64,000 bases of DNA, from the NCBI RefSeq assembly GCF_000761215.1, contig NZ_CP009438.1, forward strand, positions 5,225,501 through 5,289,500. The letters are read 5' to 3'. Below the pieces are notes generated by a model. That model made no database searches, was not told the DNA's origin, and saw nothing but the letters and a program-made list of their open reading frames with translations. Every line of letters starts with the position of its first letter. The first letter of the stretch is position 1. The position numbers were made by a program, and so were the translations under genes. The stretch comes from Streptomyces glaucescens (GTDB lineage: Bacteria > Actinomycetota > Actinomycetes > Streptomycetales > Streptomycetaceae). Below are positions 1-64,000 of this stretch, piece by piece.

Positions 1-248
1 TGTCCAAGCTCGCCGCGGACCGCCGGAACCGCATGGTCGCCGTCGTCACCTCGGCGGTCCCGCTGAGCGACGCGCAGAAGCAGCGCCTGGGCGCCGCCCT
101 CGCGAAGCTCTACGGCCGTCAGATGCACCTCAACCTGGACGTGGACCCCGAGGTCCTCGGCGGGATCCGGGTGCAGGTCGGCGACGAGGTCATCAACGGC
201 TCCATCGCGGACCGTATCGGCGACGCCGAGCGCCGCCTGGCCGGCTGA
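1..248 (+). CDS. atpH: ATP synthase F1 subunit delta, C-terminal part (truncated by window edge)
   Basis: The gene starts before the window; the first complete codon is at position 3 and the TGA stop is at 246-248. The 81 visible residues are the conserved C-terminal end of subunit delta, including DPEVLGGIRVQVGDEVINGS and a final basic helix. Delta joins the F1 head to the peripheral stalk (b subunits) of the proton-translocating ATP synthase on the inner face of the membrane. The position directly before atpA is the normal order of the actinobacterial atp operon (atpBEFHAGDC), so the identity rests on both sequence and context. An in-frame ATG at 33 is internal to the gene. Confidence 0.95.
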   Translation, partial: SKLAADRRNRMVAVVTSAVPLSDAQKQRLGAALAKLYGRQMHLNLDVDPEVLGGIRVQVGDEVINGSIADRIGDAERRLAG

Positions 249-301
249 CGGCGACGCGGCGGCAGCCACTGCCGCGGCAACTGAACACGCAGTACGTACT
301 T

Positions 302-364
302 ACGGCCCTGGTTGGGCCGTGCAGAGGATTCACCTCCTGTTGGGGGGAGTCCCCATCCCCCCAA
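302..364 (+). other. Two hairpins in the atpH-atpA spacer
   Basis: The 156-nt gap between atpH and atpA contains two perfect inverted repeats. The first has 7-bp arms at 302-308 and 314-320. The second has 9-bp arms, TTGGGGGGA at 340-348 and TCCCCCCAA at 356-364. There is no T-run after either, so they are more likely an mRNA processing or stability element, or a partial terminator setting the high atpA expression, than a full stop. Function is inferred. Confidence 0.45.
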
Positions 365-404
365 AGTGAAACTTCGGGCCCAACAAGGAGAGCAGGGAAC
401 CCAG

Positions 405-1994
405 ATGGCGGAGCTCACGATCCGGCCGGAGGAGATCCGGGACGCGCTGGAGAACTTCGTCCAGTCGTACAAGCCGGACGCGGCCTCGCGCGAGGAGGTC
501 GGTACGGTCACCCTTGCCGGCGACGGCATCGCGAAGGTCGAGGGTCTTCCCTCGGCCATGGCCAACGAACTGCTGAAGTTCGAGGACGGCACCCTCGGCC
601 TCGCGCTCAACCTGGAAGAGCGCGAGATCGGCGCCATCGTCCTCGGTGAGTTCAGCGGGATCGAGGAGGGTCAGCCGGTCACGCGCACCGGCGAGGTCCT
701 CTCCGTCGCGGTGGGCGAGGGCTACCTCGGCCGCGTCGTCGACCCGCTCGGCAACCCGATCGACGGCCTCGGTGAGATCGAGACGTCCGGCCGCCGCGCC
801 CTCGAGCTGCAGGCCCCCACGGTCATGCAGCGCAAGTCGGTGCACGAGCCGATGGAGACCGGCTACAAGGCCGTCGACGCGATGACCCCGATCGGCCGTG
901 GTCAGCGTCAGCTGATCATCGGCGACCGCCAGACCGGCAAGACCGCCCTGGCCGTCGACACGATCATCAACCAGCGTGACAACTGGCGCTCCGGCGACCC
1001 GAAGAAGCAGGTCCGCTGCATCTACGTCGCCATCGGCCAGAAGGGCTCCACCATCGCGTCGGTCCGCCGCGCGCTGGAGGAGAACGGCGCGCTGGAGTAC
1101 ACGACCATCGTCGCCGCCCCGGCGTCCGACCCGGCCGGCTTCAAGTACCTCGCCCCCTACACCGGCTCGGCCATCGGCCAGCAGTGGATGTACGAGGGCA
1201 AGCACGTCCTGATCATTTTCGACGACCTGTCGAAGCAGGCCGACGCCTACCGCGCCGTGTCGCTGCTGCTGCGCCGTCCGCCGGGCCGCGAGGCCTACCC
1301 GGGCGACGTCTTCTACCTGCACTCCCGCCTGCTGGAGCGCTGCGCCAAGCTCTCCGACGAGATGGGTGCCGGCTCGATGACCGGTCTGCCGATCGTCGAG
1401 ACGAAGGCCAACGACGTCTCGGCGTTCATCCCGACCAACGTCATCTCCATCACCGACGGCCAGTGCTTCCTGGAGTCGGACCTGTTCAACGCCGGTCAGC
1501 GCCCCGCGCTGAACGTCGGTATCTCCGTCTCCCGAGTCGGTGGTTCCGCGCAGCACAAGGCGATGAAGCAGGTCTCCGGCCGTCTGCGCGTGGACCTGGC
1601 CCAGTTCCGTGAGCTGGAGGCGTTCGCCGCCTTCGGTTCCGACCTGGACGCCGCGTCGAAGGCGCAGCTGGAGCGCGGTCAGCGCATGGTCGAGCTGCTG
1701 AAGCAGGACCAGTACCAGCCGATGTCCACCGAGGACCAGGTCGTCTCCGTGTGGGCCGGCACCACCGGCAAGATGGACGACGTGCCGGTCGCGGACATCC
1801 GCCGCTTCGAGAAGGAGCTGCTGGAGTACCTGCACCGCAAGGAGCAGGGCCTCATGACCTCCATCAAGGAGGGCGGCAAGATGTCGGACGACACCCTGCA
1901 GGCCGTGGCCGACGCCATCACCGCGTTCAAGAAGCAGTTCGAGACCTCGGACGGCAAGCTGCTCGGCGAGGACGCCCCGTCCGCCGCCAAGTGA
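405..1994 (+). CDS. atpA: ATP synthase F1 subunit alpha
   Basis: The 529-aa protein has the usual length of bacterial AtpA. The start is the ATG at 405, preceded by AGGGA at 394-398; the reading frame is open further upstream but without homology. The beta-barrel region comes first, then the nucleotide-binding domain with the P-loop GDRQTGKT at residues 173-180, followed by the helical C-terminal domain. Alpha subunits hold the non-catalytic nucleotide sites and form the hexameric head with beta. It lies in the atp operon, 20 nt before atpG, and is co-transcribed with its neighbours. Nothing unusual was seen in sequence or codon use. Confidence 0.98.
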
Positions 1995-2014
1995 CGTAGG
2001 AAGGGACCTGACTC

Positions 2015-4368
<2,354 letters not shown>

Positions 4369-4390
4369 CCCGGGCAGCAGCCTGAGTCAT

Positions 4391-4417
4391 GAGGGGGCGG
4401 GCACGTCCCGCCCCCTC
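4391..4417 (+). terminator. Hairpin between atpD and atpC, possible attenuator
   Basis: A perfect 11-bp stem, GAGGGGGCGGG at 4391-4401 and CCCGCCCCCTC at 4407-4417, with a 5-nt loop lies 22 nt after the atpD stop. No T-run follows. As the next gene, atpC, belongs to the same complex, this is best read as a partial terminator or mRNA processing site that lowers epsilon relative to beta. This is an inference. Confidence 0.6.
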
Positions 4418-4484
4418 GTCCACGCCCACTAGACTTGTAACCAACACCCGGCAGTCCCGCCGGGTGGTGACCCGAGGAGCCACC

Positions 4485-4859
4485 TTGGCTGCTGAGCTGC
4501 ACGTCGCGCTGGTCGCGGCCGACCGAGAGGTCTGGTCCGGCGAGGCCACCCTGGTCGTCGCGCGCACCACGTCCGGCGACATCGGCGTCATGCCCGGTCA
4601 CCAGCCGCTGCTCGGTGTGCTGGAGTCGGGCCCGGTGACCATCCGCAAGAGCGATGGTGGAACGGTCGTCGCCGCGGTGCACGGCGGTTTCATCTCGTTC
4701 GCGGACAACAAGCTGTCCCTGCTCGCCGAGATCGCCGAGCTGTCGGACGAGATCGACGTCCAGCGTGCCCAGCAGGAGCTGGAGCGCGCGAAGGCGGAGG
4801 GCGACGAAGCCGCCCAGCGCCGCGCGGACGTCCGACTGCGTGCGGCGGCGGCGCGCTGA
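4485..4859 (+). CDS. atpC: ATP synthase F1 subunit epsilon
   Basis: The start is a TTG at 4485, because GAGGAG at 4474-4479 sits just upstream and the resulting 124-aa protein begins at the expected place (AAELHVALVAADREVWSG). Two in-frame GTG codons at 4464 and 4467 lack a ribosome site. The N-terminal beta-sandwich (residues 1-85, with ARTTSGDIGVMPGHQPLLG) and the C-terminal two-helix domain (ELSDEIDVQRAQQELERAKA) are both present. Epsilon binds gamma and the c-ring and inhibits ATP hydrolysis. It is the last atp gene; a terminator follows at 4918-4984. Confidence 0.96.
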   Translation: MAAELHVALVAADREVWSGEATLVVARTTSGDIGVMPGHQPLLGVLESGPVTIRKSDGGTVVAAVHGGFISFADNKLSLLAEIAELSDEIDVQRAQQELERAKAEGDEAAQRRADVRLRAAAAR

Positions 4860-4917
4860 CCCCGAGGGTCGCTCCCGGGCCGTCTAGGCTCTGGGGGAGC
4901 GCCGAGTAGTGACGTCA

Positions 4918-4984
4918 CTCAGCCGCGGTCGGCACCGGAGCAATCCGGAGCCGGCCGCGGCTGAGGCAGATATAGAGGTTTTTT
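4918..4984 (+). terminator. Rho-independent terminator of the atp operon
   Basis: Arms CTCAGCCGCGG (4918-4928) and CCGCGGCTGAG (4955-4965) form a perfect 11-bp outer stem with further pairing inside. It is followed, after 13 nt, by a run of six T at 4979-4984. It ends the atp operon before the separate DUF2550 gene. Confidence 0.75.
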
Positions 4985-5021
4985 CCGTTCCGTTACCTAG
5001 GAGACGAGGAGGTCGGTGTCG

Positions 5022-5468
5022 ATGGTCCTCGCTCTGACTGTGTGCGGAATCGTCGTCGCCCTCGTGGTGCTGGGGCTGTTCGTCTTCGGTCTGCGACGCC
5101 GGCTCATCCAGCGTTCCGGCGGCACCTTCGACTGCTCCCTGCGCTGGGACGCCCCGGAGCAGGGCGACACCAGCGGCAAGGGCTGGGCCTACGGTGTGGC
5201 CCGCTACAACGGTGACCGGGTCGAGTGGTTCCGGGTCTTCTCGTACGCTCCGCGACCGCGCCGGGTACTGGAGCGTTCGGCGATCGAGGTGGCCGGCCGC
5301 CGGCTGCCCGACGGCGAGGAGGAGCTGGCGCTGCTGTCCGACGCGGTGGTCCTGGCCTGTCTGCACCGGGGCACGCGGCTGGAGCTGGCCATGAGCGAAG
5401 ACGCGCTGACCGGTTTTCTCGCGTGGCTTGAGGCAGCCCCGCCCGGTCAGCGCGTCAATGTCGCCTGA
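5022..5468 (+). CDS. DUF2550 family membrane protein
   Basis: This 148-aa protein has one N-terminal membrane helix (residues 1-24, MVLALTVCGIVVALVVLGLF) followed by basic residues and a soluble domain of about 120 residues. It matches the actinobacterial DUF2550 family, found next to atpC in Streptomyces and Mycobacterium. I chose the ATG at 5022 because GAGGAGG at 5006-5012 is 9 nt away; a GTG at 5016 would be only 3 nt from it. The function is unknown. Its conserved position after the atp operon hints at a membrane or envelope role but proves nothing. Confidence 0.85.
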   Translation: MVLALTVCGIVVALVVLGLFVFGLRRRLIQRSGGTFDCSLRWDAPEQGDTSGKGWAYGVARYNGDRVEWFRVFSYAPRPRRVLERSAIEVAGRRLPDGEEELALLSDAVVLACLHRGTRLELAMSEDALTGFLAWLEAAPPGQRVNVA

Positions 5469-5486
5469 GGGGTTTCCCCCGAAGGT

Positions 5487-7328
5487 CTACTTCAGGCCGT
5501 TGGCCATGGCGTTCACCAGTTCACCGTTGCTGGTGTCACCGCTGAACTCCCAGAAGAAGGCACCGCCCAGGCCCTGGTTCTTGGCCCAGCTCATCTTGGT
5601 GCCGATGGTCGCCGGGGTGTCGTACGACCACCAGTTGGTGCCGCAGTGCGCGTACGCGGTGCCGGCGATGGTGCCGGTCGCCGGGCAGCTGTTCTTCAGG
5701 ACCTTGTAGTCCTCGATTCCGGCCTCGTAGGTGCCGGCCGCCGGTCCGGTCGCGGTGCCGCCGGGCGCGGACTGGGTGACGCCGGTCCAGCCGCGGCCGT
5801 AGAAGCCGATGCCGAGCAGCAGCTTGGACGCGGGCACGCCCTTCGCCTTGAACTTGGCGATCGCGTCGGCGGAGGTGAAGCCCTGCTGCGGGATGCCGGG
5901 GTACGAGGTCAGCGGCGAGTGCGGAGCGGTGGGACCGTTCTTCTCCCAGGCGCCGAAGAAGTCGTACGTCATCACGTTGTACCAGTCGATGTACTGCGCC
6001 GCGGTGCCGTAGTCGGCGGCGTCGATCTTGCCGCCGGCGGAGGCGTCGGCCGTGGTGGCCGCGGTGATCAGGGCGTCCTTGCCGAACTCGGCGCGCATGG
6101 CCTTCATCATGGAGCTGAAGGCGTTGGGCGCGCTGGTGGTGTCACAGCTCAGACCGCAGGCGTTCGGGTACTCCCAGTCCAGGTCGATGCCGTCGAAGAC
6201 GTCGGCCCAGCGCGGGTCCTCGACCAGGTCGTGGCAGGACTTCGCGAACGCGGCCGGGTTCTTCACGGCGTCGGGGAAGCCGCCGGACCAGGTCCAGCCG
6301 CCGAACGACCACAGCACCTTGATGTGCGGGTACTGGGCCTTGAGCTTGCGCAGCTGGTTGAAGTTGCCGCGCAGCGGCTGGTCCCAGGTGTCGGCCTTGC
6401 CGTCGACGGACTGGTCGGCGGTGTAGGCCTTGTCGTAGTCGGCGTAGGCGTCGCCGATCGTGCACTTGCCGCCCTGGACGTTGCCGAAGGCGTAGTTGAT
6501 GTGCGTGATCTTGGAGGCGGAGCCGGAGGTGACCAGGTTCTTCACGTGGTAGTTGCGCCCGTAGACGCCCCAGTTGGTGAAGTAGCCGAGGTTGACCTTG
6601 GCGCCGGGCTGCGGGCCGGGGCCTCCGTCGCCGCCGGTGGTGCGGACGGCGACCGCGCCGCTCACCGGGCCGGTCTGGTCGGCGGTGTCGCGGGCCTGGA
6701 CGGTGTACGAGTAGTCGGTGCCGGCGGTGAGGCCGGTGTCCGTCCAGCTCGTGCCGGTGACGGTGGCGACCTTGGTGCCGCCGCGGAGCACGTCGTAGTT
6801 CTTGACGCCCTTGTCGTCGGTGGCGGCCTTCCAGGTGAGCTTCACCGAGGTGTCGGTGATGTCCGAGGCGGCCGGGGTTCCGGGGGCGCTCGGCGGGTTG
6901 TCACCCGGGACGTTGGGGCCGCCGTCGCAACTGCCGCCGTTGAGCTTGCAGTTGGCGGGAGCGCCGGTGCCGGTGCCGTTGAACCCGAAGGAGACGGAGG
7001 CGCCGGGGGCGAGAGTGCCGTTCCAGGTCTTGTTCTTGGCGGTCCAGTGGGTGCCGGCGGAGGTGATGTCGGCGTCCCAGCCGGAGGTGACGGACGTGCC
7101 GGAGGGGAAGTCCCACTCGACGGTCCAGGAGTTGATGGTGGTGGTGCCGGTGTTCTTCACCGTCCACTTGCCCTCGAAGCCGCTGCCCCAGTCGGAGGCC
7201 TTGGTGAAGGTGGCGGTGGCCGAGGTGGCTTCCGCGGCGGCCTGGGCGGGGCCGGCGAGGCCCGTCAGTCCGGCGAGGGGGAGCAGGAGGGTCGCGAACC
7301 CTGCCGCGGCTCGGTGTCTGAAGCGCAT
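5487..7328 (-). CDS. chiC: Secreted family 18 chitinase with cellulose-binding and fibronectin modules
   Basis: The 613-aa precursor begins with a signal peptide (MRFRHRAAAGFATLLLPLAG, cleavage near AQA-AAEA at about residue 30). The modules in order are a family 2 carbohydrate-binding module (about 33-135), a type III fibronectin domain (about 150-240), and a GH18 catalytic domain (about 255-613). The GH18 signature DGIDLDWEYP contains the catalytic Glu at about residue 386. It hydrolyses chitin outside the cell. The start at 7328 is preceded by AAAGGAGG. The layout matches ChiC of S. lividans and S. coelicolor, and the chiR-chiS genes lie immediately upstream as in those species. The promoter carries the 12-bp chi direct repeats. 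Confidence 0.93.
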   Translation of the reverse strand: MRFRHRAAAGFATLLLPLAGLTGLAGPAQAAAEATSATATFTKASDWGSGFEGKWTVKNTGTTTINSWTVEWDFPSGTSVTSGWDADITSAGTHWTAKNKTWNGTLAPGASVSFGFNGTGTGAPANCKLNGGSCDGGPNVPGDNPPSAPGTPAASDITDTSVKLTWKAATDDKGVKNYDVLRGGTKVATVTGTSWTDTGLTAGTDYSYTVQARDTADQTGPVSGAVAVRTTGGDGGPGPQPGAKVNLGYFTNWGVYGRNYHVKNLVTSGSASKITHINYAFGNVQGGKCTIGDAYADYDKAYTADQSVDGKADTWDQPLRGNFNQLRKLKAQYPHIKVLWSFGGWTWSGGFPDAVKNPAAFAKSCHDLVEDPRWADVFDGIDLDWEYPNACGLSCDTTSAPNAFSSMMKAMRAEFGKDALITAATTADASAGGKIDAADYGTAAQYIDWYNVMTYDFFGAWEKNGPTAPHSPLTSYPGIPQQGFTSADAIAKFKAKGVPASKLLLGIGFYGRGWTGVTQSAPGGTATGPAAGTYEAGIEDYKVLKNSCPATGTIAGTAYAHCGTNWWSYDTPATIGTKMSWAKNQGLGGAFFWEFSGDTSNGELVNAMANGLK

Positions 7329-7394
7329 GCTGCGCCTCCTTTGTGGGGATGTCGGGGGTGGGCGTGACTGAGCCTTCACGCCCACGGTGCGGCG

Positions 7395-7436
7395 AGAATA
7401 GAAAGGTCTGGACCATAGGTCAATAGGTCTGGACCA
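7395..7436 (-). promoter_or_regulatory. chiC promoter with 12-bp chi direct repeats
   Basis: Two identical copies of AGGTCTGGACCA lie at 7404-7415 and 7425-7436, exactly 21 bp apart; read on the minus strand they are TGGTCCAGACCT. A promoter, TTGACC (7418-7423) with a 17-bp spacer and TATTCT (7395-7400), is interleaved with them. Streptomyces chitinase promoters are known to carry such repeats, which mediate induction by chitin and glucose repression. The sequence resembles the DasR site and has also been linked to ChiR. Confidence 0.85.
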
Positions 7437-7464
7437 CTACCCAAGCGCCGCCCCGGTAACCCCG

Positions 7465-8106
7465 TCAGATCCCCAACTCCTGCGCGAGCACCGCAGCTTG
7501 CACCCGGCTGCGCAGCTCCAGCTTCCCCAGCAACCGGCTGACGTGCGTCTTCACCGTCGCCTCCGCCATGTCGAGCCGCTCCGCGATGCCCGCGTTCGAC
7601 AGGCCCTCGCCGAGGCACGACAGCACCTCCCGCTCCCGCCGGGTCAGCTGCTCCAGCACCGCCGGATCCGCTCTCGGTCCCCGCGGCGGCCCGGCGGCGA
7701 ACTCGGCGATCAGCCGCCGGGTCACCGCCGGAGCGATCAGCCCCTCCCCGCGTGCCACCGTCCGCACCGCCGCGAGCAGGTCCTTCGCCTCGGTGTTCTT
7801 CAGCAGGAACCCGGCCGCGCCCGCACGCAACGCCCCGAACACGTACTCGTCCAGGTCGAAGGTGGTCAGCACCAGCACATCGGCCAGCCCTTCCGCCACC
7901 ACCCGCCGGGTCGCCGACACCCCGTCCAGGCGCGGCATCTGCACGTCCATCAGCACCAGATCGGGCCGCAGCTCCCGGGCCAGCGCCACCGCCTGCTCGC
8001 CGTCCGCCGCCTCACCGACCACCTCGATGTCGGGTGCGCTGCGCAGGATGAGCACCAGCCCGGCGCGAACGGCGGACTGGTCCTCGGCGACCAGGACGCG
8101 GATCAT
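7465..8106 (-). CDS. chiR: NarL/LuxR-type response regulator ChiR
   Basis: The 213-aa protein has an N-terminal receiver domain with the phospho-acceptor Asp54 (LVLMDVQMP) and a C-terminal LuxR-type helix-turn-helix (LTRREREVLSCLGEGLSNAG, about residues 145-205). Its start overlaps the chiS stop by 4 nt (ATGA), so the two are translationally coupled. It lies directly upstream of chiC on the same strand. In S. coelicolor the gene at this position, chiR, is reported to activate chiC. The product binds DNA after phosphorylation by ChiS; the chiC direct repeats are the obvious target to consider. Confidence 0.88.
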   Translation of the reverse strand: MIRVLVAEDQSAVRAGLVLILRSAPDIEVVGEAADGEQAVALARELRPDLVLMDVQMPRLDGVSATRRVVAEGLADVLVLTTFDLDEYVFGALRAGAAGFLLKNTEAKDLLAAVRTVARGEGLIAPAVTRRLIAEFAAGPPRGPRADPAVLEQLTRREREVLSCLGEGLSNAGIAERLDMAEATVKTHVSRLLGKLELRSRVQAAVLAQELGI

Positions 8107-9293
8107 GCGGAGTCTCCTTCGACGGTGGGAAGTGTCGCGCGTACGGCCCAGACCGTGCCGTCCGCGGTGTCCTCGGGCCCGGCCTCCAGCGTGCCGTGCA
8201 GCAGCGTGGCCCGCTCCCGCATACCGACCAGACCGGCCCCCGAGCCGGGAGCGCGGGGCGCGTCCCGCTCACCGTACGGACTGGTCACCGTGATGCCGAG
8301 GGAGCCGTCCCGCTGGACCAGGGCCACGGTGACCCGGCCGGGGCCGGCGTGCTTGAGCGCGTTCGTCAGCGACTCCTGGACGATGCGGTAGGCGGCCAGT
8401 TCCACCGGCGCGGGCAGCGGGCCCCCCGGCTCGGCGCGCAGGGTGACGTCCAGGCCGTTGGCGCGGGCGGTGTCCACCAGGGCCCCGAGGCCGTCGAGGG
8501 TGGGCGCGGCGGACGGCTCGGTGCCGGCGCCGGCGTCCCGCAGGATGCCGATCAGGCGGCGCATCTCGGCCAGGCCCTCGACGCTGTTCTCACGGATCAC
8601 CCCGAGCGCCTGCCGGGTGGTGTCCGGGTCGTCCAGGGAGAGCGCGGCCGTGGAGTGGATGGCGATCGCCGAGAGGTGGTTGGCGACCATGTCGTGCAGC
8701 TCCCGCGCCATCCGGGCCCGCTCGGCACCGACCGCCTGCACCCGGTCCATCTCGGCCAGCAGCGCCGTCTGCTCGGCGCGCAGCCGGGCCGCCTCGGCGG
8801 CGTCCCGGTGGTTGCGCACGATCAGGCCGGTGGAGGCGGGCGCGAACGACACGATGGCGACGCCCGCGCCGATCAGCAGCGCCTCGGGCACCCGCCACGC
8901 CGCGTAGGAGGCCACGGTGGCGGCCACCGACACCAGCCCGGTGATCCAGGGGATGCGGCGGGCCGAAGCCGGGGTGCCGTACAGCACGGCCGCGTACATG
9001 ACGTCGGTGTACATCACCAGCGTCGCCAGGTTGCCCTGGGTCATGGTGTCCAGCGTCAGCGCGGCGGTGGCGGTCGCCAGGGCGGTGCGCGGTGCGGCCC
9101 GGCGCATCAGTTCGCAGCCGGCGACCAGCGCGAGCGGCACCAGGAGCGGCCAGGGACCCGGGAACAGGACGATCGGCTCGTCCTTCGGCCGGGTCGCCAG
9201 GCCCATGCCCCACAGCAGCAGCCCGCCGAGCAGCCCGGCGAGCGCGACGTACGCGTCGAAGCGGTGCGGTCGGGGCAGTCGCGGGGCGGCCAT
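8103..9293 (-). CDS. chiS: Sensor histidine kinase ChiS (HisKA_3 type)
   Basis: The 396-aa protein has several membrane helices in residues 14-165, then the dimerisation and phospho-acceptor region RMARELHDMVANHLSAIAIH with the conserved His, and a C-terminal HATPase domain ending with GAGLVGMRERATLLHG. This is the small NarX/DesK-like kinase class that pairs with NarL-type regulators such as its downstream neighbour. I chose the ATG at 9293, which gives a normal N-terminus; another ATG at 9356 is in frame but weakly supported. The signal is unknown, presumably chitin-derived. Confidence 0.87.
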   Translation of the reverse strand: MAAPRLPRPHRFDAYVALAGLLGGLLLWGMGLATRPKDEPIVLFPGPWPLLVPLALVAGCELMRRAAPRTALATATAALTLDTMTQGNLATLVMYTDVMYAAVLYGTPASARRIPWITGLVSVAATVASYAAWRVPEALLIGAGVAIVSFAPASTGLIVRNHRDAAEAARLRAEQTALLAEMDRVQAVGAERARMARELHDMVANHLSAIAIHSTAALSLDDPDTTRQALGVIRENSVEGLAEMRRLIGILRDAGAGTEPSAAPTLDGLGALVDTARANGLDVTLRAEPGGPLPAPVELAAYRIVQESLTNALKHAGPGRVTVALVQRDGSLGITVTSPYGERDAPRAPGSGAGLVGMRERATLLHGTLEAGPEDTADGTVWAVRATLPTVEGDSA

Positions 9294-9445
9294 GGTCCCA
9301 TCCAACACGGCGGGTGCCGTGCTCGCCTGATGCCCGGGAAGGGTCCGGCACTGCATCTTTCGATGTACCGCGAGTTCGTCACCGACGACGACGATCGCGG
9401 CGGCTTCGGCCGGGAGCCTGGAACGGTGACCGAAAGGAGCACGTC

Positions 9446-10048
9446 ATGATCGTCGCATTGATCATCGCCTGCGAGGTGGGCTTCTGGGTGCTGCTGGCGC
9501 TCGGCCTCGCCGCCCGCTACCAGCTGAAGTGGCGCAGGACGAGCAACGTGCTGCTGCTGTGCGAGCCGGTCCTGGAACTGGTGCTGTTCGTGGCGACGGC
9601 GGTCGATCTGCGCAACGGCGCCGAGCCGGGCTGGGAGCACGGCGTCGCGGCGCTGTACATCGGCTACACGGTGGCCTTCGGCCACTACACGATCCGCTGG
9701 CTGGACGGCCACGCCGCGCACCGTCTGGGCGGCGCCCCGCCCCCGCCGAAGCCCCCGCGCTACGGCCGCGCCCGCGCCCGGCACGAGGCGAAGCTGTGGC
9801 TGCGCGCGGTGTTCGGGGGAGCCGTCGCGCTGGCGCTGCTCCAGCTGGCGGTCTGGTACGTCGGCGACTCGGGGGACGTCAGCTCGCTGCGCTCGTTCCA
9901 GTGGGTGGCGCTGCGGGTGATCGGCATCTACGGACTGATCGCGCTGTCGTACACCGTCTGGCCGCGCAAGGCCCCGGAGGGTGAGACCGCCGGGGACCGG
10001 ACCGCCGCGCCGTCGGGGCAGGAGCCGAGGGAGGAGGCCCGGCGGTGA
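9446..10048 (+). CDS. Conserved membrane protein of unknown function
   Basis: The 200-aa protein starts at the ATG 9446 after GAAAGGAG (9432-9439). It has hydrophobic segments at about residues 2-22, 35-50, 67-85, 112-132 and 145-162, so about five membrane helices, with a basic Pro-rich loop (PPPPKPPRYGRARARHEAK) in the middle. It is divergent from chiS and overlaps the next gene by 4 nt (GTGA). I do not recognise a functional family. The shared start with a DUF5708 protein suggests a two-gene membrane operon conserved in Streptomyces. Confidence 0.75.
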   Translation: MIVALIIACEVGFWVLLALGLAARYQLKWRRTSNVLLLCEPVLELVLFVATAVDLRNGAEPGWEHGVAALYIGYTVAFGHYTIRWLDGHAAHRLGGAPPPPKPPRYGRARARHEAKLWLRAVFGGAVALALLQLAVWYVGDSGDVSSLRSFQWVALRVIGIYGLIALSYTVWPRKAPEGETAGDRTAAPSGQEPREEARR

Positions 10049-10272
10049 ACAAGGCGTCGAGGAACCTGTCGGAGGGTGCCGTCACCCTTGCCACAGGACT
10101 GGTCCTGTGGCTGTTCACCGGCGATGTGGACACTCCCGTCGTCACCCTGGCGAAGGCCGGCGTGGTGCTGATGTGCGTCGGCGGGGTGCTGCTGGCGACG
10201 GGCCTGTACCAGCGGGTGCGCGGCGGCCGGGTCCGCCGGGTGCGCGGCGGCCGGGTCCGGCGGGGTGCCTAG
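10045..10272 (+). CDS. DUF5708 family small membrane protein
   Basis: The 75-aa protein has two membrane helices (about residues 11-27 and 33-53) and a very basic tail. The GTG start at 10045 overlaps the previous stop; GGAGG lies just upstream. The tail contains an 8-residue motif VRGGRVRR in tandem, caused by a 24-bp DNA duplication at 10216-10263. The family is known only as DUF5708 and has no assigned role. Its stop overlaps the convergent adenosyltransferase stop by 4 bp. Confidence 0.75.
   Translation: MNKASRNLSEGAVTLATGLVLWLFTGDVDTPVVTLAKAGVVLMCVGGVLLATGLYQRVRGGRVRRVRGGRVRRGA
10216..10263 (+). repeat. 24-bp tandem duplication at the DUF5708 C-terminus
   Basis: Two copies of a 24-bp unit (10216-10239 and 10240-10263) differ at one base near the end. 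The unit begins GTGCGCGGCGGCCGGG and encodes VRGGRVRR, so the repeat keeps frame and adds positive charge to the protein tail. Confidence 0.8.
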
Positions 10273-10841
10273 CGCTCGCCGCCCGGCACCCACAGCACGT
10301 CACCGACGTCCTTGTTGGCCGTCCGGGCCAGGATGAACAGCAGGTCGGAGAGGCGGTTCAGGTAGGTCGCGGTGAGCGGGTTCATCGTCTCGCCGTGGAC
10401 CTCCATCGCCGCCCAGGTGGAGCGCTCGGCCCGGCGGACGACCGTGCAGGCCTGGTGGAGGAGGGCCGCCCCCGGGGTGCCGCCGGGGAGGATGAAGGAG
10501 CGCAGTTTCTCCAGCCGCTCGTTGAAGCGGTCGCAGTCCGCCTCCAGCCGGTCGATGTAGAACTGCTCGACCCGCAGCGGCGGGTACTCGGGGTTCTCCG
10601 CCACCGGGGTCGACAGGTCCGCGCCCACGTCGAACAGGTCGTTCTGCACGCGGGTGAGGACCTCGACGATCTCCTCCGCCAGGTTCCCAAGCGCGATCGC
10701 CGTGCCGATCACCGCGTTCGCCTCGTTGGCGTCGGCGTACGCGGAGATCCGCAGATCGGTCTTGGCGACCCGGCTCATGTCACCGAGGGCGGTGGTGCCC
10801 TGGTCGCCGGTCCTGGTGTAGATGCGCGTCAGATTGACCAT
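10269..10841 (-). CDS. Cob(I)yrinic acid a,c-diamide adenosyltransferase, PduO type
   Basis: The 190-aa protein has the PduO/MMAB signature: N-terminal TRTGDQGTTALGDMSRV, which binds ATP phosphates, and FILPGGTPGAALLHQACTVV followed by RRAERS. It transfers the adenosyl group of ATP to cob(I)alamin to make coenzyme B12. This cofactor is needed by the isobutyryl-CoA mutase at 42686-44386 and other mutases. Length and motifs are typical. It is convergent with the DUF5708 gene and separated by 20 bp from the upstream ABC permease gene, with which it may be co-transcribed. Confidence 0.92.
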   Translation of the reverse strand: MVNLTRIYTRTGDQGTTALGDMSRVAKTDLRISAYADANEANAVIGTAIALGNLAEEIVEVLTRVQNDLFDVGADLSTPVAENPEYPPLRVEQFYIDRLEADCDRFNERLEKLRSFILPGGTPGAALLHQACTVVRRAERSTWAAMEVHGETMNPLTATYLNRLSDLLFILARTANKDVGDVLWVPGGER

Positions 10842-10861
10842 GCGGCCAGCGTAGTGACCGG

Positions 10862-11611
10862 TCAGGCCCCTGCGGTACGGAAGACCCGTGTGCCCACCGT
10901 CACGGCGAGGGCGGTCATGGCGACGGCCACCAGCGAGCCGTACAGCATGTGCGCGCTCGTGTAGTGCCCGGTGTAGACGTCGCGCATGGCGTCCACCAGG
11001 TAGCGCAGCGGTACGAAGTGGGACAGCACGTCCAGCCAGGCCGGTCCGAGGCTCATCGGCAGCATCAGGCCGGACAGCAGCATCGAGGGCATGCTGACGG
11101 CGTTGACCAGTGGTCCGAACTCCTGCGGGCTGCGCACCTTCATCGCCAGCGCGTACGACAGCGAGGCGAGCGAGACGGTGAGCAGGGCGACGAAGGCGAA
11201 GCCGGCCAGGATGCCGGCCAGCGGCGCCCGCAGCCCCATGACCAGGGCGGCCAGCACCAGCAGCACGGCCTGGAAGACGAGCACCGTGGCGTCCCGCAGG
11301 ACCCGGCCGAGCAGCAGCGCCAGCCGGCTGACCGGGGTCACCCGCATGCGTTCGACGACGCCCTGGCCGTTCTCGACGATGATCATGAAACCGGCGAACA
11401 GCGCGCCGAACAGTCCGAGTTGCAGGAGCAGTCCGGGCACCAGCACCTGCCAGGAGCTGCCGTCCTCGCCGAGCGGCAGCCCGGTCAGCAGCGGGCCGAA
11501 GAACAGCAGGTACAGCAGTGGCATCAGCAGGCCGAAGAGCAGGGCGAAGCGGGAGCGCAGGGTCTGGCGGGCGTAGCGCCCGTAGATCAGCGCGGTGTCG
11601 TGCAACAGCAT
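10862..11611 (-). CDS. ABC-2 type multidrug exporter permease
   Basis: The 249-aa protein has six predicted membrane helices and the ABC2_membrane signature (RMRVTPVSRLALLLGRVLRD between helices 2 and 3). It would form the membrane channel for the ATPase encoded just upstream. The start at 11611 is preceded by AGGAG; the gap to the ATPase stop is 19 nt. The pair resembles DrrAB-type exporters of antibiotics or lipids. The substrate is not predictable from the sequence. Confidence 0.88.
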   Translation of the reverse strand: MLLHDTALIYGRYARQTLRSRFALLFGLLMPLLYLLFFGPLLTGLPLGEDGSSWQVLVPGLLLQLGLFGALFAGFMIIVENGQGVVERMRVTPVSRLALLLGRVLRDATVLVFQAVLLVLAALVMGLRAPLAGILAGFAFVALLTVSLASLSYALAMKVRSPQEFGPLVNAVSMPSMLLSGLMLPMSLGPAWLDVLSHFVPLRYLVDAMRDVYTGHYTSAHMLYGSLVAVAMTALAVTVGTRVFRTAGA

Positions 11612-11630
11612 CAGTGGTCTCCTGGGCGGC

Positions 11631-12413
11631 TCATACGGCGACGGGTGCGGGGCCGGCCGGGGCGGGGCCGCGGCCGGTGATGGCGAGGAAGGTGTCCTGG
11701 AGGGTGGCGTCGAGCGAGCCGCCGTGCTTCAGCTTCAGCGCGGCCGGTGTGCCCTCGGCCGCCATGACGCCCCGGTCGACGATCACCAGGCGGTCGGAGA
11801 GGGCGTCGGCCTCGTCGAGGTAGTGGGTGGTCAGGAAGACGGTCGTGCCGTGCTCGTCGCGCAGCCGGCGGACCAGGGCCCAGAGGTCCGCGCGGCTGCC
11901 GGGGTCGAGCCCGGTCGTCGGCTCGTCGAGGAAGAGGACCTGGGGGCGGTGGGTGAGCGCCATGGCGATGTCCAGGCGGCGGCGCTGGCCCCCGGAGAGC
12001 GCGGCGGCCTTGCGGTCGAGCAGGGCGGTGAGGCCCAGTTCGGCCGCCAGCTCCTCGGCCCGCTCCTGGGCCCGCCTCCTCGGCAGCCGGTAGAGCCGGC
12101 CCTGGGTGACGAGTTCCTCGCGGACGCCGATCTGCCCGTCGACGCCGCCGGACTGGGCGACGTATCCGCAGGCCCGGCGGACGCCCTCCGGATCGCGGGC
12201 CAGGTCGCAGCCCGCGACGGTGGCCGCGCCGCCGGTCGGCTTCAGCAGGGTGGTCAGCATGCGCAGGGTGGTCGTCTTGCCGGCCCCGTTCGGGCCGAGG
12301 AAGCCGACGATCTCGCCCTGCCGGACGGTGAGGTCGATGCCGCGCACGGCATCCACGGGGCCGTGCTTCGTCCGGAAGGTACGGGCCAGTCCGGCCGTGC
12401 TGATGATTGCCAT
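11631..12413 (-). CDS. ABC exporter ATPase subunit (DrrA-like)
   Basis: The 260-aa protein has Walker A GPNGAGKTTT, the signature LSGGQRRRLDIAMAL, Walker B VLFLDEPTTGLDP and the switch His in LTTHYLDEA. All parts of a functional nucleotide-binding domain are present. It is divergent from the TetR gene at 12496, and the shared 82-bp region contains an inverted repeat suited to a repressor. This suggests that the TetR protein represses the exporter and is released by an exported compound, which is the usual arrangement. Confidence 0.92.
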   Translation of the reverse strand: MAIISTAGLARTFRTKHGPVDAVRGIDLTVRQGEIVGFLGPNGAGKTTTLRMLTTLLKPTGGAATVAGCDLARDPEGVRRACGYVAQSGGVDGQIGVREELVTQGRLYRLPRRRAQERAEELAAELGLTALLDRKAAALSGGQRRRLDIAMALTHRPQVLFLDEPTTGLDPGSRADLWALVRRLRDEHGTTVFLTTHYLDEADALSDRLVIVDRGVMAAEGTPAALKLKHGGSLDATLQDTFLAITGRGPAPAGPAPVAV

Positions 12414-12430
12414 GCCCCCAGAAAAACAGA

Positions 12431-12489
12431 GCCACTGAAATTTTGCAACGACCCCAAGTTTTCAGTGGCACCAGTCAGCCGGGTACCAT
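12431..12489. promoter_or_regulatory. Operator and leaderless tetR promoter in the exporter/TetR divergent region
   Basis: Perfect 10-bp arms GCCACTGAAA (12431-12440) and TTTCAGTGGC (12460-12469) are separated by 19 bp between the two divergent starts. For the tetR gene a -10 box TACCAT (12484-12489) ends 6 nt before its ATG, so the transcript is probably leaderless; TTTCAG at 12460-12465 is a possible -35 with an 18-bp spacer and lies inside the operator arm. Regulator and operator pairing is inferred. Confidence 0.65.
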
Positions 12490-12495
12490 GCGGGC

Positions 12496-13137
12496 ATGGC
12501 CGAGGGACTCAGGGAACGGAAGAAGCGGCAGACCCGGCAGTACATCTCCGATGTCGCCACGGGCCTGTTCATCGAGCGCGGTTTCGACGCCGTCACCGTC
12601 GCGGAGATCGCCGAGGCCTCCGACGTCTCCGTGAACACCGTCTACAACTACTTCCCGGCCAAGGAGGACCTGTTCCTCGACCGCTCCCGGGAGGTCGTCG
12701 ACCGGCTCTCGCGCTGGGTGCGCGGCCGGCGCGACGGCGAGTCCGCCGCCGCGGCCGTGCTGCGCGAACTGCGCGACGAGGTCGAAGCGGTCTCACCCCG
12801 GATGGGGCTCATGGACGGCTATGCCCGGTTCATGACGGTGATTCATGAATCGCCCGCACTGCGCTCCCGCCTCTGGGCCATCGGCCAGGAAGTCGTCGAC
12901 GACCTGGAGGCCACCCTGCGCGAGGAGACCGGCGCCGCGCCCGACGACCCCATGCCCGGCCTGATCGCCGGTCAGGTCAACTGGCTGCACCAGACGGTGC
13001 TCGCGGACATCGGACGCCGCATGATGGCCGGCGGCAGGCCCGCCGAGGTGTCACGCGAGGTGTTGCTGCTGCTCGACGAGATGACCGAGCTGTTGAGCGA
13101 GAAGGTGCTCAACTACGCCGTACGAGGCGCGACGTGA
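12496..13137 (+). CDS. TetR family transcriptional regulator of the divergent exporter
   Basis: The 213-aa protein has an N-terminal TetR DNA-binding domain (ATGLFIERGFDAVTVAEIAE and VSVNTVYNYFPAKEDLF, residues 15-60) and an all-helical ligand domain. It is divergent from the ABC exporter, so it probably represses the exporter and itself through the 10-bp inverted repeat at 12431-12469. No Shine-Dalgarno precedes the ATG. The ligand is unknown. Nothing suggests truncation. Confidence 0.9.
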   Translation: MAEGLRERKKRQTRQYISDVATGLFIERGFDAVTVAEIAEASDVSVNTVYNYFPAKEDLFLDRSREVVDRLSRWVRGRRDGESAAAAVLRELRDEVEAVSPRMGLMDGYARFMTVIHESPALRSRLWAIGQEVVDDLEATLREETGAAPDDPMPGLIAGQVNWLHQTVLADIGRRMMAGGRPAEVSREVLLLLDEMTELLSEKVLNYAVRGAT

Positions 13138-13263
13138 CCCCTGCCGGTGTGATGTCCGTCATCTGAGACGTGACGCGCGTTACTTACCGGTCACACAGCC
13201 CCTCACGAGCGCTAGTGTCCGCCCGAGAGGAACAAGGACAGCGCGTATCAGGGGAGTCGCACA

Positions 13264-14112
13264 GTGGCACGGAAGCTCGCCGTCATCGGGGCCGGTCTCA
13301 TGGGATCCGGCATCGCCCAGGTCTCCGCCCAGGCGGGCTGGGACGTCGTCCTGCGTGACGTCACCGACGAGGCGCTGAAGCGCGGCACGGACGGCATCAA
13401 GGCGTCGTACGACAAGTTCGTCGCCAAGGGGAAGCTCGACGCGGCCGGCGCCGAGGCCGCCCTCGGCCGGATCACCCCCACCACCGACCTGGACGCCGTC
13501 GCCGACGCCGACATCGTCGTCGAGGCCGTCTTCGAGAAGCTCGACGTCAAGCACGAGATCTTCCGCGCCCTCGACAAGCTGACGAAGGAGGAGGCGGTCC
13601 TCGCCTCCAACACCTCGGCCATCCCGATCACCAAGATCGCCGCCGTGGTCGAGCGCCCCGAGCGCGTCGTCGGCACCCACTTCTTCTCGCCGGTCCCGAT
13701 GATGCAGCTCTGCGAGCTGGTGCGCGGCTACAAGACGAGCGACGAGACCCTCGCCACCGCGCGGGAGTTCGCCGAGTCCGTCGGCAAGACCTGCATCGTC
13801 GTCAACCGCGACGTGGCCGGCTTCGTCACCACCCGGCTGATCTCGGCGCTCGTCGTCGAGGCCGCCAAGCTGTACGAATCGGGCGTCGCCAGCGCCGAGG
13901 ACATCGACCTCGCCTGCAGGCTGGGCTTCGGCCACGCCATGGGCCCGCTCGCCACCGCGGACCTGACCGGCGTCGACATCCTGCTGCACGCCACCGGCAA
14001 CATCTACACCGAGACGCAGGACGAGAAGTTCGCCCCGCCGGAGCTGATGCGCCGGATGGTTGACGCCGGTGACATCGGGCGCAAGAGCGGGCAGGGCTTC
14101 TACAAGCACTGA
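13264..14112 (+). CDS. 3-hydroxybutyryl-CoA dehydrogenase
   Basis: The 282-aa protein starts at a GTG with GGGGAG upstream. The NAD-binding glycine motif GAGLMGSGIAQ is at residues 8-18, and the catalytic pair His139 (GTHFFSPVP) and Glu151 (LCELVRG) are present. The length fits the single-function 3-hydroxyacyl-CoA dehydrogenase family (FadB2/Hbd), which interconverts acetoacetyl-CoA and 3-hydroxybutyryl-CoA. It stands alone, with a probable -10 box TAGTGT at 13213. It could feed butyryl-CoA metabolism, linking it to the thiolase at 30618 and IcmA at 42686, but the genes are not adjacent. Confidence 0.92.
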   Translation: MARKLAVIGAGLMGSGIAQVSAQAGWDVVLRDVTDEALKRGTDGIKASYDKFVAKGKLDAAGAEAALGRITPTTDLDAVADADIVVEAVFEKLDVKHEIFRALDKLTKEEAVLASNTSAIPITKIAAVVERPERVVGTHFFSPVPMMQLCELVRGYKTSDETLATAREFAESVGKTCIVVNRDVAGFVTTRLISALVVEAAKLYESGVASAEDIDLACRLGFGHAMGPLATADLTGVDILLHATGNIYTETQDEKFAPPELMRRMVDAGDIGRKSGQGFYKH

Positions 14113-14294
14113 AACGGCCCTCGCCCCGGGGACATCACACCACGGGGTGAATTCGGTATCGGTTCGCTTACAAGCAGCAACCGCACCGCTGCCGAAGCAG
14201 TCAGACGGTGCAAGCCACCGTCCTCATCCGATCCGACGTTGCACAGCCACCGTCATCGTCATGGAGCACGTCACCGAACGCACGGGGAGCGCAT

Positions 14295-14618
14295 ATGCAC
14301 ATCAGGGGCGACCACGCCGAGGTGGTCGTCGGGGGCCGCCTCGACGTCCGCAGCGCGGCGGACGCCCGTGCGGTTCTGCACTCGGCCGTCGACGACGGAG
14401 TCGGCGATCTCGTCCTCGACCTGTCCGAACTGGACTCCTGGGACGCCACCGGGCTCGGGGTGATCATGGGTGCCCACCGGCGGGCCGGCCGCTGCGGCCG
14501 CCGGCTGGTGCTGCGCGGCGTACCGCCGCAGATGCAGCGCCTGCTGGTGGCCACCCGGCTGCACCGGATCCTGGCGATCGAGGGCGGCATCGGCGTGGAG
14601 TCCCTGCCACGCGTGTAG
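14295..14618 (+). CDS. STAS domain protein (anti-sigma factor antagonist-like)
   Basis: The 107-aa protein is a single STAS domain. The position of the phosphorylatable Ser in SpoIIAA-type antagonists is occupied by Thr in LDSWDATGLGVI. The ATG at 14295 follows GGGGAG at 14284-14289; the frame is open back to a GTG at 14208 but without a good ribosome site. No anti-sigma kinase is encoded nearby, so the partner is elsewhere. The 250 bp to the next gene contain no other coding signal that I can see. Confidence 0.85.
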   Translation: MHIRGDHAEVVVGGRLDVRSAADARAVLHSAVDDGVGDLVLDLSELDSWDATGLGVIMGAHRRAGRCGRRLVLRGVPPQMQRLLVATRLHRILAIEGGIGVESLPRV

Positions 14619-14868
14619 CGGCCGATGCCGGGTACCCAGAGCCGGACGTTCCGGTCCCGAATCGCCCGTCGCGCGCAATCCTCACGAGACCATGACGTCT
14701 CGGACCGCGCGGCACCCCGGGCTGTCCTCGACGAAGGGCAACGGTTTAGGGTTCGGTCGCCCGCTGTCCGATCCACCCTCGAGCGGGCCCGGACCAGAAG
14801 CGACAGCGCGGTGTGCGACACGGCCGGGAGGGGCCTCACGCACTCGACGCTTTTGGGGGCTTGAACCT

Positions 14869-17442
14869 ATGGACCCGAACAACCGGGGACCCGAGGACCA
14901 CGGTCACGACGGCGCAGGCCAGGCGCCGCGCCAGCGCCCGCCCAGGGACCCCCTCACACCGGACTTCGGCCAGCACGCACCGGCACACGCCCGCACGGTC
15001 CAGCTCGTCTCCGGCGACTACCTGCTCACCGTCAACCCGGTCGACGGCAGCGAGATAGAACTCTGCCCGCCCGTCGAACGGCCCGCCCGGCCGCCGAAGC
15101 TGACCGCCGCCGAACGGGCCGGGAGCGACCGCGTGGCCCGTCCGCCGGCGCCCCCCGGGCCCGCCCTGCCCGAACTGCCCCTCGTGGGCCGCGAGGAGGA
15201 GCGCGAACGGCTCGTCCGGCTGCTCGCCCGCGGCCGCTCGGTCCGCGTCACCGGACCCGGCGGCTCCGGCCGCACCCGCCTCCTCGACACCGTCGCCGAG
15301 GACTGCGCGGACCTCGCCCCCGACGGCGTGATCCGCCTCAGCGGCTTCCACCGCACCGCCGGCGAGCTGCTCCAGGAGCTGTTCCACGCCGTCCACGAGG
15401 CACCCCGGCACCGCCCGGAACGCGACGAACTGCTCGAAGCCGTCCGGGAGATCGGCGCGATCGTCGTCCTCGACGACCTCGAGTTCGGCGGCGCCGCCCT
15501 CGACGAGCTGCTGGACGCCGCCCCCGAATGCGCGTTCCTGGTCAGCGCCACGCCCGAGGTGCCCGCGCCCTCCGCCGAATCCGCGCTGGAGGAGGTCGTC
15601 CTCGGCGGCCTCGACCGCGCCGGCGGGCTGGAGCTGCTGCGGCACGCCGTCGGCCGTCCCCTCACCGAGGACGAGGCCGGCTGGGCCGGCGACCTGTGGT
15701 TCGAGTCCGAGGGCCTGCCGCTGCGGTTCGTCCAGGCCGGCGCCCTGCTGCGGCAGCGCGACCGGCTCCGGGCCGGTGCGGACGCCTTCGACGAGTTCGG
15801 CGTCTTCCAGGAGGCCCCCTCCGACGAGCCGTTCGACGCGGCCATCGCCGACGAGATACCGCTGCCCTCCCTCGCCGAGGGCGCCGCGCCGGCCGCGCTG
15901 CTCGCCTCCCGGCTGAGCCGGTCGGCGCGCGCCACCCTGCGGTTGGCCGTCGCTCTCGGCGGCGAGGTGCCGCACCCGGCGCACCTGCCCGCCCTGGTCG
16001 GCGACACCCACGCGGACGCCGCCCTCGGCGAACTGCTGAACTGCGCCCTGGTCAGCCCGGTCGGCGTGCGCTACCGGCTGGCCGCCGGCGTCCAGACCCA
16101 GCTGGAGGCCGCCGGCTACGCCGACGACGTCCAGGACCACGCCCTGACCGCCGCCCGGCACTACACCTGGTGGGCCGGGCACCCCTCGGTCACCCCCGAA
16201 CGGGTCTGTGCCGAGGCCGACGCCCTGCTCGCCGCCCTCGGCCCGCTCGCCCCCGCCGCCTCCCGGCCCGGCGAGGACGACGAGGACAACCCCGCCGTGC
16301 GGCTGGCCCGCACCGCGGCGCCCGCCTTCGCCGCGGGCCTGCACTGGGGTGCCTGGGAGCGCGCCCTGCGGGCGGGCGCGGAAGCCTCCCGGCTCGCCGG
16401 AGAGGTCGCCGAGCAGGCCTACTTCCACCACGAACTCGGCATCCTCGCGCTGTGCGAGGGCCGCCTCGACCGGGCCCGCGCCGAACTGGAGGCCTCCATC
16501 GGCCTGCGCGGCGCCCTCGCCGACAAGCGCGGCACCGTCTCCGGCCGCCGCGCCCTGGCCCTCGTCGACGACCGCACCGGCAACATCCCCGGCGTCGGCC
16601 CGGTGAGCGCCGGGCCCGTGCTCGGCGCCGGCCCGGGCGGCGAGGTGCCCGCCGCCCGTCCCGAGGAGTCCGCCTTCCCGTCCGGCGGCGTCCCGGCCGT
16701 CCTGCCGCAGTTCCCGCCGCTGGCACGCCCCGCCGCCCCCGCCGCGCCCGTCGCCTTCCCCTCCACGGCGGGCGGCCCGGCACCCCGGCGCGTGCCGGGC
16801 GGGCTGCGCGGGCTGGCCCGGCGCAACCTGGTCGCGGCCGGCGCGGGCGCGCTGCTCGTCGCGGTGCTGGGCACGGTGGTGACGCTCGGCGCCACCTCCA
16901 GCAACGACGCCGACAACCCGGCCGAACCGATCGGCGGCAACCCGTCGGCCAGCCAGGGCGTCGCCGACGGCAGCCTGGGCGCGGACGAGCCGGACCGCGA
17001 CGGCGACGGCGCCGCCGACACGGGCAGCGCCACCAGCCGCCCGACGGACCCCGGCCCCGACGGCACCTACGGCACGTCCGACGATCCGACGCCCACCGGC
17101 GCGGCGACCGGCTCCGGAGCGGGCGGCCCGTCCGACGCGCCGTCCGGCACCGGTCCGGACGACGACCCGTCCGGCCCGGCGTCCGGGGCGCCGTCCACGA
17201 CGACGAAGCCGCCGGTGTCGCCCCGGCCTTCGACGTCGTCCAAGCCGCCGTCGCCCACCGAGCCGGAGACCACCGACTCGTCCACGCCCACGCAGACGCC
17301 GACGGAGACGCCGACCAGCGCTCCGACGGACACCCCGACCACCACGGACTCCGCCGGCGCCCCGACGCAGACGAGCACCTCCGCGAGCGCCCCGGCGAGC
17401 GGCCCCGCGGGCTCGCCCGGCAGCGTCGAGCCGGTGATCTGA
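14869..17442 (+). CDS. Membrane-anchored P-loop (STAND-like) protein with Pro/Ser/Thr-rich outer tail
   Basis: The 857-aa protein starts at the ATG 14869 after GGGGG. Residues 1-115 are Pro-rich with a short conserved stretch (VQLVSGDYLLTVNPVDGSEI). A nucleotide-binding domain follows, with Walker A GPGGSGRT at 129-136, where the usual Lys is Arg135, and Walker B IVVLDD at 198-203. A helical region continues to about 590. One membrane helix lies at about 653-674, and the final 180 residues are rich in Pro, Ser, Thr and Asp and should be outside the cell. The architecture resembles AfsR/LuxR-type ATP-binding regulators, but I see no DNA-binding domain. Function unknown. Confidence 0.8.
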   Translation: MDPNNRGPEDHGHDGAGQAPRQRPPRDPLTPDFGQHAPAHARTVQLVSGDYLLTVNPVDGSEIELCPPVERPARPPKLTAAERAGSDRVARPPAPPGPALPELPLVGREEERERLVRLLARGRSVRVTGPGGSGRTRLLDTVAEDCADLAPDGVIRLSGFHRTAGELLQELFHAVHEAPRHRPERDELLEAVREIGAIVVLDDLEFGGAALDELLDAAPECAFLVSATPEVPAPSAESALEEVVLGGLDRAGGLELLRHAVGRPLTEDEAGWAGDLWFESEGLPLRFVQAGALLRQRDRLRAGADAFDEFGVFQEAPSDEPFDAAIADEIPLPSLAEGAAPAALLASRLSRSARATLRLAVALGGEVPHPAHLPALVGDTHADAALGELLNCALVSPVGVRYRLAAGVQTQLEAAGYADDVQDHALTAARHYTWWAGHPSVTPERVCAEADALLAALGPLAPAASRPGEDDEDNPAVRLARTAAPAFAAGLHWGAWERALRAGAEASRLAGEVAEQAYFHHELGILALCEGRLDRARAELEASIGLRGALADKRGTVSGRRALALVDDRTGNIPGVGPVSAGPVLGAGPGGEVPAARPEESAFPSGGVPAVLPQFPPLARPAAPAAPVAFPSTAGGPAPRRVPGGLRGLARRNLVAAGAGALLVAVLGTVVTLGATSSNDADNPAEPIGGNPSASQGVADGSLGADEPDRDGDGAADTGSATSRPTDPGPDGTYGTSDDPTPTGAATGSGAGGPSDAPSGTGPDDDPSGPASGAPSTTTKPPVSPRPSTSSKPPSPTEPETTDSSTPTQTPTETPTSAPTDTPTTTDSAGAPTQTSTSASAPASGPAGSPGSVEPVI

Positions 17443-17480
17443 GGGCTGTCACGGCCCGGGGAACACCTGAGGGCACAGCA

Positions 17481-17512
17481 GAGGGCCGGGTCCGCGCACG
17501 GACCCGGCCCTC
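17481..17512. terminator. Bidirectional terminator between the STAND-like gene and nucS
   Basis: A perfect 14-bp stem, GAGGGCCGGGTCCG (17481-17494) and CGGACCCGGCCCTC (17499-17512), with the tetraloop CGCA lies between two convergent genes. It can serve both strands. Confidence 0.8.
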
Positions 17513-17530
17513 ACGCGCGCGCCGGAGCGC

Positions 17531-18202
17531 TCAGAACAGCCGCAGCTTGTCGTCCTCGATGCCGCGCAGCGCGTCGTAGTCCAGGACGTGGCAGCCGATC
17601 CCGCGGTCCGTGGCGAGGACCCGGGCCTGCGGCTTGATCTCCTGCGCGGCGAAGATGCCGCGCACCGGCGCCAGATGCGGATCGCGGTTCAACAGCTCCA
17701 GGTAGCGGGTGAGTTGCTCGACGCCGTCGATCTCACCGCGCCGCTTGATCTCGACGGCGACGGTCTGGCCGTCCGCGTCCCGGCACAGGATGTCGACGGG
17801 GCCGATGGCCGTCATGTACTCACGCCGGATGAGGGTGTAGCCCTCGCCCAGCGTGTCGATGCGGTCGGCGAGCAGCTCCTGGAGGTGTGCTTCCACCCCG
17901 TCCTTGATCAGGCCGGGGTCGACGCCGAGCTCGTGCGTGGAGTCGTGGAGGACTTCCTCCATGGTGATGATCAGCTTCTCGCCCGCCTTGTTGACGACGG
18001 TCCACACGCCCGCGTCCTCGCCGGTGCCCTCCTTCAGCGTGCAGGGCGGCGACATCCAGTTGAGGGGCTTGTACGCCCGGTCGTCCGCGTGGATGGAGAC
18101 ACTGCCGTCCGCCTTCACCAGGATCAGACGGGGTGCCGAGGGAAGATGGGCGGTGAGCCGGCCGGCGTAGTCGACCGAGCATCGGGCAATGACGAGACGC
18201 AT
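17531..18202 (-). CDS. nucS: Mismatch-specific endonuclease NucS/EndoMS
   Basis: The 223-aa length is that of actinobacterial NucS. The start [16 protein letters not shown] is the conserved N-terminus. The C-terminal nuclease domain shows [20 protein letters not shown] (PD-(D/E)XK core: Asp, Glu, Lys) and the tail ends in DDKLRLF, the clamp-interacting type of C-terminus. NucS cuts both strands at mismatches and replaces MutSL in actinobacteria. It is convergent with the gene upstream in the window and separated by a terminator. The 251-bp region to the divergent SCO5389-like gene holds both promoters. Confidence 0.95.
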
Positions 18203-18453
18203 GGTCGGCAACGCTACTCGACACTCCGGGCGGTACGCGATTCGCGTCCTGTTTATCCGGAACACTCGTGTTCGGTCGTGGCCGATTGTGGGCCCACTGG
18301 GATCGGCTTGTATGCGCATTCTTCTGGTGCCGTCACGGTCTGTTGCCTACCGTAGGGAACGGGAGGTCGCGACGCGTGTACTCAGGGTGTCCGTGGCGAT
18401 CTCCCTCATCTGTCCGGCAACCCCTGCTGTTCGGGGGTGCGAGAGGAGTACCC

Positions 18454-18846
18454 ATGTCGCTCGACGTCTCACCGGCCCTACTCGAACAGGCCGAGCGAGG
18501 CGAGGTCGACGAAGCTGACTTCGTCGACTGCGTCCGGACCTCCCTGCCCTACGCGTGGGAGATGATCAGCTCCCTGGTGGCCCAGCTGAAGGTGGACGGC
18601 GGCCAGTTCGCCGACAACCAGACGCCCCCGCCGGACGAGCAGGCACGCGGTCAGCTCCTGCGTGCGCTCGCGAGTGACGCCATCCGCGGTGCGCTGCAGC
18701 GGCACTTCGGTGTGCGGCTCGCCTTCCAGAACTGCCACCGGGTGGCCGTGTTCCCGCTGGACGCCTCGGTGGACGAGACGTTGGCCCGCTTCACGTCGGT
18801 GCGCAGCCAGTTGCTCAACCAGTCCCCGGAGCTCCGCGACTGCTGA
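18454..18846 (+). CDS. SCO5389 family protein of unknown function
   Basis: The 130-aa soluble protein starts at an ATG after GAGAGGAG (18441-18448). It has no membrane helix. It contains helical N-terminal sequence (LLEQAERGEVDEADFVDCVR) and a conserved NCHRVAVFPLD segment near residue 95. It is a known Streptomyces-wide family named after SCO5389, with no assigned role. The conserved neighbourhood with nucS, transcribed divergently, is the only functional clue. Confidence 0.8.
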   Translation: MSLDVSPALLEQAERGEVDEADFVDCVRTSLPYAWEMISSLVAQLKVDGGQFADNQTPPPDEQARGQLLRALASDAIRGALQRHFGVRLAFQNCHRVAVFPLDASVDETLARFTSVRSQLLNQSPELRDC

Positions 18847-18965
18847 CGCGGTCGGCCGGTCCCAGCTTGCCGCTCCCGTCAGCGAGAGGTGCGATCTTCA
18901 CCGGGTGCGGCAAGCTCGTCGTGCAGCCGGGCCACCTCGTCCGGCCCGCTCGGCGTGCGGCGCGC

Positions 18966-19994
18966 TCAGCGCAGTTGCGGCAGCACCTCCGCGCCGAGGC
19001 GCCGCAGGTTCTCCTCCGTCGCCGCCAGGTCGCCCGAGCCCTCGGTCAGCAGGGCGAAGCGGGAGATGCCGGTCCGCTCGCTGGTCGCCGCGAGCCGGTC
19101 CGCGCACAGCCGTGGGGTGCCCACGGGGTGCAGCCCGCAGAGGAGTTCGGTGTAGGCCAGCGGGTCGCGCATCCGGCGCTCCCGGCCGTCGACCGTCACA
19201 TGGGCTTCCAGGCCCTGCCGCAGCCAGCCCGGCATGGCCTTGGTCAGGACCTCGGCCGCGTCGGCGCGCCGGTCCGCGATCTGGCAGACGCCGGCCGACA
19301 CATGGCCCGGATCGGCGAGCTGCTCCGCGGGCCGGCCGGCGGCGCGGGCGAGGCGGCGCCACAACGCGGTCATCTCGGCCTTCTCCTCGTCACCGACGTG
19401 CATGCCCAGCAGCATCGGCAGTCCCCGCTCGGCGGCCGTCCGCACACCGGCGGGGGAGGTGCAGGCGACCAGCACCTCCGGGCCCCCGCTGTGCGTCAGG
19501 GACTCCGACGGCCTGGGCACGACGGGCACCTCGCGGAAGGCGTACCGCTCGCCGCGGGCCTCGACGCGGGGCTCGCGCAGCCAGCGCACCAGCAGGTCGA
19601 GTGATTCCGGGAAGCCCCTCTCGTACGCCTCCAGGCCGGCGCCGAACACCTCCAGGTCGACCCAGGGGCCACCGCGGCCCACCCCCAGGGAGAGCCGGCC
19701 GCCGCTGGTCACGTGGAGCAGCGCGGCCTGCTCGCCGAGGGCCACGGGATGGGTGGTCGGCAGCACGCTGACCGCCGTGCCGATCCGGATGCGGCGGGTG
19801 CGGCCGAGCAGCAGCGCGGCGAGGGTGATGGCCGACGGACAGGTGCCGTACGGCACGAAGTGGTGCTCGGCCAGCCAGACCGAGTCGAGCCCCGCCTCCT
19901 CGGAGACCTCCGCCGAGCGGACCGCGCGGTGCAGCGCCTCCCCCTGGCCCTGGCCCGGGAACTGGGCCCCCAACACGAAACTTCCTACGCGCAT
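18966..19994 (-). CDS. Luciferase-like (LLM class) flavin-dependent oxidoreductase
   Basis: The 342-aa protein is a bacterial-luciferase-type TIM barrel. It starts MRVGSFVLGAQFPGQG and has SVWLAEHHFVPYGTCPSA near residue 38, the usual start of the LLM family, and GVGRGGPWVDLEVFG near 110. It should use FMN or F420 to oxidise an unknown substrate. The ATG at 19994 has AGGAAGAG upstream. The reading frame continues upstream for a long way but is only a high-GC open frame. The gene is divergent from the small Cys/His protein; the 219 bp between them hold both promoters (TAGGCT at 20168 is a likely -10 for the plus strand). Confidence 0.85.
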   Translation of the reverse strand: MRVGSFVLGAQFPGQGQGEALHRAVRSAEVSEEAGLDSVWLAEHHFVPYGTCPSAITLAALLLGRTRRIRIGTAVSVLPTTHPVALGEQAALLHVTSGGRLSLGVGRGGPWVDLEVFGAGLEAYERGFPESLDLLVRWLREPRVEARGERYAFREVPVVPRPSESLTHSGGPEVLVACTSPAGVRTAAERGLPMLLGMHVGDEEKAEMTALWRRLARAAGRPAEQLADPGHVSAGVCQIADRRADAAEVLTKAMPGWLRQGLEAHVTVDGRERRMRDPLAYTELLCGLHPVGTPRLCADRLAATSERTGISRFALLTEGSGDLAATEENLRRLGAEVLPQLR

Positions 19995-20213
19995 CGCTCT
20001 TCCTGCTTCTCTGTCTCCGACACGGAGCTCCCCACCCGGCACAACCGTCCGACACGTGCCGAGGACACGGGTCGGCGGATGAATTGCCGATTGTCTGCAG
20101 AATGCCGGGCCCGGGCGGCGGACTTGGGGTGCTCCGCCGCCTCCCGCGTACCCCTGCCGGGGGCGCGTAGGCTGGACGGGACCCGCTTCCCGTAGAGCTC
20201 CGTGAGGTGTTCC

Positions 20214-20534
20214 GTGTCCCCGCGCCGTAATCGACCCAAGGGCCCGAAGAGCGCCGAGGACGACCGGCCGGGCCGCTACGGCGGCTGGCAGTCCAGCGTG
20301 GACTGGCAGGGCGACGAGTGGAGCGTGCGCCATGTCGCGGGCGCGAGCGCGCAGGGCAAGAGCTACCGCTGCCCGGGCTGCGACCAGCTCATCCCCGACG
20401 GCGTCCCGCACGTGGTCGCCTGGCCCGCGCACGCGGGCGTCGACGACCGCCGGCACTGGCACAAGTCCTGCTGGAACGCGCGGGACCGCCGCACCACGCG
20501 GGTGCAGCGGTCCCGTAACGCGCCGAGGTTCTGA
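20214..20534 (+). CDS. Small Cys/His-rich conserved protein (probable zinc binding)
   Basis: The 106-aa basic protein has a CPGC pair followed by His residues and HWHKSCW (pattern C-x2-C-x11-H, then H-x-H-x2-C), which would suit one zinc ion. Streptomyces homologues are often labelled ATP/GTP-binding protein, but I see no P-loop and would not keep that name. The N-terminus is basic and Lys/Arg/Pro rich. The GTG at 20214 has GAGG at 20204-20207; a GTG at 20202 is also possible. It may bind nucleic acid, but that is a guess. Confidence 0.75.
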   Translation: MSPRRNRPKGPKSAEDDRPGRYGGWQSSVDWQGDEWSVRHVAGASAQGKSYRCPGCDQLIPDGVPHVVAWPAHAGVDDRRHWHKSCWNARDRRTTRVQRSRNAPRF

Positions 20535-20545
20535 AGCGGTCCCCG

Positions 20546-21394
20546 TTACACGTCCCGCCGCTCCTGCAGCACGTAGGCGCCCGCGAAGGCGACGGCGGTG
20601 ATGCCCAGCATGATCCACAGCGGGTCCCAGCCCGACGGGCCCGAGTCGCCGAGGGACGTGGCGTAGAAGACGCCGAGCTGGCTGGGGATCGAGTACTCGA
20701 GCAGGAAGGTCCGCAGGCCCTCCAGCGACGAGGAGAACATGAACAGCGCGATCACCAGCGGGGCGAGCATCGTGCCGATCATGATGGTGATGGCGCCCGC
20801 GGAGTGCCGGATGATCGAGCCGACGAGCAGCGAGAGCAGACCGAGCAGCGCGAGGTAGAGCGAGACGCCGACCGTGGCCTTCAGCCACTCGCCCCCGGAC
20901 GGTTCCCTGGCGTCCAGCATGCCGACCTGGGCGACGGCCACCAGACCGGACGACACCAGCGTGATGGTGAACGCGAGCGCGAAGAAGACCAGCGCCTTGG
21001 CCGTCAGTACCCGGCCCCGCGAGGGGCAGGCCGTCATGGTCGTCCGGATCATGCCGGTGCCGTACTCGGCGGCCGTGGTCAGCACGCCGAGCGTGACGAT
21101 GCAGATGCTGCCCAGCAGCAGTCCGAAGAAGCCGAGGGCCAGCGCGCTCTCCGAGCCGAGATCGCCGTCGGACGTCGAGCCGGCCACCACCGTGCCGGTC
21201 AGCAGGCCGATGCCGATGACCAGCGCGACGAAGACACCCAGCGTCCACATCGTCGACCGGACCGACTTGATCTTCGTCCACTCGGAGGCGAGCGCGTGCC
21301 CGAGGTGGGTGCGGACGACGGGGATGGGCGAGGTGTAGCCGGCGTACGGCGCGTTGGGCGCGGCCGGCGGCATCGGGGTCTGGGGCGTGCTCAT
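20546..21394 (-). CDS. ABC transporter permease (first of two paralogous pairs)
   Basis: The 282-aa protein has a Pro-rich N-terminus and then six membrane helices, starting with SEWTKIKSVRSTMWTLGVFV, the typical entry of ABC-2 permeases paired with BcrA-like ATPases. GTGMIRTTMTACPSRGRVLT is the conserved cytoplasmic loop. The start overlaps the stop of its ATPase by 4 nt (ATGA). It is paralogous to the permease at 22874-23644. Substrate unknown. Confidence 0.88.
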   Translation of the reverse strand: MSTPQTPMPPAAPNAPYAGYTSPIPVVRTHLGHALASEWTKIKSVRSTMWTLGVFVALVIGIGLLTGTVVAGSTSDGDLGSESALALGFFGLLLGSICIVTLGVLTTAAEYGTGMIRTTMTACPSRGRVLTAKALVFFALAFTITLVSSGLVAVAQVGMLDAREPSGGEWLKATVGVSLYLALLGLLSLLVGSIIRHSAGAITIMIGTMLAPLVIALFMFSSSLEGLRTFLLEYSIPSQLGVFYATSLGDSGPSGWDPLWIMLGITAVAFAGAYVLQERRDV

Positions 21395-22743
21395 CGGGCG
21401 TCCTCGGACTGGGTCGGGTCGGAGACGGGGGCGGGGGCGTCCTGGGGTGCGGCCTGCTCCTCCGGCGCGGCGGGCGCCGGAGGAACCGCCGGGGCCGCGG
21501 GGGCAGCCGGGGCCGCGGGGGCCGCGGGAGCGGCCGGGGCCCGGTCCTGCGGCGCGGCCGGGGCGGGCACGGCCGGGGCGGGCTGCTGCGGGGCCGGCTG
21601 GGCGTACGGGTTCGGCTGCCCGGCGCCGGGCGCGGCGGCGGACGCCTCCGGGCCGCCGTACGCACCCGGGGCGCCGTACGGTCCCGCCGCCGGCGGCATC
21701 GCGAACGGCTGCCCGCCCTGCTGCGGCGGGGGCGGGGCGTACCAGCCCGGCTGGCCCTGGCCGGGCACCGGCATCGGCGGCTGCGCGCCGGGCGGCAGGG
21801 GCTGCTGGAGGCCCGCCTTCTGGTCGGTGGTGGAGCGGTAGTCGACGGCGGCCTGGGTCATCCGCATGTACGCCTCCTCCAGGGAGGCCTGGTGCGGCGA
21901 CAGCTCCCACAGCCGCACGTCCGTCTCGTGGGCGATGTCGCTGATGCGGGGGAGCGGCAGCCCGGTCACCCGCAGCGCCCCGTCCTGCTCGGGCAGCACC
22001 TGGCCGCCAGCCTCGGTCAGCGCGGCCGACAGCTTCTCCCGCAGCCGCGGCTCGGTGTCCGGGGTGCGCACCCGGGCGAAGCCGGCCGAGTTCGCCGCGA
22101 TGAAGTCCCGCACGCTCATGTCGGCGAGCAGCTGACCGCGCCCGATCACGATGAGGTGGTCGGCGGTCAGCGCCATCTCGCTCATCAGGTGGGAGGAGAC
22201 GAAGACGGTACGGCCCTCCGCCGCGAGCGCCTTCATCAGGTTCCGCACCCAGAGGATGCCCTCGGGGTCGAGGCCGTTCACCGGCTCGTCGAACAGCAGC
22301 ACCTGGGGGTCGCCGAGCAGCGCGGCGGCGATGCCGAGCCGCTGGCCCATGCCGAGCGAGAAGGCCTTGGAGCGCCGCCGGGCCACGTCCTGGAGGCCGA
22401 CCACGCCCAGCACCTCGTCCACCCGGCGGGCCGGGATGCCCGAGAGCTGGGCGAGGGAGAGCAGATGGTTGCGGGCCGTGCGGCCGCCGTGCACGGCCTT
22501 GGCGTCGAGCAGGGCGCCGACCTGTCGGGGCGCGTTGGGCAGCTTGCGGTAGGGGTAGCCGCCGATCGTGACCTGCCCCGAGGTGGGGTTGTCCAGGCCG
22601 AGGATCATCCGCATGGTCGTCGACTTGCCCGAGCCGTTGGGGCCCAGGAAGCCGGTGACGGCGCCGGGCCGTACCTGGAAGGAAAGGTTGTACACAGCGG
22701 TCTTGTCGCCGTAGCGCTTGGTCAGGCCGACTGCTTCGATCAT
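21391..22743 (-). CDS. ABC transporter ATPase with long Pro/Ala-rich tail (first pair)
   Basis: The 450-aa protein has a normal BcrA-type nucleotide-binding domain in residues 1-300: Walker A GPNGSGKSTT, signature FSLGMGQRLGIAAAL and Walker B VLLFDEPVNGLDP. After about residue 310 comes a tail of about 140 residues of Pro, Ala, Gln and Gly, without predicted fold. The paralogue at 23650 lacks this tail. I chose the ATG at 22743; a GTG at 22752 is also in frame. It works with the permease encoded downstream. Confidence 0.88.
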   Translation of the reverse strand: MIEAVGLTKRYGDKTAVYNLSFQVRPGAVTGFLGPNGSGKSTTMRMILGLDNPTSGQVTIGGYPYRKLPNAPRQVGALLDAKAVHGGRTARNHLLSLAQLSGIPARRVDEVLGVVGLQDVARRRSKAFSLGMGQRLGIAAALLGDPQVLLFDEPVNGLDPEGILWVRNLMKALAAEGRTVFVSSHLMSEMALTADHLIVIGRGQLLADMSVRDFIAANSAGFARVRTPDTEPRLREKLSAALTEAGGQVLPEQDGALRVTGLPLPRISDIAHETDVRLWELSPHQASLEEAYMRMTQAAVDYRSTTDQKAGLQQPLPPGAQPPMPVPGQGQPGWYAPPPPQQGGQPFAMPPAAGPYGAPGAYGGPEASAAAPGAGQPNPYAQPAPQQPAPAVPAPAAPQDRAPAAPAAPAAPAAPAAPAVPPAPAAPEEQAAPQDAPAPVSDPTQSEDAR

Positions 22744-22873
22744 GCTCCGCACCCATCGAAAGGTTCAGGACAGCGGGGCACACGCCCCCGTAAGGGTTAG
22801 GAGGATATCGAGGCGCTGACGGTTCCCTTCAAGACCGGGTAAAAACCGCCAGTGACGTTCGTCGCCGCGGTGC

Positions 22874-23644
22874 CTAGGCGTCCCGCCGCCTGAGCAGGAC
22901 GTATCCGCCGAGCAGGGCCGCGACCACCCACAGCGCCATGATCCCGAGCCCGCCCCAGGGGCCGTACGGGGTGTCGTCGTCGACCGGCGGCACCACCTGC
23001 ATGATCTTGTTGCCGGCCTGGTCCGGCAGGAACCGGCCGATCTTCTCGGTCGCGCCGACGTTGCCCAGGATGTTGGAGATCAGGAAGAAGAAGGGCATGA
23101 GGATGCCCAGCGACAGCATCGGCGAGCGCAGCATCGCGGCGACGCCCATCGAGAACATCGCGATGAGGGTCATGTAGAGCCCGCCGCCGATCACCGCGCG
23201 CAGCACCCCGGGGTCACCGATCGACGCCTTGAGGTCGCCCAGCATCGCCTGGCCGAGGAAGAAGGCGGCGAAGCTGGTGGCCATGCCGACGGCCAGGGCG
23301 AGGGCGGTGGCGACGGCGAGTTTGCCGGACAGGAAGGTGCCGCGCTGGGGCACGGCGGCGAGCGAGGTGCGGATCATGCCGGAGCTGTACTCGTTGGAGA
23401 CCACGAGCACCCCGAAAACGATCATCGCGAGCTGGCCGAGACTCATTCCCGCGAAACTGATGAACGTCGGGTCGAAGGACAGTCTCTCCCGGGCGCTCAT
23501 GCTGTCGAACTCGTTCTTCGAGAGCGCGGAGATGAGCATTCCGAGCGCAATGGTGACCAGTACGGTGAGGGAAAGTGTCCACACCGTGGACGCGACCGAG
23601 CGGATCTTCGTCCATTCGGACCGGATGACCTGGGTGGCCGCCAT
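22874..23644 (-). CDS. ABC transporter permease (second paralogous pair)
   Basis: The 256-aa protein has six membrane helices and starts MAATQVIRSEWTKIRSVAST, close to the paralogue at 20546-21394. The shared loop SGMIRTSLAAVPQRGTFLSG is present. The ATG at 23644 has GAGGGG upstream and lies 5 nt after the ATPase stop; a start at 23677 would overlap the ATPase. It forms the membrane part of an exporter with the ATPase encoded just upstream. Confidence 0.88.
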   Translation of the reverse strand: MAATQVIRSEWTKIRSVASTVWTLSLTVLVTIALGMLISALSKNEFDSMSARERLSFDPTFISFAGMSLGQLAMIVFGVLVVSNEYSSGMIRTSLAAVPQRGTFLSGKLAVATALALAVGMATSFAAFFLGQAMLGDLKASIGDPGVLRAVIGGGLYMTLIAMFSMGVAAMLRSPMLSLGILMPFFFLISNILGNVGATEKIGRFLPDQAGNKIMQVVPPVDDDTPYGPWGGLGIMALWVVAALLGGYVLLRRRDA

Positions 23645-23649
23645 GCCCC

Positions 23650-24600
23650 TCAACCCTTCTTCCCGGCACTGCCCCACTGCGCACGCCGGGGCGCGCCGGA
23701 GTGGGCGTGGTACTCGACCGACTCGGCGGTCAACCGCATGAACGCCTCCTCCAGGGAGGCCTGCTGCGGACTCAGCTCGTGCAGCACCACCTGCTGCTGC
23801 GCGGCCAGCTCACCGATCCGCTCCGGCTTCTCGCCGTCCACCTCGAACACCCCGCCGCCGGCCCGCACGGCCGTGATCCCGGCGCCGTGCAGCACATCCA
23901 GCAGCCGCTCGGGCTGCGGGGTGCGGATCCGCACATACGTGCGCGAGTTGCGCGCGATGAAGTCCGCCATCGACGTGTCGGCGAGCAGCCGGCCCTGCCC
24001 GATCACCACTAGGTGGTCCGCGGTCAGCGCCATCTCGCTCATCAGATGACTCGACACGAACACCGTGCGGCCCTGCCCGGCCAGCGACTTCATCAGCGTC
24101 CGGATCCAGTGGATGCCCTCCGGGTCGAGCCCGTTGACCGGCTCGTCGAACATCAGGATCCGTGGATCGCCCAGCAAGGCGGCGGCGATGCCCAGCCGCT
24201 GGCCCATGCCGAGCGAGAACCCCTTGGCCTTCTTGCGCGCCACCGCCGTCAGGCCCACGGTGTCCAGCACCTCGTGCACCCGCTTCTTCGGGATGCCGTT
24301 GCTCTGCGCCAGGCACAGCAGGTGGTCGAAGGCACTGCGCCCGCCGTGCACCGCCTTCGCGTCGAGGAGCGCGCCGATGTACTTCAGCGGGTCCTTGAGC
24401 CGGTCGTAGTGCCTGCCGTCGATCCGCACGTCCCCGGCCGTCGGCCGGTCGAGGCCCAGCATCATCCGCATCGTGGTGGACTTGCCCGCGCCGTTCGGGC
24501 CGAGGAACCCCGTGACGATGCCCGGCCGCACGGCGAAGGTCAGGTTGTTGACCGCCACCTTCTCGCCGTACCGCTTGGTCAGCCCCTCGAGCTCGATCAT
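23650..24600 (-). CDS. ABC transporter ATPase (second paralogous pair)
   Basis: The 316-aa BcrA-type ATPase has Walker A GPNGAGKSTT, signature FSLGMGQRLGIAAAL and Walker B ILMFDEPVNGLDP, and a short C-terminal regulatory extension. It is clearly a duplicate of the ATPase at 21391-22743, sharing EAFMRLTAESVEYH-like tails. The ATG at 24600 lies only 20 nt from the filP terminator hairpin, so it is either leaderless from a -10-like TAGCGT (24607-24612) or expressed by read-through. Substrate unknown. Confidence 0.9.
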   Translation of the reverse strand: MIELEGLTKRYGEKVAVNNLTFAVRPGIVTGFLGPNGAGKSTTMRMMLGLDRPTAGDVRIDGRHYDRLKDPLKYIGALLDAKAVHGGRSAFDHLLCLAQSNGIPKKRVHEVLDTVGLTAVARKKAKGFSLGMGQRLGIAAALLGDPRILMFDEPVNGLDPEGIHWIRTLMKSLAGQGRTVFVSSHLMSEMALTADHLVVIGQGRLLADTSMADFIARNSRTYVRIRTPQPERLLDVLHGAGITAVRAGGGVFEVDGEKPERIGELAAQQQVVLHELSPQQASLEEAFMRLTAESVEYHAHSGAPRRAQWGSAGKKG

Positions 24601-24620
24601 GCCGCCACGCTAGAACGGGA

Positions 24621-24656
24621 CGGAGCCCTCCGCCACCGGAGTGGCGGAGGGCTCCG
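24621..24656 (-). terminator. filP terminator
   Basis: A perfect 16-bp stem, CGGAGCCCTCCGCCAC (24621-24636) and GTGGCGGAGGGCTCCG (24641-24656), with the tetraloop CGGA lies 27 nt after the filP stop on the minus strand. No T-run follows, as is common in Streptomyces. Confidence 0.8.
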
Positions 24657-24683
24657 CGCGGTACGGGGACCGGAGGGCGGTCG

Positions 24684-25619
24684 TTACCGGGACTGCTGGG
24701 CGGGCACCCCGCGGGAGATCGGCTCGTCCTCGGCCGGCGTGCCGGTGGCGGCCACCGCGGCGCCCGTGAGCGTGGCGAGCATCTCGCGCACGTTCGTGAG
24801 CTGGGCGTTGATCGAGTCGCGGCGGTTGGTGAGGGCGGCCAGCTCGCGCTCGGATTCCGAACGGATCCGGTCGGCCTTGGCGTTCGCGTCGGCCACGATG
24901 TCCTCGGCCTGGCGCTGGGCGGTCTCCACCGTCTGGCGGGCCCGGCGCTCGGCGTCGGTGCGCAGCTTCTCGGCCTCCAGGCGCAGCTGCTCGGCGCGGT
25001 GCTCGATCTCGGCGAGGCGCTTCTCGGCCTTGGCCTGACGCGACGCCAGGTCGCGCTCGGACTGCTCGCGGCGCTTGGCCAGGTTCGTCTCGAAGTCCGC
25101 GGCGGCCTGCGCGGCCTTGGCGCGGGTCTCCTCGAACAGCGCGTCGGCCTCCTCGCGCTTGGACTGCGCGTCCTTCTGCGCCTCGGCCCGCAGCTGCGCG
25201 GCGTCGCTCTTGGCCTTCTCGACGATCCGGACGCCCTCGTCCTCGGCCTTCGCCTTGCGCTCGGCCGCGAACGACTCGGCGTCGTTGCGCACCTGCTGGG
25301 CGGCCGACTCGGCCAGCTCGCGGTGCTGCTCGGCCGCGCGGCGGGCCTCCTCGCGCAGGTCCTTGGCCTCTTCCTCGGCGAGCCGAAGGATCTTCTCGAC
25401 GCGGGCACCGAGGCCGGCGTACGACGGCTCGGCGTCGCTTACCTGGGCCTGGGCGTTCTGCGTTTCGAGGTGGAGCTCCTCGATGCGCTTTTCCAGAGCG
25501 GTGATGCGGGCGAGAGCACTGTCACGGTCGGAGACGAGCTTGGAGATACGTTCGTCCACCTGAGCGCGGTCGTACCCACGCCGCACAAGCTCGAAGCCGT
25601 AGGGGGAAGTGTCGCTCAT
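24684..25619 (-). CDS. filP: Intermediate-filament-like coiled-coil protein FilP
   Basis: The 311-aa protein starts MSDTSPYGFELVRRGYDRAQ, then is almost entirely coiled coil (residues 20-280) rich in Ala, Glu, Arg and Gln, and ends with a short Pro/Gly tail. Length and sequence match FilP of S. coelicolor, which assembles into filaments near hyphal tips, gives the cell wall rigidity and interacts with DivIVA and Scy. It lies 219 bp downstream of scy on the same strand and is followed by a strong terminator. Confidence 0.93.
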   Translation of the reverse strand: MSDTSPYGFELVRRGYDRAQVDERISKLVSDRDSALARITALEKRIEELHLETQNAQAQVSDAEPSYAGLGARVEKILRLAEEEAKDLREEARRAAEQHRELAESAAQQVRNDAESFAAERKAKAEDEGVRIVEKAKSDAAQLRAEAQKDAQSKREEADALFEETRAKAAQAAADFETNLAKRREQSERDLASRQAKAEKRLAEIEHRAEQLRLEAEKLRTDAERRARQTVETAQRQAEDIVADANAKADRIRSESERELAALTNRRDSINAQLTNVREMLATLTGAAVAATGTPAEDEPISRGVPAQQSR

Positions 25620-25697
25620 GGGGTTCCTGTCGAATGAGACCGGTGAGGTGATAGGTGGAATCCTAGGGGCCAGAACGGTGAGTCATCGAGCGGATGC

Positions 25698-25838
25698 GTG
25701 TTTGATCTGGAGAATGACACCCCTTTTGAGTGGCTGACCGTCGGACTGCTTGCCAAACACGACGTCAAAGGGTTGGCCAAAGGCGCCGTCGGCGAGATGG
25801 CCAAAGACCCCAGGAAACACCCACGCACCGCCTCCTGA
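25698..25838 (+). CDS. Candidate 46-codon small gene between filP and scy
   Basis: A GTG-started frame of 46 codons fills most of the 219-bp gap between filP and scy on the opposite strand. It reads VFDLENDTPFEWLTVGLLAK and continues with a Lys/Gly/Ala/Pro-rich half. It ends with TGA at 25836-25838, directly touching the scy stop. Third positions are about 72% G/C, lower than its neighbours but above random expectation for a short frame. The composition looks protein-like (acidic, aromatic start; basic end). The ribosome site is weak (GCGGA at 25690). It may be a real small protein, a gene remnant or chance. Confidence 0.35.
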   Translation: MFDLENDTPFEWLTVGLLAKHDVKGLAKGAVGEMAKDPRKHPRTAS

Positions 25839-28800
25839 CTACCCGTCCGACGACTTGCCACCCGAACGGGGCGCGCCCACCGTCGCACCGGCCCTGACCC
25901 CGCCGTCCTTGCCGGCCGCCGGCGCCTCGAAGGACTCCAGCGCCTCCAGCACGTCCTGGACCCGGGAGATCTCCGCGTTGATGTCCTCGCGGCGGCGCAT
26001 CAGGACCTCCAGCTCGCGCTTGCCCTCCGCGACCGTGCGCTCGGCCTCCCGGACCGCCTCGGCCTTCAGCTCCTCGGCCTCCTTGACCAGCTTGGCCTTC
26101 TTCTGCTCGGCCTCCTTGAGAAGCCCCTCGGCCTTCTTCACCGCGGCGATGCGCACCTTGCCGGCCTCGGAGTTCGCCTCCGACACCAGCTCCTTCGCCT
26201 TCGCCTCGGCCTTGGCCAGCTGCTCCTCGGCGGCCTTGATCAGCGCGTCGCAGCGGTCGCCGGTCGACTTCATCGTCTCGGCGGCCTCACGGCGGGCCCG
26301 CTCGTGCAGTTCCTCGATCTCGGTGGTGATGCGGTCGCGCAGCTCCTCCGCGCGCTCCCTGATCGCCGTGGCGTCCCGGCGCGCGCCGACCAGCAGCTCG
26401 TCCGCGTCCGTACGGGCCTTCTCCACCCGCGAGTTGCCCTCGATCGTCGCCTCGGAGACGATCCGCTCGGCCTCCTTGCGGGCCGCGCCCACCATGGTGT
26501 CGGCCTGCGACTCGGCGTCCGCGGTGGTCTTCAGGGCCTGCGCCTGCGCCTCGGCGAGCAGCTTGTCGGCCTCCGCCGCGGTCTCCGAGATGAGCTTGTC
26601 GACCTGCTCGGCGGCCTCCGAACGCCGCTTGTTGGCCTCCTTGCGGGCCTCGTCCAGGGTCCGCTCGGCCTCCTCGCGCGCCGCCGTGGTCAGCCGCTCG
26701 GCCTCCTCGGCCGCCTCCGACGTGACCCGCTCCGACTCCGCCCGGACGCGCTCCGCGTGCGCCTGCGCCGACCCGACCGTCTCCGCGGCCTCGGCCCGCA
26801 GCCGCTCCGCCTCGCCGGTGGCGTCCGCGACGAGCTGCTCGGCCCGGGCGGACGCGTCGGCGGTGACGCGCTCGGCCTCGGCCAGCGCCTCGGCGGTGAC
26901 GCGCTCGGCCTCGGCCAGCGCCTCGGTGCGCACCCGCTCGGCCTCCGCCGCGGTCTCCGTGGTGAGCCGCTCGGCCTCGGCCAGCGCCTCGGTGCGCACC
27001 CGCTCGGCCTCCGCGGCCGTCTCCGTGGTCAGCCGCTCCGCCTCGGAGCGCGCCTCGGTGATGAGGGTGTCGGCCTGCGCCGCCGCGTCCGAACGGATCC
27101 GGTTGGCGTCCTCCCGGGCGTCCGCGCGGGTGCGCGCCGCGGCCTGGTCGGCCTCCGCGAGGTTGTCCGACGCCTCCGTGCGCAGCCGCTGGGCGTACTC
27201 GGAGGCGTCCGAGCGCAGCCGCTCCGACTCGGCCATCGCCTCCGCCATGGTGCGCTCCGCGAGCGCCTTGGCGGCCTCCGCCTCCTCGGCGGCCTCGTGC
27301 CGCATCCGCGCGGCGTCCTCACCGGCCCGCTCCCGTTCGGCATAGGCGTCGGAACGGACCCGGTCCGCCTCCTCCTCGGCCTCCCGGCGAGTACGGTCCG
27401 CCGCGTGCTCGGCCGCCGACCGCAGCCCGGCGATCTCCTCCTGCGCCTGCTCGTGCAGCCCCGCCACCGAGTCCCGCACCTGCTGGGCGCGCTGCTCGGC
27501 GGCCGACACCATCTCGGTGGCGCGCCGGTCCGCCTCCTCGACCAGACGCACGGCCTCGGCCTGGGCCTCCTCCACGCGCTTGCGCGCCGAGGCCAGCAGC
27601 TCCTCGCTCTGCTCCCGGGCCCGCTCGCGCTCCTGGTCGGCCTCCTGCCGGGCCGCGCCCAGCGTCTCCTCCGCCTCGCGGCGGCGGCGGGCTGCCTCCT
27701 CCTGCGCGGCGGCCAGCGTCTCCGACGCCTCCGCGGCCAGCCGCTCGGCCGCGGCCTGCGCCTCGGCCCGCATCCGGTCCGCGCTCTCCTGCGCCTCCGT
27801 CTTCAGCCGCTCCGCCTCGGCGGCGGCCTCCGACCGCAGCCGCACGGCGACGGCCTCGCCCTCCGCGCGGGACGCGGACGCGTCGGCGGCGGCCTCGTCG
27901 CGCAGCCGCTCGGCCTCCGTCTCGGCCTGCTGCCGGAGCGTACGGATCCGCTCGGCCGACTCGGCGCGCAGCCGGTCGGTCTCCTCGGTGGCCTCCCGGC
28001 GCATCCGGGCGGCCTCCTCACGGGCCTCCGTCAGCGCCTGCTCGGCGGCGGCCAGCCGCGCTTCCGCCTCGGCGTGCAGGCGGGCCAGCTCCTCGGCGGC
28101 CTCCGTCTGCCGGGCCGCGACCGCGCGCTCGGTCTCCTCGCGCAGCTCGCGCGCGGCGCGCTCGGCCTCCGCCCTGATGCCCTCGGCCTGCTCGACGGCC
28201 TCCTCACGGTGGCGCTCGGTCTCCGCGCGGGTGCGCTCCAGGGTCTCCTCGGCCTGCCGGCGCAGCGCCGTGGCGCGCTCGATGGCCTCGGTGCGGACCT
28301 TCTCGCTGTCCGCGGTGGCGGTGCGGCGCAGCTCGTCCGCGTCCGCCTTCGCCTTGGCCAGCAGCTCCTCGGCGGACCTGGCGGCCTCCTCGATCTTCGC
28401 CACGGCCTCCTTGCGGGCCCCGGCGCGGATCTTCTCGCCCTCCTCGACCGCGTCGGCGCGCAGCTGCTCGGCCTCGCCGCGCAGCCGGCGGGCCTCCTCC
28501 TGCAGCTCGACCGTCTTGGCGCGGTACTCCTTGGTGTCGTCCTTCGCCGCGCCCTTGAGCTGCTCGGCGATGTCGTGCGCCTCGGCGCGCAGCCGGTCCG
28601 CCTCGGCCTCGGCCTCCTTGCGGATCCGCTCGGCCTCCTCGGCGGCGGCCCTGGTGGTCCGCTTGGCGTCCTCGGAGGCCTTGGTGAGCACGTCCTCGGC
28701 GGTCTTCGCCGCCTTCGACAGCTGGGTGGCGGTCTCCTCGGCGGTGACCGTGCGGGCCTTCTCGACGGCCTCCGCGACGATCTTCTCGGCCTCCGCGCGG

Positions 28801-29819
28801 GCGTCCGCGACCAGCTGCTCGGCCTCGGCCTTGGTGGTCTCGGCCTCCTTGGTGGCCTCGCTGACCAGCCGGGCGACCTGCTCCTTCGCCGTGCGCGTGC
28901 GGGTCTCGTTGGCGGCCTCGGCGCTGGAGAGCGTCTTGGCCGCGGCCTCCTTGGCCTCGGTGACCAGCTTCTCCGCCTCGGACTGCGCCTTGCGCAGCGC
29001 CTCCTCGGCCTCCGCCATCCGCTGTTCGGCGGCCCGGCTGAGCTCGGCCGCCTGACGGCGCGCCGCCTCCGACTCGGTGGCGCTGCTGGTGCGCAGCTGC
29101 TCGGCGTGGTCGGTGGCCTCCTGGGCCTGCGTGGACGCGGCGTCGAGCAGCCGTTCGGCGTCCGCGCGGGCGCGGCGCAGCAGCTGTTCGGCCTCGGCGC
29201 GGGCCGCCTCGGCCTCGCTCCGGAGCCGCTGGCGGGCCTCGGCGGTGAGCCGTTCGGCCTCCGCGCGGGCGGCGGCCATCGCCTGTTCGGCCTCCGCGCG
29301 GGACTCCTCCAGGAGACGGCGGGCCTGCTGCTCGGTGCGGGCGCGCAGTTGCTCGGCCCACGCCACGTTCTCGTTGACGTGCGACTCGACGGTCTGCCGG
29401 CGCTCGGCCAGCTCCTGGTCGAGCTGCTGGCGCCGGGTCACGGCCTCCTGGTGCAGCTCGGCCTGGAGCCGTGCGGCCTGCTCGGCGTGCTCCTGGAGGA
29501 TGCGCTGGGTCTGCGCCCGGGCCTGGCTCAGTTCGCGCTCGGCGTCGGCGCGGATCTGGTCGGCCTGCATCTGCGCGTTGCGCAGCAACTGTTCGGCCTG
29601 GTAGCCGATGTCGGCGCTGTCGTAGGCGGGCCGGGTCATGAGGGTACGGCGCGCCTCGTGCAGCTTGGCCCGCAGCACCTCGACCTGGTAGCCGAGGTCC
29701 TCGGCGTGCTGGATGGCCTTTTCCCGCTCGGTCCTCAGCCGCTTCATCTCGGCCTCGAACCGAGAGAGGTGGTCGACGTCAGCCGCCGGCTCTCGCTCCT
29801 GGCTCTCGTAGCCCCGCAC
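25839..29819 (-). CDS. scy: Polarity scaffold coiled-coil protein Scy
   Basis: From the GTG at 29819 the protein is 1326 aa, the size of S. coelicolor Scy; a TTG ten codons upstream is the alternative. A short N-terminal heptad coiled coil (about residues 10-110, with DHLSRFEAEMKRLRTERE) is followed by more than 1100 residues of Ala/Glu/Arg-rich hendecad coiled coil. Scy organises the tip-organising centre, binds DivIVA and FilP, and controls polar growth and branching. The region 26857-27054 contains nearly identical 33-bp DNA repeats, each coding for 11 residues. FilP follows on the same strand. Confidence 0.93.
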   Translation of the reverse strand: MRGYESQEREPAADVDHLSRFEAEMKRLRTEREKAIQHAEDLGYQVEVLRAKLHEARRTLMTRPAYDSADIGYQAEQLLRNAQMQADQIRADAERELSQARAQTQRILQEHAEQAARLQAELHQEAVTRRQQLDQELAERRQTVESHVNENVAWAEQLRARTEQQARRLLEESRAEAEQAMAAARAEAERLTAEARQRLRSEAEAARAEAEQLLRRARADAERLLDAASTQAQEATDHAEQLRTSSATESEAARRQAAELSRAAEQRMAEAEEALRKAQSEAEKLVTEAKEAAAKTLSSAEAANETRTRTAKEQVARLVSEATKEAETTKAEAEQLVADARAEAEKIVAEAVEKARTVTAEETATQLSKAAKTAEDVLTKASEDAKRTTRAAAEEAERIRKEAEAEADRLRAEAHDIAEQLKGAAKDDTKEYRAKTVELQEEARRLRGEAEQLRADAVEEGEKIRAGARKEAVAKIEEAARSAEELLAKAKADADELRRTATADSEKVRTEAIERATALRRQAEETLERTRAETERHREEAVEQAEGIRAEAERAARELREETERAVAARQTEAAEELARLHAEAEARLAAAEQALTEAREEAARMRREATEETDRLRAESAERIRTLRQQAETEAERLRDEAAADASASRAEGEAVAVRLRSEAAAEAERLKTEAQESADRMRAEAQAAAERLAAEASETLAAAQEEAARRRREAEETLGAARQEADQERERAREQSEELLASARKRVEEAQAEAVRLVEEADRRATEMVSAAEQRAQQVRDSVAGLHEQAQEEIAGLRSAAEHAADRTRREAEEEADRVRSDAYAERERAGEDAARMRHEAAEEAEAAKALAERTMAEAMAESERLRSDASEYAQRLRTEASDNLAEADQAAARTRADAREDANRIRSDAAAQADTLITEARSEAERLTTETAAEAERVRTEALAEAERLTTETAAEAERVRTEALAEAERVTAEALAEAERVTADASARAEQLVADATGEAERLRAEAAETVGSAQAHAERVRAESERVTSEAAEEAERLTTAAREEAERTLDEARKEANKRRSEAAEQVDKLISETAAEADKLLAEAQAQALKTTADAESQADTMVGAARKEAERIVSEATIEGNSRVEKARTDADELLVGARRDATAIRERAEELRDRITTEIEELHERARREAAETMKSTGDRCDALIKAAEEQLAKAEAKAKELVSEANSEAGKVRIAAVKKAEGLLKEAEQKKAKLVKEAEELKAEAVREAERTVAEGKRELEVLMRRREDINAEISRVQDVLEALESFEAPAAGKDGGVRAGATVGAPRSGGKSSDG
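26857..27054 (-). repeat. 33-bp and 66-bp tandem repeats within scy
   Basis: Positions 26857-26889 and 26890-26922 are identical 33-bp units, encoding the 11-residue unit AEALAEAERVT. Positions 26923-26988 and 26989-27054 are a near-identical 66-bp pair (two 11-residue units). The period equals one hendecad of the coiled coil, so the expansion keeps structural register. Confidence 0.8.
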
Positions 29820-29970
29820 TGCGCGGTCCCATCCGTCCCCTGGTCGCAAGTCTCTCCAAACGAGCTCCGTCCATCCGCCGAACGGGGCCCCCGGGGAATG
29901 GTGTCAGATCAACGACGGAGCATGGGCTGCTGCCCCGACGCTCGTCCCCCGAAACCCGGACCCCGGCACG

Positions 29971-29997
29971 GGTCGCCCCGGTGGAAGCGGGGCGACC
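29971..29997 (-). terminator. Terminator downstream of methylmalonyl-CoA epimerase gene
   Basis: A perfect 10-bp stem, GGTCGCCCCG (29971-29980) and CGGGGCGACC (29988-29997), with a 7-nt loop lies 33 nt after the epimerase stop on the minus strand and before scy. Confidence 0.65.
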
Positions 29998-30030
29998 GAC
30001 CCCAACCCTACCGGCCCCTATGTACGAGGG

Positions 30031-30471
30031 TCAGTGCTCAGGTGACTCAACAGGCGCCGAAGTGACCAGTTCCGTCAGAACTCCATGGCAGTCCTTGGGG
30101 TGCAGGAAGGTGATCCGGGAGCCCATGGAGCCGCGCCGGGGCTCGTCGTAGAGCACCCGGACGCCCTTGTCCCTGACGGCGGCGGCGTCGCCGTCGACGT
30201 CCGCGGTGCCGAAGGCGATGTGGTGGACGCCCTCGCCGTTCTTGGCGAGCCACTTGGCGACGGTGGAGTCCTCGCGGGTCGGCTCCAGGAGCTGGAGGTA
30301 CGAAGCGCCGCCGTCGGACGTATCGTTGATCTTGAGCATGGCCTCGCGCACGCCCTGCTCCTCGTTGACCTCGGAGTGGAACACCTCGAAGCCGTAGGTG
30401 GCACGGTAGAACTCGACGGTCTTGTCGAGGTCGAAACAGGCGATCCCGATGTGGTCGATTCGCGTCAGCAT
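30031..30471 (-). CDS. mce: Methylmalonyl-CoA epimerase
   Basis: The 146-aa VOC-fold protein has the metal ligands His7 (MLTRIDHIGIACFDLD), a second His in GEGVHHIAFGTADVDG and a C-terminal Glu in HPKDCHGVLTELV. It interconverts the 2R and 2S forms of methylmalonyl-CoA, linking propionyl-CoA carboxylase and B12-dependent mutase. It is divergent from the acetyl-CoA acetyltransferase gene. Methylmalonyl-CoA is also a polyketide extender unit in Streptomyces. Length and motifs are typical. Confidence 0.93.
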   Translation of the reverse strand: MLTRIDHIGIACFDLDKTVEFYRATYGFEVFHSEVNEEQGVREAMLKINDTSDGGASYLQLLEPTREDSTVAKWLAKNGEGVHHIAFGTADVDGDAAAVRDKGVRVLYDEPRRGSMGSRITFLHPKDCHGVLTELVTSAPVESPEH

Positions 30472-30563
30472 GGATTCAGTGCAGCGCTCCGGAGGTGGTT
30501 ACGCAACGTGCGCGCGATCACACCGACAGCCCGATGACGGGCGGGATACCGCTCAGTACATTC

Positions 30564-30583
30564 GAGTAAACCCTCGTTCACTC
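30564..30583. promoter_or_regulatory. Inverted repeat in the mce/thiolase divergent region
   Basis: Arms GAGTAAAC (30564-30571) and GTTCACTC (30576-30583) with spacer CCTC match at 7 of 8 positions. The site lies 35 bp before the thiolase start and 93 bp before the mce start. It has the form of a TetR-family operator; the regulator is unknown. Confidence 0.4.
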
Positions 30584-30617
30584 CTCGGCTGTGCAGCCGG
30601 TAAGGGGATCGCAGCTC

Positions 30618-31823
30618 ATGTCTTCTGCAACGAACGGCACGACGTCCGTCATCGTCGCGGGCGCCCGCACCCCGATGGGGCGGCTGCTCGGCTCGCTGAA
30701 GTCCTTCTCCGGAGCCGACCTCGGCGGCTTCGCGATCAAGGCCGCCCTCGACCGTGCGGGGATCGGCGGCGACCAGGTGCAGTACGTGATCATGGGCCAG
30801 GTGCTCCAGGCCGGCGCGGGGCAGATCCCGGCCCGCCAGGCCGCCGTCAAGGCGGGCATCCCCATGAACGTGCCGGCGCTCACCGTCAACAAGGTGTGCC
30901 TCTCCGGCCTCGACGCCATCGCGCTGGCCGACCAGCTCATCCGCGCGGGCGAGTTCGACGTCGTGGTCGCCGGCGGCCAGGAGTCCATGACCAACGCCCC
31001 GCACCTGCTGCCGAAGTCCCGCGAGGGCTTCAAGTACGGCGCGGTCCAGATGCTCGACGCCATGGCGCACGACGGCCTGACCGACGCGTTCGAGAACATC
31101 GCCATGGGCGAGTCCACGGAGAAGCACAACGCCCGCCTGGGCATCAGCCGCGCGGCGCAGGACGAGATCGCCGCCCTGTCCCACCAGCGGGCCGCCGCCG
31201 CCCAGAAGAACGGCATCTTCGAGGCCGAGATCACCCCGGTCGAGATCCCGCAGCGCAAGGGCGACCCGGTCCTGTTCAGCAAGGACGAGGGCATTCGCGG
31301 CGACACCACCGTGGAGTCCCTGGGCAAGCTGCGCCCGGCGTTCGCCAAGGACGGCACGATCACCGCCGGCTCCTCCTCGCAGATCTCCGACGGCGCCGCC
31401 GCGGTCGTGGTGATGAGCAAGGCCAAGGCGCAGGAGCTGGGCCTGGACTGGATCGCCGAGATCGGCGCCCACGGCAACGTGGCGGGCCCGGACAACTCTT
31501 TGCAGTCGCAGCCGTCGAACGCGATCGCGCACGCCCTGAAGAAGGAGGGGCTGGAGGTCTCCGACCTCGACCTGATCGAGATCAACGAGGCCTTCGCCGC
31601 GGTTGCCGTGCAGTCAATGAAGGACCTCGGCGTTTCGCCCGAAAAGGTGAACGTCAACGGTGGTGCCATCGCGCTGGGGCACCCGATCGGCATGTCCGGC
31701 GCCCGTCTCGTGCTGCACCTCGCCCTGGAACTGAAGCGGCGCGGCGGCGGAGTCGGCGCGGCCGCCCTGTGCGGCGGCGGCGGCCAGGGCGACGCCCTGA
31801 TCGTGCGGGCCCCCAGGGCCTGA
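30618..31823 (+). CDS. Acetyl-CoA C-acetyltransferase (thiolase)
   Basis: The 401-aa protein is a complete thiolase: nucleophile Cys94 ([13 protein letters not shown]), His355 ([12 protein letters not shown]) and the second catalytic Cys385 ([10 protein letters not shown]). It condenses two acetyl-CoA to acetoacetyl-CoA or does the reverse. The ATG at 30618 follows AGGGG. It is followed 43 nt later by meaB, so the two may form an operon, and is divergent from mce. The context suits butyryl-CoA and ethylmalonyl-CoA metabolism, where the product would go through 3-hydroxybutyryl-CoA dehydrogenase. Confidence 0.94.
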
Positions 31824-31866
31824 CTCCCCGGCAGCGGACGACGGATCTCTAGTGAACGGAGCTGTG

Positions 31867-32823
31867 ATGCAGGACGTCTCCTCGCTGGTCGCCCAGGCCA
31901 GGGAAGGCCGGCCGCGGGCCGTGGCCCGGCTGATCTCCCTGGTGGAGGGGGCGTCCCCGCAGCTCAGGGAGGTCATGGCCGCGCTCGCCCCGCTGACCGG
32001 CAACGCGTACGTCGTCGGCCTGACCGGCTCGCCCGGCGTCGGCAAGTCGACGTCCACGTCGGCGCTGGTCACCGCGTACCGCAAGCAGGGCAGGCGGGTC
32101 GGCGTGCTCGCCGTGGACCCGTCGTCGCCCTTCTCCGGCGGCGCCCTCCTCGGTGACCGGGTCCGCATGTCGGAGCACGCCTCCGACCCCGGCGTCTACA
32201 TCCGCTCCATGGCCACGCGCGGCCACCTCGGCGGCCTCGCCTGGGCGGCTCCCCAGGCGATCCGCGTCCTGGACGCCGCGGGCTGCGACGTGATCCTCGT
32301 CGAGACGGTCGGCGTGGGCCAGTCGGAGGTCGAGATCGCCTCCCAGGCCGACACCTCCGTCGTCCTCCTGGCCCCCGGCATGGGCGACGGCATCCAGGCG
32401 GCCAAGGCCGGGATCCTGGAGATCGGCGACGTCTACGTGGTCAACAAGGCCGACCGGGACGGCGCCGACGCCACCGCCCGCGAGCTGAACCACATGCTGG
32501 GCCTCGGCGAGTCCCGCGGCCCCGGCGACTGGCGGCCCCCGATCGTCAAGACGGTCGCCGCGCGCGCCGAGGGCGTCGACGAGGTCGTCGAGGCGCTGGA
32601 GAAGCACCGGGCGTGGATGGAGGAGCGCGGCGTCCTCGCCGCGCGCCGGCTCGCCCGCGCCGCCCGCGAGGTGGAGACCATCGCGGTCACCGCGCTGCGC
32701 GAACGCATCGGGGACCTCCACGGCGACCGCAGGCTCAGCGCACTCGCGGAACGGATCATCGCGGGCGAGCTGGATCCGTATCGCGCGGCGGACGAACTGG
32801 TGGCGGGCCTCACGACGGCGTGA
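31867..32823 (+). CDS. meaB: MeaB-type G3E GTPase, B12-dependent mutase chaperone
   Basis: The 318-aa protein has the P-loop GSPGVGKS at residues 54-61, ILVETVGVGQSE as the G3 region and VNKADRDGA as base-recognition motif. This is the MeaB/ArgK family, which loads adenosylcobalamin onto methylmalonyl-CoA-type mutases and protects them. I chose the ATG at 31867 with CGGAG just upstream; a GTG at 31852 is in frame. The partner could be the methylmalonyl-CoA mutase elsewhere or IcmA at 42686. Confidence 0.93.
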   Translation: MQDVSSLVAQAREGRPRAVARLISLVEGASPQLREVMAALAPLTGNAYVVGLTGSPGVGKSTSTSALVTAYRKQGRRVGVLAVDPSSPFSGGALLGDRVRMSEHASDPGVYIRSMATRGHLGGLAWAAPQAIRVLDAAGCDVILVETVGVGQSEVEIASQADTSVVLLAPGMGDGIQAAKAGILEIGDVYVVNKADRDGADATARELNHMLGLGESRGPGDWRPPIVKTVAARAEGVDEVVEALEKHRAWMEERGVLAARRLARAAREVETIAVTALRERIGDLHGDRRLSALAERIIAGELDPYRAADELVAGLTTA

Positions 32824-32950
32824 GGCGGCCGACGCCAGGCTAGCTCGCACCGCGCCGCCGGGCGCGGGCCGCAGGTGGCCGATCGTGGGCCGCGGACGGC
32901 GAGTCGCGGGCCGCTGGTGGCCGGGCGATCGGTGGCCCGTGCCCCGGAAC

Positions 32951-32987
32951 CCGGCTCCGCCGCGTCCGTCGGACGGGCCGGAGCCGG
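32951..32987. terminator. Nested hairpin between convergent meaB and the PepSY gene
   Basis: Outer arms CCGGCTCCG (32951-32959) and CGGAGCCGG (32979-32987) enclose an inner perfect stem CGTCCG (32963-32968) and CGGACG (32970-32975). It lies in the 243-bp non-coding gap between two convergent genes. The rest of the gap is GC-rich sequence without a feature that I recognise. Confidence 0.6.
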
Positions 32988-33066
32988 CAGGGGTGCGGGG
33001 AGCCGCGCGAGCGGCCCCCGCGACGCACACCCGAGGACGAGGCCCGCCCCGCACGACCTGCCCCGC

Positions 33067-33666
33067 TCAGTCCTCGTCGGAGTCGGAGTCGGCGTCCTCG
33101 CCGGAGTCCTCGCCGGAACCCGAGTCGTCCCGCTCCGCCGTGACCTTCCCCGTCTTCAGGCCGACCTGCCACTCCTGCTCGGACCCGGCGGTCTCCACGC
33201 TCCACCGCGCGGAGCGCTCGTCGTCGTCCAGGTCCACGGAGGTCACGACCCCCTTCGCGGCGGCGGCCCGCGCGGCCTCACGGGCGTCCACGCCGGCGCC
33301 CTCGAGGACACGGCGCTCCTGTGCGGCGTCGTCCTCGTCCCGGTCGGTCCCGGTGCCGAGGACCTTGCCGCTCGCCGGGTCCACCCGGACGGTGTACGAG
33401 GTGGTGCCGGAGCCCAGGACGTCCACCTCCCAGGCGGTTGCGTCACGCTCGTCGTCCAGTTCCACGGAGACCACCGTGCCCGGCCGCTCCTTGAGCGCGG
33501 CGTCGATGGCCTGTACCGCGGTCACCTCGCTCGTGGGCGCCCGGCCGGCGGAGCCGTCCGCGACGACTCCCTTCTTGCCGTCGCCACCGTCCGCGAAGGC
33601 GACCGCTGCTCCGCCGCCGATCAGGGCGGTCGCGGTGACGGCGGCGATGACGATGTTGCGCTTCAT
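33067..33666 (-). CDS. Exported PepSY-domain protein
   Basis: The 199-aa precursor starts MKRNIVIAAVTATALIGGGA, a signal peptide with likely cleavage at AFA-DGG (about residue 29). Two PepSY-like units follow: one around EVTAVQAIDAALKERPGTVV and one around ARAAAAKGVVTSVDLDDD, each with a predicted strand set. The C-terminus is highly acidic (Asp/Ser/Glu). GGAGGG precedes the ATG. PepSY proteins act outside the membrane, often as inhibitors or sensors linked to two-component systems; this gene is divergent from such a system. Likely a target or partner of it. Confidence 0.85.
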   Translation of the reverse strand: MKRNIVIAAVTATALIGGGAAVAFADGGDGKKGVVADGSAGRAPTSEVTAVQAIDAALKERPGTVVSVELDDERDATAWEVDVLGSGTTSYTVRVDPASGKVLGTGTDRDEDDAAQERRVLEGAGVDAREAARAAAAKGVVTSVDLDDDERSARWSVETAGSEQEWQVGLKTGKVTAERDDSGSGEDSGEDADSDSDED

Positions 33667-33727
33667 GGGACCCTCCAGGAGGCCGGCTCGCTCGGTTCTC
33701 GACGGGACCCACCCTGCCGAGCCGCAC

Positions 33728-33765
33728 CTGAAGCCACGCTGAAGCCACCTGAAGACCGCTTCAGG
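33728..33765. promoter_or_regulatory. CTGAAG direct repeats, probable OmpR-type operator
   Basis: CTGAAGCCAC occurs at 33728-33737 and 33739-33748 (11-bp period), CTGAAGACC at 33749-33757, and an inverted copy GCTTCAGG at 33758-33765. The cluster lies in the 121-bp divergent region between the PepSY gene and the response regulator, 23 bp before the latter. Phased direct repeats are typical for OmpR-family dimers, so autoregulation and co-control of the PepSY gene are likely. Confidence 0.6.
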
Positions 33766-33787
33766 CCCGGTTTGCCACCCTGGGGGC

Positions 33788-34453
33788 ATGCGCCTGCTGA
33801 TCGTCGAGGACGAAAGACGCCTCGCCCTGTCCCTGGCCAGGGGCCTCACCGCGGAGGGTTACGCCGTGGACGTCGTCCACGACGGCCTGGAGGGGCTGCA
33901 CCGGGCGAGCGAGTCGCCGTACGACCTGGTCGTGCTGGACATCATGCTGCCCGGCCTGAACGGTTACCGGGTCTGCTCGGCGCTGCGCGCCGCCGGCAAC
34001 GACGTGCCGATCCTCATGCTCACCGCGAAGGACGGCGAGTACGACGAGGCGGAGGGACTGGACACCGGCGCGGACGACTACCTGACGAAGCCCTTCTCGT
34101 ACGTCGTCCTGGTCGCCCGGATCAGGGCGCTGCTGCGCCGCCGCGGCACGGGCGGCGGGACGCCGGTGATCGAGGCGGGCGAGCTGCGGCTGGACACCGG
34201 GGCCCGGCGGGTGCTGCGGCAGGGGACGGAGGTGGCGCTGACGGCGAAGGAGTTCGCGGTGCTGGAGCAGCTCGCGCTGCGCCCGGGCCAGGTGGTCTCC
34301 AAGACGGAGATCCTGGAACACGTCTGGGACTTCGCCTACGAGGGCGACCCGAACATCGTCGAGGTGTACGTCAGCGCCCTGCGCCGCAAGCTGGGCGCGG
34401 AGCTGATCCGTACGGTGCGCGGGGCCGGCTACCGGCTGGAGGCACCGCGGTGA
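33788..34453 (+). CDS. OmpR-family response regulator
   Basis: The 221-aa protein has a receiver domain with Asp51 (VVLDIMLPGLNG) and a winged-helix Trans_reg_C domain ending VRTVRGAGYRLEAPR. It is coupled to the histidine kinase through a 4-nt overlap (GTGA). The CTGAAG repeat cluster just upstream is its probable binding site. The nearest described relatives are the CutR/CseB-type regulators of Streptomyces; I do not assign a name. The divergent PepSY gene is a likely target. Confidence 0.92.
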   Translation: MRLLIVEDERRLALSLARGLTAEGYAVDVVHDGLEGLHRASESPYDLVVLDIMLPGLNGYRVCSALRAAGNDVPILMLTAKDGEYDEAEGLDTGADDYLTKPFSYVVLVARIRALLRRRGTGGGTPVIEAGELRLDTGARRVLRQGTEVALTAKEFAVLEQLALRPGQVVSKTEILEHVWDFAYEGDPNIVEVYVSALRRKLGAELIRTVRGAGYRLEAPR

Positions 34454-35856
34454 GGCGCCTGTTCGGGTCCGTGCGGGCGCGGGCCGCACTGGGCGCCACG
34501 CTCGTGGTCGCCGTGGCCCTGCTCGCGGCGGGGGCGGCCGTCCTGCTGTCGCTGCGCGGCAACCTGGAGGGCAGGGCGGACGCGGAGGCGGACGGTGTCG
34601 CCCGGCAGGTCGCCGCCCGGATCGCTGCGGGCACCCCGTACGCCGAGCTGGACCTGCCCGACGCGGAGGACAACCCGGTGCAGGTGGTCGGCGAGGACGG
34701 CCGGGTGCTCGCGGTCAGCGAGGGCCTGGAGGCGATCAGCGGCACCGGCGCGCCCGGTGTCACCCCGGTCCCCGGCACCGGGACGGAGCCGGACGAGGAC
34801 GACGAGGCCAGCCCCGAGCCGGGCGAGCTCGGCGACGTCGTCCGGCACGTGCGGGGCACCGCCACCGTGGAGGGCGAGCACGGCACGTACCGTTTCGCCT
34901 CGGTGCGGGCCACCGACGGCCGCGACGAGACGGTCCTGGTCCACGCCGGGGCGTCGCTCGCGGCCCAGCAGGACGCGGTGCGCACGGCGGCCGGCGCGAT
35001 GCTGATCGGGTTCCCGTTGCTGCTCGCCGTGGTCGGCTCGGTGACCTGGCTGGTCACCCGGCGCGCGCTGCGCCCGGTGGAGGACATCCGCCGGGAGATG
35101 GCCGAGATCACCGCCTCCGCCGACCTCACCCGGCGGGTGCCGGAGCCCGGCACCCACGACGAGGTCGCCCGCCTGGCGCGCACCACCAACGAGACGCTGG
35201 CCGCGCTGGAGACCTCGGTGGAACGCCAGCGCCGGTTCGTCGCCGACGCCTCCCACGAGCTGCGCAGCCCGATCGCGTCGCTGCGCACCCAGCTCGAGGT
35301 GGCCGCGGCCCATCCCGGGCTGCTGGACCTGGACGGGGCGGTGGAGGACACCGTCAGGCTGCAGCGGCTGGCCGCCGATCTGCTGCTGCTCGCCCGGCTG
35401 GACGCGGGGGAGCGGCCCGCCGGCAGCAGCAGGGTCGACCTGGTGGCGCTGGCCAGGGAGGAGGCGGCGGGCCGGGCCCGGGTGACGGTGGACGCCCGGG
35501 CGGCCGGTGCGGAAGTGGCCGGATCACGCGGTCAGCTGGGGCGGGTGCTCGCCAATCTGCTGGACAACGCCGAGCGGCACGCGCGCTCGGCGGTCACCGT
35601 GACCGTGCGCCGGGACGGGGACCGGGCGGCCGTGGTGCGGGTCGCCGACGACGGGAACGGGATCCCGGAGGCCGACCGGGAGCGGATCTTCGAGCGGTTC
35701 GTCCGGCTGGACGACGCCCGCAGCCGCGACGAGGGCGGCGCCGGTCTGGGGCTGGCCATCGCCCGCGATGTCGCGGTCCGGCACGGCGGCACGCTCACGG
35801 CCGGCGCGGCGCCGGGCGGCGGAGCCCTGTTCGAGCTCCGCCTGCCACTGGCCTAG
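34450..35856 (+). CDS. Sensor histidine kinase (HAMP-HisKA-HATPase)
   Basis: The 468-aa kinase starts at the GTG overlapping the regulator stop. Membrane helices lie at about residues 12-33 and 180-200, with an outer domain between them that is rich in Gly, Thr and acidic residues around 105-130. HAMP follows, then the H-box FVADASHELRSPIASL, N-box NLLDNAERHA, and G-boxes DDGNGIPEAD and GGAGLGLAIARDVA. All catalytic parts are present. The outer loop may sense the PepSY protein or the envelope state. Confidence 0.92.
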   Translation: MRRLFGSVRARAALGATLVVAVALLAAGAAVLLSLRGNLEGRADAEADGVARQVAARIAAGTPYAELDLPDAEDNPVQVVGEDGRVLAVSEGLEAISGTGAPGVTPVPGTGTEPDEDDEASPEPGELGDVVRHVRGTATVEGEHGTYRFASVRATDGRDETVLVHAGASLAAQQDAVRTAAGAMLIGFPLLLAVVGSVTWLVTRRALRPVEDIRREMAEITASADLTRRVPEPGTHDEVARLARTTNETLAALETSVERQRRFVADASHELRSPIASLRTQLEVAAAHPGLLDLDGAVEDTVRLQRLAADLLLLARLDAGERPAGSSRVDLVALAREEAAGRARVTVDARAAGAEVAGSRGQLGRVLANLLDNAERHARSAVTVTVRRDGDRAAVVRVADDGNGIPEADRERIFERFVRLDDARSRDEGGAGLGLAIARDVAVRHGGTLTAGAAPGGGALFELRLPLA

Positions 35857-35874
35857 TCCTTTGACAGTGCCTGG

Positions 35875-36351
35875 TCAGGGGCGTCCCCGGTGCCCCCGCA
35901 AGTGCTCGGCGATGGGCTTGAGGGCCTTGTCCAGCTCGGTGAGGGCCTCGGGGGAGAGGAGGTCGATGAAGTGCCTGCGGACGGACGCCACGTGGTGCGG
36001 GGCGACCTTCCGCATGGTCTCCATGCCGTGGTCGGTGAGGACGGCGAACAGTCCCCGGCGGTCGGACTCGCAGTTCTCCCGGCGCACCAGGCCGGCGTTC
36101 TCCATGCGGGTGATCTGGTGCGAGAGGCGGCTCTTGGACTGCAGGGTGGCGGAGGCGAGGTCGCTCATCCGCATCCGCAGGTCCTCCGACTCGGAGAGAT
36201 TCACCAGGATCTCGTAGTCGTTCATCGTCAGTCCGAACGGCTGAAGATCCTTTTCGAGCTGGTACGTCAACAGCCTGTTGACCTCCAGGTGGGTGCGCCA
36301 GGCACACTGCTCCGTATCGGTCAGCCAGCGCGTGGCCGTCTCGGTCTCCAT
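35875..36351 (-). CDS. absC: MarR-family regulator AbsC
   Basis: The 158-aa MarR protein starts METETATRWLTDTEQCAWRT and contains the winged helix with LASATLQSKSRLSHQITRME and ENCESDRRGLFAVLTDHG (wing). Length, sequence and position (after the two-component system, before the AIM24 genes) fit S. coelicolor AbsC (SCO5405), described as a regulator needed for antibiotic production under zinc limitation. The -10 box TAGACT ends 6 nt before the ATG, so the mRNA is probably leaderless. Identification is from memory of that gene, not from a search. Confidence 0.8.
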   Translation of the reverse strand: METETATRWLTDTEQCAWRTHLEVNRLLTYQLEKDLQPFGLTMNDYEILVNLSESEDLRMRMSDLASATLQSKSRLSHQITRMENAGLVRRENCESDRRGLFAVLTDHGMETMRKVAPHHVASVRRHFIDLLSPEALTELDKALKPIAEHLRGHRGRP

Positions 36352-36357
36352 GAATGA

Positions 36358-36386
36358 AGTCTACCTAAGAAGTTGAATTGTGAACT
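36358..36386 (-). promoter_or_regulatory. Leaderless absC promoter
   Basis: On the minus strand TAGACT (36358-36363) lies 6 nt before the absC ATG, with AGTTCA (36381-36386) as a weak -35 at 17 bp spacing. The stretch between is AT-rich (TTCACAATTCAACTTCTTAG), unusual in this genome and suited to a MarR operator. Confidence 0.5.
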
Positions 36387-36443
36387 AGTCTCGGTGATGT
36401 GACAGTGCGCACGCGTTCGATGTCACACTCCGCAGACTACCGC

Positions 36444-37241
36444 TCACAGCCCGAAGCGACGCTGGAGGTCCCCCAGCTGTCCGGGAAGGCGCGGTGTCGC
36501 GGCCTGCGCCCCGTGCCCGCCGGACATCCCGCCCCCGGGTACTCCCGGTTCGTGCGGAACGGCCCCCGTGTGCTGCTCGGGCATCAGGGTCTCGGTCGAC
36601 TGGAGCAGGACCGTGCCCGCCCCGACGAACTCGAACTGGTGCTCCTCCCCGGAGGCCCCGCCCAGGCCCGTCATCGCACGTAGACCGCCCAGTACACCCG
36701 TCAGGTACCCGTGGTCGTAGTGATGGCACGGTGACGGGCAGTCGGCCCAGCCGACGAGCGCCTGCGGGTCCACCCGGATCGGGGGTTCCATGAACACCAC
36801 CGGACCGTTAGATGCGGCGACGAACCTTCCGGTTCCGAGGAGCGTCAGAAAGCCGGGCACGATCGACTGCTTGAGGGACAAGCTTGGCTGAAAAGCGAGC
36901 AGATTGCCTGCCCGAACGGTCAGGTTGCCGTCCTCCAGGTCGAACGAGTTCACGTCGAAGGCCCGGTCGGCGAGCAGCATCTTCCCCGAACCCTCGGCCA
37001 CCACCCAGTCCGCCGCGTGCAGCGGCGAGTGGAACGACGTGCGGACCAGCCGCTCCAGCCGGCCGTGTCCCACGCCGTTGAAGTCGATCGAGCCGTAGTA
37101 GGCGATCATCTTCCCCTTCTGCAGGAACCACTGGGTTCCCGTCAGCTCCACGCAGAAGGTGTACGGGTTCACGTTGTCGTCGGCCGGGAGGGTGGCGGGG
37201 TCGAACACCGCCGGTCCGCCGGGCGTCGCACCGGTGCTCAC
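36444..37241 (-). CDS. AIM24 family protein, third of a triplet
   Basis: The 265-aa protein starts at a GTG that overlaps the previous gene by 4 nt, with GAGGAG upstream. The AIM24 beta-sandwich covers residues 15-225 (WFLQKGKMIAYYGSIDFNGV; GSGKMLLADRAFDV). It has an insertion rich in His and Cys (DCPSPCHHYDHGYL) and a Gly/Pro-rich tail of about 40 residues not seen in the two paralogues upstream. AIM24 proteins are named after a yeast mitochondrial protein; the bacterial role is unknown. The three genes form one operon. Confidence 0.85.
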   Translation of the reverse strand: MSTGATPGGPAVFDPATLPADDNVNPYTFCVELTGTQWFLQKGKMIAYYGSIDFNGVGHGRLERLVRTSFHSPLHAADWVVAEGSGKMLLADRAFDVNSFDLEDGNLTVRAGNLLAFQPSLSLKQSIVPGFLTLLGTGRFVAASNGPVVFMEPPIRVDPQALVGWADCPSPCHHYDHGYLTGVLGGLRAMTGLGGASGEEHQFEFVGAGTVLLQSTETLMPEQHTGAVPHEPGVPGGGMSGGHGAQAATPRLPGQLGDLQRRFGL

Positions 37242-37888
37242 AGCTTCTCCTCCGAGGCCTGGACGTAGACCGTGCCGTTCCCGCTCAGCTCCAGCTGGAA
37301 CGCCTCCCCGGACCCCCGGCCCACCATGTCCCGCCAGCCCAGCGCCGTCGACAGCCGGTTGCGGACGTCGCCGTGGTGGGCCACATAGGCCTGCGGGTCG
37401 ACGTGCACCGGGCGCTGGGGGGTGACCGGGATCTCCAGGACGCCGCCGTGCGCCATCACGGCGACGGCGCCGTGCCCCTGGAGCGTGGTCGTGAACAGCC
37501 CCTGCCCGCTGACCTGCCCGCGCACCATGCCCATCACCCCGCCCTGGGAGCCCATGAACATGGTGCCCTGCCGGAGGGTCCCCTCGAAGGCCAGCAGCCG
37601 GTCCGCCTCGACGTAGAGCGTGTCACCGGCGAGGCCGATCACCTGGACGTGGTGGCCGCCGTGCCCGAAGAGGACGGTGCCGCTGCCCTCGACGGTCATC
37701 AGCGGGGTGTCCTCGTCGGCCAGCCGGCGGCCGATCATCGACATGACGCCGCCCCGGCCCCCGGCGAGGTTCGGCGTGAAGGACACCTCGCCCCGGTAGG
37801 CGAGCATCGCGCCGCGCTGGCTGAACAGCCGCTGGCCGGGGACGACGGTCGCCTCGACCATCTTCGCGTTGATCTCCCGGAAGGTCAT
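37238..37888 (-). CDS. AIM24 family protein, second of a triplet
   Basis: The 216-aa protein is one AIM24 domain (MTFREINAKMVEATVVPGQR; VEGSGTVLFGHGGHHVQVIG; LAFEGTLRQGTMFMGSQGG). No signal peptide or membrane helix is visible. It begins 2 nt after the first paralogue stops and ends in a 4-nt overlap with the third. Tight packing implies that the three products are made together and may form a mixed assembly. Function unknown. Confidence 0.87.
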   Translation of the reverse strand: MTFREINAKMVEATVVPGQRLFSQRGAMLAYRGEVSFTPNLAGGRGGVMSMIGRRLADEDTPLMTVEGSGTVLFGHGGHHVQVIGLAGDTLYVEADRLLAFEGTLRQGTMFMGSQGGVMGMVRGQVSGQGLFTTTLQGHGAVAVMAHGGVLEIPVTPQRPVHVDPQAYVAHHGDVRNRLSTALGWRDMVGRGSGEAFQLELSGNGTVYVQASEEKL

Positions 37889-37889
37889 C

Positions 37890-38522
37890 TCACACGTCCC
37901 CCGCGATCGTGTTGCGCTCGCTGGGCTGGACGTAGACCAGCCCGTCCCCCTCGAACCGGATCTGGAAGGCCTCCCCGCCGCCCTCCCCCGTGAAGGTGCG
38001 GAAGGTCACACCGGACTGGAAGGTCTGCCGCAGGTTCCCCTGGTGCGCCACGTACGCCCCCGGGTCCACGCTCAGCGGATACCGCGGGCTGACCCGCAGC
38101 ACCACCGCGGGCCCGTCCGAGGTGATCGCGGCCTGCCCGTGCCCCTCGACGGTCGTGGTGAACAGGCCGTTGCCCTGCGAGGCGCCGCGAAGCCCCGTGA
38201 AGCTCGTGCCGGTGCGCAGCCCGCCGTCGGTGGCGAGCAGATTGCTCGACTCCACGTAGAGCGTGTCGCCGGCCAGGCCCACCAGGGTGATCTCGGCCGC
38301 CCGGTCGGCGAACCAGCAGGTCCCGTGCCCCTTCACCTCCATCACCGTCATCTGCTCACCGGTGATCCGCCGGGTCACCATCCCGCGGATCCCCTCACCG
38401 CCGCCGCTCAGCTTCTTGAAGGCCATCTGTCCGTCGTACGCGACCATCGACCCGTTCTTGGCGCGCACGGCGTCCCCGGTCATGTCGACGGCGAGCACCC
38501 TGCCGCCCTGAAGTCGGAACAT
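37890..38522 (-). CDS. AIM24 family protein, first of a triplet
   Basis: The 210-aa AIM24 protein starts MFRLQGGRVLAVDMTGDAVR and has GHGTCWFADRAAEITLVGLA and GLFTTTVEGHGQAAITSDGP. A GTG two codons upstream (38528) is an alternative: the -10-like TAACGT at 38536-38541 would put the transcript start at about this GTG, making it leaderless. It is the first gene of the triplet. Upstream is a 22-bp tandem repeat region. Confidence 0.87.
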   Translation of the reverse strand: MFRLQGGRVLAVDMTGDAVRAKNGSMVAYDGQMAFKKLSGGGEGIRGMVTRRITGEQMTVMEVKGHGTCWFADRAAEITLVGLAGDTLYVESSNLLATDGGLRTGTSFTGLRGASQGNGLFTTTVEGHGQAAITSDGPAVVLRVSPRYPLSVDPGAYVAHQGNLRQTFQSGVTFRTFTGEGGGEAFQIRFEGDGLVYVQPSERNTIAGDV

Positions 38523-38593
38523 CGCCACGTTCGTGACGTTAGCCGTCCGAGGGCGCCCGCCGACAGGGCCCCGGACCCCGAACGGACCCGGAA

Positions 38594-38662
38594 CACACCC
38601 CGGACGGATCCCCGAGGCACACCCCGCACGGACCCCGGGCACACCCCGCACGGACCCTGAGC
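38594..38662. repeat. Imperfect 22-bp tandem repeats upstream of the AIM24 operon
   Basis: Units beginning ACACCCCGCACGGACCC occur at 38619-38640 and 38641-38662, with a more diverged 25-bp unit at 38594-38618 and a partial one before it. They lie in the 246-bp non-coding gap between the AIM24 operon and the divergent DUF3817 gene. No coding role is evident. Confidence 0.65.
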
Positions 38663-38774
38663 GCACCCCCGGCGCGGCCGTTTGCCACAATGGAGCGACG
38701 TTTGTGCATCCGTTCACAAAGCGACCCGTCCTTGGCGCATCCGCCGCCAGTGAATCTCCCACCGAAGGTGACCC

Positions 38775-39119
38775 GTGGACATCAAGACCGCCAGTGCCCT
38801 GCGCCGCCTCCGTCTGGTCTCGGCTCCCGAGGCCATCTCGTTCCTGATCCTGCTCGTCTGCTCGGTGCTGAAGCGGACCACGGACTTCAACGCGGTGCCC
38901 GTGATGGGCGCGGTGCACGGCGTGCTGTTCGTCCTCTACGTGCTCTTCTGGGCGGACGCCTGGAACCGGGCCAAGTGGCCGCTGCGGACCGCCGCCCTCT
39001 ACTTCGTCCTGTCGGTCCTGCCCACCGGCGGCTTCTTCGCCGAGCGCATGCTCAGGCGGGAGGCCGAGGACGCGGTGATCGCGTCGCGCGCCCGCAACGA
39101 GGGGATCGTCAACGCATGA
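38775..39119 (+). CDS. DUF3817 family integral membrane protein
   Basis: The 114-aa protein has three membrane helices (about residues 18-36, 44-62 and 70-90) and the family motifs [11 protein letters not shown] and [18 protein letters not shown]3817 is common in actinobacteria and has no known function. The GTG at 38775 has GAAGGTG upstream. It overlaps the thiamine-binding-like gene by 4 nt, so they are coupled. A second DUF3817 gene lies at 42272. Confidence 0.87.
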
Positions 39120-39412
39120 TCGTCGCCTTCTCCGTGACGCCGCTCGGCGTCGGCGAGGACGTGGGGGAGTACGTCGCCGACGCCGTGCGGGTGGTCCGCG
39201 AATCCGGCCTGCCGAACCGTACCGACGCGATGTTCACCTCGGTCGAGGGCGAGTGGGACGAGGTCATGGACGTCGTCCGGCGGGCCGTGGCCGCCGTGGA
39301 GGCGCGGGCGCCCCGGGTGTCCCTGGTGCTCAAGGCGGACATCCGGCCCGGCGTGACCGACGGCCTCACCTCCAAGGTGGAGACCGTGGAACGGCACCTG
39401 TCCGCCGGGTAG
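39116..39412 (+). CDS. MTH1187 family thiamine-binding-like protein
   Basis: The 98-aa protein is a single ferredoxin-like fold domain: [35 protein letters not shown], and [20 protein letters not shown]. This matches the MTH1187/YkoF-like family, whose members bind thiamine or related ligands as small cytosolic proteins. The ATG overlaps the upstream stop by 4 nt. The role of a soluble thiamine-binding protein encoded together with a DUF3817 membrane protein is unclear. Confidence 0.85.
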
Positions 39413-39419
39413 CCCGGCC

Positions 39420-40070
39420 TCAGCGACGGGCCGTGCGGCGCAGACGGTGCCGCACGGCCCGCTGTGCCACCGGTCCCAGCTCCTCCAGCGCGCTCACCAG
39501 GACGCCGAGCTGCTCCAGCGCGTCCAGCGCCGACGCCGCACCGGCCGCGTCCACGCCCTCGTACAGCTCGACGCCCACGAAGGACGCCGCCACCGCCCGT
39601 GCCAGTCCCGCCGGATCGGTGAACTCGCCGAACGGCGTGTCCGCCAGGACCCGGTCGAGGACCCGCTCGATCTCGTCGATCCACAGCTTCAGGCCGCCCG
39701 CCGTGGCGGGGCCGAGCGCGGGGTGCGTCTGGGCGCCGGCGAGGAGCTGGCCGAGCAGGGCGACATGACCGCCGGCCCGTTCCTCCTCGTGGATGGCGCG
39801 GCCCAGCGCCAGCAGCTCGGAGAGGGAGGTGACCGCGGCGAGCCGGGCGCGGTAGCGGGACACCGCCTGTTCCGCGCCGTACCGGCAGGCCGCCGCGAGC
39901 AGCTCGTCGACGGAACCGAAGTGGTAGAAGACGAGCGCCTGGTTGACGCCGGCCGCCGCGGCGACCGTGCGCGCCGAGGTCCCGGCGATGCCCTGTTCGG
40001 TGAGGGTGCGCAGCGCGCCCTCCAGCAGCTTGCCCTTGGTCTCCTGGGACTTGGCGGTCTCGGGGCTCAT
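39420..40070 (-). CDS. TetR family regulator of the SRPBCC-DUF4166 operon
   Basis: The 216-aa TetR protein has the DNA-binding domain KGKLLEGALRTLTEQGIAGT and GVNQALVFYHFGSVDELLAA in residues 10-60. It is the last gene of a three-gene operon and overlaps the DUF4166 stop by 4 nt. Two related palindromes around the operon promoter (41569-41628) are the expected autoregulatory operators. The ligand is unknown, perhaps the substrate of the two upstream proteins. Confidence 0.9.
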   Translation of the reverse strand: MSPETAKSQETKGKLLEGALRTLTEQGIAGTSARTVAAAAGVNQALVFYHFGSVDELLAAACRYGAEQAVSRYRARLAAVTSLSELLALGRAIHEEERAGGHVALLGQLLAGAQTHPALGPATAGGLKLWIDEIERVLDRVLADTPFGEFTDPAGLARAVAASFVGVELYEGVDAAGAASALDALEQLGVLVSALEELGPVAQRAVRHRLRRTARR

Positions 40071-40747
40071 GCGCGGGACTCCTCGCGGACGGGGCGCAGT
40101 CCGGGCCGCACACCGCGGGCCCGGACGTCGGTGTACGTGGCCGTGAAGCCGCCCTCGTAGCCGAAGAGCGGCCCGAAGCGCTCGCTGACGACCCGGACCC
40201 GGATGCGGAACCGGCCCGTGGCGTCGTCGAAGGACTCGCGCACCTCCGCCGTCGCCCCGATCGGCCCGGGCACCCGGACGTCCACCGGGCCCTCCCGGAA
40301 GCGGTGCTCGCCGGAGCGGATCAGCAGCGAGCCGTCGGGCTCGGCGCTCAGGTGCAGCTCGCTCGCCAGGTGCTGGTGGGTGCCGAGGTAGTCGAGGACG
40401 CGGTCGCCCTTGGGGCTGAGCACCATCTGGGCGTCGAAGCGGCGGGGGCGGCCGGGCAGCCGGAAGGTGCGCACGAAGCTCACCGTCTCCCGCCCGAAGG
40501 TGTCGGTGTACGGCACGTTCTCGATGGTGAAGGGCACGTCCCGGCCGGTGCGCGGCACGAGGATGTTGCGGGTGGCGCCCAGGGCGAGGAACGGCTTGAC
40601 GAAGGCGCCGCCGTGCCAGATCCGGCTCATCACGCCCCGGCCCGTGCACGCCTCGCCGCTCGCCAGGCCGACGGAGAAGCGGCGCTTGAGCTCCGGGTGG
40701 AGGCGGTCGAAGTCCGGGCCCATCGCCGTACGGAAGATCGAGCTCAT
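40067..40747 (-). CDS. DUF4166 family protein
   Basis: The 226-aa protein carries the DUF4166 pattern: start MSSIFRTAMGPDFDRLHPEL, then GSRIWHGG-like GVMSRIWHGGAFVKPFLALG, and a beta-rich C-terminal half. It has 4-nt overlaps with both neighbours (ATGA each), so the three proteins are made in fixed ratio. DUF4166 is sometimes fused to oxidoreductase domains elsewhere; the function is unknown. A lipid-like ligand-binding role would fit with the SRPBCC gene, but this is a guess. Confidence 0.85.
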   Translation of the reverse strand: MSSIFRTAMGPDFDRLHPELKRRFSVGLASGEACTGRGVMSRIWHGGAFVKPFLALGATRNILVPRTGRDVPFTIENVPYTDTFGRETVSFVRTFRLPGRPRRFDAQMVLSPKGDRVLDYLGTHQHLASELHLSAEPDGSLLIRSGEHRFREGPVDVRVPGPIGATAEVRESFDDATGRFRIRVRVVSERFGPLFGYEGGFTATYTDVRARGVRPGLRPVREESRA

Positions 40748-41496
40748 CGCGGGTTCTCCAGGGTGCGCAGCAGCCGGGGGGCACACGCGCGGGTGGGCGG
40801 CGTGCGCAGGCAGCGGCGGGCCGCCGGGGTGCCGGCCAGGGGCGCCTTGAAGAGGGCCAGGCAGATGACGACCGCGAGGAGCAGGGGGCAGAGGAACGCG
40901 GTCGACGCGGCGAACGGGCCCAGCAGGCGCAGCGCGGAGCCCTGGACCAGGCCCGTGGCGGCCGACGCGGTCAGCAGGCCGCGGACGGCCAGTTCGGCGA
41001 GCCAGTTCGCCCGTGCGCGCTCCGGGGTGATGCCGTGTTCCAGCCACAGGCGGAGCCGGTCGAAGGACCAGGCCGTCGCCCAGCCCATGAGCGGGCGCAG
41101 GACGAGGCGGTCGGCCAGCGCGCCGAAGGCGCCCCAGCGGGGGCGGTAGTCGTAGCCGGTGAGGAAGCGGACGCCGTCGCCGTCGGGCACGTAGCGCCAG
41201 TAGCCGCTGCCTTCCGCGAGCAGGGAGAGCGGGTGCGGCGAGGAGAAGCGCAGCGCGGAGGTGCGGGTGCCGTCGGGGCGCTCCTTCTCGCCCGCGCAGA
41301 CGCCGGTGCCCGCGAGGGTGAGGAAGGGCAGCACGCGGGTGGCGTAGCGGAAGTGCCGGGGCTCGCCCTCCGCGCGCGGGAGGGGGCCGATCTCGGTGAA
41401 GCGCAGGTCCCAGCGCTGGTGCTGGGAGGGCTCCTGGGTGCGGGACCACAGCTCGTCGAGGTCCGCTCTGATCCGTGCCTCTATGTAGAGCCCCAT
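40744..41496 (-). CDS. SRPBCC-domain protein with C-terminal membrane helices
   Basis: The 250-aa protein starts MGLYIEARIRADLDELWSRT, a START/SRPBCC (polyketide cyclase-like) fold covering residues 1-150, followed by two or three hydrophobic helices (about 170-220) that probably anchor it in the membrane. The ATG at 41496 has GGGGGAT upstream. It is the first gene of the operon, with a transcript start predicted near 41591. The SRPBCC cavity usually binds hydrophobic ligands. Function unknown. Confidence 0.83.
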   Translation of the reverse strand: MGLYIEARIRADLDELWSRTQEPSQHQRWDLRFTEIGPLPRAEGEPRHFRYATRVLPFLTLAGTGVCAGEKERPDGTRTSALRFSSPHPLSLLAEGSGYWRYVPDGDGVRFLTGYDYRPRWGAFGALADRLVLRPLMGWATAWSFDRLRLWLEHGITPERARANWLAELAVRGLLTASAATGLVQGSALRLLGPFAASTAFLCPLLLAVVICLALFKAPLAGTPAARRCLRTPPTRACAPRLLRTLENPR

Positions 41497-41568
41497 GGCG
41501 AATCCCCCGGTCCGTCGATGCCCGCGCGGGCGCTGAGCCGTGCCCGGCGCGTGCACCGGGCCACTGGT

Positions 41569-41628
41569 TTGAGCGGTTGCTCAATTCCTCTGAAGGGACC
41601 GTAGCATCGATTTGAGCGACCGCTCAAA
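41569..41628 (-). promoter_or_regulatory. Twin TetR operators and promoter of the SRPBCC-DUF4166-TetR operon
   Basis: TTGAGCGGTTGCTCAA (41569-41584) and TTTGAGCGACCGCTCAAA (41611-41628) are two copies of TTGAGC-N4-GCTCAA with centres 43 bp apart, four helical turns. On the minus strand the second copy contains a -35 TTGAGC (41622-41627), followed at 18 bp by TACGGT (41598-41603); the first copy lies just after the predicted start point. Binding at both would block polymerase. Confidence 0.75.
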
Positions 41629-41670
41629 GGAAGGGGCGGAAGACCTCGCCGACCGAAAGACGAGACAGGG

Positions 41671-41699
41671 CTGACCGGCATATGACCGGCCGGTAAGGT
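41671..41699 (+). promoter_or_regulatory. Leaderless promoter of the MarR gene
   Basis: CTGACC (41671-41676), a 17-bp spacer and TAAGGT (41694-41699) lie so that transcription would begin at or within a base or two of the GTG at 41708. No Shine-Dalgarno is present. Confidence 0.6.
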
Positions 41700-41707
41700 C
41701 TGATGAC

Positions 41708-42217
41708 GTGCCGAAGCCGCTCAGCCTCCCTTTCGACCCCATCGCCCGCGCCGACGAACTCTGGAAGCAGCGCTGGGGGAACGTGCCGTCCATGGCCGCG
41801 ATCACCTCGATCATGCGCGCCCACCAGATCCTGCTCGCCGAGGTGGACGCGGTCGTCAAGCCCTACGGGCTGACCTTCGCGCGGTACGAGGCGCTGGTGC
41901 TGCTCACCTTCTCCAAGGCCGGCGAGCTGCCGATGTCCAAGATCGGCGAGCGGCTGATGGTCCACCCGACGTCCGTCACCAACACCGTGGACCGGCTGGT
42001 CAGGTCCGGTCTGGTCGCCAAGCGGCCGAACCCCAACGACGGCCGCGGCACCCTCGCCTCCATCACCGAGAAGGGCCGCGAGGTGGTCGACGCCGCCACC
42101 CGCGACCTGATGGCCATGGACTTCGGTCTCGGTGTGTACGACGCCGAGGAGTGCGCGGAGATCTTCGCGATGCTGCGGCCCCTGCGCGTGGCGGCGCACG
42201 ACTTCGACGAGGGGTGA
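41708..42217 (+). CDS. MarR family transcriptional regulator
   Basis: The 169-aa protein has a long N-terminal extension (residues 1-30) and a MarR winged helix: LTFARYEALVLLTFSKAGEL, IGERLMVHPTSVTNTVDRLV (recognition helix) and NDGRGTLASITEKGRE (wing). It is divergent from the SRPBCC operon and 54 bp before a DUF3817 gene on the same strand. The GTG at 41708 appears leaderless. The target is unknown; self-control and control of DUF3817 are possible. Confidence 0.9.
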   Translation: MPKPLSLPFDPIARADELWKQRWGNVPSMAAITSIMRAHQILLAEVDAVVKPYGLTFARYEALVLLTFSKAGELPMSKIGERLMVHPTSVTNTVDRLVRSGLVAKRPNPNDGRGTLASITEKGREVVDAATRDLMAMDFGLGVYDAEECAEIFAMLRPLRVAAHDFDEG

Positions 42218-42271
42218 CGGCGCCGGGACCCCGGACAAGATCTCCCGGAACGGGTGGTTACGCTCGTACGC

Positions 42272-42610
42272 ATGAAAAAGAGCGTGCTGACGCGCTACCG
42301 CGTCATGGCCTACGTCACCGGTGTGCTGCTCGTCCTGCTGACCTTCGGCATGATCGGCAAGTACGCGCTCGACAGCGACGGCGCGGCGGACTTCACCAAG
42401 GTCGTCAGCATCGCCCACGGCTGGCTGTACGTGGTCTACCTGGTCTTCGCCTTCGACCTGGGCTCCAAGGCCAGGTGGCCGATCGCCAAGCAGGCGTGGG
42501 TGCTGCTCGCCGGGACCATCCCGACCGCCGCGTTCTTCGTCGAGCGGAGGATCAGCCGCGAGCTGGAGGGCAAGGTGGCGAACGGCGAGCCGGCGGCCGC
42601 CCAGGCCTGA
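42272..42610 (+). CDS. DUF3817 family integral membrane protein (second copy)
   Basis: The 112-aa protein has three membrane helices and the family motif VVSIAHGWLYVVYLVFAFDL, as in the protein at 38775. I chose the ATG at 42272 (MKKSVLTRYRVMAYV); a GTG at 42254 is in frame. TACGCT at 42259-42264 lies 7 nt before the ATG, suggesting a leaderless transcript. It follows the MarR gene. Function unknown. Confidence 0.85.
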   Translation: MKKSVLTRYRVMAYVTGVLLVLLTFGMIGKYALDSDGAADFTKVVSIAHGWLYVVYLVFAFDLGSKARWPIAKQAWVLLAGTIPTAAFFVERRISRELEGKVANGEPAAAQA

Positions 42611-42653
42611 GCGGACGGCCGTGCGGACACCCGCACGGCCGTCAGCCATCGAC

Positions 42654-42677
42654 ATTTACTAGGACGTCCTAGTAAAT
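42654..42677. promoter_or_regulatory. 24-bp perfect palindrome over the icmA promoter
   Basis: Arms ATTTACTAGGAC (42654-42665) and GTCCTAGTAAAT (42666-42677) form an uninterrupted palindrome ending 8 bp before the icmA ATG. TCGACA (42649-42654), 17 bp and GTAAAT (42672-42677) give a possible promoter whose start would be at the ATG. Such a site is typical for a TetR-family repressor and would fully block icmA transcription. Confidence 0.75.
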
Positions 42678-42685
42678 TCGAGGGT

Positions 42686-44386
42686 ATGGACGCTGACGCC
42701 ATCGAGGAGGGCCGCCGACGCTGGCAGGCCCGGTACGACGCAGCGCGCAAGCGCGACGCGGATTTCACCACGCTCTCCGGCGACCCCGTGGAGCCGGTGT
42801 ACGGTCCCCGGCCGGGGGACACCTATGAGGGCTTCGAGCGGATCGGCTGGCCGGGGGAGTACCCCTTCACCCGCGGCCTGTACCCGACCGGCTACCGAGG
42901 GCGCACGTGGACCATCCGGCAGTTCGCCGGGTTCGGCAACGCCGAGCAGACCAACGAGCGGTACAAGATGATCCTCGCCGCCGGCGGCGGCGGGCTCTCC
43001 GTCGCCTTCGACATGCCGACGCTGATGGGCCGCGACTCCGACGACCCCCGCTCGCTGGGCGAGGTCGGGCACTGCGGGGTGGCGATCGACTCGGCCGCCG
43101 ACATGGACGTCCTGTTCAAGGACATCCCGCTCGGCGACGTCACCACCTCGATGACCATCAGCGGACCGGCCGTGCCCGTCTTCTGCATGTACCTGGTCGC
43201 CGCCGAACGCCAGGGCGTGGACCCGGGCGTGCTCAACGGCACCCTCCAGACGGACATCTTCAAGGAGTACATCGCGCAGAAGGAGTGGCTGTTCCAGCCC
43301 GAACCCCATCTGCGGCTCATCGGCGACCTGATGGAGTACTGCGCCGAGCGCATCCCCGCCTACAAGCCCCTGTCCGTCTCCGGCTACCACATCCGCGAGG
43401 CCGGCGCGACGGCCGCGCAGGAACTCGCGTACACGCTGGCCGACGGCTTCGGATACGTCGAACTCGGGCTCAGCCGCGGGCTGGACGTCGACGTCTTCGC
43501 GCCGGGCCTGTCCTTCTTCTTCGACGCCCACGTCGACTTCTTCGAGGAGATCGCCAAGTTCCGGGCGGCGCGCCGGATCTGGGCCCGCTGGATGCGGGAC
43601 GTGTACGGGGCCAAGAGCGAGAAGGCGCAGTGGCTGCGGTTCCACACCCAGACCGCCGGAGTCTCGCTGACCGCGCAGCAGCCGTACAACAACGTGGTGC
43701 GCACGGCCGTGGAGGCGCTGGCGGCGGTGCTCGGCGGGACCAACTCCCTGCACACCAACGCCCTCGACGAGACGCTGGCGCTGCCGAGCGAGCAGGCCGC
43801 GGAGATCGCGCTGCGCACCCAGCAGGTGCTGATGGAGGAGACCGGCGTCGCCAACGTGGCCGACCCGCTGGGCGGTTCGTGGTACGTCGAGCAGCTCACC
43901 GACCGGATCGAGGCCGACGCCGAGAAGATCTTCGAGCAGATCAAGGAGCGCGGCCTGCGGGCGCACCCCGACGGGCGGCACCCGATCGGGCCGATGACGT
44001 CCGGGATCCTGCGCGGCATCGAGGACGGCTGGTTCACCGGGGAGATCGCCGAGTCGGCGTTCCGCTACCAGCAGGCCCTGGAGAAGGGCGACAAGAAGGT
44101 CGTCGGCGTCAACGCCCACACCGGGTCGGTCACCGGTGACCTGGAGATCCTGCGGGTCAGCCACGAGGTCGAACGCGAGCAGGTGCGGGTGCTGGCCGCG
44201 CGGAAGGAAGCACGCGACGAGGCAGCCGTACGGGACGCGCTGGACGGGATGCTGGCCGCCGCGCGGGACGGTTCCAACATGATCGAGCCGATGCTCCGGG
44301 CCGTGCGGGCGGAGGCCACCCTCGGTGAGATCTGCGGTGTGCTGCGGGACGAGTGGGGGGTGTACACCGAGCCGGCCGGGTTCTGA
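42686..44386 (+). CDS. icmA: Isobutyryl-CoA mutase large subunit
   Basis: The 566-aa protein has the length of IcmA and lacks the B12-binding domain, which is on a separate small subunit (IcmB). Two active-site residues separate it from methylmalonyl-CoA mutase: Phe80 in TIRQFAGF, where the latter has Tyr, and Gln198 in EYIAQKEW, where the latter has Arg. These mark it as acting on isobutyryl/butyryl-CoA. The reaction is the reversible conversion of isobutyryl-CoA to n-butyryl-CoA, linking valine breakdown to butyrate and polyketide precursors. A 24-bp palindrome controls the promoter. MeaB and the adenosyltransferase are encoded elsewhere in the window. Confidence 0.95.
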   Translation: MDADAIEEGRRRWQARYDAARKRDADFTTLSGDPVEPVYGPRPGDTYEGFERIGWPGEYPFTRGLYPTGYRGRTWTIRQFAGFGNAEQTNERYKMILAAGGGGLSVAFDMPTLMGRDSDDPRSLGEVGHCGVAIDSAADMDVLFKDIPLGDVTTSMTISGPAVPVFCMYLVAAERQGVDPGVLNGTLQTDIFKEYIAQKEWLFQPEPHLRLIGDLMEYCAERIPAYKPLSVSGYHIREAGATAAQELAYTLADGFGYVELGLSRGLDVDVFAPGLSFFFDAHVDFFEEIAKFRAARRIWARWMRDVYGAKSEKAQWLRFHTQTAGVSLTAQQPYNNVVRTAVEALAAVLGGTNSLHTNALDETLALPSEQAAEIALRTQQVLMEETGVANVADPLGGSWYVEQLTDRIEADAEKIFEQIKERGLRAHPDGRHPIGPMTSGILRGIEDGWFTGEIAESAFRYQQALEKGDKKVVGVNAHTGSVTGDLEILRVSHEVEREQVRVLAARKEARDEAAVRDALDGMLAAARDGSNMIEPMLRAVRAEATLGEICGVLRDEWGVYTEPAGF

Positions 44387-44400
44387 GCCGGCCGCTGCCC

Positions 44401-44423
44401 GGGCCGGGCCAGGGGTCCGGCCC
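44401..44423. terminator. Hairpin between convergent icmA and tetR
   Basis: GGGCCGG (44401-44407) and CCGGCCC (44417-44423) with a 9-nt loop lie in the 74-bp gap between two convergent genes. Further G/C-rich pairing is possible on both sides. Confidence 0.55.
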
Positions 44424-44460
44424 GGCGCGTTCCCGGCGTGCCGGGCGGCGGCCCGCCGGG

Positions 44461-45072
44461 TCAGCCCGACAGGCCCACGAGCAGCAGCCGGGTGAAGCTG
44501 CGGACCCACTCCTCGTCCACCGGTTCCGCGCTGATCAGCTCGCGGTGCACGACCGCGCCCGCCACCACGTCGAAGATCAGGTCGACGGTGCGGGCCGCCT
44601 CCGCGGGATCGGTCTCGGGGGGCAGCTCACCGCGCTGCTGGGCACGCGCGCGGCCCGCCAGGACCAGGCGTTTCTGACGGTCGACGATGGAGGCGCGGAT
44701 GCGTTCGCGCAGGGCCTCGTCGCGAGTGGACTCGGCCAGGACCGCCATCAGGCCGTTCCTGGCCTCCGGCCGGGCCAGGATCGCGGCGAACTGGAGGACC
44801 ACGCCCTCGATGTCGGCGGCGAGCGTGCCGCGGTCGGGGAGGCGGAGTTCGTCGAAGAGTTCCGCGACCGCGTCGACGACCAGTTCGTTCTTGCCGGCCC
44901 AGCGGCGGTAGAGGGTGGTCTTGGCAACCCCGGCGCGCGTCGCGACGTCTCCCAGGGTGAGTCGGGACCAGCCGAGTTCGACCAGGGCCGCCCGGGTCGC
45001 GGCCAGGATGGCGGCGTCGGCGGCGGCGCTGCGCGGACGTCCCGCGCGGCCGGCGGTAGTGCGGCTCTGCAT
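44461..45072 (-). CDS. TetR family transcriptional regulator
   Basis: The 203-aa TetR protein has a DNA-binding domain in residues 12-65 (AATRAALVELGWSRLTLGDV, GVAKTTLYRRWAGKNELVV) and a C-terminal domain of the TetR_C_11-like type. I chose the ATG at 45072, because TATGGT at 45080-45085 ends 7 nt upstream (leaderless); an ATG four codons earlier (45084) would overlap that box. A perfect 8-bp inverted repeat (45085-45106) adjoins the promoter. It is convergent with icmA and might also be the regulator of the icmA palindrome, though the two sites differ in sequence. Confidence 0.87.
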   Translation of the reverse strand: MQSRTTAGRAGRPRSAAADAAILAATRAALVELGWSRLTLGDVATRAGVAKTTLYRRWAGKNELVVDAVAELFDELRLPDRGTLAADIEGVVLQFAAILARPEARNGLMAVLAESTRDEALRERIRASIVDRQKRLVLAGRARAQQRGELPPETDPAEAARTVDLIFDVVAGAVVHRELISAEPVDEEWVRSFTRLLLVGLSG

Positions 45073-45084
45073 GGCGACGACCAT

Positions 45085-45106
45085 AACCGGCCGTTCCCGG
45101 CCGGTT
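45085..45106 (-). promoter_or_regulatory. Inverted repeat next to the tetR promoter
   Basis: AACCGGCC (45085-45092) and GGCCGGTT (45099-45106) with a 6-bp spacer lie directly upstream of the predicted -10 box of the TetR gene. It is a good candidate for its own operator. Confidence 0.55.
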
Positions 45107-45166
45107 GGTGCGCGCAGTGAGCGAGATCACCGGTCCGGGGTGACGGAAGGGCCCGCTCCGGTATTA

Positions 45167-45183
45167 CGCTACGACTCGTAGCG
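45167..45183. promoter_or_regulatory. 17-bp palindrome upstream of the thioredoxin-TPR gene
   Basis: CGCTACGA (45167-45174), a central C, and TCGTAGCG (45176-45183) form a perfect odd-length palindrome, 114 bp before the start at 45297 and 84 bp from the divergent tetR promoter. The regulator is unknown. Confidence 0.55.
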
Positions 45184-45296
45184 AAAGCGTGTGCGCAGCA
45201 CGCGCGAGCGACGACCACATGGCGTGGGGTGGGGACCCGGCGCCGGCTTTTCTCATCGCTTTTCACACACGCGCGGGAACGGGGGAGGATAGACGC

Positions 45297-46268
45297 ATGC
45301 AGCCACGGAACATGTCCATGAGCGGTGTCGTCGACCTCGCCGCGGTCAAGGCGGCCCAGGAGGCCAAGGCGAAGGCGGAGCAGGCGCGCGCCCAAGCGGC
45401 CCGCCAGGGCGGGGGCGGGGGAGTCTCCCCGGCCGACCTCGTCATCGACGTCGACGAGGCGACCTTCGAACGCGACGTCCTCCAGCGCTCCACCGAAGTC
45501 CCGGTCGTCATCGACTTCTGGGCCGAATGGTGCCAGCCCTGCAAGCAGCTGAGCCCCGTTCTCGAGCGGCTGGCCGTCGAGTACAACGGCCGCTTCCTGC
45601 TCGCCAAGATCGACGTCGACGCCAACCAGATGCTGATGCAGCAGTTCGGGGTCCAGGGGATCCCGGCCGTCTTCGCGGTCGTCGCGGGGCAGGCGCTGCC
45701 GCTCTTCCAGGGGGCCGCCGGCGAGGCGCAGATCCGCGAGACCCTCGATCAGCTGGTCGCCGTCGCCGAGCAGCGCTTCGGCCTGACCGGTCTCACCGTC
45801 GACCCGGAGGCCGAGCCGGGTGCGGCGCAGGCCCCGGTCCGGCAGGCGGGTCCGCACGAGGCGGCGCTGAACGCCGCCGCGCAGGCACTGGACGCGGGTG
45901 ACCTGGGCGGTGCCGTCCAGGCGTACAAGAACGTGCTGGTCGACGACCCGGCCAACCCGGAGGCCAAGCTGGGCCTGGCGCAGGCCGAGTTGCTCCAGCG
46001 GGTGCAGGGGCTGGACCCGCAGCAGGTGCGCAAGGAGGCCGCGGAGAAGCCGGCCGATGCCCAGGCGCAGATCGCCGCGGCCGACCTGGACCTGGTCGGC
46101 GGGCATGTCGAGGACGCGTTCGGGCGGCTCATCGACACCGTCGCGCGTACGGCCGGTGACGAGCGGGACACCGTGCGGCTGCGGCTGCTGGAGCTGTTCG
46201 AGGTCGTGGGGGCCGACGACCCGCGGGTGACCGCGGCGCGCAGGGCGCTGGCACGGGCACTGTTCTAG
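45297..46268 (+). CDS. Thioredoxin-fold TPR co-chaperone (CnoX/YbbN-like)
   Basis: The 323-aa protein has an Ala/Gln-rich N-terminal helix (residues 10-40), a thioredoxin domain with the active site WCQPC (Cys79, Cys82), and two or more TPR units from about residue 190 (AALNAAAQALDAGDLGGAVQ and PEAKLGLAQAEL). This is the YbbN/CnoX architecture; E. coli CnoX protects unfolded proteins under oxidation and hands them to chaperones. E. coli YbbN lacks the active CxxC, but here both Cys are present. GGGGGAGG precedes the ATG. A terminator follows. Confidence 0.88.
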   Translation: MQPRNMSMSGVVDLAAVKAAQEAKAKAEQARAQAARQGGGGGVSPADLVIDVDEATFERDVLQRSTEVPVVIDFWAEWCQPCKQLSPVLERLAVEYNGRFLLAKIDVDANQMLMQQFGVQGIPAVFAVVAGQALPLFQGAAGEAQIRETLDQLVAVAEQRFGLTGLTVDPEAEPGAAQAPVRQAGPHEAALNAAAQALDAGDLGGAVQAYKNVLVDDPANPEAKLGLAQAELLQRVQGLDPQQVRKEAAEKPADAQAQIAAADLDLVGGHVEDAFGRLIDTVARTAGDERDTVRLRLLELFEVVGADDPRVTAARRALARALF

Positions 46269-46286
46269 CCCTTTTGTGACCTTTTC

Positions 46287-46314
46287 CAGCCGCGTTCCGG
46301 GCGGGGCGCGGCTG
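46287..46314 (+). terminator. Terminator after the thioredoxin-TPR gene
   Basis: CAGCCGCG (46287-46294) and CGCGGCTG (46307-46314) form an 8-bp stem with a 12-nt loop, 19 nt after the stop. Confidence 0.55.
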
Positions 46315-46330
46315 TCGTCATGGCACCGAT

Positions 46331-46689
46331 GCGGCCGCGCTTTGCCAAAACTTGGCAAACGCGGCCGCTGTTACTGCCAGTAAGTCGAGGGTTGTGTTCT
46401 GTCGGGTTCCGTCCCGGCATTCCTTCTTTGTCCTCCCCTTCGGATGCACCGAGCGTCGCCGAACGAGACCGGCAGGTCGTTGTTCGGTTATCCGGCCGTT
46501 ACTAGCGAGTAACGAACCCCCTTGTGCGTGCGGCGAGAATGCACCACGATCGGCGACGCTCGGTCCATTCCCCGCATCCCCGGCAGCCGGCCGGGTCACG
46601 GGATTTCCTGGGTCCCCACCGAGCAGAGCCGGCGACCGTGTCGTCGGCTCTTGGACAGGGGGGTCTTCGCCATCCGGCGAAGCCTGTCC
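46331..46689. other. Structured gene-free region upstream of DUF6230 with several inverted repeats
   Basis: The 623-bp gap from 46269 to 46891 has no convincing gene. It holds: a long stem, GCGGCCGCG at 46331-46339 plus TTTGCCAA, paired to 46352-46368 with one bulged base; the palindrome TTACTGCCAGTAA (46371-46383); GTTACT-AGCG-AGTAAC (46498-46513); a hairpin at 46626-46650 with 11-bp arms and one G-T pair; and a bipartite hairpin at 46653-46689, with GGACAG/CTGTCC outside and CTTCGCC/GGCGAAG inside. The two TTACT-AGTAA palindromes look like operators; the last two look like structured leader RNA. Confidence 0.55.
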
Positions 46690-46891
46690 GGCAGGGTTGT
46701 GCGTGATGCGTGTCAGGCGCGACCAGTGGTTGTCGCTCGGGGGTGATCGCCGGTGATTCGGGCGCGGTACGCGCCACCGAGCGCGGGCGCTCTCCTTCCC
46801 GAGGACGTAGCACTTCTCCCATCCCTGTCCGGCTGAGCCGCCGCAAGGGGCCAGTCGGGGCCAGGAGATGTACGTCCGAGAAGGAGGAAAT

Positions 46892-47527
46892 ATGGAGTCC
46901 CAGGTGCGTGGTGGGACCAGATGGAAGCGGTTCGCCGTGGTCATGGTGCCCAGCGTGGCCGCCACGGCGGCGATAGGCGTCGCCCTCGCTCAGGGTGCTC
47001 TCGCCGCGTCGTTCAGCGTTTCCGGACAGTCTTTCAAGGTCACGACCGAGCGTCTCGACGGCACGGGCTTCGTGCAGTACGGCGCTCTCGACGAGGGCTA
47101 CACGCTCGACGGCAAGAAGACGGTTCACCCCGTCGCCGTCTCGGCGTTCAAGTCCGCGACCATCAAGGACATGTGTCAGTCGGTCGTCACGCCGAACATC
47201 CCGGTGCTCGGCAACGTCAGTCTGATCCTGCGGGCCGGCCAGGGTGACACCCCGGTCAAGGCCGAGAACCTGTACATCGACGTCGCCGAGCTGGAAGGCG
47301 ACGCCGTCTTCCGGGGCATCGACATCGGTGTGGCCGCCAAGGACGCCAACAAGGGTCCCGGCATGAAGGGCGGCAAGGAGCAGTCGAACCCGTACGGCTT
47401 CGCGCAGCAGGCCGACTCGGTCACCCTCACCGACGTGAAGCAGACGGCGTGGGCGACCACCGCCGGAACCTTCAAGCTCAGCGGCCTGAAGATGTCGCTG
47501 TCGACGGGTGTGAAGGAGTGCTACTGA
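46892..47527 (+). CDS. DUF6230 family exported protein
   Basis: The 211-aa protein starts at the ATG 46892 after a full AAGGAGGAAA. One N-terminal membrane or signal helix (residues 19-44, VVMVPSVAATAAIGVALAQG) is followed by an outer domain of about 165 residues, predicted mostly beta, with two Cys (near residue 93 in KDMCQSV, and at the end in KECY) that could form a disulfide. Homologues occur in many actinobacteria next to DUF6114 genes; old annotations as cholesterol esterase are not supported by any catalytic motif. Function unknown. Confidence 0.85.
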   Translation: MESQVRGGTRWKRFAVVMVPSVAATAAIGVALAQGALAASFSVSGQSFKVTTERLDGTGFVQYGALDEGYTLDGKKTVHPVAVSAFKSATIKDMCQSVVTPNIPVLGNVSLILRAGQGDTPVKAENLYIDVAELEGDAVFRGIDIGVAAKDANKGPGMKGGKEQSNPYGFAQQADSVTLTDVKQTAWATTAGTFKLSGLKMSLSTGVKECY

Positions 47528-47535
47528 GCACTCGC

Positions 47536-47572
47536 TGACGGGCGGGGGCGCCGGTGGCACCCCCGCCCGTCA
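47536..47572 (+). terminator. Hairpin between DUF6230 and DUF6114 genes
   Basis: A perfect 13-bp stem, TGACGGGCGGGGG (47536-47548) and CCCCCGCCCGTCA (47560-47572), with an 11-nt loop starts 9 nt after the DUF6230 stop. The downstream gene starts 66 nt later. It may be a partial terminator separating expression levels. Confidence 0.65.
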
Positions 47573-47637
47573 TCTCTCCGACTCCGCATTCGCAGTACCA
47601 CTCACCACGGCAACGCCGTTCCAGGGAGCTGTTTTCC

Positions 47638-48216
47638 ATGAGCGCCGAGACTCCTGCCGCACCCGGCCACGACGAGCACTACCTCCGGGTCTTTCGGCGG
47701 AACTTCCGCGCCTGGCGGGGCACCCGGCCGTTCTGGGCCGGCCTGTTCGTCATGCTCGGCGGACTCCCCATCGCCTACTTCCCGTACGCAAATCTCCGGC
47801 TCGGTCACCTCACGCTCGCGATGGCCACCACCGCGGGTGCCGGGTCCCTGATCATCGGCGTGCTGCTCGTCGTGCTCGGCATCAGCCTCTGGTTCCAGAA
47901 GCACGTCCGGTTCTTCGCGGGCGTGGCGGCGATCCTGCTCGCGCTGGTGTCCATCCCGGTGTCCAACCTCGGCGGATTCCTCATCGGTTTCCTGTTCGCC
48001 CTGATCGGCGGCGCGATGGCGGTGTCCTGGGCCGAGGACGCGCCGCCCGCGCAGGAGCCGGCGGACGCCGGGGGAGCGGCCGTCGCCCCCATGGGCACGG
48101 CCACGCAGGCGCCGGTCGCGGACCCGGGCGCCGGCCAGGGCACGGTGGGTGCAACCGACGATCTGTCAGGAACGAGCCCCGGTAACGAGGCGAACGGGAG
48201 GCACAGTGCCGGCTGA
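47638..48216 (+). CDS. DUF6114 family membrane protein
   Basis: The 192-aa protein has a soluble N-terminus of about 35 residues, four membrane helices (about residues 36-57, 62-84, 88-106 and 110-131; for example FWAGLFVMLGGLPIAYFPYA) and a cytosolic or outer Ala/Pro-rich tail. AGGGAG precedes the ATG. It accompanies DUF6230 in many actinobacteria, so the two products probably work as a pair in the membrane. It overlaps the start of the next gene by 11 nt. Confidence 0.85.
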   Translation: MSAETPAAPGHDEHYLRVFRRNFRAWRGTRPFWAGLFVMLGGLPIAYFPYANLRLGHLTLAMATTAGAGSLIIGVLLVVLGISLWFQKHVRFFAGVAAILLALVSIPVSNLGGFLIGFLFALIGGAMAVSWAEDAPPAQEPADAGGAAVAPMGTATQAPVADPGAGQGTVGATDDLSGTSPGNEANGRHSAG

Positions 48217-49642
48217 CGAGGTGACCCACGGGGCTGATGTGGACGATTCCCGTGTGAGAACCGGGCCGCGCCACGCGGCACCCAAGAAGCCGCTGTTCAC
48301 CAGGCTCCACATGCCGGCCGGCAAGGCGATAGCCCTGGCGGCGATGCCCACCGCGGTGCTGATGGGGATGGGGTTCACGCCGAAGCTCGCCCTCGCCGAG
48401 GACCAGCCGGCGTCCCGGAGCCTGACGGCCGACGAGTACAAGGAGTGCGTGGCGGCCCTGGAGGACGCCGAGAACGGCGGGACGCCCGAGGCCACGCCGT
48501 CGCCGTCCGCCTCGGCCGGCGGGAGCGGGGCGCCGTCCGACGGCGGGTCCGAACCGAGCCCGTCGGAGACGTCCGGTCCGGGCGACGCCGGTTCGGGCGA
48601 CGCGGGTTCGGGCGACGAGGGTTCGGGTGACACCGGCTCGGGTACGGACGGAGCCGGTGCGGACGGGACCGGTTCGGGTGACGGTTCTTCGGCGGATTCA
48701 GGTTCCGCCGACGACGCCGAGCCCGCGCCGCCCGCCGCTGCCGGCACCCCGGCGCCCAAGGAGCCGCAGACCGCGCCCTCTCCCTCGCCGTCCAAGACGT
48801 CCGAGGGCGTGCTGGGGACCATCGGCGACACCGTCACCGGGGTCGTGGGCGGTGTCGTCGACGGGCTCACCGGCGGCGGCGCCGAGGAGAGCCCGAGCCC
48901 CACGCCGTCCGCGTCCGCCTCGGCGACCCCGAGCCAGGACACGGGCACGGGCACGGACACGGGCCAGGCCGACGGCCCGGCGGGCGGGGACGGCGGCGAC
49001 AGCGGCGAGGACCCGGCCGAGGAGACCACCGGCGACGTCACCGACGCGGTGCAGGACACCGCCGAGGACGCCGGCGGGACGACGCCCGGAGCGGTCCCGG
49101 AGCCCACCGGCAGCGACGGGGCCACGGCCACGCCGTCGCCCTCGGCGAGCCCCACGACCGACCTGGACGACTGCCCGGTGGCCACGGACGCGGAGGGCGG
49201 GGTGGACAACCCGGTGCCGCTGCCCGACGACCCCTGGTACCTGAACGCCAGCTCACTGACGCTGAAGGGCGCCTCCTACAAGGGCATCGTCGAGGTGCGG
49301 ACCGCCAACGGCACGGTCAAGAAGGTGCTGAAGTACGTCATATCCGGCGGCACCGACATCGGTGACCTGCACCAGACGGTGCAGGACAAGCAGTCGGGCA
49401 AGACGTACCACGTGCGGGCCGCCGAGGGGTCGACGTCGACGATCCGCGACGGTGACACGGTGATGTACACGGAGAGCATCTCGGGCAACCTGCTCGGGCT
49501 GATCCCGATCACCTTCGACCCGGAGCACCCGCCGCCGCTGGACATCCCGCTGATCTACTTCACGAAGGTGAAGGTGGTGCAGGCCGGCCAGTTCGGCGGG
49601 ACCCTGACCGTTCCCGGACTGCACCAGTACACGACCGGCTGA
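48206..49642 (+). CDS. Exported low-complexity protein with conserved C-terminal domain
   Basis: The 478-aa protein starts at a GTG inside the end of the DUF6114 gene, with GGGAGG upstream. A hydrophobic helix (about residues 42-60, AIALAAMPTAVLMGMGFTP) serves as signal or anchor. A stretch of about 240 residues follows, made of Gly/Ser/Asp/Glu/Pro/Thr repeats such as GSGDAGSGDEGSGDTGSG. The C-terminal 140 residues (from DDCPVATDAEGGVDNPVPLP) are non-repetitive and resemble the DUF6230 outer domain in style (SLTLKGASYKGIVEVRTANG). The overlap makes it part of the DUF6230-DUF6114 unit. Confidence 0.8.
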   Translation: MPADEVTHGADVDDSRVRTGPRHAAPKKPLFTRLHMPAGKAIALAAMPTAVLMGMGFTPKLALAEDQPASRSLTADEYKECVAALEDAENGGTPEATPSPSASAGGSGAPSDGGSEPSPSETSGPGDAGSGDAGSGDEGSGDTGSGTDGAGADGTGSGDGSSADSGSADDAEPAPPAAAGTPAPKEPQTAPSPSPSKTSEGVLGTIGDTVTGVVGGVVDGLTGGGAEESPSPTPSASASATPSQDTGTGTDTGQADGPAGGDGGDSGEDPAEETTGDVTDAVQDTAEDAGGTTPGAVPEPTGSDGATATPSPSASPTTDLDDCPVATDAEGGVDNPVPLPDDPWYLNASSLTLKGASYKGIVEVRTANGTVKKVLKYVISGGTDIGDLHQTVQDKQSGKTYHVRAAEGSTSTIRDGDTVMYTESISGNLLGLIPITFDPEHPPPLDIPLIYFTKVKVVQAGQFGGTLTVPGLHQYTTG

Positions 49643-49676
49643 GCGTCCGGCGCAGACCCGTCCGGGAGCCGCACAG

Positions 49677-49715
49677 CACCGAGGGCGCCCCCTTCCGCAG
49701 GGGGCGCCCTCGGTG
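49677..49715. terminator. Bidirectional terminator between the exported-protein gene and pyk
   Basis: A perfect 17-bp stem, CACCGAGGGCGCCCCCT (49677-49693) and its complement (49699-49715), with loop TCCGC lies between two convergent genes. Confidence 0.85.
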
Positions 49716-49732
49716 TCGTTGCGGCAGGGGGG

Positions 49733-51163
49733 TCAGCCGCGGCCGCCCTCGCCCAGGTGGTGCACCCGGACCATGTTGGTGGTGCCGGGGACGCCGGGGG
49801 GCGAACCGGCGGTGATGACCATGATGTCGCCCGGGCTGAAGCGGTTGAGCCTGATGACCTCCTGGTCCACCAGGTCGACCATCTCGTCGGTGCTGTTCAC
49901 GAACGGCACGACGTAGGAGTCCACGCCCCAGCTGAGCGCCAGCTGGTTGCGGGTGGCCTCGTCGGTGGTGAAGGCCAGGATCGGCTGGGCCGCGCGGTAG
50001 CGCGACAGACGGCGGGCGGTGTCACCGGACTTGGTGAACGCCACCAGGCCCCTGCCGCCGAGGAAGTCGGCGATCTCGCAGGCGGCACGGGCCACCGAAC
50101 CGCCCTGGGTGCGCGGCTTCTTGCCCGGGACCAGCGGCTGGAGGCCCTTGGAGAGCAGCTCCTCCTCGGCCGCCTGGACGATCTTCGACATCGTCTTGAC
50201 GGTCTCGATCGGGTACGCGCCCACGCTGGACTCGGCGGAGAGCATGACCGCGTCGGCGCCGTCCAGGATCGCGTTGGCCACGTCGGAGGCCTCGGCGCGG
50301 GTCGGGCGGGAGTTGGTGATCATCGACTCCATCATCTGGGTCGCCACGATCACCGGCTTGGCGTTGCGGCGGCACAGCTCGATGAGCCGCTTCTGCACCA
50401 TGGGGACCTTCTCGAGGGGGTACTCGACGGCCAGGTCGCCGCGCGCGACCATCACACCGTCGAACGCCATGACGACGTCCTCCATGTTGTCCACCGCCTG
50501 CGGCTTCTCCACCTTGGCGATGACGGGGACGCGGCGGCCCTCCTCGTCCATGACCCGGTGGACGTCGGCGACGTCCTTGGCGTCCCGGACGAAGGACAGG
50601 GCGACCAGGTCGCAGCCCATGCGCAGCGCGAACCGCAGGTCCTCGACGTCCTTCTCGGACAGCGCGGGCACGTTGACGGCCGCGCCGGGCAGGTTGATGC
50701 CCTTGTGGTCGGAGATGACGCCGCCCTCGATGACGATCGTCTTCACCCGGGAGCCGTCGACCTCGGTGACCTTCAGCTCGACGTTGCCGTCGTTGATCAG
50801 GATCTGGTCGCCCTTGGCCACGTCACCGGGCAGGCCCTTGTAGGTCGTGCCGCAGATCGTCTTGTCGCCCGGGACGTCCTCGGTGGTGATGGTGAACTCG
50901 TCACCGCGCACCAGCTCGACCGGGCCCTCGGCGAAGGTCGCGAGGCGGATCTTCGGGCCCTGGAGGTCGGCGAGCACACCGATGGCCCGGCCGGTCTCCT
51001 CGGCCGCGGCCCGGACGCGGTCGTACCGGCCCTGGTGCTCGGCGTGGGTGCCGTGGCTGAAGTTGAAGCGGGCCACGTTCATGCCGGCTTCGATCAGCGC
51101 GACCAGTTGCTCGTGGGAGTCGACCGCGGGGCCGAGAGTACAGACGATTTTCGAACGGCGCAT
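49733..51163 (-). CDS. pyk: Pyruvate kinase
   Basis: The 476-aa protein is a complete pyruvate kinase. It starts MRRSKIVCTLGPAVDSHEQL and has the substrate and metal region RFNFSHGTHAEH, the catalytic signature VIAKVEKPQAVDNM and ARGDLAVEYP, and VATQMMESMITNSRPTRAEA. It makes ATP and pyruvate from phosphoenolpyruvate and ADP. S. coelicolor has two such genes; this one is the copy next to ackA-pta. AGGA lies 7 nt before the ATG. The 73-bp gap to ackA contains the palindrome CGGAATATTCCG. Confidence 0.96.
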   Translation of the reverse strand: MRRSKIVCTLGPAVDSHEQLVALIEAGMNVARFNFSHGTHAEHQGRYDRVRAAAEETGRAIGVLADLQGPKIRLATFAEGPVELVRGDEFTITTEDVPGDKTICGTTYKGLPGDVAKGDQILINDGNVELKVTEVDGSRVKTIVIEGGVISDHKGINLPGAAVNVPALSEKDVEDLRFALRMGCDLVALSFVRDAKDVADVHRVMDEEGRRVPVIAKVEKPQAVDNMEDVVMAFDGVMVARGDLAVEYPLEKVPMVQKRLIELCRRNAKPVIVATQMMESMITNSRPTRAEASDVANAILDGADAVMLSAESSVGAYPIETVKTMSKIVQAAEEELLSKGLQPLVPGKKPRTQGGSVARAACEIADFLGGRGLVAFTKSGDTARRLSRYRAAQPILAFTTDEATRNQLALSWGVDSYVVPFVNSTDEMVDLVDQEVIRLNRFSPGDIMVITAGSPPGVPGTTNMVRVHHLGEGGRG

Positions 51164-51191
51164 GGGGCGATCCTATCGGTTTGTTTCGCTG

Positions 51192-51203
51192 CGGAATATT
51201 CCG
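51192..51203. promoter_or_regulatory. 12-bp palindrome upstream of pyk
   Basis: CGGAATATTCCG at 51192-51203 is a perfect palindrome in an AT-rich stretch 29 bp before the pyk start. It may be an operator or part of a pyk promoter separate from pta-ackA. Confidence 0.4.
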
Positions 51204-51236
51204 GCTGGCGGAAAATACAAAAGGGCGGGATGCCGC

Positions 51237-52457
51237 TCAGGTGAGATTCGATGAGCCATTTACCAGCGCGTACGTCTGCGTGGCGATCTCCAGTTCCTCG
51301 TCCGTCGGGACCACGGCCACCGCGACCCGCGCGTACTCCGGGGAGATCAGCCGCGGTTCGCTGCCGCGTACGGCGTTCAGCTCCGCGTCGACCGCCAGGC
51401 CCAGCTCCTCCAGGCCCGCCACGGCCGCCTCCCGCACCGGGGCCGCGTTCTCGCCGACCCCGGCGGTGAAGGCGACCGCGTCCACCTTGCCGAGCACGGC
51501 GTAATAGGCGCCGATGTACTTCTTCAAGCGGTGAATGTAGATGTCGAAGGCGAGTCGCGCCTGTTCGTCACCCTCGTCCACCCGGCGGCGGATCTCCCGC
51601 ATGTCGTTGTCACCGCACAGACCGATCAGTCCGCTCCTCTTGTTGAGAAGGGCGTCGATCTCGTCCGCGGACATTCCGCCGACGCGCATCAAATGGAAGA
51701 TGACGGCCGGATCCATGTCGCCGGAGCGGGTACCCATCACCAGCCCCTCCAAAGGCGTCAGCCCCATGGAGGTGTCCACGCACCGTCCGCCCCGCACCGC
51801 CGAGGCGGACGCCCCGTTGCCCAGGTGCAGCACGATCACGTTCACCTCCTCCGGCGCCTTGCCCAGCAGCTTCGCCGTCGCCCGGGAGACATAGGCGTGC
51901 GAGGTGCCGTGGAAGCCGTAGCGGCGGATGCGGTGGGCGTCGGCCGTCTCAACGTCGATCGCGTAGCGCGCCGCCGACTCCGGCATCGTCGTGTGGAACG
52001 CGGTGTCGAACACGGCGACCTGCGGCAGGTCCGGGCGCAGCGCCATCGCCGTGCGGATGCCGGTCAGGTTGGCCGGGTTGTGCAGCGGGGCCACCGGGAT
52101 CAGCCGCTCGATCTCGGCGAGCACGGCGTCGTCGACGACGGTCGGCTCGGTGAAGCGCCGGCCGCCGTGCACCACCCGGTGGCCTATCGCGGCCAGCTCC
52201 GGCGAGTCCAGGCCGAGGCCGTCCTTGTCGAGTTCGGCGGCGACGGCCTTCAGCGCGGCGTCGTGGTCGGCGACCGCCCCCGTCCACTCCCGGCTCCCGC
52301 CGCCCGTGTGCAGCGGGGTGTGCTTGAGGCGGGACGTCTCCTCACCGATCCGCTCGACGAGGCCCGCCGCCAGCCGGCTGCTGTCGCGCATGTCGAGCAA
52401 CTGGTACTTCACCGACGAGGAGCCGGAGTTGAGGACGAGGACACGGGTCGAGCTCAC
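51237..52457 (-). CDS. ackA: Acetate kinase
   Basis: The 406-aa protein has the N-terminal phosphate motif VLVLNSGSSSVKYQLLD, GHRVVHGG, FDTAFHTTMP, YGFHGTSHAYV and FTAGVGENAAPVR, all hallmarks of acetate kinase. It converts acetyl phosphate and ADP to acetate and ATP, or the reverse. The GTG start overlaps the pta stop by 4 nt (GTGA), so the two enzymes of the acetate pathway are translationally coupled. pyk follows on the same strand after 73 nt. Confidence 0.96.
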   Translation of the reverse strand: MSSTRVLVLNSGSSSVKYQLLDMRDSSRLAAGLVERIGEETSRLKHTPLHTGGGSREWTGAVADHDAALKAVAAELDKDGLGLDSPELAAIGHRVVHGGRRFTEPTVVDDAVLAEIERLIPVAPLHNPANLTGIRTAMALRPDLPQVAVFDTAFHTTMPESAARYAIDVETADAHRIRRYGFHGTSHAYVSRATAKLLGKAPEEVNVIVLHLGNGASASAVRGGRCVDTSMGLTPLEGLVMGTRSGDMDPAVIFHLMRVGGMSADEIDALLNKRSGLIGLCGDNDMREIRRRVDEGDEQARLAFDIYIHRLKKYIGAYYAVLGKVDAVAFTAGVGENAAPVREAAVAGLEELGLAVDAELNAVRGSEPRLISPEYARVAVAVVPTDEELEIATQTYALVNGSSNLT

Positions 52458-54544
52458 TGGTCGGAAGCCTTCTCGATCGGGGACTGGGCCTGGATGGCCG
52501 TGATGGCGACGGTGTTGACGATGTCCTGGACGAGCGCGCCCCGGGACAGGTCGTTGACGGGCTTGCGCAGACCCTGGAGCACGGGGCCGACGGCGATCGC
52601 GCCGGCCGAGCGCTGCACGGCCTTGTAGGTGTTGTTGCCCGTGTTGAGGTCCGGGAAGATCAGGACCGTCGCCTGCCCGGCGACCTCGGAGCCGGGCAGC
52701 TTGGTGGCGGCGACGGTGGGCTCCACGGCGGCGTCGTACTGGATCGGGCCCTCGATCTTCAGGTCCGGGCGCCGGGAGCGCACCAGCTCGGTGGCCTCGC
52801 GCACCTTGTCGACGTCGGCGCCCGAGCCGGACGTACCGGTGGAGTAGGACAGCATCGCGATGCGCGGCTCCACGCCGAACCGGGCGGCGGTCGCCGCCGA
52901 CTGGACGGCGATGTCGGCCAGCTGCTCGGCGTCCGGGTCCGGGTTGACCGCGCAGTCGCCGTAGACCAGCACCCGGTCGGCCAGGCACATGAAGAAGACC
53001 GAGGAGACGATGGACGCCTCCGGCTTGGTCTTGATGATCTCGAAGGCGGGCCGGATGGTCGCCGCGGTGGAGTGCACGGACCCCGACACCATGCCGTCGG
53101 CCAGGCCCTCCTGGACCATCAGGGTGCCGAAGTAGTTCACGTCGGAGACCACGTCGTACGCCAGCTCCACCGTCACGCCCTTGTGGGCGCGCAGCGCGGC
53201 GTACTTCTCGGCGAACGCGTCGCGCAGGCCGGAGGTCGCCGGGTCGATCAGCTGGGTGTCGCCGAGGTCGATGCCGAGGTCGGCGGCCCGCTTGCGGATC
53301 CGGTCGACCGGGCCGAGCAGCGTCAGCTCGCACACGCCCCGGCGCAGCAGCACCTCGGCGGCGCGCAGCACCCGCTCCTCGGTCCCCTCCGGCAGGACGA
53401 CCCGGCGCCGGCCGGAGCGGGCCTGCTCCAGCAGCTGGTGCTCGAACATCATCGGGGTGACGCGGTCGCTGCTCGGCGCGGAGACCCGCTTGCTCAGGTC
53501 GGCGGTGTCGGCGTACCGCTCGAACAGGCCGAGCGCGATCTCCGCCTTGCGGGGGGTGGCCGCGTTCAGCTTGCCCTCCAGCGAGAAGAGCTGCTCGGCG
53601 GTGGGGAAGCTGTTGCCCGGCACCGACAGCACGGGAGTGCCGGGCGCGAGGCGGGCGGCGAGGGTGAGCACGTCGTCGCTCGGCACCTCGTCGAGGGTGA
53701 GCAGGACACCCGCGATCGGCGGGGTGCCGGCGCTGTGCGCGGCCAGCGAGCCGACCACCAGATCGGCCCGGTCGCCGGGGGTCACCACCAGGCAGCCCGG
53801 GGTGAGGGCGCCCAGGAAGTTCGGCAGCATGGCGCCGCCGAAGACGAAGTTCAGCGCGTCCCGGGCCAGCCCGGAGTCGTCGCCGAGCAGCACCCTGGCG
53901 CCCAGGGTGTGGGCGATCTGGGAGACGGTCGGCGCGGACAGGGCCGGCTCGTCGGGGAGCACGTAGCAGGGCACGGGCAGCCGGTCGGCGAGCCGCCCGG
54001 CGATCTCGTCGCGGTCCTCGCGGGCCACCCGGTTGGCGACCATGGTCAGCACGTCGCAGCCCAGGGTGTCGTAGGCCCGGTAGGCGTTGACGGTCTCGGC
54101 GAGCACCGACTCCGCGGACTGCCCCCGGCCGCCCACGACGGGGATCACGGACGCGGCGAACTCGTTGGCGAGCCGCGCGTTGAAGGACAGCTCGTCGGGG
54201 AGCTGGGTGCCGGCGTAGTCGGTGCCGAGGACGAGGACGACGTCGTAGTCCCGGGCCACCAGGTGGAAGCGGTCGACGAGGGCGGCGACCAGCTCGTCCG
54301 TGCCGCGCTCGGCCTGGAGCGCGGAGGCCTCCTGGTAGTCCATGCCGTAGACGGTCGCCGGGTCCTGCGAGAGCCGGTAGCGGGCGCGCAGCAGCTCGAA
54401 CAGGCGGTCGGGTCCCTCGTGGACGAGGGGCCGGAAGACGCCCACCCGGTCGACCTGCCGGGTCAGGAGTTCCATGACCCCCAGCTCGACGACCTGGCGG
54501 CCGTCGCCGCGGTCGATACCGGTCACGTACACGCTGCGCGTCAC
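52454..54544 (-). CDS. pta: Phosphate acetyltransferase, long form
   Basis: The 696-aa protein has an N-terminal P-loop-like (BioD/DRTGG) regulatory region in residues 1-350 and a C-terminal PTA_PTB catalytic domain from about 370 (RRVVLPEGTEERVLRAAEVL; MLSYSTGTSGSGADVDKV). It interconverts acetyl-CoA and acetyl phosphate. I chose the GTG at 54544 with GGAGAG upstream, giving TRSVYVTGIDRGDGRQ at the N-terminus. It is the first gene of pta-ackA. The upstream region has a 10-bp tandem repeat. Confidence 0.95.
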   Translation of the reverse strand: MTRSVYVTGIDRGDGRQVVELGVMELLTRQVDRVGVFRPLVHEGPDRLFELLRARYRLSQDPATVYGMDYQEASALQAERGTDELVAALVDRFHLVARDYDVVLVLGTDYAGTQLPDELSFNARLANEFAASVIPVVGGRGQSAESVLAETVNAYRAYDTLGCDVLTMVANRVAREDRDEIAGRLADRLPVPCYVLPDEPALSAPTVSQIAHTLGARVLLGDDSGLARDALNFVFGGAMLPNFLGALTPGCLVVTPGDRADLVVGSLAAHSAGTPPIAGVLLTLDEVPSDDVLTLAARLAPGTPVLSVPGNSFPTAEQLFSLEGKLNAATPRKAEIALGLFERYADTADLSKRVSAPSSDRVTPMMFEHQLLEQARSGRRRVVLPEGTEERVLRAAEVLLRRGVCELTLLGPVDRIRKRAADLGIDLGDTQLIDPATSGLRDAFAEKYAALRAHKGVTVELAYDVVSDVNYFGTLMVQEGLADGMVSGSVHSTAATIRPAFEIIKTKPEASIVSSVFFMCLADRVLVYGDCAVNPDPDAEQLADIAVQSAATAARFGVEPRIAMLSYSTGTSGSGADVDKVREATELVRSRRPDLKIEGPIQYDAAVEPTVAATKLPGSEVAGQATVLIFPDLNTGNNTYKAVQRSAGAIAVGPVLQGLRKPVNDLSRGALVQDIVNTVAITAIQAQSPIEKASDQ

Positions 54545-54567
54545 GTGTGCTCTCCGTTTCATCTCGG

Positions 54568-54597
54568 GGTGATCGTCGGTGATCGTCGGTGATCGGG
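54568..54597. repeat. 10-bp direct repeat, three copies, upstream of pta
   Basis: GGTGATCGTC occurs at 54568-54577 and 54578-54587, followed by the related GGTGATCGGG at 54588-54597. The period is one helical turn and the array ends 24 bp before the pta start, so it could bind a regulator or be a simple repeat. Confidence 0.6.
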
Positions 54598-54711
54598 GTG
54601 TCGGGGGTCCTGGCGACTTCGCCGGTGCCGGGCTGTCCGTCACAGTGCCCTGGCCGCGCCCAGGTCACTCCAGGGTCGCAAAAATCGCCCATCGAGGTGA
54701 GCGGAACCCTC

Positions 54712-54740
54712 TTGACAATACCCCTCCCGGTGGATAAGGC
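54712..54740 (+). promoter_or_regulatory. pfkA promoter
   Basis: TTGACA (54712-54717), a 17-bp spacer and TAAGGC (54735-54740) form a near-consensus housekeeping promoter. Transcription from about 54747 gives an 88-nt leader before pfkA. Confidence 0.75.
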
Positions 54741-54834
54741 GCCCGTCAGGAAGAGGGCGCGGCACCGAGGTGTGGGACGTGAAAGAATCGGTACTGGCTC
54801 ACCGGTATCCACAGCGAGCAGGAGACACAGCACG

Positions 54835-55860
54835 ATGCGTATCGGAGTCCTCACCGCAGGCGGCGACTGCCCCGGCCTGAACGCAGTGATCCGGTCGGTC
54901 GTGCACCGAGCGGTCGACAACTACGGCGACGAGGTCATCGGCTTCGAGGACGGATACGCGGGCCTCCTGGAGCGCCGCTACCGCGTCCTGGACCTGAACG
55001 CCGTCAGCGGCATCCTCGCCCGCGGCGGCACCATCCTCGGCTCCTCCCGCCTGGAACGCGACCGGCTGCGCGAGGCCTGCTCGCGGGCCGGCGACATGGT
55101 TGAGGACTTCGGCATCGACGCCCTCATCCCGATCGGCGGCGAGGGCACCCTCACGGCGGCCCGCATGCTCTCCGACGCGGGCCTGCCGGTGGTCGGCGTG
55201 CCCAAGACCATCGACAACGACATCTCGTCCACCGACCGCACCTTCGGATTCGACACCGCGGTCGGCGTCGCCACCGAGGCCATGGACCGCCTCAAGACGA
55301 CCGCCGAGTCCCACCAGCGCGTGATGGTCGTCGAGGTCATGGGCCGGCACGCCGGCTGGATCGCGCTGGAGTCCGGCATGGCCGCCGGCGCCCACGGCAT
55401 CTGCCTGCCCGAGCGTCCCTTCGACCCGGCGGACCTCGTGAAGATGGTCGAGGAGCGCTTCGCCCGCGGCAAGAAGTTCGCCGTCGTCTGCGTCGCCGAG
55501 GGCGCCCACCCCGCCGACGGCACCATGGACTACGGCAAGGGCGCCATCGACCAGTACGGCCACGAGCGCTTCCAGGGCATCGGCACCGCCCTCGCCCACG
55601 AGCTGGAGCGCCGCCTCGGCAAGGAGGCCAAGCCCGTCATCCTCGGCCACGTCCAGCGCGGCGGCGTCCCCACCGCCTACGACCGCGTCCTCGCCACCCG
55701 CTTCGGCTGGCACGCCGTCGAGGCCGCCCACCGCGGCGAGTTCGGCAAGATGACCGCGCTGCGCGGCACCGACATCGTCATGGTGCCGCTGGCGGAGGCG
55801 GTGACCGAGCTGAAGACGGTCCCGAAGGACCGCATGGACGAGGCGGAGTCCGTCTTCTAG
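54835..55860 (+). CDS. pfkA: 6-phosphofructokinase
   Basis: The 341-aa protein is a group III phosphofructokinase: GVLTAGGDCPGLNAVIR at residue 4, IGGEGTL near 100, PKTIDNDI near 124 and MGRHAGWIAL near 170. The Gly in GGEGT favours ATP as donor, while pyrophosphate enzymes have Asp there; the Lys of PKTIDND is common in this subgroup. It phosphorylates fructose 6-phosphate. Length and context fit S. coelicolor PfkA2. AGGAG lies upstream of the ATG. It is divergent from pta. Confidence 0.95.
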   Translation: MRIGVLTAGGDCPGLNAVIRSVVHRAVDNYGDEVIGFEDGYAGLLERRYRVLDLNAVSGILARGGTILGSSRLERDRLREACSRAGDMVEDFGIDALIPIGGEGTLTAARMLSDAGLPVVGVPKTIDNDISSTDRTFGFDTAVGVATEAMDRLKTTAESHQRVMVVEVMGRHAGWIALESGMAAGAHGICLPERPFDPADLVKMVEERFARGKKFAVVCVAEGAHPADGTMDYGKGAIDQYGHERFQGIGTALAHELERRLGKEAKPVILGHVQRGGVPTAYDRVLATRFGWHAVEAAHRGEFGKMTALRGTDIVMVPLAEAVTELKTVPKDRMDEAESVF

Positions 55861-55892
55861 GCCCCGGTGCGCGCGGGGCGGCCAGGGGGCGC

Positions 55893-55951
55893 GCCGCCGT
55901 ACGGCCGGGGGATGTGCCGCCGTACGGCTAGGGGGTGCGCCGCCGTACGGC
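55893..55951. repeat. 23-bp tandem repeats at the 3' end of the XRE gene
   Basis: GCCGCCGTACGGC occurs at 55893-55905, 55916-55928 and 55939-55951, exactly 23 bp apart, with similar G-rich spacers. The third copy encodes the C-terminus of the XRE gene and the others run past its stop. Each unit contains the palindrome CCGTACGG. Confidence 0.7.
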
Positions 55952-56635
55952 CGCCCAGAAGTACTCCACGATCCGGTCCAGGAAGTCCTGCCCGGACGCG
56001 TCCGAGTCCCGGCCGCCGCCGCCCCACGTCAGGGTGGCCGTCATGTGCCCCTGGTAGTCCTGGTGCAGTTCCTGGAGCGTGCTCTCCAGGACGGTCCGGT
56101 CCAGGGGCACCACCTTGGCCACCGGCCGCACGTACGCCTGCCAGCGCGTCGTCACCGCGCTGCGCAGTTGTTCGGCCAGCTTCGCCTCCCGCCCGGTCAC
56201 CGTGACGAAGGCGGGCAGGTCCAGGTCCAGCAGCTCGGCGAGGGCGGCGGACTGCCGGTCGGTGCCGCGCCACTCCTCGTGGTCCTCCATGCGCAGGTAC
56301 GCGAGCAGTTCCAGGCCGACCGCCCGGGCCACGTCCTCCGGGGCGAGCCCGCGGGCGATGCGGTGCTCCTTCAGCGTCCGCGGGCTGCCTATCAGCTCCC
56401 CGGGGGAGCACCACAGCACGCCCGCGAGCGCGGTCAGCTCCGGACTGCTGGGACTGGCCACCCCGCGCTCCCAGGCGATCACGAGATCCGGGGTCACGTA
56501 CGGCAGCCCGTAGGAGGCCCGCAGGCCGTAGGCGACGTGCTCGGGCCCCATGCCGAGGGCGGCCCGCAGCCGGCGGGCGGCGAGGGCGTTGAAGGGCGGG
56601 GCGGGCTGGTTCGGCTGAGCTGAGGGTCGGCGCAC
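55928..56635 (-). CDS. XRE-type helix-turn-helix regulator
   Basis: From the GTG at 56635 the protein is 235 aa. Two HTH-like regions are visible: AARRLRAALGMGPEHVAYGL (residues 18-40) with VIAWERGVASPSSPELTALA, and a second, KEHRIARGLAPEDVARAVGL, around residue 90. The C-terminal half is of unknown fold and ends WAAVRRRTP. TACCTT lies 8 nt before the GTG, so the gene may be leaderless; the 15-bp palindrome ACGATC-ACA-GATCGT at 56687-56701 lies further upstream. Homologues are widespread in Streptomyces near pfkA. Target unknown. Confidence 0.8.
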   Translation of the reverse strand: MRRPSAQPNQPAPPFNALAARRLRAALGMGPEHVAYGLRASYGLPYVTPDLVIAWERGVASPSSPELTALAGVLWCSPGELIGSPRTLKEHRIARGLAPEDVARAVGLELLAYLRMEDHEEWRGTDRQSAALAELLDLDLPAFVTVTGREAKLAEQLRSAVTTRWQAYVRPVAKVVPLDRTVLESTLQELHQDYQGHMTATLTWGGGGRDSDASGQDFLDRIVEYFWAAVRRRTP

Positions 56636-56905
56636 GGTGCACCAAGGTACGGGTGGTGAACCGTGCTGACTACGGTCCGTTCGGCCACGATCACAGATCG
56701 TAGGAACGTACGGTTTTGGCCTCGGCCGGATCATTACCGGCCGGTCACTCCTTGACGGCCCGGCGCCATGCCTTTGCGGGAGCGCAGCCCGTCGTGCGTT
56801 CCGCCGGGGCCGGACCGCCCCGGCCCGGCCCGCGGGAGGCGGGCGGGCCGCCGGGAACGGCCGGGGCGCGGCACGAGGCTTCGGGGCCCGCGTCCGGCAC
56901 CGCCC

Positions 56906-57604
56906 TCACCGGGCCTCCCGCCCCCACCGGTACACCAGCTCCGGCCTCCCCACCTGCCCGTACAGCGGGCTCCGGCCGGCCCGGCCCGCGTCCACCAGGT
57001 GCTCGAGGTACCGGCGGGCCGTGATCCGGGAGATGCCCACGGTCTCGGCCACTCCCGCGGCCGTGAGGCCTTCCTCCGCCTCGCGCAGAGCGGCCGTCAC
57101 CCGTTCCAGCGTGGGCGCGCTCAGCCCCTTCGGCAGCGCGGCGGGGCCCGGTGCCCGCAGTGCCGCCAGCGCGCGGTCCACCTCGTCCTGCCCGCTCGCC
57201 TCCCCGGCCGCGGCCCGGAACTCCGCGTACCGCACCAGCCGGTCCCGCAGGGTCGCGAACGTGAACGGCTTCAGCACGTACTGGACCACTCCCAGCGAGA
57301 CGCCCTCCCGCACCACCGCCAGGTCCCGCGCCGAGGTCACCGCGATCACGTCCGCGTGGTACCCGGCGGCCCGCAGGGAGCGGGCCAGCTGCAGGCCGTG
57401 CACATCCGGCAGGTGCAGGTCCAGCAGCAGCAGGTCCACCGGCGTGCGCTCCAGGGCGCGCCGCGCCTGCGCGCCGGTGCGGGCGGTGCCGACGGCGACG
57501 AAGCCGGGGACCCGGCCGACGTACATCACGTGCGCGTCCGCGGCGACGGGGTCGTCCTCCACGATCAGGACGCGGATCGGCTGCTCGGGTCTCGCGCGCG
57601 TCAC
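56906..57604 (-). CDS. CitB/DcuR-type response regulator
   Basis: The 232-aa protein has a receiver domain with Asp62 (LLLLDLHLPDVHG) and a C-terminal winged helix of the CitB type (EGLTAAGVAETVGISRITAR RYLEHL, split here only by a space). The GTG start overlaps the kinase stop by 4 nt. This family controls uptake of citrate and C4-dicarboxylates; the divergent dctA gene is the expected target. The 270 bp between its stop and the XRE start carry no gene that I can see. Confidence 0.9.
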   Translation of the reverse strand: MTRARPEQPIRVLIVEDDPVAADAHVMYVGRVPGFVAVGTARTGAQARRALERTPVDLLLLDLHLPDVHGLQLARSLRAAGYHADVIAVTSARDLAVVREGVSLGVVQYVLKPFTFATLRDRLVRYAEFRAAAGEASGQDEVDRALAALRAPGPAALPKGLSAPTLERVTAALREAEEGLTAAGVAETVGISRITARRYLEHLVDAGRAGRSPLYGQVGRPELVYRWGREAR

Positions 57605-59229
57605 GCCGCACCCCCGGGCACCGGCGCCGGGCGCAGCGGCAGCCGCACCTCGAACTGCGCCCCGCCGGCCGGCGCCTGCGTCACCGTCAGGCTTCCGTCC
57701 TGCCGGTGCACCGCCTGGCGGACCAGGGCGAGGCCGAGGCCCCGGCCGCCGGGCCCGGCGGCCGCCGGCTTGGTCGAGAAGCCGCGCTGGAACACCAGGT
57801 CCTCCTGGGCCGGGTCCACGCCCGGGCCGGTGTCCGACACCCGCAGCACCAGTTCACCGCCCTCCGTGTACGCCGCGACCGTGACCCGCGCCGGCACACC
57901 GCCCTGGGCCGCGTCCACCGCGTTGTCGATCAGGTTGCCGAGGATGGTGACCAGCTCGCGCGACGGCAAGTCCGCCGGCAGCACCCCGTCGTCCAGGCGG
58001 CTGTCCTGGGACACCTCCAGCTCCACGCCCCGCTCGTTGGCCTGCGCCGTCTTCCCCAGCAGCAGCGCGGCCAGCACCGGCTCGCTCACCGCCGCCACCA
58101 CTTGGTCGGTCAGCGCCTGCGCCAGTTCCAGCTCGGCGGTCGCGAACTCCACGGCCTCCCGCGAGCGCCCCAGCTCGATCAGGGAGACGACGGTGTGCAG
58201 CCGGTTGGCGGCCTCGTGCGCCTGTGAGCGCAGGGCCTGGGTGAAGCCGCGCTCGGAGTCCAGCTCGCCCATCAGGGACTGGAGCTCGGTGACGTCCCGC
58301 AGCGTCACCACCGTGCCGCGGCGCTCGCCGCCGGAGACCGGGGAGGTGTTCACCACCAGGACCCGGTCGTTGGTCAGGTGCACCTCGTCGACGCGCGGCT
58401 CCGACGCCAGCAGCGCCCCGGTCAGCGGCGCGGGCAGTCCCAGGTCCGCCACCGAGCGGCCGACCACGTCCCCCGACGCGCCGAGCAGCTCCCGGCCGCC
58501 GTCGTTGATCAGGGCCACCCGGAACTGCCCGTCCAGCATGAGCAGGCCCTCGCGTACGGCGTGCAGCGCGGCCTGGTGGTAGTCGTGCATCCGGCTCAGC
58601 TCGGCCGCGTTCATGCCGTGGGTGTGGCGGCGCAGGCGGGCGTTGATGACGTAGGTGCCGATCGCGCCCAGGGCCAGCGCGCCCGCCGCGACGCCGAGCA
58701 GCGCGGTGAGCTGGCCCCGCACCCGCTCGCTGATCGCCTCCACCCGGATGCCGGCGCTGACCAGGCCGACGATCCGGCCCTCCGCGCCGGCCACGGGGGT
58801 GACCGCGCGCACCGAAGGACCGAGGGTGCCGGTGTAGGTCTCGGTGAAGGTCTCGCCCCGCAGCGCACGCTCGGTGTGCCCGAGGAAGCGCTGCCCTATC
58901 TCGTGCGCGTTGGGGTGGGTCCAGCGGATGCCCCCGGGGTCCATGATCGTGACGAAGTCGACCCCGGTGTCGCGCATGACCCGCAGCGCGTACGGCTGGA
59001 GCGCGGCCGTCGGGTCGGGGGTGCGGATCGCGTCCCGGACGGACGGGGAGTCGGCGACCGCGCGGGCCACCGCCGCGGCCTGGCGGCCCGCCGCCTCCTC
59101 GGCCTGCCGGCGGTCGCTGACGTAGGTGAAGAACGCGTACCCGGCCACGACCACGGCGATCAGCACGGCCTGCATGGCGAAGAGCTGGCCGGCCAGGCTG
59201 CGGGGCCGGGACAGGGACGGGATGCGCAT
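57601..59229 (-). CDS. CitA/DcuS-type sensor histidine kinase
   Basis: The 542-aa kinase starts MRIPSLSRPRSLAGQLFAMQ. Membrane helices at about residues 20-40 and 172-195 enclose an outer PAS (PDC-like) domain with a possible ligand site (GVDFVTIMDPGGIRWTHPNA). A cytosolic PAS domain follows, then SQAHEAANRLHTVVSLIELG with the phospho-His, and a HATPase with NLIDNAVDAA and GRGLGLALVRQAVHR. It is the citrate/C4-dicarboxylate sensor class. It is divergent from dctA. Confidence 0.92.
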   Translation of the reverse strand: MRIPSLSRPRSLAGQLFAMQAVLIAVVVAGYAFFTYVSDRRQAEEAAGRQAAAVARAVADSPSVRDAIRTPDPTAALQPYALRVMRDTGVDFVTIMDPGGIRWTHPNAHEIGQRFLGHTERALRGETFTETYTGTLGPSVRAVTPVAGAEGRIVGLVSAGIRVEAISERVRGQLTALLGVAAGALALGAIGTYVINARLRRHTHGMNAAELSRMHDYHQAALHAVREGLLMLDGQFRVALINDGGRELLGASGDVVGRSVADLGLPAPLTGALLASEPRVDEVHLTNDRVLVVNTSPVSGGERRGTVVTLRDVTELQSLMGELDSERGFTQALRSQAHEAANRLHTVVSLIELGRSREAVEFATAELELAQALTDQVVAAVSEPVLAALLLGKTAQANERGVELEVSQDSRLDDGVLPADLPSRELVTILGNLIDNAVDAAQGGVPARVTVAAYTEGGELVLRVSDTGPGVDPAQEDLVFQRGFSTKPAAAGPGGRGLGLALVRQAVHRQDGSLTVTQAPAGGAQFEVRLPLRPAPVPGGAA

Positions 59230-59257
59230 GCGCTCAGTCTGCCTCCGCGCCCGAGCG

Positions 59258-59349
59258 TGAACTAAATGAACGGAAGGGTGACCGCCCTCACAGGGCGGGA
59301 GATAGTCACGGCATTCCCCGGCCGGTCCCCGGATCCGTTCCGGGGACCG
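59258..59349. promoter_or_regulatory. Candidate regulatory sites between citA-like kinase and dctA
   Basis: The 188-bp divergent region holds a direct repeat TGAAC at 59258-59262 and 59267-59271 (9-bp period, AT-rich), a 17-bp palindrome CCGCCCT-CAC-AGGGCGG (59282-59298), and an 11-bp inverted repeat CGGTCCCCGGA / TCCGGGGACCG (59323-59349). CitB-type regulators bind AT-rich repeats, so the first is the best candidate; the last may be a leader hairpin. Confidence 0.45.
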
Positions 59350-59417
59350 ACCGCATGTTTCCCCCGGACGTGAGCCGCACGCCGGTGATGCCGACGACGT
59401 CGTCAAGGAGGGCAGCC

Positions 59418-60803
59418 GTGACCAGCACACCCGAAACGGCACCTGCCGCAGCCCCCGCGCCTGCCGCGAAGCGGGACCGCACCCACTATCTCTACATCGC
59501 GGTGATCATCGCGGTGGCCCTCGGTATCGCCGTGGGCCTGGCCGCCCCGGACTTCGCGGTCGAGCTGAAGCCGATCGGCACCGGCTTCGTGAACCTGATC
59601 AAGATGATGATCTCGCCGATCATCTTCTGCACGATCGTGCTCGGTATCGGGTCGGTGCGCAAAGCCGCGAAGGTCGGTGCCGTGGGCGGTATCGCCCTGG
59701 TCTACTTCCTGGCGATGTCACTGGTCGCGCTGGCCATCGGCCTGGTCGTCGGCAACATCCTGGAGCCCGGTACGGGGCTCGCCGTCACCGACGCGGTGAA
59801 GGACGCCGGACACGCGCAGATCGACGGCGAGGCGAAGGACACCACCGAGTTCCTGCTCGGCATCATCCCCACCACGATCGTCTCCGCGTTCACCCAGGGC
59901 GAGGTGCTGCAGACGCTGCTCGTCGCGCTGCTCGCCGGGTTCGCCCTGCAGGCCATGGGGCCGGCCGGGGCACCGGTCCTGCGCGGCATCGAGCACATCC
60001 AGCGGCTGGTCTTCCGCATCCTCGCGATGGTGATGTGGGCCGCGCCGATCGGCGCCTTCGGTGCCATCGCCGCCGTCACCGGCTCGGCGGGCCTGGACGC
60101 GCTGAAGAGCCTCGCCGTGCTGATGCTCGGCTTCTACGTGACCTGCTTCCTCTTCGTCTTCCTGGTCCTCGGCACGCTGCTGCGGGTCGTGTCCGGTCTG
60201 AACATCATCACGTTCCTCAAGTACCTGGGCCGCGAGTTCCTGCTGATCCTGTCCACCTCGTCCTCCGAGTCCGCGCTGCCGCGGCTCATCGCGAAGATGG
60301 AGCACCTGGGCGTCAGCAAGCCGGTCGTCGGGATCACCGTCCCGACCGGCTACTCCTTCAACCTCGACGGCACCATGATCTACATGACCATGGCGTCGCT
60401 GTTCATCGCCGACGCCATGGGCACGCCGATGTCGGTCGGCGAGCAGATCCCCCTGCTGCTGTTCCTGCTGGTCGCCTCCAAGGGCGCGGCGGGCGTCACC
60501 GGCGCGGGTCTCGCCACCCTCGCGGGCGGTCTCCAGTCGCACAAGCCGGCCCTCGTCGACGGCATCGGGCTGATCGTCGGCATCGACCGGTTCATGAGCG
60601 AGGCGCGGGCGCTGACGAACTTCGCCGGCAACGCCGTCGCCACCGTGCTGATCGGGACCTGGACCAAGGAGATCGACAAGGCGCGGGTCGCCGAGGTCCT
60701 GGCCGGGCGGGCGCCGTTCGACGAGAGGACGCTGCTGGACGACCACGGTTCCGCCGCGCCGGAGGAGGCACCTGAGCGGCGGGTGGAGCCGGCCAAGGTG
60801 TAG
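59418..60803 (+). CDS. dctA: C4-dicarboxylate/proton symporter DctA
   Basis: The 461-aa transporter of the DAACS family starts at the GTG 59418 after AAGGAGGG. It has eight membrane helices with two re-entrant loops. Family motifs are LSTSSSESALPRLIAKME (serine-rich hairpin), VPTGYSFNLDGTMIYM, and KGAAGVTGAGLATLAGG. It imports succinate, fumarate or malate with protons. The divergent CitA/CitB-type two-component system is the likely regulator. The Ala/Pro N-terminus of about 30 residues is longer than in E. coli DctA. Confidence 0.94.
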   Translation: MTSTPETAPAAAPAPAAKRDRTHYLYIAVIIAVALGIAVGLAAPDFAVELKPIGTGFVNLIKMMISPIIFCTIVLGIGSVRKAAKVGAVGGIALVYFLAMSLVALAIGLVVGNILEPGTGLAVTDAVKDAGHAQIDGEAKDTTEFLLGIIPTTIVSAFTQGEVLQTLLVALLAGFALQAMGPAGAPVLRGIEHIQRLVFRILAMVMWAAPIGAFGAIAAVTGSAGLDALKSLAVLMLGFYVTCFLFVFLVLGTLLRVVSGLNIITFLKYLGREFLLILSTSSSESALPRLIAKMEHLGVSKPVVGITVPTGYSFNLDGTMIYMTMASLFIADAMGTPMSVGEQIPLLLFLLVASKGAAGVTGAGLATLAGGLQSHKPALVDGIGLIVGIDRFMSEARALTNFAGNAVATVLIGTWTKEIDKARVAEVLAGRAPFDERTLLDDHGSAAPEEAPERRVEPAKV

Positions 60804-60895
60804 GGCCCTCGTGGTGGCGGGGGACCGCTCGTCGCGCGGCCGCGGGTACGCCGTGGCCCGGCGGGCGGTCCCCCGCGCGCCCCTTTTCCGGGCGC

Positions 60896-60926
60896 TTGCC
60901 TTGACCTCGGCGTCAAGGCTTACGGT
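60896..60926 (+). promoter_or_regulatory. MerR-type promoter with 19-bp spacer and dyad
   Basis: TTGCCT (60896-60901) and TACGGT (60921-60926) are 19 bp apart, the over-long spacing typical of MerR-controlled promoters. The dyad CCTTGAC (60899-60905) and GTCAAGG (60912-60918) lies inside the spacer. The -10 ends 7 nt before the ATG at 60934, so the transcript should be leaderless. Confidence 0.85.
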
Positions 60927-60933
60927 CCTGTCC

Positions 60934-61314
60934 ATGCGAATCGGCGAGCTGGCCGCACGGGCCGGGACCACGACGCGGACGCTGCGGTACTACGAGACGC
61001 GGGGGCTGCTGCCCGCGCGGCGCGACGGCAACGGGCACCGGACGTACGACGAGTCCGATCTGACGCTGCTCCGGCAGATCAGGACGTTGCAGGACTTCGG
61101 GTTCGACCTGGAGGAGACGCGGCCGTTCGTGGAGTGCCTGCGGGCCGGGCATCCGGAGGGCGACGTGTGCCCGGCCTCGCTCGCGGTCTACCGGCGCAAG
61201 CTGGACGAGCTGGACGCGCTGATCGGCGAGTTGCAGGCGGTGCGGGCGAAGATCGGCGTGCGGCTGGCGCTGGCCGAGGATCCGATGTGCGAACTGGGAG
61301 GGCAGGGGCTGTGA
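60934..61314 (+). CDS. MerR family regulator, Cys-containing
   Basis: The 126-aa MerR protein has the winged HTH (MRIGELAARAGTTTRTLRYY, residues 1-20) and a dimerisation helix (residues 80-112). Cysteines are at 68, 79 and 119, positions compatible with redox or metal sensing, as in SoxR or MerR. It overlaps the thioredoxin gene by 4 nt (GTGA), so a thiol-stress response is likely. The promoter has the 19-bp spacer and dyad it would bind itself. No Shine-Dalgarno is present before the ATG. Confidence 0.9.
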   Translation: MRIGELAARAGTTTRTLRYYETRGLLPARRDGNGHRTYDESDLTLLRQIRTLQDFGFDLEETRPFVECLRAGHPEGDVCPASLAVYRRKLDELDALIGELQAVRAKIGVRLALAEDPMCELGGQGL

Positions 61315-61643
61315 TCAGAGCGGCTGGAGTGGCCGAGGTGACGGACGCGGACTTCGCCACCGAGGTGATCGGGGCGGAGCTGCCGGTGCTGGTGGAGTTC
61401 ACCGCCGACTGGTGCCCGCCGTGCCGGCAGATGGGGCCGGTGCTCAGCGCGGTGGCCGCGCAGGAGGCGGACCGGCTGAAGGTGGTGCAGCTGGACGTGG
61501 ACACCAACCCGGACACCACCAACGCGTACAAGGTGCTGTCCATGCCGACCTTCATGGTCTTCCGGGACGGCGAGCCGGTGAAGTCGATGGTGGGGGCGCG
61601 GCCGAAGCGGCGGCTGCTGGAGGAGATCTCCGAAGTGCTCTGA
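61311..61643 (+). CDS. Thioredoxin
   Basis: The 110-aa protein is a single thioredoxin domain with the active site WCPPC (Cys35, Cys38), LVEFTADWC before it, and the cis-Pro loop SMPTFMVFRDG. The CPPC motif differs from the usual CGPC and should change the redox potential. The GTG start overlaps the MerR stop, so the reductant and its regulator are made together. A strong terminator (61683-61722) closes the operon. Confidence 0.92.
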   Translation: MIRAAGVAEVTDADFATEVIGAELPVLVEFTADWCPPCRQMGPVLSAVAAQEADRLKVVQLDVDTNPDTTNAYKVLSMPTFMVFRDGEPVKSMVGARPKRRLLEEISEVL

Positions 61644-61682
61644 GCCGGGCGGGCGGGACCCGCCGCCCACCGCGCCACAAAA

Positions 61683-61722
61683 AGAGAAATCCCCCGGGCA
61701 ATTGCGCCCGGGGGATTTCTCT
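61683..61722. terminator. Strong terminator after the merR-trx operon
   Basis: A perfect 17-bp stem, AGAGAAATCCCCCGGGC (61683-61699) and GCCCGGGGGATTTCTCT (61706-61722), with loop AATTGC. It is preceded by an A-run and the stem ends are A/T-rich, so it should act in both directions. Confidence 0.85.
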
Positions 61723-61739
61723 GCGTATATTCAATGGTT

Positions 61740-61764
61740 CGCGACTTCGCATAACGAGGTCGCG
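61740..61764 (+). promoter_or_regulatory. Stem-loop in the leader of the HelD-like gene
   Basis: CGCGACTTCG (61740-61749) and CGAGGTCGCG (61755-61764) pair with one G-T, loop CATAA. It lies 41 nt before the HelD start in an AT-rich stretch (GCGTATATTCAATGG) that probably contains the promoter. It does not match the rifamycin-associated element that I remember for helR. Confidence 0.5.
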
Positions 61765-61805
61765 GAGAAGTTCAGTGAGCACAGTATATCCGGGCGGGAG
61801 CGGAA

Positions 61806-64000
61806 TTGTCAAACTCCGATTTTCCAGACGTCGAAATGCGTCAGGAGCAGGAATTCATCGACGAGCTCTACGCGCGCGTCGACATCCTCCGCGGCGAGGC
61901 CGAGTCCTCCGTGACGGACGCTCTCTCCCAGGGCGACAAGCCGATGCAGGCCCGGCTGGAGCGGGACATCCTGGTCGCCGAGCGGTCCGGGCTGCTCGCC
62001 GCGCTGAACGCGGTGGACGGCTCCCTCTGCTTCGGCCGCATCGACCTGGCCTCCGGCGTACGCCACCACATCGGCCGGATCGGGCTGCGGGCCGACGACG
62101 CCGAGCGCACACCGATCCTCATCGACTGGCGCGCGGACGTCGCCCGGCCCTTCTACCTGGCCACCGGCCACACCCCGATGGGCCTGCGCCGCCGCCGGCA
62201 CATCTCCACCGAGGGACGGACGGTCACCGCCCTGCACGACGAGTTCCTCGACGTCGGCGACCGGGAACGGACCGGCCACGAGGACCCCAGTGGCGACGCC
62301 GTGCTGCTCGCCGCGCTGAACTCCGCGCGCACCGGCCGGATGACCGACATCGTGCAGACCATCCAGGCCGAGCAGGACGAGATCATCCGGGCCCCGCACC
62401 GCGGAGTGCTCGTGGTGGAGGGCGGCCCGGGCACCGGCAAGACGGCCGTCGCCCTGCACCGCGCCGCCTACCTCCTCTACGAGCACCGGGAGCTGCTCGC
62501 CAAGCGCGCCGTGCTGATCGTCGGCCCCAACCCGGCCTTTCTCGGCTACATCGGCGAGGTGCTGCCCTCCCTCGGCGAGACCGGTGTGCTGCTGGCGACC
62601 GTGGGCGAGCTGTACCCGGGGGTGAGGGCCACGGCCACCGACTCCCCGGAGGCCGCCGCGGTCAAGGGCCGCGCCGAGATGGCCGACGTGCTCGCCGCCG
62701 TCGTACGCGACCGGCAGGCACTGCCCGACCCGGTCATCGCGATCGAACACGACCGCGAGGTCCTGATGCTGGACGACGGACTGGTCAGCGTGGCCCGGGA
62801 GCGCACCCGGGCCACCAGGCTGCCGCACAACGCGGCCCGCGAGCACTTCGAGGGGCACATCCTCAACACCCTCACCGAGCTGTACGCCGAGCGCATCGGC
62901 ACGGACCCCTACGACGGCTCCAGCCTGCTGGACCCCGCCGACATCACCCAGATCCGCGACGACCTCGCCGAGAACCCCGAGGTGTGGTCCGCGATCGACC
63001 GGCTGTGGCCGGTGCTCACCCCGCAGCGGCTGGTCGCCGACTTCCTCGCCGGCCCCGAGGGATACCTCCCCGACGAGGACGCCGCCGCGATCCGCCGCCC
63101 GGTCACCCGGGCCTGGACGGTCGCGGACGTGCCGCTGCTGGACGAGGCGGCGGAGCTGCTGGGCGAGGACGACCGGGCCGCGCGGGCGCGCGCCGAGCGG
63201 GAGCGCGAGACGCAGATCGCGTACGCGCAGGGCGTACTCGACGTGTCGTTCGCCTCGCGGACGTACGAGTTCGAGGACAAGGAGGAGGACGACCCGGAGG
63301 CCTCCGAGGTGCTGTCCGCGCACGACATCATCGACGCCGAGCGGTTCGCCGAGCGGCACGAGGAGGACGACCACCGCAGCGCCGCCGAGCGCGCCGCCGC
63401 CGACCGGACCTGGGCGTTCGGCCACATCATCGTCGACGAGGCGCAGGAGCTGTCGCCGATGGCGTGGCGGCTGCTGATGCGGCGCAGCCCGACCCGCTCG
63501 ATGACGCTGGTCGGCGACCCGGCGCAGACCGCGGAGGCGGCCGGTGTCGGCTCCTGGGAGAAGATCCTCCAGCCGTACGTCGAGGACCGCTGGGAGCACA
63601 CCAGGCTCGGCGTCAACTACCGCACCCCCGCCGAGATCATGGACCTGGCGGCCGCCGTCGTCCGCGCCGGGAACCCGGACTTCGCACCGCCGAGTTCGGT
63701 GCGGTCGACGGGCGTACGGCCCTGGGTGCGGGCCACCGACGACCTGCCCGGCGCGGTCGGGCGGGCCGTCGCCGAACTCACCCCGGCGGAGGGCCGGCTC
63801 GCCGTCATCGCCCCGCGCGACCTGCACCGGAGCCTGGCCGCCCGCCTGGACGGGGTGACGGCCGGCGCCGAACCCGACCTGACGCGGACCGTCGTCCTGC
63901 TCGACCCGCGCCAGGCCAAGGGCCTGGAGTTCGACTCCGTCCTGGTCGTCGAACCCGCCCGGTACGGCACCAGCGACCTCTACGTCGCCCTCACCCGCGC
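61806..64000 (+). CDS. HelD-family UvrD-like ATPase acting on RNA polymerase (3' end outside window)
   Basis: The open frame runs from the TTG at 61806 (GGGAG at 61796-61800) past the end of the window: 731 codons so far. An ATG at 61836 is an alternative without a ribosome site. An N-terminal coiled-coil arm (residues 10-70) is followed by a superfamily 1 helicase core: Walker A GGPGTGKT at 206-213, VDEAQELSP (Walker B, Asp544-Glu545), GDPAQTAEA and NYRTPAEI, with VLLDPRQAKGLEFDSVLV and YVALTRA at the edge. This is the HelD type, which removes stalled or drug-bound RNA polymerase from DNA. It is not the LPGRL-starting HelR form as I recall it. Confidence 0.9.
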   Translation, partial: MSNSDFPDVEMRQEQEFIDELYARVDILRGEAESSVTDALSQGDKPMQARLERDILVAERSGLLAALNAVDGSLCFGRIDLASGVRHHIGRIGLRADDAERTPILIDWRADVARPFYLATGHTPMGLRRRRHISTEGRTVTALHDEFLDVGDRERTGHEDPSGDAVLLAALNSARTGRMTDIVQTIQAEQDEIIRAPHRGVLVVEGGPGTGKTAVALHRAAYLLYEHRELLAKRAVLIVGPNPAFLGYIGEVLPSLGETGVLLATVGELYPGVRATATDSPEAAAVKGRAEMADVLAAVVRDRQALPDPVIAIEHDREVLMLDDGLVSVARERTRATRLPHNAAREHFEGHILNTLTELYAERIGTDPYDGSSLLDPADITQIRDDLAENPEVWSAIDRLWPVLTPQRLVADFLAGPEGYLPDEDAAAIRRPVTRAWTVADVPLLDEAAELLGEDDRAARARAERERETQIAYAQGVLDVSFASRTYEFEDKEEDDPEASEVLSAHDIIDAERFAERHEEDDHRSAAERAAADRTWAFGHIIVDEAQELSPMAWRLLMRRSPTRSMTLVGDPAQTAEAAGVGSWEKILQPYVEDRWEHTRLGVNYRTPAEIMDLAAAVVRAGNPDFAPPSSVRSTGVRPWVRATDDLPGAVGRAVAELTPAEGRLAVIAPRDLHRSLAARLDGVTAGAEPDLTRTVVLLDPRQAKGLEFDSVLVVEPARYGTSDLYVALTR

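Follow-up and report, generated by a model that had tools for sequence, protein, structure and literature searches.

The genes for a DUF6230 protein, a DUF6114 protein and a third exported protein form a locus that is conserved across soil Streptomyces, and they raise the question of what controls this locus and what its products do. We address it here for Streptomyces glaucescens, starting from a window of 64,000 nucleotides, the whole stretch of DNA that was analysed, and extending the comparison to orthologous loci and other genomes.

Table 1. Features of the locus and of its candidate regulator; positions refer to the window unless a contig is given.
Feature	Position	Strand	Basis or remark
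TetR gene inside the window	44461..45084	-	judged not to read the TTACT sites
CGCTACGACTCGTAGCG, conserved palindrome upstream of the window TetR gene	45167..45183	.
Near-perfect inverted repeat GCGGCCGC..TTTGCCAA-AAC-TTGGCAAA..GCGGCCGC	46331..46368	.	sequence reading; conserved alignment columns
Operator-like palindrome 1, TTACT-N3-AGTAA, TTACTGCCAGTAA	46371..46383	.	sequence and conservation
Operator-like palindrome 2, TTACT-N4-AGTAA, TTACTAGCGAGTAA	46499..46512	.	sequence and conservation
Helix P0, which closes the che1 element by pairing 46610-46630 with 46728-46751	46610..46751	+	RNAalifold, pair counts; 5' side outside the Rfam model
che1 RNA (Rfam RF02935)	46652..46752	+	99.6 bits, gathering score 54.1
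Conserved hairpin, 3' arm running into the Shine-Dalgarno GGAGG (46883-46887)	46795..46887	+
DUF6230 protein ('cholesterol esterase' family)	46892..47527	+	hydrophobic N-terminal helix, then all-beta domain (predicted)
DUF6114 membrane protein	47638..48216	+	hydrophobic stretches 58-133; four helices by eye
Third protein	48206..49642	+	N-terminal hydrophobic signal-like stretch, low-complexity linker, C-terminal beta domain (49184-49639)
Pyruvate kinase gene, neighbour	49733..51163	-	consistent with the order SCO5420 to SCO5423
FasR-like TetR gene (locus L272), candidate reader	G000:C1:1123998-1124639		unlinked to the window

Gene content and products of the locus

An earlier description of this DNA, made from the letters alone and referred to below as the sequence-only reading, had placed a 623-bp non-coding region ahead of the DUF6230 gene. 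This gap (46269-46891), which has a thioredoxin-like gene on its other side, is not featureless, as it contains the che1 RNA; the inverted repeat near its upstream end may serve as terminator for the thioredoxin-like gene. The family assignments of the first two products are upheld, with E-values of 1.8e-58 for PF19741 (DUF6230; 197.4 bits against a gathering score of 27.5) and 5.3e-35 for PF19609 (DUF6114; 120.7 against 27.9), while a search of the third protein against Pfam matched no family at E up to 1. The description of the latter as low-complexity suits its linker but not its last 150 or so residues, which form a conserved beta domain that had not been noticed before. In agreement with the proposed co-occurrence of the three proteins, DUF6114 lies immediately 3' of 209 out of 211 DUF6230 matches, and of 20 loci from outside Streptomycetaceae, 13 encode the third protein's C-terminal domain. 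Profile comparison of DUF6230 with this domain (probability 33, E 4.5e-4) is no more than suggestive of a relationship between the two. With regard to the structure of the domain, a fold search against the PDB found nothing at E up to 0.001, and a sequence search of solved structures gave four weak matches, the best at E 0.33.

Is DUF6230 a cholesterol esterase?

DUF6230 appears to be the family named cholesterol esterase and represented by SCO5420, an identification that follows from the gene order with pyk2 (SCO5423; PMC7494193) and from the che1 leader. This name and the RNA are already in print, so that the locus is not a wholly undescribed system, as had been proposed. Taken literally, the name would mean that DUF6230 is a genuine esterase, secreted and unusual in its active site, and that the locus is simply an operon for an enzyme acting on sterol and fatty-acid esters. 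We regard this as a serious possibility, somewhat short of an even chance. In its favour, besides the name, expression of SCO5420 is almost 37 times higher on Tween40 than on glucose (PMC7494193), and later papers refer to Xiang et al. 2007 on the subject of cholesterol esterases from actinomycetes. On the other hand, among 43 diverse DUF6230 members no histidine is invariant or nearly so and only four carry GxSxG; a conserved GxSxG with a catalytic histidine, the signature of serine hydrolases and lipases, is thus not found in them. This lack of a catalytic-triad signature is a new observation, and the mature domain, predicted to be all-beta in a confident model where a lipase would have an alpha/beta-hydrolase fold, may also speak against an esterase. 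Fold searches with DUF6230 against the PDB returned nothing significant of any kind (threshold E 0.001), a result that speaks neither for nor against an enzyme, and a sequence search of solved structures returned none at E up to 1. The best matches from a second look at the folds of DUF6230 and the third protein's domain, namely 5upb_D (Z 3.5, rmsd 5.3, 101 aligned) and LptG (6mjp_G, Z 3.9, rmsd 2.4, 57 aligned), are not strong enough to be of use. The assignment as cholesterol esterase therefore deserves to be tested again.

Two conserved palindromes and a predicted fatty-acid regulon

The two palindromes reported in the gap are present there and conserved at orthologous loci; the longer form previously given for the second, GTTACTAGCGAGTAAC, spans 46498-46513. 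Within the window each pattern is found a single time, and 100 dinucleotide shuffles yielded neither of them. A strict TTACT-N2..6-AGTAA site was found in 78 of 79 upstream regions, the exception (L071) being truncated. With the relaxed motif TTACY-N3/4-RGTAA, all 106 orthologous upstream regions contain at least one site and 92 contain both; the N3 site always comes first and the N4 site second, at a spacing of 129 bp in 87 regions, 128 in four and 130 in one. Half-sites are constant across these loci and centres variable. This conservation at orthologous genes does not extend to DUF6230 genes in general, as a site within 500 bp accompanies only one of 12 Streptomyces paralog matches and one of 33 matches outside Streptomycetaceae. 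BldD and GlnR boxes, compared by eye on the basis of their consensus, were set aside on spacing.

Genome-wide, the relaxed motif occurs at 15 sites in the source genome, compared with one for the reversed control. The summed counts are 143 against 25 in 13 Streptomycetaceae genomes possessing the candidate TetR described below, and 82 against 19 in seven outgroup genomes; two Streptomycetaceae genomes without this TetR have 9 against 8. In the source genome, the sites adjoin acyl-CoA dehydrogenases, FadD, a MaoC-like gene and an Fe-S oxidoreductase (at locus L277, presumably EtfD). When the site-bearing loci were compared with three other genomes, taking in 38 of their 39 sites, 9 of 13 had a site at the orthologous position in at least one genome and six in all three; a conserved site was absent from the remaining four, including the secretory lipase. 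The strict TTACT motif is mostly absent from 27 orthologous loci of the TetR type found at L118 (L177-L203). The idea that the sites at L118, L119 and L120 arose by chance was nevertheless abandoned, since the relaxed motif is enriched and these loci are conserved. One predicted operator thus accompanies both the gene of a regulator and lipid genes scattered over the genome, as in a TetR regulon with FadR/KstR-like logic. A literature search, with most subscription journals outside its scope, yielded no paper on a TTACY-N3/4-RGTAA operator in Streptomyces, and, according to a 2017 study of beta-oxidation in S. coelicolor, neither the regulatory signals nor the genes of fatty-acid and triacylglycerol catabolism had been described.

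A FasR-like TetR as candidate reader

An exact motif site lies at most 220 bp upstream of the L272-type TetR gene in all 17 Streptomycetaceae orthologs, and the same holds for both orthologs examined from a different family, which are 55-56% identical. The protein carries PF00440 (TetR_N, E 2.7e-11) and PF19344 (TetR_C_32, E 2e-77), and matches the FasR crystal structures 6o6n (E 5.6e-18) and 6o6p (E 7.6e-18). Its score against the NCBIfam FasR model (87.6 bits, E 9.1e-25) is below the equivalog cut-off of 330, and the protein is therefore FasR-like and not FasR proper. We propose it as a candidate reader of the palindromes, which it may bind. The TetR-type, probably lipid-responsive control suggested by the sequence-only reading gains support from the conserved palindromes, the motif at fatty-acid genes and the motif upstream of this TetR gene.

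Alternatively, though we consider it unlikely, the palindromes could be read by a different regulator, either a FasR-like paralog (e.g. G000:C1:5026789-5027337, 33% identical) or the window TetR. Paralogs of 33-35% identity (L317-L320) have one-mismatch sites, TTACC..AGTAG/C, upstream. Furthermore, four of the seven motif-rich outgroups have no TetR match above 33% identity, and two Streptomyces genomes without a close ortholog (G035 and G108; best E 1.1e-18 and 5.1e-18) each retain one TTACC-N4-GGTAA at the che locus. These outgroups and retained sites count against a unique reader, and the sites also show that G035 and G108 have lost the palindromes only in part along with the TetR, where the strict motif had suggested a complete loss. 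Against a paralog, exact N3 and N4 sites occur upstream throughout only in the L272 group (17 of 17). As for the window TetR, CGCTACGACTCGTAGCG is probably its own operator, to judge from the retention of at least 15 of 17 positions in every locus compared (those with less than 300 bp upstream of the gene being skipped), and no TTACT site was found elsewhere in 80 loci.

The che1 leader

The che1 RNA, reportedly published by Weinberg in 2017, was found in all 230 Streptomycetaceae genomes searched. RNAalifold and pair counts on 30 sequences reveal an extended fold, new for this leader, in which helix P0 closes the element and a further hairpin reaches the ribosome-binding site. Ten pairs show changes on both sides, and the share of paired cells is 97.2%, where shuffles give 95.1% and slid controls 40-49%. 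None of the two-sided changes falls in the helix at the Shine-Dalgarno. The mean unpaired probability of the Shine-Dalgarno is 0.26, against 0.37 in shuffles, and is lower in 22 of 27 leaders, a modest effect; for the window leader the values are 0.34 and 0.38, with 9 of 20 shuffles as low. Two other features were discarded: a small ORF within che1 (ATG frame MRVRRDQWLSLGGDRR in the window, by eye), whose start or frame is lost in divergent copies, and a competing pairing between GGACAGG and another copy of CCTGTCC, at about 46825, which is not conserved.

The Rfam type of che1 ('Gene; sRNA') and its nearly invariant core TGGTTGTCGCTCGGGGGTGATCGCC would suit a trans-acting small RNA that merely happens to precede the gene. 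This is rather improbable, as che1 lies on the same strand as and 5' of DUF6230 in all 26 aligned leaders, the consensus fold has its core base-paired to an element further upstream, and conserved structure continues to the start codon; S. lividans che1 is listed as a cis-regulatory element of SLIV_11405 with RNA-seq support. That the palindromes are themselves RNA hairpins or leftovers instead of DNA operators, a reading prompted by the long inverted repeat adjoining palindrome 1, is very improbable given the constant half-sites with variable centres and the enrichment at fatty-acid genes.

Proposed mechanism

We consider it probable that this locus serves export, is induced by lipids and is controlled at two levels, by the FasR-like TetR and by the folded leader, and that its products handle hydrophobic substrates. 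The TetR would bind both palindromes upstream of the transcript and repress the locus; the fixed 129-bp spacing suggests that two dimers act together on the N3 and N4 sites, possibly by looping. Long-chain acyl-CoA derived from incoming fatty acids would release the TetR, freeing the predicted fatty-acid-use regulon at the same time. The repressive sign is deduced from the induction on Tween, and the fact that FasR itself is an activator in mycobacteria counts against it. At the 5' end of the transcript, the hairpin following che1 may damp translation until it is opened. The products, two exported proteins and a small membrane protein between them, most likely handle esters, fatty acids or lipids at the cell surface.

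More speculatively, the che1 leader could represent a cis-acting sensor of a new class, responding to a lipid, an acyl compound or envelope state and placed on top of the acyl-CoA-controlled TetR, with the three proteins forming an envelope lipid-handling machine of an all-beta fold lacking a close solved relative. We hold this to be doubtful; if true, 'cholesterol esterase' would denote a lipid-binding or lipid-transfer activity and not ordinary hydrolysis. With the proposed two-layer circuit, an orphan locus acquires a specific candidate regulator, a consensus for the operator, a set of fatty-acid genes predicted to be under the same control and a leader RNA whose switching parts can be predicted, and a gene family without a clear job gains a control circuit that can be tested.

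Comparison with known systems

The leader passes the gathering score of Rfam che1 and occupies the same place before a cholesterol-esterase-type gene; however, the Rfam model ends at 91 positions with its 3' core unpaired, whereas the leader described here has an extra upstream helix and the ribosome-binding-site hairpin. The likeness to the SCO5420 family is one of gene order and leader, and no conserved hydrolase motif was found in DUF6230. The operator of mycobacterial KstR and KstR2 differs from TTACY-N3/4-RGTAA. These proteins are TetR repressors with a dispersed lipid-catabolism regulon, as proposed here, but their targets differ from those predicted here.

P21 and P16, the alkane-induced proteins of Geobacillus described in PMC2676291, are about 200 residues long, are either secreted or anchored in the membrane, and are induced by a hydrophobic substrate. 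Their mature N-terminus resembles that of an S. lavendulae enzyme and the mature start of DUF6230, although full-length similarity was negligible by BLAST in that study. The closest parallel for the regulator is M. tuberculosis FasR, which, according to PMC7382501, releases DNA upon binding acyl-CoA of C16 or more. FasR activates and targets fas-acpS, whereas repression and fatty-acid use are proposed here; both share a TetR fold with a related effector domain, lipid-gene targets and several inverted repeats per promoter.

Conservation of the palindromes

The window is one stretch of a 7.62-Mb genome that holds a single DUF6230 and a single DUF6114 gene. The two palindromes lie exactly where the sequence-only reading had placed them, and their presence in the window exceeds chance expectation. 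Conservation was followed in the 80 nearest orthologous loci, nearly all from Streptomyces. Among 79 upstream regions (that of L071, which is truncated, being left aside), strict TTACT-N2..6-AGTAA is present in 78, with two copies in 64. With 27 further regions from genomes picked as divergent, at least one relaxed TTACY-N3/4-RGTAA was found in 106/106 regions and both sites in 92, the N3 site being upstream and the N4 site downstream in all 92, at a distance of 129 bp in 87, 128 bp in four and 130 bp in one. Half-sites are constant in the orthologous upstream regions, while the central bases are free to vary. The sequence-only reading would have been refuted by a lack of conserved palindromes upstream of DUF6230 homologues; it withstands this check at the orthologous locus, but not for DUF6230 genes generally, since a site within 500 bp was found at 1 of 12 further Streptomyces matches and at 1 of 33 outside Streptomycetaceae.

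At L237, outside the che locus, a DUF6230 paralog is preceded at a distance of about 260 bp by a lone TTACC-N3-GGTAA. The window also carries, just upstream of the first palindrome, a long conserved inverted repeat, TTTGCCAA-AAC-TTGGCAAA, perhaps a terminator or another operator.

Features of the che locus and its leader (window positions), and loci bearing relaxed sites elsewhere in the S. glaucescens genome
Feature	Position	Strand	Remark
Window TetR gene	44461-45084	-	
Palindrome CGCTACGACTCGTAGCG	45167-45183		upstream of window TetR gene
Gap	46269-46891		623 bp, between thioredoxin-like and DUF6230 genes
Inverted repeat	46331-46368		
Palindrome 1 (N3)	46371-46383		
Palindrome 2 (N4)	46499-46512		
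Helix P0	46610-46630 with 46728-46751		RNAalifold
che1 (RF02935)	46652-46752	+	
Hairpin	46795-46887		includes Shine-Dalgarno sequence; RNAalifold
DUF6230 gene	46892-47527	+	first gene after gap
DUF6114 gene	47638-48216	+	second gene
Third exported protein gene	48206-49642	+	third gene
Pyruvate kinase gene			convergent; bounds the three genes on the far side from the thioredoxin-like gene
L272			acyl-CoA dehydrogenase divergent from TetR gene
L275			second acyl-CoA dehydrogenase
L277			large Fe-S oxidoreductase
L118			MaoC-like and FadD genes; tandem sites
L120			luciferase-like and aldo/keto reductase pair
L119			secreted protein divergent from another TetR
L276			NlpC/P60 protein
L278			NYN protein
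L279			secretory lipase
L273			fatty acid hydroxylase
L271			endonuclease/exonuclease/phosphatase-family protein
L274			PhoD

Putative regulon and candidate regulator

The strict pattern occurs five times in the genome, twice at the che locus, and the relaxed pattern 15 times versus once for the reversed control; the corresponding figures in three other Streptomyces are 12 versus 4, 14 versus 1 and 13 versus 1. The 15 sites define 13 loci, including che. For nine of these, one or more of the three other genomes (38 of their 39 sites were fetched) bear a site at the corresponding ortholog, and six (che, L272, L275, L277, L120 and L118) keep it in all three; for the remaining four, the lipase included, no orthologous site was found there. 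In L118 (4580-4608), TTACT-N4-AGTAA and TTACC-N3-GGTAA stand in tandem between the two genes, likely a strong target of the putative regulator of the che sites.

The TetR encoded at L272 (G000:C1:1123998-1124639) is predicted from sequence as a candidate reader of the che palindromes. An exact site lies within 220 bp upstream of its gene in 17 of 17 Streptomycetaceae orthologs, most of which show another, near-matching site some 23 bp further on; two orthologs from another family (55-56% identity) likewise have exact sites. The protein harbours a TetR_C_32 effector domain (E 2e-77) and is a relative of FasR; in Mycobacterium tuberculosis, the release of FasR from DNA by long acyl-CoA is described as established (PMC7382501). 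This TetR type is present in 17 of 19 Streptomycetaceae genomes searched, and motif counts exceed the control in genomes bearing it (143 versus 25, summed over 13) as opposed to two lacking it (9 versus 8). Several observations count against a unique assignment: at the che locus a single TTACC-N4-GGTAA persists in each of the two genomes without it, seven outgroup genomes are rich in the motif (82 versus 19 controls) although in four of them no TetR match exceeds 33% identity, and upstream sites with one mismatch occur at paralogs of 33-35% identity. As for the window TetR, it is probably not the reader, since it has its own palindrome, CGCTACGACTCGTAGCG, conserved across orthologous loci and probably the autoregulatory operator of this second TetR, unrelated to the candidate reader, and since no strict TTACT site was found apart from the che upstream region in the 80 loci.

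Proteins of the locus

The arrangement of three genes followed by pyruvate kinase, together with the che1 leader, leads us to infer that the locus corresponds to SCO5420-SCO5422; pyk2 is SCO5423, and SCO5420, named cholesterol esterase, is reported as almost 37-fold up on Tween40 (PMC7494193). Geobacillus P21 and P16 are described as exported and alkane-induced, with a mature N-terminus similar to the S. lavendulae enzyme (PMC2676291). Literature under the names DUF6230 or DUF6114 yielded nothing beyond a promoter screen. The agreement between induction by a hydrophobic carbon source, the fatty-acid regulon and the FasR-like TetR suggests that the products serve a lipid-induced handling of hydrophobic substrates at the cell surface.

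The enzyme name of the DUF6230 protein is disputed. In its model (mean pLDDT 86, domain blocks mostly above 90), an N-terminal helix spans residues 12-33 and precedes an all-beta domain with long strands. Among 43 members, W11, R13, F14, S44, C95, G146 and C210 are invariant, GxSxG occurs in four, and no invariant or nearly invariant histidine was found. The modelled C-terminal domain of the third protein (pLDDT 92) may share the DUF6230 fold, given a similar strand run and a weak profile similarity (probability 33, E 4.5e-4). Across the class, 61 of 296 genomes gave a DUF6230 match. Co-occurrence of the three proteins is borne out: DUF6114 follows 209 of 211 DUF6230 matches, many of these loci being close relatives or overlapping, and outside Streptomycetaceae the domain of the third protein is found at 13 of 20 loci. 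In L223, L224 and L225, from more distant actinobacteria, DUF6230-like and DUF6114-like genes form tandem arrays.

Overall, the original observation is confirmed, and its interpretation finds partial support: control by a lipid-responsive TetR stands as a prediction, based on the regulon and on the FasR-like TetR with its sites; it is sharpened by a candidate gene unlinked to the che locus, the RNA leader and the disputed name of the first protein.

The che1 leader

The gap contains the Rfam RNA che1. A search of 245 genomes of the order recovered it in 230, namely in 230/230 of the window's family and in 0/15 of the others. In S. lividans, it is given as a cis-element of SLIV_11405, with RNA-seq support. 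RNAalifold on 30 leaders yielded two che1 hairpins, the closing helix P0 and the Shine-Dalgarno hairpin, with 97.2% paired cells over the whole structure versus 95.1% in shuffles and 40-49% in slid controls. Two-sided changes affect 10 pairs: the stems of che1 (helices 3 and 4) account for eight, P0 for one and the second che1 hairpin for another; the Shine-Dalgarno hairpin showed none in these leaders. The structure formed by che1 and P0 is well supported.

The inner arms of the Shine-Dalgarno hairpin, GGRCGTA and TACGTCC, occur together in 104 of the 106 leaders; L238 and L239 have neither. On folding, openness of the ribosome-binding site averages 0.26 versus 0.37 in shuffles and is lower in 22 of 27 leaders; that of the window leader is not less open (0.34 versus 0.38, 9 of 20 shuffles being equally low). 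Over its full length, the window leader is more stably folded than its own shuffles (z -4.26). Translational gating by this hairpin is a likely prediction. A second che1 match, weak (42 bits, below the gathering score), was noticed in one genome (L146, G028:C1:6830886-6830969), where the best match to the che1 core has the appearance of coding sequence.

The che1 core, GGGGGTGATC (46733-46742), is complementary to the 16S rRNA 3' end with one G-U pair, and no consistent start codon follows it in divergent copies. P0 pairs this core here, whereas the Rfam model has it single-stranded; the leader is a known RNA, and its extensions are new.
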